DNA of 34,562 nt from a bacterium (GTDB taxonomy: Bacteria; Actinomycetota; Aquicultoria; Aquicultorales; Aquicultoraceae), in assembly GCA_902810715.1 (NCBI GenBank), contig CADDYS010000013.1, positions 1-34,562 on the forward strand. The letters are read 5' to 3'. Position 1 is the first letter of the stretch. Each line of letters starts with the position of its first letter. Below, piece after piece: positions 1-34,562 of the stretch. The notes below the pieces were generated by a model. The model ran no database searches. It was given only the letters and a program-made list of their open reading frames with translations, and was not told the origin of the DNA. Made by a program: the position numbers and the translations under genes.

Positions 1-367
1 GTTGCACCCCCTCGAAGTCTTTCGCCAACCTCTCGTACTGCCGCACAGTTACGTAGGTTGACTCAAAGCCGACCTTTTTGGCCTTGAGCCTTTTTATAAT
101 CTTAACCAGCTCACTATATGACGGCTCCGTCCAGGCTATAATCCTGTCGGCTGATGTGGTGTGCCTTGCCTCTTCGAGATACCGCCTATCAATTATAAGC
201 GTCGATGTGTCGGCATCCACGATGAGACCGATCCTTGCACCGGTAAAACCACCATTAGAGCCACACAGGTAAAATATATTGTGTGGCTCAAATATAATCA
301 GCGCATCTATCTCCGCCGCCTTCATACGCTTTCGTAGCTTACTTAAGCGGCTACCGTAATTCGGCAC
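1..367 (-). CDS. pepQ: Xaa-Pro dipeptidase / M24 peptidase, N-terminal part (cut by window edge)
   Basis: Reading the minus strand from a GTG at 367 gives a continuous frame to the window edge, about 122 residues. It has the creatinase N-terminal domain pattern: SRLSKLRKRMKAAEIDALII, then NIFYLCGSNGGFTG, then LIVDADTSTLIIDRRYLEEA. This domain precedes the metal-binding pita-bread catalytic domain in proline dipeptidases, which would lie outside the window. The start is chosen because AGGTGG (378-373) sits five bases before GTG 367; an in-frame GTG at 376 overlaps that ribosome site. The gene follows aroQ by 27 bases, and aroQ-pepQ adjacency is common in Gram-positive bacteria. The catalytic residues cannot be checked here, so a related M24 paralogue is possible. 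Confidence 0.8.
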   Translation of the reverse strand, partial: MPNYGSRLSKLRKRMKAAEIDALIIFEPHNIFYLCGSNGGFTGARIGLIVDADTSTLIIDRRYLEEARHTTSADRIIAWTEPSYSELVKIIKRLKAKKVGFESTYVTVRQYERLAKDFEGVQ

Positions 368-394
368 CAATTCCACCTACCGATTAATTAAAAA

Positions 395-826
395 TTACAA
401 AATCTCCGCCGCCGCCCTTAACGCGAGCAAATAGCTTGCCGGTCCAAACCCGGCGATCTGGCCCACGCAGACCGGCGCGATAACCGATTTGTGCCTGAAC
501 TCCTCGCGGGCGTGTATATTCGAGAGGTGAACCTCAATGGTAGGTATCTTAACGGAGGAAACCGCATCCCTTATCGCAATGCTGTAATGCGTGTATGCGC
601 CCGGGTTTATCACTACGCAATCAAAATCACCGATTGCCGAATGAACCCTATCGATGATCTCCCCTTCGTGATTCGACTGGAAAAACTCAACATGCAACCC
701 GAGGCGTCCGGCCTCATCGCTAACCATTCTATTTATCTCATCCAGCGTTAGCGTGCCGTAGATACCGGTTTCTCGTTTTCCAAGTAGATTCAGGTTGGGA
801 CCGTTAATTATAAGTATCTTTCCCAT
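395..826 (-). CDS. aroQ: 3-dehydroquinate dehydratase, type II
   Basis: Converts 3-dehydroquinate to 3-dehydroshikimate in the cytosolic shikimate pathway. The 143-residue length is normal for the dodecameric type II enzyme. Visible hallmarks are the N-terminal NGPNLNLLG, the lid with catalytic Tyr23 (GIYG), [12 protein letters not shown] at 48-59, [15 protein letters not shown] at 74-88, and [14 protein letters not shown] with catalytic His100. The start codon follows the aroB stop by a single base, so translation is probably coupled. It is the fourth aro gene in the run aroC-aroK-aroB-aroQ. Nothing is missing from the active site. Confidence 0.97.
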
Positions 827-827
827 C

Positions 828-1928
828 CTACACCTCTCTTAAAAATTCGCTTAAAACAGAAACAAGCGTATCTTCATCGATATTTTTAACAACCGGGTTT
901 CCTACGCCATCAAGAAGGACAAAGACATGCTCTCCGCCGGTCCTTTTCTTGTCTCTTTCCATAACCTGCACCAGCTCAACCGCGCCGGCCCCCGACACGG
1001 TTACCGGAAGGCCGTACGCCGATATTACGCGCTTATGAAGCTCAACCACGTCTTCTCCTACCATACCGAGCCTCTGGCTTAATCTTGCGGCAAAAACCAT
1101 TCCTACCGCAACCGCCTGGCCGTGCGAGTAGTCGTATCTCGTAGTCGACTCGATAGCGTGCCCCAGCGTATGCCCGTAGTTAAGGTACGCCCTAACCCCG
1201 GCATCCCGCTCGTCCTTCTCCACAATCTCACCCTTAATCGAGCAACATATCCTCACCATTTCGGATAAAACGCCGGTCTCCTTGCCTAGAATCGCCCGCT
1301 TTTTCTCCTGGATAAGGCCGAGCAGCGGTTCTCCTTTTATAAAGGCGTATTTTATAACCTCGGCCATCCCTCCGGCAAATTCCTTCCCGGGCAGGGTGTT
1401 CAACGTTGATACGTCTATATAGACAAACGCGGGCTGGTAAAAAGCCCCGATCATGTTCTTCCCCAACTCGTGGTTTACGGCTACCTTGCCGCCAACGCTA
1501 CTATCCACCTGCGCCAGCAATGTCGTCGGGACTTGGACAAAAGGCACCCCTCTCTCGTAGGTGGCCGCAACAAATCCTGCCAGGTCTCCCACAACGCCCC
1601 CGCCGAGCGCAACGATAACATCTTTTCTCTCAAATCCCTTTTTGATAAGCCCGCCGTAAACTTGCCCGGCGACGCTTAACGACTTCGCTTTCTCACCGTC
1701 CGGCACCAGGATAAGCTCGTAATCGATCGCCCCAGCTGTCAACGACTCGGTAAGCCGGCCTCCGTACAGGTCCCAAACCGTAGAGTTGGTTATCACAGCG
1801 GCCTTTACCGCGTTAAATTTATCCTTAAACTTGTCCACAAAGCCGTGGAGAATATTGTCCCCAATATATATTGGGTAGCTTCTTTCGCCCAGCGATATCT
1901 CGACAACCTGTTTAATCAAATCTAACAC
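828..1928 (-). CDS. aroB: 3-dehydroquinate synthase
   Basis: Cyclises DAHP to 3-dehydroquinate using NAD and a divalent metal. The family features are present: the nucleotide-binding [45 protein letters not shown], and the metal-ligand regions [11 protein letters not shown] and [11 protein letters not shown]. The length of 366 is typical. The first codon at 1928 is GTG with a poor ribosome site. An in-frame TTG at 1919 is preceded by AAGGTG at five bases and may be the true start, giving 363 residues. It lies 13 bases after aroK and one base before aroQ, so it is part of one operon with aroC. Confidence 0.97.
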
Positions 1929-1941
1929 CTTATAGCTTATC

Positions 1942-2466
1942 TTACATCTTAAGGCCTTTTGCCTTAAGCTCTTTTATAATCGCCTCAATGATACTGTTTA
2001 CGCTCCTGCCCGTTGTGCTAACTATGGCATCGGCAACGCCCTGGTAAAGCGGCTCTCTTTCTTTAACCAACCGCTTAATCTCAGCCCTCGGGTCTTCCAC
2101 ATTCAAAAGCGGCCGCATACTCCCCGTCGCGCCCACCCTTGCAAAAAGCTCATCCGGCTCCGTTTTGAGATAGACCACAATCGCCTTTTGTTTTAGGGCG
2201 TCTCTGTTTTCTTCCCTTAAGACAACACCGCCCCCGCAGGATATAACCGCTTTTTTAGCAGCAAGGGCATCCTTTAAAACCACGGCTTCAACCCGTCGAA
2301 AGGTATCCTCCCCATCTTCCTTAAATATCTCAGGGATGGGCCTTCCGGTCTTTTCCTCAATACGCCCGTCCAGGTCGATAAACAAGTAACCTATTTTCCT
2401 GGACAGGGTCTGCCCGACGGTGCTCTTACCGGAGCCCATAAACCCTACCAGCGCGATGTTCTTCAA
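1942..2466 (-). CDS. aroK: shikimate kinase
   Basis: Phosphorylates shikimate at the 3-hydroxyl with ATP. The 174-residue protein opens with the Walker A loop GFMGSGKST (8-16), followed by DLDGRIEEKTG (shikimate-contacting Asp), FRRVEAVVL, the CGGGVV loop and the lid RVGATGSMRPLL. The start is TTG at 2466, which overlaps the aroC stop as TTGA. GAGGG lies seven bases upstream, so the start is well supported. Overlap with aroC implies coupled translation. Full family length, no anomalies. Confidence 0.96.
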   Translation of the reverse strand: MKNIALVGFMGSGKSTVGQTLSRKIGYLFIDLDGRIEEKTGRPIPEIFKEDGEDTFRRVEAVVLKDALAAKKAVISCGGGVVLREENRDALKQKAIVVYLKTEPDELFARVGATGSMRPLLNVEDPRAEIKRLVKEREPLYQGVADAIVSTTGRSVNSIIEAIIKELKAKGLKM

Positions 2467-3617
2467 CCCCGAACCCTCTTTAGGTAACGGCCATACGCCG
2501 CCATTGTATCCTCCAGCGCATCGCCGCCAAACTTATTAAGTAGCGACCTTGCTATTTCAAACGCGACCACCGCCTCGCCTATAACCGCAGCAGCGGGAAC
2601 CGCGCAAACATCCGACCTCTCTTTTATCGCTTCTACCGGCTCTTTTGTATTTATGTCTACAGTTTTAAGCGGCTGCATCAAAGTCGGTATCGGTTTCATA
2701 GCCGCTCTTGCGACGATTACCTCCCCATTCGTCATGCCGCCCTCTATGCCGCCGGCCTTATTGGTTTTCCTGTAGTAACCCCGCCTTTTGCTGTAAAATA
2801 TCTCGTCGTGCATCTGCGAACCGGGCTTATACGCGGCCTCAAACCCCGCGCCTATCTCGACTCCCTTAATCGCCTGAATGGCCATAAGGGCGCGGGCAAG
2901 ATTTCCATCAAGCCGCTCCTCCCAAGAAGCGTAGCCGCCCAGGCCGGGGGGGCATCCATACACAAGAACTTCAAACACTCCGCCGGCGGTATCCTTATCC
3001 CTTCGTATTCGCTCTATCAACTCAACCATCTCTTTAGTTGCTTCAGGATCAAAACACCTTACCGGGGATTCATCAATCTTTGCGAGGTCTTCCGGCATCG
3101 GAACTTTGTCTAAATTAGCCCTGACCTCGCCGATGGATATAACGTGGCTTATTACTTGTATGCCAAACTCTCTTAAAAGAGCCTTCGCAACTGCACCCAT
3201 GGCAACCCGAGCCGCCGTCTCACGCGCGCTTGACCTCTCAAGGATATTCCTTATATCTTTCTGGCCGGTTTTTAAGATACCGCTTAAGTCGGCATGCCCC
3301 GGACGTGGCTGCGTAACCGGCTCAACCTCCTCCGAGACCTCCTCAGCCGACATCTTTACATGCCAGTTTTTCCAATCGCGGTTGTCGATTTTAAGTGCGA
3401 TCGGTGAGCCAAGCGTTATGCCGTGCCTTACACCGCTAAGAATCTCGGCCTTGTCCTTTTCTATCTTCATGCGCCCGCCACGGCCAAAACCCAACTGCCT
3501 GCGGGCCAGCTCCTTATTTATATCCTCTGCACCTAGTACAAGACCGGCCGGCATGCCTTCCACAATCGCGGTCAACGCAGGGCCGTGCGACTCACCGGCG
3601 GTTACATATCTCAACAC
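2463..3617 (-). CDS. aroC: chorismate synthase
   Basis: Makes chorismate from EPSP with reduced FMN, the last shared step to aromatic amino acids, folate and quinones. Recognised by YVTAGESHGPAL, RQLGFGRGGRMKIEKD, the RSSARETAARVAMG block and GGMTNGEVIVARAAMKPIPT. The open frame begins at ATG 3629, but its only ribosome-site candidate abuts that codon. GTG 3617 has GAGG six bases upstream and gives the usual short lead (VLRYVTAGESHG), so I place the start there; TTG 3614 is also possible. First gene of the aroC-K-B-Q run. The product feeds the pabB/pabC-like genes at 24-27 kb and aromatic synthesis in general. Confidence 0.96.
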   Translation of the reverse strand: MLRYVTAGESHGPALTAIVEGMPAGLVLGAEDINKELARRQLGFGRGGRMKIEKDKAEILSGVRHGITLGSPIALKIDNRDWKNWHVKMSAEEVSEEVEPVTQPRPGHADLSGILKTGQKDIRNILERSSARETAARVAMGAVAKALLREFGIQVISHVISIGEVRANLDKVPMPEDLAKIDESPVRCFDPEATKEMVELIERIRRDKDTAGGVFEVLVYGCPPGLGGYASWEERLDGNLARALMAIQAIKGVEIGAGFEAAYKPGSQMHDEIFYSKRRGYYRKTNKAGGIEGGMTNGEVIVARAAMKPIPTLMQPLKTVDINTKEPVEAIKERSDVCAVPAAAVIGEAVVAFEIARSLLNKFGGDALEDTMAAYGRYLKRVRG

Positions 3618-3643
3618 GTAAAACCTCATCTCCGTTTACAATA

Positions 3644-3649
3644 AGTATA
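3644..3649 (-). promoter_or_regulatory. candidate -10 box upstream of aroC
   Basis: TATACT on the minus strand, 27 bases before the proposed aroC start. No convincing TTGACA-like -35 box is found at 16-18 bases, so this is a weak prediction resting on the -10 match and its position at the head of the aro run. Confidence 0.3.
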
Positions 3650-3662
3650 ACTTATCATAAAT

Positions 3663-3692
3663 TAGCTCACAGGTCACAGCTCATAGCTGTTA
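3663..3692. repeat. partial copy of dispersed AGCTCATAGCTCACAG repeat
   Basis: Short run of variants of AGCTCACAG / AGCTCATAG, the same unit as at 13071, 19257, 19318, 26994 and 27993. It is intergenic between pilP and aroC. Confidence 0.6.
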
Positions 3693-3724
3693 GTAATAAC
3701 GATTAGTAATCTCCCATTTATTCC

Positions 3725-3750
3725 AATGGGTGGGATTAATCCCACCCATT
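3725..3750. terminator. perfect 26-bp palindrome after the pilM-N-O-P unit
   Basis: The arms AATGGGTGGGAT and ATCCCACCCATT flank a central TA, so every base is self-complementary. It lies about 50 bases past the pilP stop, where the pilus unit should end and the aro unit begin. No T-run follows on the minus strand, so it is not a classic intrinsic terminator. A nearby CCCATT at 3715-3720 can pair with the left arm (AATGGG), giving an alternative fold. It could equally be a protein-binding site or a dispersed palindrome. Confidence 0.5.
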
Positions 3751-3801
3751 AACTTCAATTTTTAATTCTTCTGGCTCCCGACTCCTACTCACTTTAAATG
3801 C

Positions 3802-4401
3802 TTACTTTACTATCGTGTCTCCCACCTGCAATGTCAGCCTGGAGTCGCCGTAAAGCAAACTTATATTACTATCGCCAATGTCCGTTACTTGAAATGGCGA
3901 GCTATCGATCTGATCCCCCGTCTTTACTGTATACTGCTGCCCTTTGTAAAGAACAACGGCTGTTTTCTGCCCGTCTACCGTCGTGATGCTCTCAAGAGAC
4001 AGTACATCTACCGAGCTTCCACTAGACCCGGTCTGGCTCTCACTGGTGGTTGAACCACCCGTCGTCGGGTTGCCGGCCGTGCTTGTCGCCACCGCAAGTG
4101 GCTCAAACGGGTCTCTGTAATCAGACAGGTCGCTCTTTACCAAGACGGCATCCGCAGTGGTTGTAGACGTAGTTGCTTGGCTGACCTGGGTTTTAGGCGT
4201 AGGTTTGCTCGGGGTCCTTTTTGCCACGTAATTAACCGGTTGATCTGTCTGCTTGTTTAACATAGGAAACGCAAAAGTTATGGCTATTAGAACAACCAAA
4301 ACTAGCAATACTAATATCAAACCCGCGGCTATTCCCTTGCCTTTCGGTGTCTTAACCAGCTCTCTTATATTTGCCTTCGGTGATTTTACCCTAGTCCCCA
4401 T
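3802..4401 (-). CDS. pilP: PilP-like pilus assembly protein, single membrane segment
   Basis: The protein has a basic cytosolic N-terminus, one membrane helix at about residues 24-48 (GLILVLLVLVVLIAITFAF), a Thr/Ser/Pro-rich linker with DYRDPFEPL, and a C-terminal beta-rich domain (KTAVVLYKGQQYTVKTGDQI...LTLQVGDTIVK) like the periplasmic domain of PilP/GspC. DPF-P is typical of PilP, but the membrane helix replaces the lipoprotein anchor of diderm PilP, as expected without an outer membrane. The second ATG (4401) is used because AGGGG lies six bases upstream; ATG 4407 overlaps that site. It is last in the pilM-N-O-P unit. The assignment rests on position and architecture rather than strong sequence identity. 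Confidence 0.7.
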   Translation of the reverse strand: MGTRVKSPKANIRELVKTPKGKGIAAGLILVLLVLVVLIAITFAFPMLNKQTDQPVNYVAKRTPSKPTPKTQVSQATTSTTTADAVLVKSDLSDYRDPFEPLAVATSTAGNPTTGGSTTSESQTGSSGSSVDVLSLESITTVDGQKTAVVLYKGQQYTVKTGDQIDSSPFQVTDIGDSNISLLYGDSRLTLQVGDTIVK

Positions 4402-4413
4402 ATGCATCCCCTG

Positions 4414-5025
4414 TTACTTTCCCGTTGTTACGTTCTGGCTGATCGTAGTACCCGTGGTCGCCGCTTTCGCCGGCACAGTTGCCGAAGACTCGCCGCTTCC
4501 CATGACAAAGGCCGATAGGGCGGTGCTCATGGTAAGATCAGGGTACTGCTTTACCTTTAAATCAATCGTAGAGGTTTTAAACATCCTCTGCGCCGTCTCT
4601 ACTCTTCTTAAGAAATCTATTAATGAAACATAGCTGCCCTCAACGGTGAGATTTACCTGCAGCTCGCTGAAATCTCCCTTAGCAGCAAGAGTACCGGGCT
4701 TAATCGAAATCAGGCCGACTCCGGCATCGTCGGCAATATCCTGCAACTGGTTTATAAGATCCGGTAGCTCGGCGTCCGTCGGCATTTGTTTCTTGATCCT
4801 TACCAAATCGGCCTCAACACTTGCGGCACTTTTTTTCTTCTCCTCCAGCATGGTAAGCGTAGCCTTAGCGGTCTGCACCTTTGCCTCCTCAGCGGTACGC
4901 TGGTTTCCCAAATCTGCAATCCGCTCGCTTTGCGGTTTCCATACCAGCATGAAAAACGCGACCAGCATCAAGACCAGAATCCCGACTAATATTAATATTT
5001 GCTTTTTTGCAACTATCTTATCCAT
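4414..5025 (-). CDS. pilO: PilO-like inner-membrane pilus alignment protein
   Basis: A 203-residue protein with an N-terminal membrane helix (residues 9-28), then a coiled-coil stretch (SERIADLGNQRTAEEAKVQTAKATLTM, in part) and the PilO core MPTDAELPDLINQLQDIA, followed by alternating strands (LQVNLTVEGSYVSLIDFLRRVE). PilO pairs with PilN in the membrane platform around the pilus base. The C-terminus is a low-complexity Thr/Ala tail. It starts four bases after the pilN stop, with GTGAT just upstream as a ribosome site, and six to twelve bases separate it from pilP. Confidence 0.87.
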   Translation of the reverse strand: MDKIVAKKQILILVGILVLMLVAFFMLVWKPQSERIADLGNQRTAEEAKVQTAKATLTMLEEKKKSAASVEADLVRIKKQMPTDAELPDLINQLQDIADDAGVGLISIKPGTLAAKGDFSELQVNLTVEGSYVSLIDFLRRVETAQRMFKTSTIDLKVKQYPDLTMSTALSAFVMGSGESSATVPAKAATTGTTISQNVTTGK

Positions 5026-5029
5026 GCCA

Positions 5030-5623
5030 TCACTTTCCTGAAATATTGGACGGGGCAGGAGGCATAGGCGTCTTCTTAAACTTTAAAGTGTTGGCGAAGT
5101 TAATGGCGTTACTTTGCTTGTCCGATGAAGTTAGCCATACCTCTTGCGCAGTATTAATCTTCGCAAGGTGCACGAGCCAATTTGCCACCGGCTTGTGCCC
5201 CGCATCGGGATTATCATTTAAGTCGGCCACCTGTCCGTTAAACGTGATACCGTCCGAGTTGCCGGAGAGCGACGTTAGCGAAACGTCGTTGGGGGTTACA
5301 ACCATTAACTCTTCCAACACTTTCGACCAAACAATCCGGTTGCTTATCGCCTTTTCTAATATCTGCTTCTTTGCCTGAACATCGTTTAGTTTTTGCTCGT
5401 ATATTCGAAGCGATTGAATAGACTCGTTCAGTTTTGCCACATGACTCTGCAGTGATGCGACCCGGGTCTCCGCCTCCTTAATTTTCCACGCATTGTATGC
5501 ATAAAGCCCGCCTAGCAACCCGGCGACAATTACGACACCAAGAATTGCAATGAGCAAAAGTTTCTCTACCTTTTGCTTATTTTTAATTTCCCCTGGGAGA
5601 AGGTTGATTCTAATCTTTATCAT
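5030..5623 (-). CDS. pilN: PilN-like pilus assembly protein
   Basis: Starts MIKIRINLLPGEI, and the INLLP motif is the segment PilN uses to bind PilM. A membrane helix follows (about residues 22-42), then a periplasmic coiled coil and an alpha/beta domain. The open frame extends upstream to 5656, but ATG 5623 is chosen because it overlaps the pilM stop as ATGA and has GGGGG eight bases upstream. The 197-residue product is the usual size. Its position between pilM and pilO supports the call. Confidence 0.9.
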   Translation of the reverse strand: MIKIRINLLPGEIKNKQKVEKLLLIAILGVVIVAGLLGGLYAYNAWKIKEAETRVASLQSHVAKLNESIQSLRIYEQKLNDVQAKKQILEKAISNRIVWSKVLEELMVVTPNDVSLTSLSGNSDGITFNGQVADLNDNPDAGHKPVANWLVHLAKINTAQEVWLTSSDKQSNAINFANTLKFKKTPMPPAPSNISGK

Positions 5624-6771
5624 TTCTCTATCCCCCGCATTGCAAGGCCAATGCAAATAGCCATAGAAAGCTCTTCGCTATCGATGTCTGTCCCATTAAG
5701 CTTCTTGCTGACCTGCACGCTGTGAAGCGGGTGTGCAAGCTCGGCCTCTATCTGCAGGTTTTCTTTTAAGTGGCGCAGGAAATTCCTCAGTTTGGCACCG
5801 CCCCCCGAAACAACTACCTTGTCTATACCTTTTGCCTTCGTGGCCTGTACCAGGTAGTAATCCAGAGACCTTCTGATTTCGGCTATAAACTTAACCATCT
5901 CTTGCTCAAGAATGTTATTAACGACCTCAACATACTGCTGCATGTCGGGAGCTATATCGACTTCCAAGACATCCTCGTCACCTTCAGACCCTTCAACCGC
6001 AGGAAGACCAATTCCTATCTTCAGAGCCTCTGCATCCTCAAGCGATACTCCAAGCTGATCGATCAGCGCCTCGGTAAACGTGTCGCCGCCGACACTGCTT
6101 ATCCTTGTAAACCTGGGAACTTCTTCTTCAATCACCACGATATCTGTTAAGTTGGACCCCACATTAATCAATGCGGTCGCACCCGGGTAATCCGGCAATT
6201 CCTCAATAATCGGCTTAACGCCGTTACCCATAACCGTCCTTGCAAACGCCAGTGACGACACATCGATAATAACCGGTTTGAGACCGGCCCCCTCCACGGC
6301 GTTAATCAAGTTTTCCACCATATCCTTGCGCACAGCAACAATGAGAACATCCATCACTTTCTCGTCCTCGTCGTTTTCATGCTCGGATATTATCTGAAAA
6401 TCGACGATCGCCTCTTCCATAGGGATCGGGATATAGTCATTGGCCTGGAACTGGATGGCGCTTCTTAGGTCCGTCTCAGTCATGTAGGGCATCTCGACAA
6501 CCCTTACAATAACCTTCTGGTTGGCTACACCCACAACAACCTTTTTCTCGGATATCCTTTGCTGTCGCCAAAATGCGGCAAGCGCCTTTGCAACGCCATC
6601 GATATCCGATATCTCGCCTTCGTTTATAAGGCCTAAAGGAGCTTTTAAGCTGGCATAATTTATGAGGACCGGTTTATCAGCGGATGGCTTAAGCTGCGCT
6701 ACCCTAAATGTATTTCCGCTGATATCCAAACCAACAGGGGCAGCCCCTCTGCCCAGGCTCAACATTGCCAA
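5620..6771 (-). CDS. pilM: PilM, actin-like cytoplasmic pilus assembly ATPase
   Basis: A 383-residue ASKHA-fold protein. GLDISGNTFRVAQL is phosphate loop 1, and MPYMTETDLRSAIQFQANDYIP is the characteristic PilM segment. It continues with VIIDVSSLAFAR, ALINVGSNLTDIVVIEE and VVVSGGGAKLRNF. It sits under the membrane platform and binds the PilN tail. The start is TTG 6771 with AGGAGGT five bases upstream; ATG 6765 is in frame but further from the site. It is first of pilM-N-O-P, behind a candidate sigma-28-type promoter at 6879-6905. Confidence 0.94.
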   Translation of the reverse strand: MAMLSLGRGAAPVGLDISGNTFRVAQLKPSADKPVLINYASLKAPLGLINEGEISDIDGVAKALAAFWRQQRISEKKVVVGVANQKVIVRVVEMPYMTETDLRSAIQFQANDYIPIPMEEAIVDFQIISEHENDEDEKVMDVLIVAVRKDMVENLINAVEGAGLKPVIIDVSSLAFARTVMGNGVKPIIEELPDYPGATALINVGSNLTDIVVIEEEVPRFTRISSVGGDTFTEALIDQLGVSLEDAEALKIGIGLPAVEGSEGDEDVLEVDIAPDMQQYVEVVNNILEQEMVKFIAEIRRSLDYYLVQATKAKGIDKVVVSGGGAKLRNFLRHLKENLQIEAELAHPLHSVQVSKKLNGTDIDSEELSMAICIGLAMRGIEK

Positions 6772-6878
6772 AACTTACCTCCTGCATTTAAGACTCAAAT
6801 TACTGTTATCTTCATTTCTACATTTGGGACGGGGCGTGGCTGAGGGGCCTTTACAGCCCTAAACAGCATCTTTACTAA
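6772..6878 (-). promoter_or_regulatory. pilM leader with stem GGCTG/CAGCC
   Basis: About 107 bases lie between the candidate promoter and the pilM start. A GGCTG...CAGCC stem with an 11-base loop and a C-rich flank is visible near 6836-6862. I compared it with the cyclic-di-GMP-I riboswitch pattern and do not see the conserved core, so no ligand is proposed. Confidence 0.25.
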
Positions 6879-6905
6879 TAATCGGATAAAAGCGGGGATA
6901 CTTTA
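6879..6905 (-). promoter_or_regulatory. candidate sigma-28-type promoter of pilM-N-O-P
   Basis: On the minus strand: TAAA (6905-6902), 15 bases, TCCGATTA (6886-6879). The known sigma-28 pattern (FliA/SigD/WhiG) is TAAA, about 15 bases, GCCGATAA; here six of eight -10 bases match with exact spacing. It is 108 bases before pilM. Credibility comes mainly from four similar sites before other pilus units. Confidence 0.5.
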
Positions 6906-6922
6906 GCATTAGTAATTGAGAA

Positions 6923-6941
6923 GCCGCACGGCGACCGTGGC
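6923..6941 (-). terminator. small hairpin after the minor-prepilin unit
   Basis: CACGG/CCGTG stem extended by GC pairs, 11 bases past the stop of the PilX-like gene. The following bases are only moderately T-rich, so termination is possible but weakly supported. Confidence 0.3.
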
Positions 6942-6951
6942 AATTTCGATG

Positions 6952-8385
6952 TTAGTTAACTTCTCTCCACGAGGTGGTCATAGCCAAAAAGCTGGTGCTG
7001 CCGGGCAGCGACGGTGGCAAAAACGTAGGCAGGCTATCATCTGTAAATAGGTGGGAATTATTTGTGCCGCTCGCAAAATCCAGCGTCCCGGCAATCATGC
7101 TTCCAACAAACGTGGTGTTGTTTTGCTCAATTTCTATTTCCTTGGTTGCATAAAACGCGCCGGTCACATCGGGATTATTTTTATCCGCAATATTGCTTCC
7201 ATGGATATCGATCTCTATTTCGTCGTTAGAAACCAGCCCGAGAGCATGCGTGCCGTCCATGTTATGAGTTGCGGTATCTGCCCTCAGCTTACCGTTTATC
7301 TTAATTTCGCCGTTTACAATAAGCGTCCCGTTGCCCGTGTATAGAACTTCATCATTTAAGCCGTCGCCTATCACCAGGTTTCCATCAACATAAACCGTTC
7401 CGTTTACATAGAGCTTATGGCCAATCCAAGCCAACCCGCAGGTTGTCGTACCAAAATCGCTAACCGAGCTGTCAAAATGATACGTATGCCTTAAACTTTT
7501 ATTTCCTGTTGCAATAGCCCCATCATCGTCCAGCACCTTATAGCCACCCGACACTGCAGGGTCAACACTCACCTGTGTATCATGATATGTGCTGGGTGCC
7601 GGGGTTTCCGTAGATTCCAACGCCGCCTGTTGCCTATAGCTAGCCATACTATCAATCGGCGGCAGTTGAATATCCGGAACTTGATTTGAAAGCGAGCTTA
7701 AAAAGACCTGGTTCTGGTTTGGGTTGCTTAAAATCAAACCACCGTTTTTGTCCACAATATCTCCATTACTTCCAACCGGCTCAATGTAGGCACTTACCGG
7801 AACCGATTGTGTCCCCAGTGTTGCTGAGTTATTTAAAAAGACCAGCGACCCCTGCTTTATAAACAAAGGACCTGTTGTTATTGATGAGTTACCGGACAGC
7901 TCAACATTACCCCTAACATAAAATGGACCATCAATCGATGTAGTACCAAGTATGCCATTACCGCCAGTGGCCAATGACTTATTGCTGCCCAGTGCCATAT
8001 TCATGTTCCAGATAGAGAAGTTGAACACTGTCACCTTTAGCTTCCTGTGGGCCGTACCGCAGGTACCGGTAGACTCGATCGTCCAATACCATTGATCGCT
8101 GCCCGATTGTATCGCGTTCACGTTTGCTGTGCCGTTCCCAACATTTATGGAAAAAGTCTTTGGCGACATTGCGTTACCATATTTTTCTAGCTGCCAGAGC
8201 GACTTCTGCACGCCAGCCTCAGCGATGTGAAGCGCCTCCATCGACTCCTTATCATGCGAGGATGAGACCAGGTCGTTCTCTGAGACAGCCATCGTGGCAA
8301 ACGCCAGCACAGTCAGGATAAGCATAATCCCGAGCACGACAACCATCGCTATTCCTTTTTCATCCTTAAGCAAATAAAAACGCAT
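6952..8385 (-). CDS. PilX-type minor prepilin with a beta-rich, bactofilin-like body
   Basis: A 477-residue protein. The N-terminus is KDEKG followed by the hydrophobic helix IAMVVVLGIMLILTVLAF, as in the PilX N-terminal family. The Glu normally at mature position 5 is absent (Val), as in other PilX/GspK-like minor pilins. The long C-terminal part is Gly/Asn/Ser-rich with short repeating strands (GTVYVDGNLVIGDG, GTLIVNGEIKINGKL), suggesting a beta-helix exposed at or near the pilus tip. AGGGAG precedes the ATG at seven bases. It is third in a run of three minor prepilins (PilV-, PilW-, PilX-like), the order found in other T4P clusters. The surface ligand is unknown. Confidence 0.75.
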   Translation of the reverse strand: MRFYLLKDEKGIAMVVVLGIMLILTVLAFATMAVSENDLVSSSHDKESMEALHIAEAGVQKSLWQLEKYGNAMSPKTFSINVGNGTANVNAIQSGSDQWYWTIESTGTCGTAHRKLKVTVFNFSIWNMNMALGSNKSLATGGNGILGTTSIDGPFYVRGNVELSGNSSITTGPLFIKQGSLVFLNNSATLGTQSVPVSAYIEPVGSNGDIVDKNGGLILSNPNQNQVFLSSLSNQVPDIQLPPIDSMASYRQQAALESTETPAPSTYHDTQVSVDPAVSGGYKVLDDDGAIATGNKSLRHTYHFDSSVSDFGTTTCGLAWIGHKLYVNGTVYVDGNLVIGDGLNDEVLYTGNGTLIVNGEIKINGKLRADTATHNMDGTHALGLVSNDEIEIDIHGSNIADKNNPDVTGAFYATKEIEIEQNNTTFVGSMIAGTLDFASGTNNSHLFTDDSLPTFLPPSLPGSTSFLAMTTSWREVN

Positions 8386-8399
8386 AAATTGCTCCCTCT

Positions 8400-8972
8400 C
8401 TACGGACCATTGCGAAGAGTAACCTTCGAGCTAAGTGTATAAGCCCCCGGTGGCCGGTTAGGGGTTGTATCGATTACCAGGTTGATGTCGATCTTCCATG
8501 TCTTCGTTTTTCTAGACGCCGTATCGGTTGTAATAGCGGTATCGCTTGAGTCGTAATAGGTAAAAAGCGGCTGGTTCAGGTCGATGTTTTTAACACCGTA
8601 TGCTACCTGTTTGGCTTGCCCACCGCCTTGTTTTGTGTACAGACAGTAGTTGCCGTTGCTGTCTTTATCCACGTAGTAGCTTACGTCTTCCCAGACATTA
8701 TCGTCGTTAAGGTCGGCACGGATATCGACCGCATAGTCGTCTGCCTGCACAAAACTCTCGGTCATTCGCAGATCTTTAGTCATCAGCATCATTGCAATCC
8801 GACCGCTTCTCTGCGCATCAGTTTGGCTACTTGCAGATGAGTAAATCGCCTCAGAGCCCTCGTAGATCGTATACGCGCCGCCGATGATAACAAAGAGAAT
8901 CGCACTATAAATAACGAGTTCGATGAGCGATACGCCGTCTTCTTTTCTTAGATTGCTCAATAAGCCAGACAT
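8400..8972 (-). CDS. PilW-like minor prepilin
   Basis: 190 residues with a canonical prepilin signal: a short basic lead ending KEDG, then VSLIELVIYSAILFVIIGG with Glu at mature position 5. Cleavage is expected after Gly13. The following SSASSQTDAQRSGRIAMMLMTKDLRM resembles PilW/GspJ minor pilins, which initiate the pilus fibre. It lies between the PilV-like and PilX-like genes with 10- and 14-base gaps, so co-translation is likely. The C-terminal domain has no motif I can name. Confidence 0.8.
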   Translation of the reverse strand: MSGLLSNLRKEDGVSLIELVIYSAILFVIIGGAYTIYEGSEAIYSSASSQTDAQRSGRIAMMLMTKDLRMTESFVQADDYAVDIRADLNDDNVWEDVSYYVDKDSNGNYCLYTKQGGGQAKQVAYGVKNIDLNQPLFTYYDSSDTAITTDTASRKTKTWKIDINLVIDTTPNRPPGAYTLSSKVTLRNGP

Positions 8973-8982
8973 CTCTTCCCCG

Positions 8983-10401
8983 CTATATCGTTACACTTAC
9001 CGTCGTACTCTGGTTGACAAGGTTGCCGCCATAATATGCTTTGACCTGATACTGATAAGTACCGTGCCCCGAAGGTAAGCTGTCTGAATACTGGGTTATA
9101 CTTCCAGATAAGCTTGCCTGCACTGTTCCATTACGCACAACATCAAACCGGTCGACATTTGTTCCAACGGGAGGGCTACTCCACTGCACAGTCGCAGTCT
9201 TCTTGTTGTTGCTAACCGTTACAGTAATCCCAAACATTGTTGTTGCTGTGACCGTATTGCCGGCACTTGACAGACGACCGCCCGGGCTTAGAGCCACCAG
9301 ATAATACTGGTAAGTCGACCAGTCCGGCAGACCTGAATCGCTAAACGATGTTGACGTAAAAATCGAGTCCTTCAATAAGTTAAAGTTTCCGCCAAGTCCC
9401 GGCCCCTCCCTGTATATCTGGTAGTGGATTACCTTGTCGGTTCCATCATATACCGCCTGCCAGTTAAGATTGATCGTGCTATTATCTGCAGCCTGCGCAA
9501 CAAGCGATGTCGGTGCCGGTGGTGCGTACCTGTCTATCGTCCAGAAGATGTTTTTAGCATCCCTATTCCCGTGCGCATCCCATATCTCAACCGTTACCTC
9601 ATGTGTCCCCTCACCCCAGAGATAAGCACTCGTCGATGAATCTATTGTATTGGGGTTCCAGTAACAAACCGGTAGGTTATCGTATTGATTGGTGGGGTTG
9701 ATATTATAATACCCGCCATCTGGGGTCTGAAGCCCTACGAGAAAACGCATTGTCACAAGATCACTGTTGGGGTCTGTCGCCTCAGCTTCAAGTGGGATTG
9801 TTCCGTTATCGAACCAGGTTTTATAAGGTGAATCATCCGTTCCAAAAACCGTCCCGTCCGGAGGAGTTTTGTTCGGGTCAAGATCGCCATATGTCCCGAG
9901 GACAAAATTTACAGTTGGCGGGTCGGTCTGTTTTGGCTTACTCTTAATATACGTGCTCACGCTAAGCGTCCGAGGTGCGCCGTTCGATGTCCAGTTGACG
10001 GTAACTATAACCTGCTTGTAATCCTTTCCGCCATCGTCGGCATCGGCTGTGCCGGTACCGTCAACCGTATCATCAACCCAGACAACATCGTAATTTATGG
10101 TATATGTAACGCCGGAGTCAACACGCGTCTCCTGTGCAGGGATGGTCCCTCCATAGTCACGACCGCTTATGCCCACAGAGTCGTAGTCCTTAGATCGTAT
10201 ATCCTCTAAGCACCCATTTGCTATTTGCGTCGCCGTGGTGGAGAGCTTACTGCTTGAAACCGCCTTTACGCTTGCAGTTAAAAGCCCAAGCAATGCGATA
10301 AGCACTAACGCCATTATGGTCATCGCTATTAGCGCTTCAACAATGCCGAAAGCCCTCTCATCCCGCATCTTATTTATTAAAACGCGGCTGATAAAAGGCA
10401 T
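8983..10401 (-). CDS. PilV-like minor prepilin with C-terminal fibronectin III-like domains
   Basis: A 472-residue prepilin. The signal is KMRDERA, then FGIVEALIAMTIMALVLIALLG, so Ala rather than Gly precedes the cleavage site while Glu is kept at mature position 5. After the pilin region the protein is far longer than an ordinary PilV/GspI. A middle section (about 180-290) contains HEVTVEIWDAHGNRD. Two fibronectin type III-like repeats follow, beginning near 293 (APPAPTSLVAQAADNSTINL) and near 388. GGAG lies seven bases before the ATG. It is first of the minor-prepilin unit, behind a candidate sigma-28-type promoter. The Fn3 parts suggest adhesion or spacing; no enzyme motif is visible. Confidence 0.78.
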   Translation of the reverse strand: MPFISRVLINKMRDERAFGIVEALIAMTIMALVLIALLGLLTASVKAVSSSKLSTTATQIANGCLEDIRSKDYDSVGISGRDYGGTIPAQETRVDSGVTYTINYDVVWVDDTVDGTGTADADDGGKDYKQVIVTVNWTSNGAPRTLSVSTYIKSKPKQTDPPTVNFVLGTYGDLDPNKTPPDGTVFGTDDSPYKTWFDNGTIPLEAEATDPNSDLVTMRFLVGLQTPDGGYYNINPTNQYDNLPVCYWNPNTIDSSTSAYLWGEGTHEVTVEIWDAHGNRDAKNIFWTIDRYAPPAPTSLVAQAADNSTINLNWQAVYDGTDKVIHYQIYREGPGLGGNFNLLKDSIFTSTSFSDSGLPDWSTYQYYLVALSPGGRLSSAGNTVTATTMFGITVTVSNNKKTATVQWSSPPVGTNVDRFDVVRNGTVQASLSGSITQYSDSLPSGHGTYQYQVKAYYGGNLVNQSTTVSVTI

Positions 10402-10426
10402 GATTTTCTCCTTTTCTATACTATTT

Positions 10427-10454
10427 GTATCGGTAAAAAAGGTTGTGCGCTTGA
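10427..10454 (-). promoter_or_regulatory. candidate sigma-28-type promoter of the minor-prepilin unit
   Basis: Minus strand: TCAA (10454-10451), 16 bases, ACCGATAC (10434-10427), about 26 bases before the PilV-like start. It straddles the end of pilD. Same motif family as the sites before pilA, pilD, pilT and pilM. Confidence 0.45.
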
Positions 10455-10461
10455 GGTGATA

Positions 10462-11262
10462 CTATATACCTGCAAGCTTTAGATATCCGCTCCAGATCTG
10501 GGGGCCAAAGAAGATGGTGAATACTGCGCCGGCGGCTAGAAACGGCCCAAACGGAATCATGTCCTTTGCGGTTCTTTTACCCATCGCCATCAGAACGATT
10601 CCGACCACTGCGCCTAAGAAAAAGCCCACAAAAAGGGCAATGAAGACGTATCCTCCCAGGTAAAGGCCCATAAATGCGGCAAGTTTTATGTCGCCGCCGC
10701 CCATTGCCTCTTTTTTGAATATAAGTGGTGCAAGAATGGCGACAAGGTACAAAAACCCGCCGCCCGCAAAGAAACCGCCAATCGCCCACCAGGGTTTTAT
10801 CCCGGCAATTACCGGCAGGGATGCGACTTTTAGCGGATAAAGAATCAGAAAAGCAATACTGACTAACATCGCAGGTAGAAGTATTCTGTCTGGTATCAGC
10901 TTTACCTCATAATCAATAGCTGAGAGTACAATTAGCACGGTTGCAAAGAAAAGCCCGAAAATAAGCTGGATGGATAAGCCAAAATGGTAATATAACCCCG
11001 CCCAAAGTAGCCCAGTTAAAAGCTCTACGGTGGGATATTTAAGGCTTATCTTTTCGCCGCAGTTTCTGCACCGGCCCTTTAGCAGGATATAGCTCAGCAC
11101 AGGTACATTGTCCAGCGGTATTATAGGATTGCCGCATGATGGACAATGCGACGGCGGATACGCTATCGACTCACCTTTTGGGATTCGGTAAGCGCACACA
11201 TTTAAGAAACTGCCGATGGCTAAGCCAAGTATAAAGATTATAATCATAAGAAGAGTTTCCAT
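10462..11262 (-). CDS. pilD: prepilin peptidase / N-methyltransferase (A24)
   Basis: A polytopic membrane aspartate protease that cleaves prepilin leaders and methylates the new N-terminus. Visible are GSFLNVCAYRIP, the zinc-binding pairs CPSC and CRNC in the N-terminal cytoplasmic loop, first catalytic Asp in SAIDYEVKLIPD, and second in GGGDIKLAAF. The protein spans the membrane about seven or eight times and is full length. The frame opens at GTG 11268, but ATG 11262 better suits the candidate promoter immediately upstream; neither has a good ribosome site. It lies beyond the pilA terminator, so it needs its own promoter. Confidence 0.95.
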   Translation of the reverse strand: METLLMIIIFILGLAIGSFLNVCAYRIPKGESIAYPPSHCPSCGNPIIPLDNVPVLSYILLKGRCRNCGEKISLKYPTVELLTGLLWAGLYYHFGLSIQLIFGLFFATVLIVLSAIDYEVKLIPDRILLPAMLVSIAFLILYPLKVASLPVIAGIKPWWAIGGFFAGGGFLYLVAILAPLIFKKEAMGGGDIKLAAFMGLYLGGYVFIALFVGFFLGAVVGIVLMAMGKRTAKDMIPFGPFLAAGAVFTIFFGPQIWSGYLKLAGI

Positions 11263-11270
11263 ACCCACTA

Positions 11271-11297
11271 ATATCGGTTAAATAGTGATGCGTTTGA
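11271..11297 (-). promoter_or_regulatory. candidate sigma-28-type promoter of pilD
   Basis: Minus strand: TCAA (11297-11294), 15 bases, ACCGATAT (11278-11271). The -10 element ends eight bases before ATG 11262, so the transcript would start at or next to the ATG, implying a leaderless mRNA. Confidence 0.42.
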
Positions 11298-11317
11298 GTA
11301 CCTTTTATGAGCGCAAC

Positions 11318-11371
11318 AAAAAGGGCGGCAACATCTGCCGCCCTTTTTGCTATAAAGCCTTATGGCTTTAT
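11318..11371 (-). terminator. tandem hairpins and intrinsic terminator after pilA
   Basis: Just past the pilA stop on the minus strand is an 8-bp stem (11352-11359 with 11364-11371). A perfect 13-bp GC-rich stem follows (11318-11330 with 11336-11348, loop of five) and ends in TTTTT. The A-run on the other side makes it symmetrical. It should end most pilin transcripts and protect their 3' end, separating pilA from pilD. Confidence 0.92.
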
Positions 11372-11372
11372 C

Positions 11373-11720
11373 TTACGGATACGTGTGTCCTGATGCACCA
11401 TAGGTCGGGCATTCGGCAGTATCAGACGAAGCACCTGATATTATATACGCGGCAGCACCTGGTTTCGGGCAAGCTGGCACTGCTTTCAAATAAGTCGGGG
11501 TAAGCGCTGCAATGTTAGCCGGTAAACTGCCCGTATCCGCCCTATAGGTTTGTATCGCACCATCGATGGTCCTCAGGTTTGCCTGGCAGGTCCTCTTGTA
11601 AGCACTTTCCCTTGAAGAGTTAAACACCGGGATAGCAATGGCAACTAGGATACCGATAATAAGGATTACAACCATCAACTCGATAAGGGTAAAACCCTTG
11701 GCATTTCGGATAAATCTCAC
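11373..11720 (-). CDS. pilA: major type IV pilin
   Basis: 115-residue prepilin: basic leader MRFIRNAKG, cleavage after Gly9, then FTLIELMVVILIIGILVAIAIP with Glu at mature position 5. The mature protein is about 106 residues, a short pilin with three cysteines in the globular part. The start is GTG 11720 with GGGAGG eight bases upstream; an ATG just before it is out of frame. Its own promoter candidate, good ribosome site and tandem terminator suggest a separately and strongly expressed gene, as expected for the fibre subunit. The next gene upstream is pilC. Confidence 0.95.
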   Translation of the reverse strand: MRFIRNAKGFTLIELMVVILIIGILVAIAIPVFNSSRESAYKRTCQANLRTIDGAIQTYRADTGSLPANIAALTPTYLKAVPACPKPGAAAYIISGASSDTAECPTYGASGHTYP

Positions 11721-11767
11721 TCATTTCACCTCCCAGTAGAAGCGATTAGTAGGATTTGGTACTATTT

Positions 11768-11794
11768 TTATCGGTTGTGAGATGAAAAACTTTA
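11768..11794 (-). promoter_or_regulatory. candidate sigma-28-type promoter of pilA
   Basis: Minus strand: TAAAGTTT (11794-11787), 11 bases, ACCGATAA (11775-11768). The textbook sigma-28 consensus is TAAAGTTT-N11-GCCGATAA, so 15 of 16 specified bases agree with exact spacing. It lies 48 bases before the pilA GTG. This is the strongest member of the set. Confidence 0.68.
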
Positions 11795-11825
11795 GGGGTA
11801 ATTTGGTGTATTATGTCAGAAGCTA

Positions 11826-13037
11826 CTATTTAATCAGGTTGATAATCTGGAACATCGGCATGTAAAGGCTGACGATGATAGCGCCGACTATGCCGCCCAT
11901 CACAAGGATCATCATCGGCTCGATGATTGAGGTAAGTGCATCGACCATACTTGAGACCTCGTCGTCGTAGAAGTCGGCTATTTTTGCAAGCATTGAGTCG
12001 AGCGCACCGGTCTCTTCACCGACAGCTATCATCTGGACAACCATCGGCGGGAAGACCTTTTCTTCAGAGAGCGGTTTCGATATGGTCTCGCCTTCTTTGA
12101 TGCTAACGCGGGCGTTTTTAACCGCGCTGGCGACAACAGTATTTCCCGAGCTATCGGCTACAATATCCAGAGCTTGCAGGATCGGGACGCCGCTTGCCAT
12201 AAGCGTTCCCAGCGTACGGCTGAAACGGGATACAGCCATTTTTCTTATGAGTCCCCCGAAAATCGGGAGGTTAAGCTTAAACCTATCCAGCCTCGACCTT
12301 CCGTCGACTGTCCCCGAATAATATCTGAGCCCGTAGCCCAAACCAAAAACCGCCGGGATTAATATGTACCAGTAAGACCTTATCGAGCCGCTCATCCAAA
12401 GCAATATCTTTGTGGGCAGCGGTAGATCGCCGCCTAAGTTCTTAAACATATCGACAAAAACCGGCACGACGAACGTAATAAGCGCAAAAGTTATTAATAT
12501 GGAGAACACGAACATGGCTATTGGGTAAGCCATGGCCGACTTTATCTTGCCTTTTATCGAGCCCTCCTTTTCAAAGTGCTCGGCAACTCGGTGAAGAACA
12601 GTGTCAAGCACACCACCGGTCTCACCAGCTTTTACTAAGTTGATATATATTGGGGGAAATGCCTTCGGGTGTTTTGCCATGGCATCAGACAAGGCTTTTC
12701 CCTGCTCAACGTCCTGCAGAACCTCGCCGATGATAACTTTTAAGGCTTTCTGCTCTGTTTGCTCCTCAAGGATACTTAAACACCTGGTAATCGAGAGTCC
12801 CGCACCTATCATGGTTGCAAACTGTCGGCTAAATACCGTGAGGTCTTTGGTTTTTATCCTATTTGAAAACGGCAGGGTTATATCTTTTTGGGCAAGACTT
12901 TTTTCCTTGAGATCGATAACGACGTAGCCCATCTGGCGCAGCTTTCCCGCAACCATTGCCGTGCCATCGCCGTCTATCTGACCGTTTATTAAGTTTCCTT
13001 TTCCATCTCTTACTTTGTATACAAATGTTGTTGCCAT
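11826..13037 (-). CDS. pilC: PilC / GspF-family pilus platform protein
   Basis: A 403-residue inner-membrane protein with the duplicated GspF domain. The first copy includes LTVFSRQFATMIGAGLSITRCLSILEEQ, the second FSRTLGTLMASGVPILQALDIVAD. Membrane helices lie near the middle and at the C-terminus (MMILVMGGIVGAIIVSLYMPMF). It couples the PilB and PilT motors to pilin assembly. ATG 13037 (MATTFVYKVRDGKGN, typical family start) is preferred to GTG 13049. It sits between pilT and pilA. The spacer towards pilT carries dispersed repeats and no promoter I can identify. Confidence 0.94.
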   Translation of the reverse strand: MATTFVYKVRDGKGNLINGQIDGDGTAMVAGKLRQMGYVVIDLKEKSLAQKDITLPFSNRIKTKDLTVFSRQFATMIGAGLSITRCLSILEEQTEQKALKVIIGEVLQDVEQGKALSDAMAKHPKAFPPIYINLVKAGETGGVLDTVLHRVAEHFEKEGSIKGKIKSAMAYPIAMFVFSILITFALITFVVPVFVDMFKNLGGDLPLPTKILLWMSGSIRSYWYILIPAVFGLGYGLRYYSGTVDGRSRLDRFKLNLPIFGGLIRKMAVSRFSRTLGTLMASGVPILQALDIVADSSGNTVVASAVKNARVSIKEGETISKPLSEEKVFPPMVVQMIAVGEETGALDSMLAKIADFYDDEVSSMVDALTSIIEPMMILVMGGIVGAIIVSLYMPMFQIINLIK

Positions 13038-13070
13038 AATTCTCGTCACTCTTTTCTATCGATCCTCGAA

Positions 13071-13190
13071 TTAGCTCATAGCTGATAGCCCACAGCTCAC
13101 AGGGTGAAAGCAAGTAATGTGGGCTGAGATTGCCACGTCGCTCGTTTCACTCGCTCCTTGCAATGACAATGCCTGTTCATCCGTTCACCC
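13071..13190. repeat. composite dispersed repeat (AGCTCATAG unit + GTGAAAGCAAG unit + GAGATTGCCACGTCGC unit)
   Basis: Contains AGCTCATAGCTGATAG variants, then CACAGGGTGAAAGCAAG, then GAGATTGCCACGTCGCTCG and TTGCAATGACAA, ending GTTCACCCG. The same first two units and a related third unit recur at 26994-27101 and 27993-28140. The GCAATGACAA end resembles non-coding repeats seen in many bacterial genomes. It fills most of the pilT-pilC spacer. Confidence 0.75.
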
Positions 13191-13246
13191 GTACCGTAGA
13201 AGGCCCGATAAATCAGGCAACATTTTACGATCTACCCATTCACTTG

Positions 13247-14311
13247 TTAGGCCGTCCGGCCTAGCAACTGCTTTATCTCATTCGGGTCGCTTGCCTTCAT
13301 GGCTGCGGTCTCGAATGATATCTTTCCGTATTTGTATAAATCGGCAAGACATTGATCCATCGTTAGCATGCCGTTCTTCTGCCCCGTCTGTATCGCGCTG
13401 TATATCTGGTGGGTCTTGCCTTCGCGAACCATGTTTCTAATGCCCGGTGTTGGAAGCATGATCTCGTATGCAACCACCCGGCCGGCCCCATCAACGGTGG
13501 GGAGCAACTGCTGGCAGACGATCCCCTGCAGAGTCCCCGCAAGCTGGATTCTTACCTGCTGTTGCTGGTGCGGCGGGAAGACGTCGATAATTCTGTCTAT
13601 CGTTTGCGGGGCGTCCTGTGTATGAAGCGTCGCGAAAACCAGGTGCCCCGTCTCGGCTGCTGTTAATGCAGCGGAGATTGTCTCGAGGTCCCGCATCTCG
13701 CCAACCAGGATGACATCCGGGTCTTGCCGCAGGACAAACTTTAGAGCATTTGCAAAGGATTTGGTATCGGAGCCTACTTCCCTTTGGTTTACTAATGATT
13801 TCTTGTGGCTGTGCATAAACTCAATCGGGTCCTCAATTGTAATTATATGGTAGGCTTTCGTCTCATTTACGATATTTATAAGCGATGCCAGAGTGGTAGA
13901 CTTACCGCTTCCCGTAGGGCCGGTAACCAATATCAGACCTCGCGGCTTTTTAGCTAAAAGCTCAAGAGATTGCGGAAGCCCGAGTTCTTCCAATTTCTTT
14001 ATCTGCATAGGGATTATCCTTAAAGCAGCCCCGATGCTTCCTCTCTGGTAATATACATTTACCCTAAACCTTGCATGCCCGGTAAGGGCATGAGAAAAAT
14101 CGCATTCTAGGAATTCCTCGAGTCGCTTTTTATGATCCTCATTCATAATGCTGTATAGCAGAGCCTTAGTATCTTCTGGCATAAGTCTCTGATAATCAAG
14201 CGGCACGAGGTCGCCATGAACCCTAACCATCGGTGGCGACCCTGCGGTTATATGAAGGTCTGAGGCTCCTTTTTCGATAACCTGCATTAAAAGATCATTA
14301 ATATCGGGCAA
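13247..14311 (-). CDS. pilT: PilT, pilus retraction ATPase
   Basis: A 354-residue secretion ATPase that depolymerises the pilus. Motifs: Walker A GPTGSGKST (131-139), Asp box IITIEDPIEF, Walker B DPDVILVGEMRD, His box GHLVFATLHTQDA, and the PilT-specific GIRNMVREGK near the C-terminus (AIRNLIRE-like). The frame is open 53 codons further up, but those residues are a translation of the AATAGCC repeat. TTG 14311 has GGGAGG six bases upstream and yields the standard PilT N-terminus. It has its own sigma-28-type promoter candidate. Confidence 0.96.
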   Translation of the reverse strand: MPDINDLLMQVIEKGASDLHITAGSPPMVRVHGDLVPLDYQRLMPEDTKALLYSIMNEDHKKRLEEFLECDFSHALTGHARFRVNVYYQRGSIGAALRIIPMQIKKLEELGLPQSLELLAKKPRGLILVTGPTGSGKSTTLASLINIVNETKAYHIITIEDPIEFMHSHKKSLVNQREVGSDTKSFANALKFVLRQDPDVILVGEMRDLETISAALTAAETGHLVFATLHTQDAPQTIDRIIDVFPPHQQQQVRIQLAGTLQGIVCQQLLPTVDGAGRVVAYEIMLPTPGIRNMVREGKTHQIYSAIQTGQKNGMLTMDQCLADLYKYGKISFETAAMKASDPNEIKQLLGRTA

Positions 14312-14353
14312 TTTTAGCCTCCCAAATAACTTTAACAAAAGGATTTCCTTAAA

Positions 14354-14381
14354 ATATCGGATTCTGATGCTGATTGCTTGA
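14354..14381 (-). promoter_or_regulatory. candidate sigma-28-type promoter of pilT
   Basis: Minus strand: TCAA (14381-14378), 16 bases, TCCGATAT (14361-14354), ending 42 bases before the pilT TTG start and upstream of its ribosome site. It lies between the repeat array and pilT. Confidence 0.48.
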
Positions 14382-14413
14382 GGCTGAAGCAGCCAAATAG
14401 GCAATGAAGAGGT

Positions 14414-14556
14414 AGCCAATAGGCAATAGCCAAATAGCCAATGAAAAAGCAGCCAATAGGCAATAGCCAAATAGCCAATGAGAAAGCTAAATCTTATTAT
14501 TGGCTATTGGCTGCTTGGCTATTGGCTTACTCAGGGCTATTGGCTGCTTGGCTATA
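14414..14556. repeat. 37-bp tandem repeat plus inverted copies between pilB and pilT
   Basis: Two adjacent 37-bp units (14414-14450 and 14451-14487) differ by one base and are built from AATAGCC/AATAGGC words. From 14499 to the pilB stop the complementary words (TTGGCTATTGGC, CTGCTTGGCTAT) occur twice, so the transcript can fold into several long hairpins. The inverted part begins at the stop codon of the upstream gene. Any role in mRNA stability or partial termination is inference. Confidence 0.85.
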
Positions 14557-16225
14557 CTATAACTCTCATTATCTCTTCCAGCGAGGTGATCCCGAGCTTT
14601 ACTTTCTCAAAGCCGTCCTGCCTGAGGGTTTTCATGCCTTCGCTGATTGCTACCTGCTTGATTTCATCGGTGGTTGCACGCCTTATACATAGTTCCTCGA
14701 CGGCTTCGCTAAGCGGCATAATTTCATAAATACCGATGCGCCCCTTGTACCCAGTACCGTTGCATTTTGGGCAACCCTTGGGTTTATAAAGAGTAGGTCT
14801 ATTATTATCATCAACCGGAAATCCGGCCCGCTTAAGAGCGTCAAGCGACGGCTCATACGCTTCTTTGCAGTCGGGGCAAAGCCGTCTTGCCAATCTCTGT
14901 GCCTGCACACATTCAACCGCCGATGATGTTAGGAACGGAGCGATTCCCATTTCAGTAAGCCTGCTGATCGCTCCCGATGCATCGTTTGTATGAAGCGTCG
15001 ACAAGACGAGATGTCCGGTAAGAGCGGCCTCTATTGCTATCTGCGCGGTCTCCTTATCCCTTATCTCACCCACCATAACGATATCCGGCGATGCCCGAAG
15101 AACCGCTTTAAGTACCTTAGCAAACGTTAGCCCGGCTTTCGTATTTACCTGCACCTGGTTTATTCCGGGCAACCGGTATTCAACCGGGTCCTCAACCGTA
15201 ATGATGTTTTTTTCATTATCATTTAATATATTTAATGCTGCATAAAGTGTGGTTGATTTACCGCTTCCGGTAGGCCCTGTTACCAAAACCGCACCGTAGG
15301 GCTTATCGAAAGCATCTTTGAACTTCGTGAGGCTTTCCGGCAAGAAGCCGAGATCATCCAGGTTTAAGAGAATGCTCTCTTTCTTAAGAATCCTGAGGAC
15401 AACCCTCTCCCCATATATTGTCGGCAGGGTTGCCACACGGAAGTCGACCACGTTTCCAGAGACACTTAGATCACAGTGTCCGTCTTGCGGAACTCTTGTC
15501 TCGGCGATATCCAGGCCGGCCATGATTTTTAGTCTGGATATCACACCCGCCTGGATATGCTTTGGTGACCGCATTACCTCTTTTAGCACTCCATCCACAC
15601 GGTACCTCACACGTAGTTCCTTTTCCTGCGGCTCTATATGGATGTCGCTTACCCTTTCATTTATCGCTTTTAAGATAAGCATATTTACCAGCTTAATTAC
15701 GGGAGCTTCTTCTGAAACCGCCCGCAGGTTACCTATTGTTGCTCCTTTTTCTGCCGATTCCAGGCTATCGACTTCGTCTTTTATTGTTTCTGTCGCTTTA
15801 TAGTAACGGTTGATCGATGATATTATTTCGCTTTCGAGGGCTGCAACCGCTTTTATCTCATGTCCGGTAACCATGTGAAGATCGTCGATAACAAGCACGT
15901 TTAGCGGATCGGCCATTGCAACAACAAGTACCTGCCCTTCTAGATCGATCGGTATCGCACGGTATCTTCTTGCAAACACTTCGGGCAGCAGCGCCACAGC
16001 GGAGGGATTTATGTTGGATTCGCCTAAGTCGATAAAGCTAAAATCTTGATGACCGATGAGTTCGGTTATGACCGACGTATCCACCAAACCATCGCTAACC
16101 AGAATCTCGAGCAGCGATCTATCGCTATCGATCTTATCACCGATTTTAGTCAATGTATCTTCTGATACTATTCCTTTTTTTAGAAGCAGTTCTGCCAGTA
16201 TTTGATCGGATTTTTCTGTAATCAT
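14552..16225 (-). CDS. PilB/GspE-type pilus assembly ATPase, second copy
   Basis: A 557-residue extension-type ATPase. The N-terminal MshEN/GspE-N region (about 9-142) contains LLLKKGIVSEDTL and FIDLGESNINPSAVALLPE. The motor domain has Walker A GPTGSGKST (317-325), Asp box ITVEDPVEY, Walker B SPDIVMVGEIRD, His box GHLVLSTLHTNDA, and the zinc cysteines CPDC and CPKCNG. One conserved position differs: the usual PQDGR motif reads PQDGH, and the first copy next door keeps PQDGR. It starts 22 bases after the first pilB. Length is normal for PilB; it could drive a different pilus state or form mixed hexamers. Confidence 0.88.
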   Translation of the reverse strand: MITEKSDQILAELLLKKGIVSEDTLTKIGDKIDSDRSLLEILVSDGLVDTSVITELIGHQDFSFIDLGESNINPSAVALLPEVFARRYRAIPIDLEGQVLVVAMADPLNVLVIDDLHMVTGHEIKAVAALESEIISSINRYYKATETIKDEVDSLESAEKGATIGNLRAVSEEAPVIKLVNMLILKAINERVSDIHIEPQEKELRVRYRVDGVLKEVMRSPKHIQAGVISRLKIMAGLDIAETRVPQDGHCDLSVSGNVVDFRVATLPTIYGERVVLRILKKESILLNLDDLGFLPESLTKFKDAFDKPYGAVLVTGPTGSGKSTTLYAALNILNDNEKNIITVEDPVEYRLPGINQVQVNTKAGLTFAKVLKAVLRASPDIVMVGEIRDKETAQIAIEAALTGHLVLSTLHTNDASGAISRLTEMGIAPFLTSSAVECVQAQRLARRLCPDCKEAYEPSLDALKRAGFPVDDNNRPTLYKPKGCPKCNGTGYKGRIGIYEIMPLSEAVEELCIRRATTDEIKQVAISEGMKTLRQDGFEKVKLGITSLEEIMRVIV

Positions 16226-16247
16226 AGTCTACATTCCAATTCCTTTG

Positions 16248-18368
16248 TTACATGCTGACTCTTGCAATCTCTTCAATTGAGGTAATCCCGGCTTTGGCTT
16301 TCTCAAGGCCGTCTTCATGTAAAGTCCGCATACCTTCGCTGATCGCAGTTCTGGTAATCTCTTCAACAGTCGCCTTGTCTACTAAAAGCCTCTCTATATT
16401 TTCGGATATGATCATAACCTCATAAAGCCCTATGCGGCCACGATATCCAGTATTTCCGCAGAACTTACACCCACGTGCCCTATGCAATTCTTTGGGCTCC
16501 GACCCATCAAGCTTGAAACCTGCCTCGAGAAGTGCCTCTTTTGTGGGTTTATAGGGCTCCTTGCAGCGGGTGCAGAGCTTCCTGGCCAACCTTTGCGCCA
16601 CAATACAATCAACAGCGGAAGACACCAGGAAAGGCTCTATGCCCATCTCTATCAACCTGGTCAGAGTCGCAGAAGCGGTATTTGTATGCAGCGTCGATAA
16701 AACTAGATGGCCGGTAAGGGCCGACTCTATTGCGATGATGGCGGTCTCCTCATCCCTAATCTCGCCGATCATTATAATATCCGGGTCATGGCGAAGGATC
16801 GACCTGAGAGCGCTGGGAAAAGTTAATCCGGCCTTTGTATTTACTTGCACCTGGTTTATGTTTGGTAAGCGGTACTCAACGGGGTCTTCGACCGTGATTA
16901 AATTTCTCTCCGTGACATTGAGTATATTCAATACGGCATAAAGGGTGGTTGTCTTACCGCTACCGGTTGGCCCCGTAATAAGTATTGCCCCATACGGTTT
17001 ACTAAATGATTCCTTAAACCTCGACAGCGAGTCGGGTAAAAATCCCAGGTCGTCAAGATTTAGCATGATATTGTCTTTTTCCAGAACCCTTAAGACTACT
17101 TGCTCGCCGTGTATTGTAGGCAGGGTGGCGACACGAAAATCAACCGGTTTCTTATCAATGGCCAAACCGAATCGGCCATCTTGCGGCAATCTTCGCTCGG
17201 CGATATCAAGACCGGCCATAATCTTAATCCTGGATATAATACCGGCCTGGACATGTTTGGGCGATCGCATAACTTCTTGAAGCACGCCATCCACCCTGTA
17301 CCTCACCCTTACCTCATTTTCTTGAGGTTCAATAAAAATATCGCTTGCCCCTTCTCTAAACGCCTCGGTCACTATTAGATTTACCAGTTTTACTACCGGT
17401 GCTTCCTCAGATTCTTCCTCGAACTGTACATGGTTAATATTCTGTTCGGTATGATCCCCTATGTTCTCGATGGCCTCTTCAACAGCCGCATTACTGGTAC
17501 TATAGCGATTGATAGCAACCTGAAGCTCGCTATCTGACACAACAACCGGTACGATTTCATAGCCGGTTATAACGCGTAGATCATCTATCGCAAAAATGTT
17601 TGTCGGATCTGACATTGCGATTACGAGACGTTCACCATCAAAATCTATGGGCAACAGATTATAGCGTCGGATATGCTCGTTCGATACAAGTGATAACGCC
17701 TGGGGATTTATTTCAAAACTACTTAGGTCTACAAAGTCTATATGAAGCTGCTTGGCTATATTCATTGCAACATCGACCTCTGAGATAGGTTCCAGGCCAA
17801 GCAGTTTTTGCGCTTCAGGTTGTATATCCTTTTCGCTTTCATCTATCTCGTCTGTAATTTCTTGGATGGTATTTTCAGCCGATTCAGCCAAAACAATGTT
17901 GGTATATTTGCCGATAGCCTCTTCCAAATCGCTTTCCGTTACCACGACGGGGACTATGTAGTAGCCGCTCTTGACATAAAGCTCGTTTATCGCTGCTATA
18001 TTTGTCTTTCCAGACATCGCCGCGACTAAGCGACCGCCCTCAAATCCGATAGGTAACAGATTATAATTTAGGATATCCTCTACCGGTATAATCGATACCG
18101 CCTTAGGGTCGATAGTAAAATCGCTCAGCTTAACATAATCGATATGTAGCTGCTTAGCTACGATTTTAGCAGCTTCTACCTCGGACATGGATTCTGCTTG
18201 GGATGGATGGGGACCTGCGGGGGCTTCAAGCTCGTTAATATCGTCGGGGATATACGAGTTTATGATCGACTGGATATCGTTTTCTACTGCGACGGGATCT
18301 TCATCCGGTTGATTTTTATCATCTGTTTTAGCACTAAACAGATAATCGCTAATCTTTCTTTTGAGCAT
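16248..18368 (-). CDS. pilB: PilB/GspE-type pilus assembly ATPase with duplicated N-terminal domain
   Basis: A 706-residue ATPase, about 150 residues longer than usual. Two copies of the GspE N-terminal domain lie at about 63-156 and 197-290. Each starts AxxIAKQLHID(Y/F)V, continues through (Y)NLLPI and ends in VVVxxSxLxxAIxxY, 134 residues apart. The motor follows: Walker A GPTGSGKTT (466-474), PQDGR, VEDPVEY, DPDIIMIGEIRDEE, GHLVLSTLHTN, zinc pairs CTRC and CKFCG. The acidic first 60 residues look disordered. The start overlaps the aroE end by 20 bases, so expression is probably coupled to aroE. It is followed by the second ATPase. Confidence 0.92.
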   Translation of the reverse strand: MLKRKISDYLFSAKTDDKNQPDEDPVAVENDIQSIINSYIPDDINELEAPAGPHPSQAESMSEVEAAKIVAKQLHIDYVKLSDFTIDPKAVSIIPVEDILNYNLLPIGFEGGRLVAAMSGKTNIAAINELYVKSGYYIVPVVVTESDLEEAIGKYTNIVLAESAENTIQEITDEIDESEKDIQPEAQKLLGLEPISEVDVAMNIAKQLHIDFVDLSSFEINPQALSLVSNEHIRRYNLLPIDFDGERLVIAMSDPTNIFAIDDLRVITGYEIVPVVVSDSELQVAINRYSTSNAAVEEAIENIGDHTEQNINHVQFEEESEEAPVVKLVNLIVTEAFREGASDIFIEPQENEVRVRYRVDGVLQEVMRSPKHVQAGIISRIKIMAGLDIAERRLPQDGRFGLAIDKKPVDFRVATLPTIHGEQVVLRVLEKDNIMLNLDDLGFLPDSLSRFKESFSKPYGAILITGPTGSGKTTTLYAVLNILNVTERNLITVEDPVEYRLPNINQVQVNTKAGLTFPSALRSILRHDPDIIMIGEIRDEETAIIAIESALTGHLVLSTLHTNTASATLTRLIEMGIEPFLVSSAVDCIVAQRLARKLCTRCKEPYKPTKEALLEAGFKLDGSEPKELHRARGCKFCGNTGYRGRIGLYEVMIISENIERLLVDKATVEEITRTAISEGMRTLHEDGLEKAKAGITSIEEIARVSM

Positions 18369-19239
18369 TATATGGCCGATCTCCGCTTTCTAATCCATGG
18401 ATTAACGCCCGACGCATTTCTTCTGCCGGCGCGGAGATGCCAGTCCAAATCTCAAAGGCTAAAGCTGCCTGGTGAACGAGCATGCCGATCCCGTTTGCAG
18501 CCCCGGCTCCTTTATGTCTTGCTCCTTTTATTAGTACGGTTTCTTGCGGTGTATAAATGAGGTCGTATACAAAATGCTTTTTTTCTATCAGTTCTAAGGG
18601 TACTGGCAGGAGGCCTCCGCTTTCCGCCATTCCGACAGGCGTAGCGTTAACAATTAAATCTCCTATTTGAAATATATCGGCCAGATTACCTTCAAAAGTA
18701 AGCGATTTTACCAGAATATCCCTTGAAATAATTGTAATACGGTCCGTTATAACCTGCGATTTTTCCACAGACCTGCCGATTGCGACTATGCTTTTGGCCC
18801 CGGCCTGCGCCAAGGCGACCGCTACCGCCTTTGCGGCGCCCCCGGTACCCAAAATAATAGCTGTTTTACCTGCGGGATCGAATCCTTCTTCCTTAAGAGA
18901 GCGTATAAAACCTTCTGCATCGGTATTGTGGCCAGTAAGGCGGCCTTCCTTGTTATTTATTGTATTTACAGCCCCGATGATCCGGGCTTCTTTGGATAAT
19001 TCGTCCAGCAGAGGGATTACCGACTCTTTATGCGGCATGGTAACATTTACGCCCTTTATGTTAAGCGCCCTTATGCCGTCTATCGCGCTTTTGAGATGCG
19101 CTTTTTCAACAACAAACGCCAGGTATCTATAGTTTAGGCCACACACCTCAAAAGCCCTATTGTGCATAAGAGGCGAAAGCGTATAGGTTAACGGATATCC
19201 AATTATGCCTGTTATCTTGGTTTTTCCAGTAATATTGAT
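18349..19239 (-). CDS. aroE: shikimate dehydrogenase, no ordinary start codon
   Basis: Reduces 3-dehydroshikimate to shikimate with NADPH. Catalytic Lys is in NVTMPHKES and Asp in HNTDAEGF; the Rossmann motif is LGTGGAAKAV, and NATPVGM is present. From the first ATG (19167) the protein lacks the shikimate-binding N-terminus. That segment (GKTKITGIIGYPL, then TLSPLMHN) is encoded in the same frame just upstream, but a TGA at 19245-19243 closes the frame before any ATG, GTG or TTG. ATC 19239 lies seven bases after GGAGG and would give 296 residues; ATT 19233 is another option. Alternatively one extra base has been gained, since removing a C near 19240 would join it to a GTG. Overlaps pilB. Confidence 0.88.
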   Translation of the reverse strand: MNITGKTKITGIIGYPLTYTLSPLMHNRAFEVCGLNYRYLAFVVEKAHLKSAIDGIRALNIKGVNVTMPHKESVIPLLDELSKEARIIGAVNTINNKEGRLTGHNTDAEGFIRSLKEEGFDPAGKTAIILGTGGAAKAVAVALAQAGAKSIVAIGRSVEKSQVITDRITIISRDILVKSLTFEGNLADIFQIGDLIVNATPVGMAESGGLLPVPLELIEKKHFVYDLIYTPQETVLIKGARHKGAGAANGIGMLVHQAALAFEIWTGISAPAEEMRRALIHGLESGDRPYNAQKKD

Positions 19240-19256
19240 GGTTCACCCTCCCCACA

Positions 19257-19345
19257 TTAGCTGATAGCTCATAGCTCACAGCTGACAGAAAATTTGTACC
19301 CGCGTCTCTTACCTTCGCCCTATGAGCTATGAGCTGTGAGCTCTC
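19257..19345. repeat. inverted pair of AGCTCATAG-type repeats between yqeG and aroE
   Basis: Left arm: GATAGCTCATAGCTCACAGC from 19263; right arm: the complementary words (CTATGAGCTATGAGCTGTG) from 19319. About 40 bases separate them. The right arm encodes the last residues (AHSS) and stop of the YqeG gene, so the repeat has replaced or extended that gene's 3' end. Confidence 0.75.
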
Positions 19346-19830
19346 ATCCACCGCTTCATAATCATTCTCTCAAGGTGGCGCAAGAACTTGGTGTGAATGC
19401 CGTCATGGTTACTCATCGGCATTACGAGGATGGTTCGCAAGCCGGTTATGTTTCCACCGAAGACATCGGTAAATATCTGGTCGCCAACGACTACTGTCTC
19501 TTCTTTTCTCGTCCCGAGGACATCCAGGGCACGCTTGAACGCCCCTTTCCGTGGCTTGGCGGCCCTTGCTACAAGTGGGAGCTCGACCTGGGCTGCTATC
19601 GAGCTTACCCTTTGCTTCCAGTTGTTAGAGAGGATGCAGGCTTTAATATCATGTTCCTTCAGTTTGGCGAGCCAATGCTTTAGGTCTTCGGTGGCGGTGG
19701 AGCTATTCCGGGCAACGATTGTATTATCGAGGTCAAGAATAAGTCCCCTGACCCCACCTGCTTTTAGATGTGATAGGTCGATGTCGTATATAGTTTCATA
19801 GTAGTGATCCGGGAAAAATCTCTTCAACAT
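19327..19830 (-). CDS. yqeG: YqeG-family HAD phosphatase
   Basis: 167-residue HAD-IIIA protein. Motif I is DLDNT (33-37), motif II SNN near 68-70, the motif III region is AKPRKGAF, and motif IV is GDQIFTDVFG (116-125). The N-terminus LKRFFPDHYYETIYDIDL is characteristic of YqeG. The family is related to mitochondrial phosphatidylglycerophosphate phosphatase, but the bacterial substrate is not established for this lineage. It begins three bases after the U32 gene and precedes aroE. The last four codons lie in a dispersed repeat. Confidence 0.88.
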   Translation of the reverse strand: MLKRFFPDHYYETIYDIDLSHLKAGGVRGLILDLDNTIVARNSSTATEDLKHWLAKLKEHDIKACILSNNWKQRVSSIAAQVELPLVARAAKPRKGAFKRALDVLGTRKEETVVVGDQIFTDVFGGNITGLRTILVMPMSNHDGIHTKFLRHLERMIMKRWMRAHSS

Positions 19831-19833
19831 CTT

Positions 19834-21063
19834 TTAGTTAGCTACCCTTCGACGCAAAATCGCAAACTTTGGCCATGGCTCGGGCGATGGTATACCGACC
19901 CGGAAGCCGGCATGCGCTACTTCTATCTGCCCAAGTTTAGCATCCCCATTGAAGCTTATCATCTTTGGGATATAGTAGTCTTTGACTAAATTATCCGGGC
20001 TAAGTATCTCAATTGGCTCTGCTATGCTCAACTTATTTCGCACCGATACCGTTACCAAACCCTTTTCCTCATCGTAGCCGTCCACAAGGCCGACAAAGTC
20101 ATGAGATTTCTCGTAACGGCTGTAATCCAAAATTTCTTCTCCCTTGTTTCCCAAAAAGAAACCGGTCGAGTATTCTCGGTGGCTAATTTTCTCGATTTCT
20201 TCAAACCATTCCGGGTCTGGCTCGTAATTCTCGGGATCATTAAAATACCGGTCGATAGCCTGCCGGTAAATTTTCGTGACGGCCGCGACGTAGTGCGTGC
20301 TCTTCATGCGCCCCTCTATCTTTAGGCTATCCAGGCCGCATTGCATAAGCTCCGGTATATGGCCGATCAACGCTAAATCCTTGGAGTTGAAGAAATATAT
20401 GCCCTTGTCATCCTCTTGTACCTCGTGATATTGACCCGGCCTTTTTTCCTCCACAAGATAGTATTTCCAGCGGCAGGAGTGGGCGCAATCTCCCCGGTTG
20501 CCGTCTCTATCCGCAAAAAACTTGCTCATGAGGCACCTTCCCGAGTAGGAAACGCACATCGCCCCGTGGATAAAAACCTCGGTCTCTATGCCGGTATTTT
20601 GTGCGATAGCAGCTATCTCTTTGGCGGATAGCTCACGCGCCAAGACCACTCTCGATGCCCCTTGGGCCGCCCAGAACTCGACCGCCGCCGCGTTGGTTAC
20701 GTTGGCCTGGGTACTGACGTGAATGCGCAGGCCCGGGGCAACCCTTTTTACGGTAGCCAGAACGCCGGGGTCGGCGACGATCACCGCATCCACGCCGGCT
20801 TCCGCCAGATCCGACACATAACTCTCGAGCTTTCCAAGGTCGCTGTCCCTGGCGAATATATTAAGCGTCACATAGAGCTTCCTGCCGGCGTTATGCGTTA
20901 CCTGAGCTGCTTTATTAATATCACTTACGGAGAAATTACTTGCTTTTGAGCGCAGGCTGAAGTCGCGTCCGCCGATGTAGACGGCATCGGCGCCGTAAGC
21001 AATCGCGTATTTTAGCCTTTCCATATTGCCGGCTGGGGATAAAATTTCCGGCTTCTTAACCAA
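19834..21063 (-). CDS. U32 peptidase-family protein, TrhP/YegQ-like (tRNA hydroxylation)
   Basis: A TIM-barrel U32 protein, 409 residues from TTG 21063. It shows KPEILSPAGNMERLKYAIAYG, DAVYIGG, the signature EVFIHGAMCVSYSGRC, and cysteines in GDCAHSCRWKYY that may hold an iron-sulfur cluster. YegQ/TrhP members work in prephenate-dependent 5-hydroxylation of tRNA uridine-34, and prephenate derives from chorismate made by the neighbouring aro genes. The frame is open to 21132, but that lead is a translation of a GCCGAGGC hairpin. TTG 21063 has AAAGGA six bases upstream. Older annotation as collagenase is probably misleading. Confidence 0.88.
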   Translation of the reverse strand: MVKKPEILSPAGNMERLKYAIAYGADAVYIGGRDFSLRSKASNFSVSDINKAAQVTHNAGRKLYVTLNIFARDSDLGKLESYVSDLAEAGVDAVIVADPGVLATVKRVAPGLRIHVSTQANVTNAAAVEFWAAQGASRVVLARELSAKEIAAIAQNTGIETEVFIHGAMCVSYSGRCLMSKFFADRDGNRGDCAHSCRWKYYLVEEKRPGQYHEVQEDDKGIYFFNSKDLALIGHIPELMQCGLDSLKIEGRMKSTHYVAAVTKIYRQAIDRYFNDPENYEPDPEWFEEIEKISHREYSTGFFLGNKGEEILDYSRYEKSHDFVGLVDGYDEEKGLVTVSVRNKLSIAEPIEILSPDNLVKDYYIPKMISFNGDAKLGQIEVAHAGFRVGIPSPEPWPKFAILRRRVAN

Positions 21064-21106
21064 TTTTCGTCCTTTGTTCACGGTTCGAAATTCCCTTAAA
21101 TCATCA

Positions 21107-21127
21107 GCCGAGGCTAAAAGCCTCGGC
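21107..21127. repeat. perfect GCCGAGGC/GCCTCGGC hairpin between nifU-like and U32 genes
   Basis: 8-bp stem with TAAAA loop. On the minus strand it lies between the nifU-like stop and the U32 start. No T-run follows, so it may be an attenuator, processing site or REP-like palindrome. Confidence 0.55.
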
Positions 21128-21171
21128 CGCATAAATCATTCTATAGTAACGATCGTTTTGTCACTCAAATT

Positions 21172-21408
21172 TTATAGGAGGACGTTCTGTACCGATTTTA
21201 TCTCGGGAATAACCTCCTTTAAGGTCTGCTCAACATAATGCGTCAATGTCATCTGGGACATCGGGCATCCGGCACATGAACCCAGTAACCTCACCTGAAC
21301 AACGCCATCATCGGTAACATCGACGAGCTCTATATCCCCTCCATCCGCCTGAAGAGCGGGCTTTATACGTCCAAGCGCTTCCTCAACTTTCTCGCGCAAA
21401 TTGTTCAC
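21172..21408 (-). CDS. NifU C-terminal-domain iron-sulfur scaffold protein
   Basis: A 78-residue stand-alone NifU-C/Nfu domain. It shows VEEALGRIKPALQADGGDIELVDV and the cluster-binding CxxC in GSCAGCPMSQMTL. Such proteins carry Fe-S clusters to targets; the next gene encodes a probable Fe-S U32 protein, although the link is only positional. GGGAGG lies six bases before the ATG. Confidence 0.93.
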   Translation of the reverse strand: MNNLREKVEEALGRIKPALQADGGDIELVDVTDDGVVQVRLLGSCAGCPMSQMTLTHYVEQTLKEVIPEIKSVQNVLL

Positions 21409-21648
21409 CTCCCGGACATCTTCTCCTGCAATTATCGTAACATATCAGCATAAAAATAAGAAGACAGAAATGATTTCTGTATCCTGGCCTCTGGACCCTG
21501 GACCTTTTTTTTATGGTATACTTATGCCTAAGAAACGCTAACCCTCAAATTTACCGATCACAAAAACTAGAAAAATGCGTTCGTTTATGGCAATCTAAGG
21601 TTCAGTACAAATTTCGCAGTATAAATTGTACTAGCGGAGGCTGGTAAT
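21409..21648 (+). promoter_or_regulatory. divergent spacer with extended -10 and leader hairpin for PBP1A
   Basis: On the plus strand TGGTATACT (21514-21522) fits an extended -10 box, with a T-run and three CTGGACC-type 7-bp units just upstream. The leader contains an imperfect hairpin, AGTACAAATTT (21604-21614) with AAATTGTACT (21623-21632), ending just before ribosome site GCGGAGG (21634-21640). The hairpin could be an operator or expose/mask the ribosome site. No promoter for the nifU-like gene is clear. Confidence 0.38.
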
Positions 21649-24138
21649 TTGCGAACGTTTCTTGGTTCGATTCTGGGATTTTTCTTAAAGAGAAAAATCG
21701 TCACTACGGCAATCGCGGTCATAATCGTGTTGGCGGCATCGGCGATGGTTTTCGCGTACGAGGCGACCCGCAACCTTCCCGATATCGGCGATGTTAAAAG
21801 CGTTATAAAAAATCAAACCACCTACATCTACGCAGCCGATGGAACCCTTATAACCAAGCTTTATGTAGACAACAGAACGATTATTCCCTTAAAACAGGTA
21901 TCCCCCATACTGCAAAAAGCGGTTGTGGCGGTTGAAGACCAGCGATTCTACGAGCACGGCGGAGTTGATTACGTGCGTATTATAGGCGCGCTGCTCAGAG
22001 ACTTAAAAAGTCACGGCGCCTCGCAGGGTGGCTCGACGATTACCCAACAATACGTTAAAAACGCCTACTTCAGTCCCGAGAAAACCATCCAGAGAAAAAT
22101 AAGAGAGGCGTTTCTTGCGACGGAGCTCGAGCATAACTACACCAAGGAGCAGATTCTTGAGAAATACCTGAACACTATCTACTTTGGTAACCGGGCTTAT
22201 GGAATTGAGGCGGCAAGTCAGGCCTACTTCGGTATCCCGGCAAGCCGGCTAAATATTGAGCAAAGTGCTCTTCTTGCCGGGTTGATAAGAGGTCCGGAGA
22301 CTTACAACCCGTATAAAAACCCGGAAGAGGCAACTAAGCGGCGAAATTTTGTTATCGACAACATGCTCTCGCAGGGTTTTATCAAGCCAGGTGAGGCTAA
22401 GCAGGCTAAAGCCAAACCGCTTAGCATCTTACCTAAACAGCAAAGCTATATCGGTGCCGCGCCGTACTTCGCCGACTGGATTAAGTCAGAGATGGAATAC
22501 GACCTGCACTATTCGGAGAATGATATCAACTCCCGTGGATTTAAGATCTATACAACGCTTGACCCGAAGATGCAGGAAGCCGCCGAGCTTGCCTGGAAGA
22601 AGTATCTCCCGTCGCCTACCGACCCAGAGGTATCTCTCGTAGCGATCGACCCGAAAACCGGTGCGGTTAAGGCGATGGTCGGCGGCAAGGACTATAATAA
22701 AAATAAGTTTAACTACGCCGCGCTTGGCAACGGCTTTCAGCCCGGTTCTTCTTTTAAGCCTTTCACGCTTACGGCTGCTTTGATGAACGGGATATCCCCC
22801 GATGACAGGTTTGACGCCTCATCGCCGCAGGACTTCGACATGGGCGGAGGAAAGAAGTGGGCGGTGCATAACTACTCGGGCGAGTCTGGGGCGGGCTTTG
22901 TCCAACTTCGAAGGGCGACCCAATTCTCAATAAACGTTGTCTACGCAGCACTTATGCTTAAAGTAGGCGTGGATAAGGTAATAGGCACGGCCAAGAATCT
23001 AGGAATTACAAGTGAGCTAAACCCCGACCCGGCAATTACCCTGGGGGGATTAAAGTACGGAGTCACACCGCTTGAGATGGCCTCCGCGTACTCTACATTT
23101 GCAAACAACGGGTCGCATAATCCGCCCTATGGGGTGCAAAAAATTGAGATGAATGACGGGCGTCTGGTTTACGAACATAAACCGGATCCAAAACAGGCCA
23201 TAGATAAAGTAGTAGCCTGCGTTGTTAACGACATCCTGCAAAGTGTCGTCAACGGTGGAACCGGCACGAGAGCTAGAATCGGCAGGCCTGCCGCAGGAAA
23301 AACCGGGACAACTACGGATTATTATGATGCGTGGTTCTGCGGCTACACGCCGGACATGGCGGCCTCGGTCTGGGTAGGCTTTCCAACTGTAAAGAATGAA
23401 AAGGGTGATGCCACAAGAAAACCTATGTCACACGTGCACGGTATAAGGGTCGCCGGTGGAACATTCCCGGCTCAGATTTGGGCAGCGTTTATGAAGATGG
23501 CCTTAAAAGATGTTAAGCCGAGTAACTTCGAGAAGGCTAATAGGTCGGAATTAACCTGGATAGACCTTTGCGACGAGACAAACTTGCTGCCGACTGAATT
23601 CTGCCCAACGGTAAGCAAACATATGTTTATACGCAAATATATCAAACCCAAGGATATTAAGAGATGTGCCGTACACAAGCCGGTTGTAGTCCCGAACCTT
23701 CTGACTATGAGCCAGGATGGGGCGATTCAAACGCTAACCGGGCTTAAGCTGGGCTACAATATAACCAATAAACCTTCGACCGGGCCATCCGGAGTTGTTA
23801 TCGAGCAGAATCCTGCTGAGGGGGCGCAGGTCAAGGAAGGAACGGTTGTCGAGATCTCGATAAGCATACCCGGAGAGAGCGTCCCGCCGCCAAATCAGTC
23901 ACAGCAACCGCCTCCTACAGATCAGCCAACAGTTCAGGTGCCGGATGTTGTTGGTAAACCCGAGACCACGGCAAAGAACGCGTTGAAGAATACGGGATTC
24001 AACAATATAGAGGTAAAATATGATAGTAAAGGTGATGGCCAAACGTCTTTAAATTGCGTTATGTCACAGACCCCAGCCGCCAATAGCTATGCAAAACCAG
24101 ATAGTGTGGTCACTATAGTGATTTACAAACCGATTTAG
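21649..24138 (+). CDS. penicillin-binding protein 1A with two PASTA domains
   Basis: A bifunctional class A PBP that polymerises and cross-links peptidoglycan. TTG start with GCGGAGG eight bases upstream. It has a short cytosolic tail and one membrane helix (about 16-36). The GT51 transglycosylase contains catalytic Glu96 in EDQRFYEHGG, GGSTITQQ and TIYFGNRAYGIEAAS. The transpeptidase has Ser367 in SSFK, SIN in QFSINVVY, and KTGTT at 551. Two PASTA domains follow (about 684-744 and 763-829), separated by a Pro/Gln linker. C-terminal PASTA modules on class A PBPs are typical of Gram-positive groups. It is the only plus-strand gene in the first 32 kb. Confidence 0.95.
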   Translation: MRTFLGSILGFFLKRKIVTTAIAVIIVLAASAMVFAYEATRNLPDIGDVKSVIKNQTTYIYAADGTLITKLYVDNRTIIPLKQVSPILQKAVVAVEDQRFYEHGGVDYVRIIGALLRDLKSHGASQGGSTITQQYVKNAYFSPEKTIQRKIREAFLATELEHNYTKEQILEKYLNTIYFGNRAYGIEAASQAYFGIPASRLNIEQSALLAGLIRGPETYNPYKNPEEATKRRNFVIDNMLSQGFIKPGEAKQAKAKPLSILPKQQSYIGAAPYFADWIKSEMEYDLHYSENDINSRGFKIYTTLDPKMQEAAELAWKKYLPSPTDPEVSLVAIDPKTGAVKAMVGGKDYNKNKFNYAALGNGFQPGSSFKPFTLTAALMNGISPDDRFDASSPQDFDMGGGKKWAVHNYSGESGAGFVQLRRATQFSINVVYAALMLKVGVDKVIGTAKNLGITSELNPDPAITLGGLKYGVTPLEMASAYSTFANNGSHNPPYGVQKIEMNDGRLVYEHKPDPKQAIDKVVACVVNDILQSVVNGGTGTRARIGRPAAGKTGTTTDYYDAWFCGYTPDMAASVWVGFPTVKNEKGDATRKPMSHVHGIRVAGGTFPAQIWAAFMKMALKDVKPSNFEKANRSELTWIDLCDETNLLPTEFCPTVSKHMFIRKYIKPKDIKRCAVHKPVVVPNLLTMSQDGAIQTLTGLKLGYNITNKPSTGPSGVVIEQNPAEGAQVKEGTVVEISISIPGESVPPPNQSQQPPPTDQPTVQVPDVVGKPETTAKNALKNTGFNNIEVKYDSKGDGQTSLNCVMSQTPAANSYAKPDSVVTIVIYKPI

Positions 24139-24206
24139 TAGCGCAGCCCTTATGTTTGCAAATTTATAAGGCAGAGCTAAAGCCCTGCGCTACGGGCCTG
24201 CGCTAC
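24138..24206. repeat. GTAGCGCAGG repeats forming a convergent hairpin
   Basis: GTAGCGCAG at 24138-24146 pairs with CTGCGCTAC at 24185-24193, and a further copy lies at 24198-24206. An inner GCAGGGC/GCTCTGC hairpin is also present. The units form the 3' end of the pabC-like gene and the spacer to the PBP stop, and could act as a bidirectional terminator. Confidence 0.65.
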
Positions 24207-25037
24207 GAGTGTTCTGAAGATACCCTTACTAACCAGTTCCATTAAGTTGTGTGTTATGGGGCCGGGTTTACTATTTCCGATTGATTTTTTGTCGATTTTA
24301 ACAAGAGGCATGATTTCCATGAGGGAGTTGGTTAGGAACAACTCGTCCATCCTATAGATATCATCGACATAGATGCTTCGCTGCAGCACCGAGTGGCCGG
24401 CTTGGGTAGCTGTCTTGATTACAAAACCGCGCATTATCCCCGGCAAGAGGCCGTCGACAACCGGTGGGGTATAGATCTTCTCTTCCTTTATCGCAAAAAC
24501 GTTTGTGTAAGAGCCCTCGGTTACATATCCCTGCTCATTCATAAGTATGGCCTCGTCGCATCCCGTGGTAGCCGCCTTTCTTCTTGCCAGGGCTGAGAGC
24601 TGGTAGCTTGTTGATTTTATCCTATTGAGTGGGTTATGAGAAAACCGGTATCCGGCTAGAGTTATAGCCGACATACCCTTTTCGTAAAGCGACTTGTCGT
24701 ATCCGGTAAAAGGGGCCGCCGTTATAACAACCGTCGGGTATGTTTTATCCAGAGGTCCTCTTGTTATGGTCAGGCGAATTCGTGCATCCGCTAAGTTGTT
24801 GACTTCTAAGATATTTTTGCAAGCATCGGACAGGACTTCTTTTTTGGGGACATTTTTGATCTCCAGGAACTTTGCCGAGTCGATCAACCGATTCAGGTGT
24901 TCTTCAAGTGCAAATATTGTGCCGCTGTATGAGCGCATGGTCTCAAAAAGACCGTCCCCATGCTGAAAACCGCTATCAAAAACACTTGCTCTCGCTTCGG
25001 CTTCATCAACAAACAGGCCGTCGATATAAACGATCAC
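24177..25037 (-). CDS. pabC: aminodeoxychorismate lyase-like PLP enzyme (class IV aminotransferase fold)
   Basis: 286 residues. VYIDGLFVDEAEARASVFDSGFQHGDGLFETMR is the class IV N-terminus in outline, with PLP Lys in NRIKSTSYQ and the phosphate-binding EGSYTNVF. In folate synthesis this enzyme releases 4-aminobenzoate and pyruvate from aminodeoxychorismate. Class IV enzymes also include branched-chain and D-alanine aminotransferases; the pabB-like gene directly upstream is the main reason for choosing pabC. The start is GTG 25037 with GGAGG 11 bases upstream. The last residues (AQARSAGL) are encoded by GTAGCGCAGG repeats. Confidence 0.78.
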   Translation of the reverse strand: MIVYIDGLFVDEAEARASVFDSGFQHGDGLFETMRSYSGTIFALEEHLNRLIDSAKFLEIKNVPKKEVLSDACKNILEVNNLADARIRLTITRGPLDKTYPTVVITAAPFTGYDKSLYEKGMSAITLAGYRFSHNPLNRIKSTSYQLSALARRKAATTGCDEAILMNEQGYVTEGSYTNVFAIKEEKIYTPPVVDGLLPGIMRGFVIKTATQAGHSVLQRSIYVDDIYRMDELFLTNSLMEIMPLVKIDKKSIGNSKPGPITHNLMELVSKGIFRTLVAQARSAGL

Positions 25038-25094
25038 TTAGCGTCTACCCTCCTTTAACACTCCACACATCAATTGACCATAAGAATTCTTAAA

Positions 25095-25217
25095 TAGTCA
25101 AAGGAGAAAATAGAGAATAGACCGAATAGAAAATGCTCTTAGTAACTTTATCCTCATCTTTCAAACTTATCCCACAATAATTCAATCTATTTTCTACTTC
25201 TCTATTTTCTATTCTCT
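25095..25217. repeat. A/T-rich inverted repeats of TAGAGAATAG words
   Basis: Near 25105-25121 the plus strand reads AGAAAATAGAGAATAG; near 25180-25216 the complement (CTCTATTTTCTATTCTCT) occurs more than once. The structure fills the spacer between pabB and pabC and might reduce read-through. Confidence 0.55.
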
Positions 25218-25218
25218 A

Positions 25219-25311
25219 GTACAGCGTCACTTTACTTTGATCGATAAGCATTCTTTGCTGTCGATAGGTAGTCTGCATTAATAAACCGTCAATTTATGTG
25301 TGACGCTGTAC
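25219..25311. mobile_element. 93-bp MITE-like element flanked by TA
   Basis: Terminal inverted repeats GTACAGCGTCAC (25219-25230) and GTGACGCTGTAC (25300-25311) are perfect over 12 bases, with weaker matching inside. Each end is flanked by TA, as for IS630/Tc1-mariner-type elements that duplicate a TA target. It encodes no protein. Its right end contributes the last codons and stop of pabB. No second copy is present in this window. Confidence 0.6.
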
Positions 25312-26721
25312 TAAGCCAAGCGCGTGAAACATAGCCCGCGCTTTATCAATGGTCTCCTCATACTCAGCGTCTGCATCCGAGTCGGCAACTATGCCGCCGC
25401 CCACCTGCAGGTATGTCTTATTACCCAACACGGTTATCGTTCGAATTGCGATGCTTGTATCCATCCTGCCGTTTGAGCTTATATAGCCAATAGCACCAGT
25501 ATAGATATTTCGACGGTGCGGCTCGAGTTCCTCTATTATCTCCATCGCCCTGACCTTCGGGGCGCCGGTTATCGAGCCCCCGGGGAAACTCGCTCTGAGC
25601 AAATCCACCGCGCCGACCCCGTCTCGAAGCCTTCCGGCAACGGTCGATACGAGATGATGCACAGCCTTGTAACTCTCGACAACCATCAGTTCGGGTACCG
25701 TAACACTTCCGTACTCACAAACCCTGCCCAGGTCGTTTCGCTTGACATCCACAATCATAACATGCTCTGCGGCATCTTTCTCGCTTGCACGTAGCTCTTT
25801 AATTGAGAGATCATCTTTTGTTTTGTCATTATAGTGCGGCCTGGTACCTTTAATCGGCCTGGTCTCGACATAGCGGTCGTCCATAAACATAAACCGCTCC
25901 GGCGAGGAACTTAAGATCGAAAAATCCCCATAGCTTAAGAAGGCTCCAAACGGGGCAGGGTTGCAATCGCGCAGCCTCTTATAAAGCGTGTAATGATCTA
26001 CTTTTAAGTCGGCGGCGAACCGCTGTGCCAGATTTACCTGAAAAATATCACCCTTGCTTATGTATTCTTTAGCTTTATCGATAATACGTCTATACTCCCT
26101 GCGGGTGAAATTTGAAGCCAGGTTGACGGCGGCACTGCCGTTCGCGCCGCTATACCTCGCCTGACGGCCCGCATTAACCCTTTTCATCAACCGGTTAAGA
26201 CGGTTTTTCGCCTTAGATTCATCGCCTCGGCTGTCGCCAGGTATATATGCGACTGCAAAGGCTCTTTTATCCCTGTGGTCGATGACCACGGCTTCGGTGT
26301 AGAAGCTGAGATAAATATCCGGTATCTTCTGATCGTCCAGGGCTATATCGGGGAGTTTCTCTATCTGCCGGTTTAAGTCGTAGCCGAAATATCCTACCGC
26401 GCCGCCGGTAAACGGAATCCTTGAGGAATCGTCGTTTTGAAGAGAGCCGAAGGATTTTATGGTCTGATCTACCGCTTCTAACGGGTCGCCTTCACGCCGG
26501 ATAAGTTCTCCGTTTTTGATTATTTCAATTAAGCGGTTTTTTGTCCTCAGGATAATTTTTGGGTTGCTTCCCAGGATGGAGTACCGGCCGTACTTGTCCA
26601 TCTCAAGAGCGCTATCGAAAAGAAACGGCAGCGGGTCGTTAAGCAAGCCTTCGAGGGCTGCAGAAGGATTTTCTATGTAGTTGATTTCTTCGACTAGCAG
26701 TTTTGGGATTTTATTTGACAT
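25294..26721 (-). CDS. pabB: aminodeoxychorismate synthase component I
   Basis: A 475-residue chorismate-binding enzyme. RPIKGTRPH carries the Lys typical of PabB where anthranilate synthase TrpE usually has Ala (PIAGT). Also present: SSSPERFM, DVKRNDLGRVCEYG, SFPGGSITGAPKVRAMEIIEELE and DTSIAIRTI. It makes 4-amino-4-deoxychorismate, with ammonia from a PabA-type glutaminase not in this window, and hands it to the pabC-like enzyme downstream. The C-terminus after HALGL (VQRHT, stop) comes from the end of a MITE-like element, but the conserved core is complete. GAGGGG lies just before the ATG. Confidence 0.88.
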   Translation of the reverse strand: MSNKIPKLLVEEINYIENPSAALEGLLNDPLPFLFDSALEMDKYGRYSILGSNPKIILRTKNRLIEIIKNGELIRREGDPLEAVDQTIKSFGSLQNDDSSRIPFTGGAVGYFGYDLNRQIEKLPDIALDDQKIPDIYLSFYTEAVVIDHRDKRAFAVAYIPGDSRGDESKAKNRLNRLMKRVNAGRQARYSGANGSAAVNLASNFTRREYRRIIDKAKEYISKGDIFQVNLAQRFAADLKVDHYTLYKRLRDCNPAPFGAFLSYGDFSILSSSPERFMFMDDRYVETRPIKGTRPHYNDKTKDDLSIKELRASEKDAAEHVMIVDVKRNDLGRVCEYGSVTVPELMVVESYKAVHHLVSTVAGRLRDGVGAVDLLRASFPGGSITGAPKVRAMEIIEELEPHRRNIYTGAIGYISSNGRMDTSIAIRTITVLGNKTYLQVGGGIVADSDADAEYEETIDKARAMFHALGLVQRHT

Positions 26722-26742
26722 TGCCCCTCGCTTAGAAATTAG

Positions 26743-26856
26743 GTAGTTGCCTCATTTATGAGGTGTCTTCCGCTCCATCAGTGGAGCAACTGCGCGCCTA
26801 ATAAATTAGGCAACTACGGGTCGTGCAACTGCGCGCCCGATAAATCGGGCAACTAC
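26743..26856. repeat. cluster of three REP-like hairpins with GTAG foot
   Basis: One copy on the plus strand (GTAGTTGC + CTCATTTATGAG, 26743-26763) and two on the minus strand (26817-26786 and 26856-26825; GTAGTTGCC + RATTTATY stem + CGCGCAGTTGC). Stems differ in sequence but preserve pairing, the mark of a structured element. Opposed orientation resembles BIMEs. They occupy the pabB leader region. Confidence 0.8.
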
Positions 26857-26870
26857 CACGTGTAAATTAA

Positions 26871-26905
26871 AAGCGGGCACCCATTGGTTGGTTGGGTGCC
26901 CGCTT
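26871..26905 (-). terminator. strong intrinsic terminator upstream of pabB
   Basis: A 13-bp stem (AAGCGGGCACCCA with TGGGTGCCCGCTT), nine-base loop, followed on the minus strand by TTTTAATTT. It is about 200 bases past the hisG stop and 150 before pabB. It could end hisG transcripts or be the terminator of a pabB leader. Confidence 0.85.
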
Positions 26906-26993
26906 GAGAGGCTAACATACCAAACATTTTGTTATGTTTCTTTCGATATATTTACACTAAATTGTTAATTAATGCAAGCATTAATTTAGGTCA

Positions 26994-27101
26994 CGGCTGA
27001 TAGCTCGTAGCTCACAGCATGAAAGCAAGAGATGAGGGCATTAACTTTTGATATATTATTGAGATCCCTCGGCTCCGCTCGGGATGACAATCGGGTTCAC
27101 C
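26994..27101. repeat. composite dispersed repeat downstream of hisG
   Basis: GATAGCTCGTAGCTCACAGC, then GAAAGCAAGAGATGAGGGCA, an A/T spacer, and GAGATCCCTCGGCTCCGCTC with GGGATGACAA. Same order and orientation as the copy upstream of hisG (27993-28140). Confidence 0.78.
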
Positions 27102-27104
27102 GAT

Positions 27105-27977
27105 TTAGCGGATGATTTTTGAGATGGCGAGTTCGATGATGTCTTCTGCGCCTTTGGCTTTTAGCTGGGGTATGAGTGTGTTTACGCTTGCTTTCTCGAC
27201 AACGGTCTCGATTGCGAAGTAGTTTGAGTTATATAGCTTAGACACTGTGGGATTTTTAAGCGCGGGCAGGACGGCGACTATCTCTTCTAGTTTATCTTCT
27301 GGGACGTTCATGCTTATAAGCACCTTGCCGCGTGCTTCAATGACTCCCAATAGAAGCGTCTTTACTTCTTCAATCGCCTGTCTTTTGTCGGGATTTGCCC
27401 AGGCCTTTTTGTTGGCCATCAGGCGCGTGGTCGACTCCAAAACCGTGTCCACTATCTTAAGCCTGTTTCGCTTTAGGGTCTCCCCTGTTTCGGTCAGGTC
27501 AACGACGACGTCGACCAGCTCGGGGATTTTAGCCTCGGTCGCGCCGTAGGAGAATGATATCTTTACCGGAACTCCGATCTTCTCGAAGTATCTCTGTGTC
27601 ACGTTAGGAAGCTCCGTGCTCACACGGCTGCCCGGCGGGATGTCCTTTGCGGACTTAATCGGTGAATCCTCGGGGACCGCTATGACAAGGCGCATGATAC
27701 CCGCGCCGGTCTTGGCGTAGGGCATATCGGCTACCTCAACCACGTCGGCGCCCGACTCGACAATCCAGTCGTAGCCTCCTATCCCCAGGTCGAAGTATCC
27801 CTCTTCAACATATTTGGGAATTTCCTGTGGACGCAGTATCTTAACCTTGCTGATCCTGGGATCGTTTATCGTGGGGTTGTACCCGCGAGAACGCTTTTTA
27901 ATCTCAAGGTCGGCTTCGGTAAAAAGCATTAATGTTTGTTCTTCGAGACTTCCTTTTGGTAACGCTATTCTTAGCAT
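27105..27977 (-). CDS. hisG: ATP phosphoribosyltransferase, long form
   Basis: First enzyme of histidine synthesis, joining ATP and PRPP. The 290-residue length and C-terminal domain (TLLLGVIEARGKVLISMNVPEDKLEEI, in part) show the long HisG form with its own regulatory domain, so no HisZ is needed. Catalytic-domain motifs: RIALPKGSLEEQT, DLGIGGYDWI, STELPNVTQRYF, and VVVDLTETGETLKRNRL. ATG 27977 is chosen over GTG 27986 because GGAG lies eight bases upstream. No other his gene is in the window. The gene is bracketed by two direct copies of a composite repeat. Confidence 0.96.
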   Translation of the reverse strand: MLRIALPKGSLEEQTLMLFTEADLEIKKRSRGYNPTINDPRISKVKILRPQEIPKYVEEGYFDLGIGGYDWIVESGADVVEVADMPYAKTGAGIMRLVIAVPEDSPIKSAKDIPPGSRVSTELPNVTQRYFEKIGVPVKISFSYGATEAKIPELVDVVVDLTETGETLKRNRLKIVDTVLESTTRLMANKKAWANPDKRQAIEEVKTLLLGVIEARGKVLISMNVPEDKLEEIVAVLPALKNPTVSKLYNSNYFAIETVVEKASVNTLIPQLKAKGAEDIIELAISKIIR

Positions 27978-27992
27978 CTTAAACACTCCGTG

Positions 27993-28140
27993 TTAGCTCA
28001 TAGGTCGCAGCTCACAGGGTGAAAGCAAGAGATGTGGGCAATAATTTTTGATAATATAACAGAGATTCTTCGGCTCCGGCCCTCCGTTACACTACGGGCC
28101 TCCGCTCAGAATGACTATTCCTGCCCACCCGTTCACCCGC
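27993..28140. repeat. composite dispersed repeat upstream of hisG
   Basis: AGCTCATAGGTCGCAGCTCACAG, in part, then GGTGAAAGCAAGAGATGTGG, an A/T spacer and GAGATTCTTCGGCTCC. The last unit is interrupted by a GGCCC...GGGCC hairpin insertion before resuming CCGCTCAGAATGAC, and ends in CCGTTCACCCG. It lies ahead of hisG, so it is transcribed if the promoter is further upstream. Confidence 0.78.
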
Positions 28141-28170
28141 TCACCAGGTTACTATTTCACCGTAAGTTCG

Positions 28171-28191
28171 TCCGATAAATCGGACAACTAC
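28171..28191 (-). repeat. REP-like hairpin with GTAG foot
   Basis: Minus strand: GTAGTTG followed by TCCGATTTATCGGA. Same family as 26743-26856. Confidence 0.75.
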
Positions 28192-28285
28192 CCCTATAAT
28201 CGGCATAACTAGCCATCTATTAAAGGCATGCTAGTTTATTAGTTTAACACGTTAAAGTAGTAGAGTAAACACCTAGAGGCTATTT

Positions 28286-31126
<2,841 letters not shown>

Positions 31127-31146
31127 TGATTGGTTCTCTTTTCTTG

Positions 31147-31191
31147 CCCGATAAATAGAGCAACTACATGCCTGATAAATCGAGCGACTAC
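31147..31191 (-). repeat. two REP-like GTAG elements in the uvrA leader
   Basis: Minus strand: GTAGTCG + CTCGATTTATCAGG (31191-31171) and GTAGTTG + CTCTATTTATCGGG (31167-31147). The stems are partly degenerate. They lie between the candidate promoter and uvrA start, so would be in the mRNA leader. Confidence 0.72.
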
Positions 31192-31220
31192 ATGCTTGAT
31201 GAAAATAAATCTCCTGTTTG

Positions 31221-31229
31221 ATTATATCA
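31221..31229 (-). promoter_or_regulatory. extended -10 promoter for uvrA
   Basis: TGATATAAT on the minus strand matches the extended -10 form TGnTATAAT exactly. It is 95 bases before the uvrA start. No LexA-type box was recognised nearby. Confidence 0.5.
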
Positions 31230-31319
31230 GGACGGGCAATGCTTAAGCGATTTCTTAACTTACTTGGTACCGCCCACGGCGGTGCTGCTTTTGGCTCACT
31301 GTTGAGCCTGCTTGCCTAC

Positions 31320-31784
31320 TCAGGTGCTTGGCTCCTTAAGTTTGGTGGTGGCAAGCTTCTTAACTACCCCGAGCTTATCTTTGGGAAAGAATATTTTGTC
31401 TTTGTTTGAGGATTTAACATTTGCTCCATTTTGATACATAATCTGCAGCAGACCCGAATCGCGGAGGATGAAGGCCTCGCCTATTTTCTTATCTCCGCTG
31501 AACCAACGGAGTAGGTAGCCACTTGCTCATTTTCAGACCTTGCCGCTCTTTGTCGTAAATGAGAGCCCCGACATTATGTCCTTAAATACCTGGTCAGATT
31601 TGTCGTAAGTCCCAACATACTTCCACTTAATCGGCTGGCCGCTGTAGATAACAACCGCATCCGCCCTTCTCATCGCGTTGTAAAACTCAGACGCGTCTTT
31701 CGGCGGCTTCAAGAACCAGGCCAAGCCGATAGCGACGAGTACTAATATGCTTATTGGTATAAGATACTTTTTACGAAGATCCAT
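31320..31784 (-). pseudogene. small membrane-anchored protein, broken by two compensating frameshifts
   Basis: From ATG 31784 the frame gives MDLRKKYLIPISILVLVAIG (one membrane helix) and a soluble part ending at two close TGA codons (31535-31533 and 31529-31527). Beyond them the same frame continues as good protein: GYLLRWFSGDKKIGEAFILR and onward to TGA 31322-31320. Between about 31566 and 31524 the neighbouring frame reads ALIYDKERQGLKMS, which joins the two parts smoothly. One gain or loss near 31566 and another near 31524 thus restore about 154 residues. No family was recognised. It may be a true pseudogene or carry two sequence errors. GTGGGG precedes the ATG. Confidence 0.65.
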
Positions 31785-31811
31785 CGACCACCCCACGTTT
31801 AATCATCAATC

Positions 31812-31898
31812 ATAGTTGCTCGATTCATCGAGCGCGCTGTTGCACCATCCGTAGCTACCTGACTTATCAGGCCTGTAGATTTATCAGGCGCGCAGTTC
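31812..31898 (+). repeat. three REP-like elements beside the RAYT remnant
   Basis: Plus strand: ATAGTTG + CTCGATTCATCGAG + CGCGCTGTTGC; GTAGCTA + CCTGACTTATCAGG; and TGTAGATTTATCAGG + CGCGCAGTTCC. They lie directly downstream of the RAYT remnant stop (31916), where RAYT genes are usually flanked by their REPs. Confidence 0.72.
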
Positions 31899-31915
31899 CA
31901 CAATTCATCGGCAAA

Positions 31916-32125
31916 TCATTCATAAAACTGTTCAAGCTCTATTCTTTCAACCAAGGGATTATCCATTATATATTGTCTAATTTGTTCTAAAGCTTTCTCA
32001 CTTCTTATAATATGCTCATAATAATTAGGTTGCCAGACTTTAAATCCAGCTTCTTTGCTTACAATCGCTTTTAACCTTTTAACTATTTCGCCAAGTTTTA
32101 AATCACAGCTATCAAGGACTATATC
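31916..32125 (-). pseudogene. RAYT (REP-associated tyrosine transposase), C-terminal remnant
   Basis: An uninterrupted minus-strand frame of 69 codons with no start. It reads LKLGEIVKRLKAIVSKEAG, then VWQPNYYEHIIRSEKALEQI and RQYIMDNPL, ending EQFYE. The WQxNYYEHIIRxE...IRxYIxxNP pattern is the C-terminal part of the Y1/transposase-17 family. The N-terminal half with the HUH metal-binding motif is absent: upstream lies a dispersed TCATCCTGAGCAAAGC repeat and then the rarA start. The fragment cannot be active by itself. It matters because RAYTs act on GTAG-footed hairpins such as those found next to it. Confidence 0.8.
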
Positions 32126-32165
32126 TCATCCTGAGCAAAGCGTAAGCGGAGTCGAAGGATGACAT
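32126..32165. repeat. dispersed TCATCCTGAGC...GGAGTCGAAGGATGA repeat
   Basis: An inverted-repeat unit whose ends (TCATCCT / AGGATGA) pair. From memory the same word is scattered through many unrelated bacterial genomes. It marks the broken 5' edge of the RAYT remnant and the upstream edge of rarA. Confidence 0.65.
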
Positions 32166-32225
32166 TTGTTACACCTTCACCCTCTCTGCTGGTATTTTCC
32201 GGGCTTTCCTATTAAAATCCAACTT

Positions 32226-33530
32226 ATGGATACTTTGTTTTCTGCAAACGTTGCGAAGAATGCGCCACTTGCTGAGAAGATGCGTCCGCGGAGTCTGGAT
32301 GAATTCGTTGGGCAGGAGCATCTATTGGGTAAAGACGGACTGCTTGGAAATATCATCTCAAGCGATAAGCTAAACTCAATGATCCTCTGGGGACCACCGG
32401 GGAGTGGCAAGACAACTATCGCCAGGATTATCGCCAACATGACCAGAGCCCACTTTGTGGAGTTTTCCGCTGTGACAAGCGGAGTCGCAGACATCCGAAA
32501 AGTAGTCAAAGAAGCAACCGACAGGCGAAACCTCGAAGGGAAGCAGACAGTCCTGTTTGTCGATGAGATACACCGGTTCAACAAGGCGCAACAGGATGCC
32601 TTTCTGCCACATATCGAGGCGGGTACCATCGTATTAATCGGCGCAACTACCGAGAACCCCGGCTTTGAGGTAAACGCCCCAATTCTGTCGCGCTCCCGCC
32701 TCTTTCGACTTGAGCAGCTAACCGACGAGGACATTATTGAGATAATAAGAAGGGCAATCATAGATAGTGAGCGGGGACTTGGCAACCTAAACCTCATTGT
32801 TGATGAGGATGCGCTGGCCCACATAGCAAAAAGCGCAAATGGAGATGCAAGAGTTGCGCTAACCGCGCTTGAGATAGCTGCAAACAGTGCAAGCGAAGAT
32901 GCGCATATAACAATCGGTATCGCCGAGAGCGCAATCAATAAGAAGCAGCTTCAGTACGACCGTGCGGGCGACGCCCACCACGATATAATAAGCGCGTTTA
33001 TTAAGAGCATGCGTGGGAGCGACCCCGATGCCGCAGTCTATTACTTAGCAAGGATGTTGGAGAGCGGCGAAGAACCCAGGTTTATCGCAAGGCGCATGGT
33101 TATCTTCGCCTCGGAAGATATCGGAAATGCCGATCCCCATGCACTTATGCTTGCTGCCGCAACCGTGGATGCTCTAAACTTCGTCGGTCTACCTGAGGCC
33201 AAGCTAAATCTGTCCCAGTGTGCGACTTATCTTGCAAGCGCGCCCAAGTCAAACGCTGCAAAGACTGCAATCAATGAAGCGATCCAAGATGTCCAGAACG
33301 AGCGCATTGAGCCAATCCCCAACCACTTGAGAAATGCGCCGACCACTTTGGCTAAGAAGCTCGGGCACGGCAAGGGATATAAATACCCGCATGACTACCC
33401 AGAGAACTATGTCGAGGAGTCATACCTGCCCGAAGGACTAAAGGATAAGATTTACTACTGCCCGACAGAGAACGGCTATGAGAAGACGATTAAAGAGAGA
33501 CTTAATAAATTAAGAAAGAAAAAGGTGTAA
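32226..33530 (+). CDS. rarA: replication-associated recombination protein A, AAA+ ATPase (MgsA/RarA)
   Basis: 434 residues from ATG 32226. It shows PLAEKMRPRSLDEFVGQEHL, Walker A GPPGSGKTT (56-64), Walker B VLFVDEIHRFNKAQQDAFLP, sensor 1 IGATTENP, and the RarA-specific C-terminal half (YDRAGDAHHDIISAFIKSMRGSD and LARMLESGEEPRFIARR, in part). It acts at stalled replication forks and resembles clamp-loader subunits. The frame opens at 32166, but the conserved start is MDTLFSANVAKNAPL. No ribosome site precedes ATG 32226; TAAAAT lies seven bases before it, so a leaderless transcript is possible. Confidence 0.95.
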   Translation: MDTLFSANVAKNAPLAEKMRPRSLDEFVGQEHLLGKDGLLGNIISSDKLNSMILWGPPGSGKTTIARIIANMTRAHFVEFSAVTSGVADIRKVVKEATDRRNLEGKQTVLFVDEIHRFNKAQQDAFLPHIEAGTIVLIGATTENPGFEVNAPILSRSRLFRLEQLTDEDIIEIIRRAIIDSERGLGNLNLIVDEDALAHIAKSANGDARVALTALEIAANSASEDAHITIGIAESAINKKQLQYDRAGDAHHDIISAFIKSMRGSDPDAAVYYLARMLESGEEPRFIARRMVIFASEDIGNADPHALMLAAATVDALNFVGLPEAKLNLSQCATYLASAPKSNAAKTAINEAIQDVQNERIEPIPNHLRNAPTTLAKKLGHGKGYKYPHDYPENYVEESYLPEGLKDKIYYCPTENGYEKTIKERLNKLRKKKV

Positions 33531-33558
33531 TCTGCATATCGCTCGCTACCTAAATAGC

Positions 33559-33903
33559 TCATTGTTTAGTCTCCAGAACTGCTTCAAGCATGGGTATCAG
33601 TGGGGGAAGGTCGTGTTTAATAGTATGCCATAGAACTGTAGCGCTAATACCAAAATATTCGTGTACAAGAACGTTGCGAATACCTCTCATTTCATTCCAG
33701 GGGACATCAGGATATTGTTCCTGAATTCTCTCAGGTATATGGTTTGAAGCTTCCCCTATGATTGAGATATTCCTAACTACCGCATCGAAAACAAGCTCAT
33801 CGGCAACAAAATCTTCAAAACTCATGCCTTTGGTGTATCGCTGTGTTTTCTCGATTGATTCGAGAATATCTTCGATACGCGAGCGCCAGTCCCTATGCGG
33901 CAC
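33559..33903 (-). CDS. hepT: HepT-like HEPN ribonuclease toxin
   Basis: 114 residues, all-helical HEPN (formerly DUF86) protein. The active motif RX4HXY is present as RNVLVHEY within MRGIRNVLVHEYFG. In characterised HepT/MntA pairs the toxin is an RNase or tRNA-cleaving enzyme silenced by AMPylation of the motif Tyr. The start is GTG 33903 with AGGAGG six bases upstream, and it overlaps mntA by 11 bases, so the pair is translated together. Motif and length are intact, so the toxin is probably functional. Confidence 0.9.
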   Translation of the reverse strand: MPHRDWRSRIEDILESIEKTQRYTKGMSFEDFVADELVFDAVVRNISIIGEASNHIPERIQEQYPDVPWNEMRGIRNVLVHEYFGISATVLWHTIKHDLPPLIPMLEAVLETKQ

Positions 33904-34183
33904 GAATGGCCTCCTTTAATATTTGCTCACGCAGGCGATCTTTCAAAGCGTCGGGAGTAACCATATCAACCTTACGCTGAAGAAGCTCTTCTAAGTAAGT
34001 TTTCAAGCGCACAAACTCAAAAAGCCCTATTGGCTTGGCAAACTCAACCAGTATATCCACGTCGCTCTCCGGCCCGGCTTCGTCTCTTGCTACTGAACCA
34101 AAAATTGCAAGCGATTTTACGTCAAACTTAGTAAGCTCCTGTTTGTGCGATTTTAAGATTTGAAGGGCTTCATCACGCCTCAT
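33893..34183 (-). CDS. mntA: MntA-like minimal nucleotidyltransferase antitoxin
   Basis: 96 residues. The nucleotidyltransferase motif GSX10DXD is present exactly: GSVARDEAGPESDVD, followed by ILVEF. In known pairs MntA transfers AMP to the HepT tyrosine. RRDEALQILKSHKQELTKF precedes a short alpha/beta core, the usual minimal size. AGAGG lies six bases before the ATG. It is first in the pair, which fits antitoxin-first translation. No promoter could be assigned in the A/T-rich spacer before it. Confidence 0.9.
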   Translation of the reverse strand: MRRDEALQILKSHKQELTKFDVKSLAIFGSVARDEAGPESDVDILVEFAKPIGLFEFVRLKTYLEELLQRKVDMVTPDALKDRLREQILKEAIRAA

Positions 34184-34562
34184 GTTCCACCTCTGTTAGG
34201 TCTTTAACTCTAATTTTACCTATCATTAAGTAGCACAGCAATTCTCCTATCTCTAATATTATTACATAACTATCGGTATAGGCCAGAGCGTCAATAAGAC
34301 CCGCTTAACGAAGCGCGTTTGCGGCGTTTGCGGTGTCAGACACCACGCACTTTGCTGACCAGCAAATATAGATGCGAGCGGCAGAAAAAGTGTGCACTTG
34401 TGAAAGCCACTTTATGTCACAGGTTTCACAAGTGCACACTTTTTCTATCATGCCTTATTGAATCGGCTGGTAGATAAGTTGGGTGGTGTCTGACACCGGT
34501 GGGCCTGAAAACGCCCCCGGTGTCTCCGGCATCTCACGGTTACCGGGCAGCTGGACCTACCA
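34184..34562. other. right-end spacer without a recognised gene
   Basis: A/T-rich up to about 34290, then a G/C-richer stretch with inverted repeats (34331-34498). One short open stretch on the minus strand ahead of mntA lacks an ordinary start. No RNA gene was recognised. Confidence 0.5.
34331..34498. repeat. nested inverted repeats: outer GGTGTCAGACACCAC pair, inner perfect 23-bp pair
   Basis: Outer arms at 34331-34346 and 34483-34498 are perfect complements over 16 bases, and each contains the palindrome GGTGTC(A/T)GACACC. Inner arms at 34383-34405 and 34424-34446 pair over 23 bases (AGAAAAAGTGTGCACTTG and on) around an 18-base loop. No coding capacity. It may be a non-autonomous mobile element or a strong structured terminator; the inner T-run would suit termination in either direction. 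Confidence 0.75.

Follow-up and report, generated by a model that had tools for sequence, protein, structure and literature searches.

A composite IS630-type MITE with a stop-codon bias and its probable insertion into the end of pabB

The pabB locus and the unit inserted in it

The window analysed here, a 34,562-nucleotide stretch of contig CADDYS010000013.1 from a member of the Aquicultoraceae, belongs to a genome (G000) of 2.43 Mb in 153 contigs. On its minus strand lie pabB, which encodes a chorismate-binding enzyme of 475 aa (25294..26721), and, downstream of it, a gene for a class IV aminotransferase (pabC-like; 24177..25037) that formerly abutted pabB. The two are now separated by an insert with no open reading frame of at least 80 aa between positions 25058 and 25311, save the tail of pabB itself. 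This tail is of foreign origin. As an earlier note on this DNA had proposed, the last codons of pabB, V Q R H T (25297-25311), and its TAA stop (25294-25296) lie inside the element and come from its terminus (25294..25311, minus strand).

The earlier note described a 93-bp element with perfect 12-bp terminal inverted repeats and TA on both sides. The flanking TAs are seen at the window site, and the perfect inverted repeat is real, although its length is 14 bp rather than 12: TAGTACAGCGTCAC in the inner arm (25217..25230, plus strand) and GTGACGCTGTACTA in the outer, gene-side arm (25300..25313, minus strand), 69 nt apart. The 93 bp, here called B (25219..25311, minus strand), turned out to be only the pabB-side part of the insert, since a sensible empty site is obtained only when two further stretches are removed with it. 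Repeat A (25105..25216, ∼113 bp, minus strand), which has subterminal covarying arms, adjoins the end of B distal to the gene in the alignment of copies. Beyond A, many copies share another conserved stretch, LE (∼25058..25104, minus strand, its border against A approximate), an IS630-type end akin to the 3′ end of an insertion sequence in another genome, G003.

Excising 25058-25311 between the left (25056..25057) and right (25312..25313) copies of TA yields a pabB that ends in ...ALGLKEGRR*, whose TAA is followed at once by the GTG that opens the downstream gene. Because this excision restores the junction of pabB with the pabC-like gene, as in relatives without the unit, the insert measures 254 bp and its target was the TA of a pabB Leu codon, TTA. 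The target lies five codons ahead of the reconstructed original stop, so the earlier placement of the element exactly at the 3′ end of pabB was nearly right. Very probably, then, 25058-25311 is one inserted unit made of B, repeat A and LE, a composite IS630-type MITE with LE as its second end. The LE end of the window copy is degraded (ACACTCC-ACACATC), and the copy is therefore old. Elsewhere in the same genome, a locus on contig C89 (L058) holds LE and part of A without B, and the adjoining 208-codon frame stops at a TAG at the edge of A.

The nearest named relatives of this pabB include that of Candidatus Aquicultor secundus. In relatives, pabB touches or overlaps the next gene or ends shortly before it, and a comparison of C-termini, suggested by the earlier note, found ordinary ends wherever the element is missing: ALGLKEGSI* in Ca. 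Aquicultor secundus and G007, ALGLREDEL* in G002 and ALGLVV* in G005. No element was found at the pabB loci of G004, G006, G008 and G009. The pabB locus of G001 has kept LE and has neither B nor A. G003, which belongs to another genus, carries at the homologous pabB codon a short B, then A, then an LE-like end; this short B is a perfect palindrome with a tiny loop. Since the G003 pabB bears the short form and that of G002 bears none, the distribution calls for either parallel insertion or loss. The same G003 locus (L197, from pabB to the next gene) has further repeats, such as GTAGGGGCGGACCCTGTGTCCGCCC, between its A and its LE-like end, which form a cluster of small elements. The window locus shows how a coding end can be rewritten, from KEGRR to VQRHT, and how the stop-start junction of two genes can be parted.

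Dispersed copies of the element

The inverted repeat is not a chance feature, because the genome has 13 exact occurrences of the 11-mer TACAGCGTCAC and 0 of the reversed pattern, and because B is matched at 11 other places there (E ≤ 1.7e-12, 76-85% identity), with a weaker match on C17. The other copies that the earlier note said to look for are thus present in the genome itself. Across 60 genomes, B was matched in five: G000 itself, G001 (six matches), G003 (five), G007 (one) and G035 (one). The G035 match spans 19 bases only and was regarded as fortuitous. This search gave no B match in G002, which belongs to the same genus as the window, and the pattern of B's end had 0 matches in IMG/VR. 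Dispersed copies of this kind are what an IS630-type MITE should have.

Four genomes together offer 29 outer edges of B. By a motif test, B and A are joined at the same junction in 22 of these and A is absent from the other seven; LE was detected by its motif at nine of the 29 B sites, and two more were read by eye. TA on both sides was seen at the window site and at eight further sites, all picked by eye from the 29 as readable.

Kinship with IS630 elements

The outer end of B has the 3′-end layout of an IS630 subgroup: in CCGTCAATTTATGTGTGACGCTGTAC, which adjoins TA, the last transposase codons are followed by TGA and the terminal repeat. Both this end and LE resemble the ends of insertion sequences, with terminal inverted repeats of the IS630 kind. 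From the layout of its sequence, B is best understood as an IS630-type element reduced to its two ends by loss of the interior. The assignment of the element to TA-targeting, IS630-type MITEs in the earlier note holds up: B's end is laid out as in the IS630 subgroup, TA is duplicated and the pabB of relatives is ordinary.

An insertion sequence with matching ends, which the earlier note had also suggested seeking, was found only in part. In the window's own genome, no transposase or insertion sequence with both matching ends was found; its single DDE_3 match is to an 81-aa frame. The nearest matching transposase found is a 245-aa DDE_3 protein in G003, truncated on its 5′ side, so that the left end of this insertion sequence is unseen. 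The gene terminates in CCGTCAATTGATGAGTGATGGAGTAC next to TA, which is the LE type of end. Relatives of the G003 protein occur in 12 of 296 genomes of the phylum (G003 included), at seven IMG/VR loci and in 733 plasmid records, among them ISPna1 and ISMae29. These relatives are IS630 elements of ∼1.2 kb. Among 16 that were inspected, several have TA flanking the terminal repeat and the ends of the others were unreadable. The resemblance of ends suggests that an IS630-type transposase mobilised the window element.

Insertion at stop codons

At each of the 29 B edges, we located the stop of the adjoining open frame if this was 60 codons or longer. At 14 edges, the stop is a TAG in which the first G of the element follows the target TA; such edges make up 7 of 14 sites in G000, 5 of 7 in G001, 2 of 7 in G003 and 0 of 1 in G007. 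At four further edges the stop falls a few bases inside B, namely in pabB of G000 and G003 and in one gene of G000 and G001. For the remaining 11 edges, either there is no such frame or its stop lies earlier or in another place. The window has 376 intergenic TAs and 23 genes that end in TAA or TAG, which puts the share of such stops at 5.8%. Against this background, 14 of 29 has P = 1.5e-10, a figure that draws its background from one window and a simple ORF caller and treats as independent sites that are not fully so, one orthologous pair being among the 14.

All 13 distinct host frames that end at these junctions have a Pfam match, that on C25 being weak (E 6e-5), and the junction stop ends a real gene in 12 of the 13. 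In PheT (L251), for example, the last domain hits the profile end one residue short of the stop. The frame at L159, a second-frame site, has no Pfam match. When the flanks of the nine sites picked by eye for having both ends readable with TA are joined, TAG or TAA reappears at the target in seven; the two exceptions are the pabB sites.

Orientation is biased as well. All 14 genes with a junction stop face the B end, in a survey that covered the LE end only crudely, with a crude ORF caller that misplaced the genes of C12. LE likewise starts with G in most copies. The element is best described as a composite IS630-type MITE with a strong stop-codon bias in a fixed orientation. MITEs near gene ends are common; 14 of 29 on the stop itself, in one orientation and with the stop rebuilt, make a clean case. 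The element's first base renders its commonest landing site harmless.

Repeat A and the hairpins before it

Repeat A has a wider distribution of its own. A search found it in dozens of places (86 matching pieces, several per place), and a profile search of the collected loci gave 69 distinct copies, or 70 with the G003 pabB copy, orthologous copies being counted separately. Of the 70 copies, 42 have a tight palindrome immediately in front of A, 10 have a long B there and 18 have neither. Such palindromes occur at 19 of 1400 random positions and at A's other end in 3 of 70 copies. The palindromes are perfect and unrelated.

The association is also seen at tRNA genes. Where A follows, a palindrome starts from about the tRNA 3′ end in 23 of 24 cases; among 43 tRNA genes lacking A, 12 have one, some with what appears to be a decayed A. 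For tRNA-Tyr, G007 and G004 have neither A nor hairpin, G002 has the hairpin without A, and G000, G001 and G003 have both, with hairpins that differ in sequence. At tRNA-Ser, perfect palindromes of 21-23 bp run from the tRNA end and are followed by A in G000 (L054) and G001 (L231), and again the sequences differ. A second, A-like family of (A)GACTAGAAACTAG motifs lies at tRNA 3′ ends with no preceding palindrome (L051, L053, L206 and L207; also L052 near 1794 and L057 near 1830). In another pair of loci (L262 in G000, L237 in G001), from two species, the palindrome before A extends into the final codons of one and the same gene. That coding end differs between the species and is matched in each by the 3′ arm, which means that the two arms vary in concert.

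The arms of A, columns 3-14 and 92-102, covary: 93.4% of cells are paired, and double changes number 53, where shuffles give 18.2. RNAalifold found no stable consensus for A. A pseudoknot was considered and dropped, the second pair (S2) being no better than shuffles; a third pair (S3) exceeds them, probably as the same motif repeated. Repeat A poses the question of what positions a short repeat, across several genera, precisely after palindromes that resemble terminators.

Proposed history and competing explanations

In all likelihood, a non-autonomous IS630-type transposon of 254 bp, consisting of B, A and LE, inserted at the TA of the pabB Leu codon. A trans-acting IS630-family transposase would have recognised the outer end of B, GTACAGCGTCAC..., and that of LE, originally about GTACTCCATCAC..., and TA would have been duplicated on insertion. 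The insert provides the present end of pabB, the codons VQRHT and the stop, and separates pabB from the downstream gene, ahead of which the AAAGGAGGG stretch was left in place. The element starts with G, so TAG is always formed anew when it lands on the TA of a TAA or TAG stop in frame, and copies can therefore occupy stop codons at no expense to the protein. Repeat A, in turn, would insert behind hairpins. It may once have entered an IS630 MITE behind the hairpin of B, after which the composite would have spread. That A was captured inside the MITE is probable, given that A occurs alone beside hairpins and that B can form one. The orthologous pair C25 (G000) and C30 (G001), in which A and LE are kept while B and an unrelated palindrome swap, stands against the simple version of this history.

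The 93-bp B might instead, in line with the earlier note, be the MITE that inserted here, beside an older A and LE. It has complete arms with TA on both sides, LE occurs without B at the G001 pabB, and some B copies are without A by the motif test. Removing B alone, however, would leave A and LE in pabB, an arrangement seen in no relative, whereas removal of all 254 bp gives the relatives' junction; together with the B-A junction common to most B copies, this makes insertion of B alone improbable. It is more improbable still that B is an immobile host hairpin, such as a transcription terminator. B does fold well as RNA (z −4.06 in the gene sense, with a loop of 69 nt), and the short B sits where other A copies have a terminator-like palindrome. 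But no T run follows the stem in the gene sense, where GAGAATAG / GAGAATAGAAAA is found instead, and dispersed copies, IS630 ends with transposase codons and clean empty sites speak for mobility. The combination by which the earlier note would have recognised an ordinary terminator, no other copy together with relatives carrying the same sequence, was not encountered. Rfam gave 0 matches in the window and, over ten loci, neither A nor B had one above the gathering score. A role in termination may nevertheless have been added to the mobile origin. Least credible of all is a REP-type element moved by Y1 transposases. Y1_Tnp matches are present in 7 of 7 genomes, and the element is palindromic and near gene ends, but a search of the loci around the Y1_Tnp places, made for A only, found no A, and a DDE transposase suits both the TA duplication and the IS630-like ends. 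The Y1_Tnp genes (L271-L290), found in all seven genomes searched, encode ∼225-360 aa, by which length we take them to be RAYT-like, and have repeats in their flanks.

For a mobile IS630-type MITE, the excess at stop codons could still arise by survival only, with random insertion into TA and loss of the other landings. Coding insertions are selected against and stop landings rebuild the stop. We give this explanation a little less than an even chance. Intergenic TAs, however, would be equally harmless and are far commoner in the window, and all 14 junction-stop genes face the B end although LE mostly starts with G as well. A bolder scheme supposes that the element is actively steered to frame ends in a single orientation, for instance through transposition coupled to translation or transcription termination, with the G kept for the stop. 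Repeat A would then be a family apart, hairpin-directed and with covarying arms, whose spread takes it behind terminators, tRNA terminators among them. We consider this scheme unlikely.

Comparison with known systems

The closest parallels are ISPna1 and ISMae29, of an IS630 subgroup within the IS630-Tc1-mariner superfamily, which share with the window element the last transposase codons, the TGA, a TGAC-containing terminal repeat and the adjacent TA. They measure ∼1.2 kb and encode a transposase, whereas the window element is 254 bp long, gene-free and holds the unrelated repeat A. In the portion of the literature covered, no description of the B-A-LE family or of a stop-codon bias in IS630 MITEs was found.

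Other small repeats are compared here by description. YPAL/RU-2 of Yersinia differs in duplicating 3-26 bp and in having no TA ends. The SPRITE and BOX repeats of the pneumococcus form clusters of small repeats, one inserted into another and some of them terminator-like (PMC10969869), and in this they recall the composite described here. RUP of Streptococcus pneumoniae, a 107-bp intergenic MITE thought to be moved by IS630-Spn1, is likewise short and non-coding, with a TA target and IS630-resembling ends (PMC2229807); the window element is unlike it in being composite and in its bias towards stop codons.
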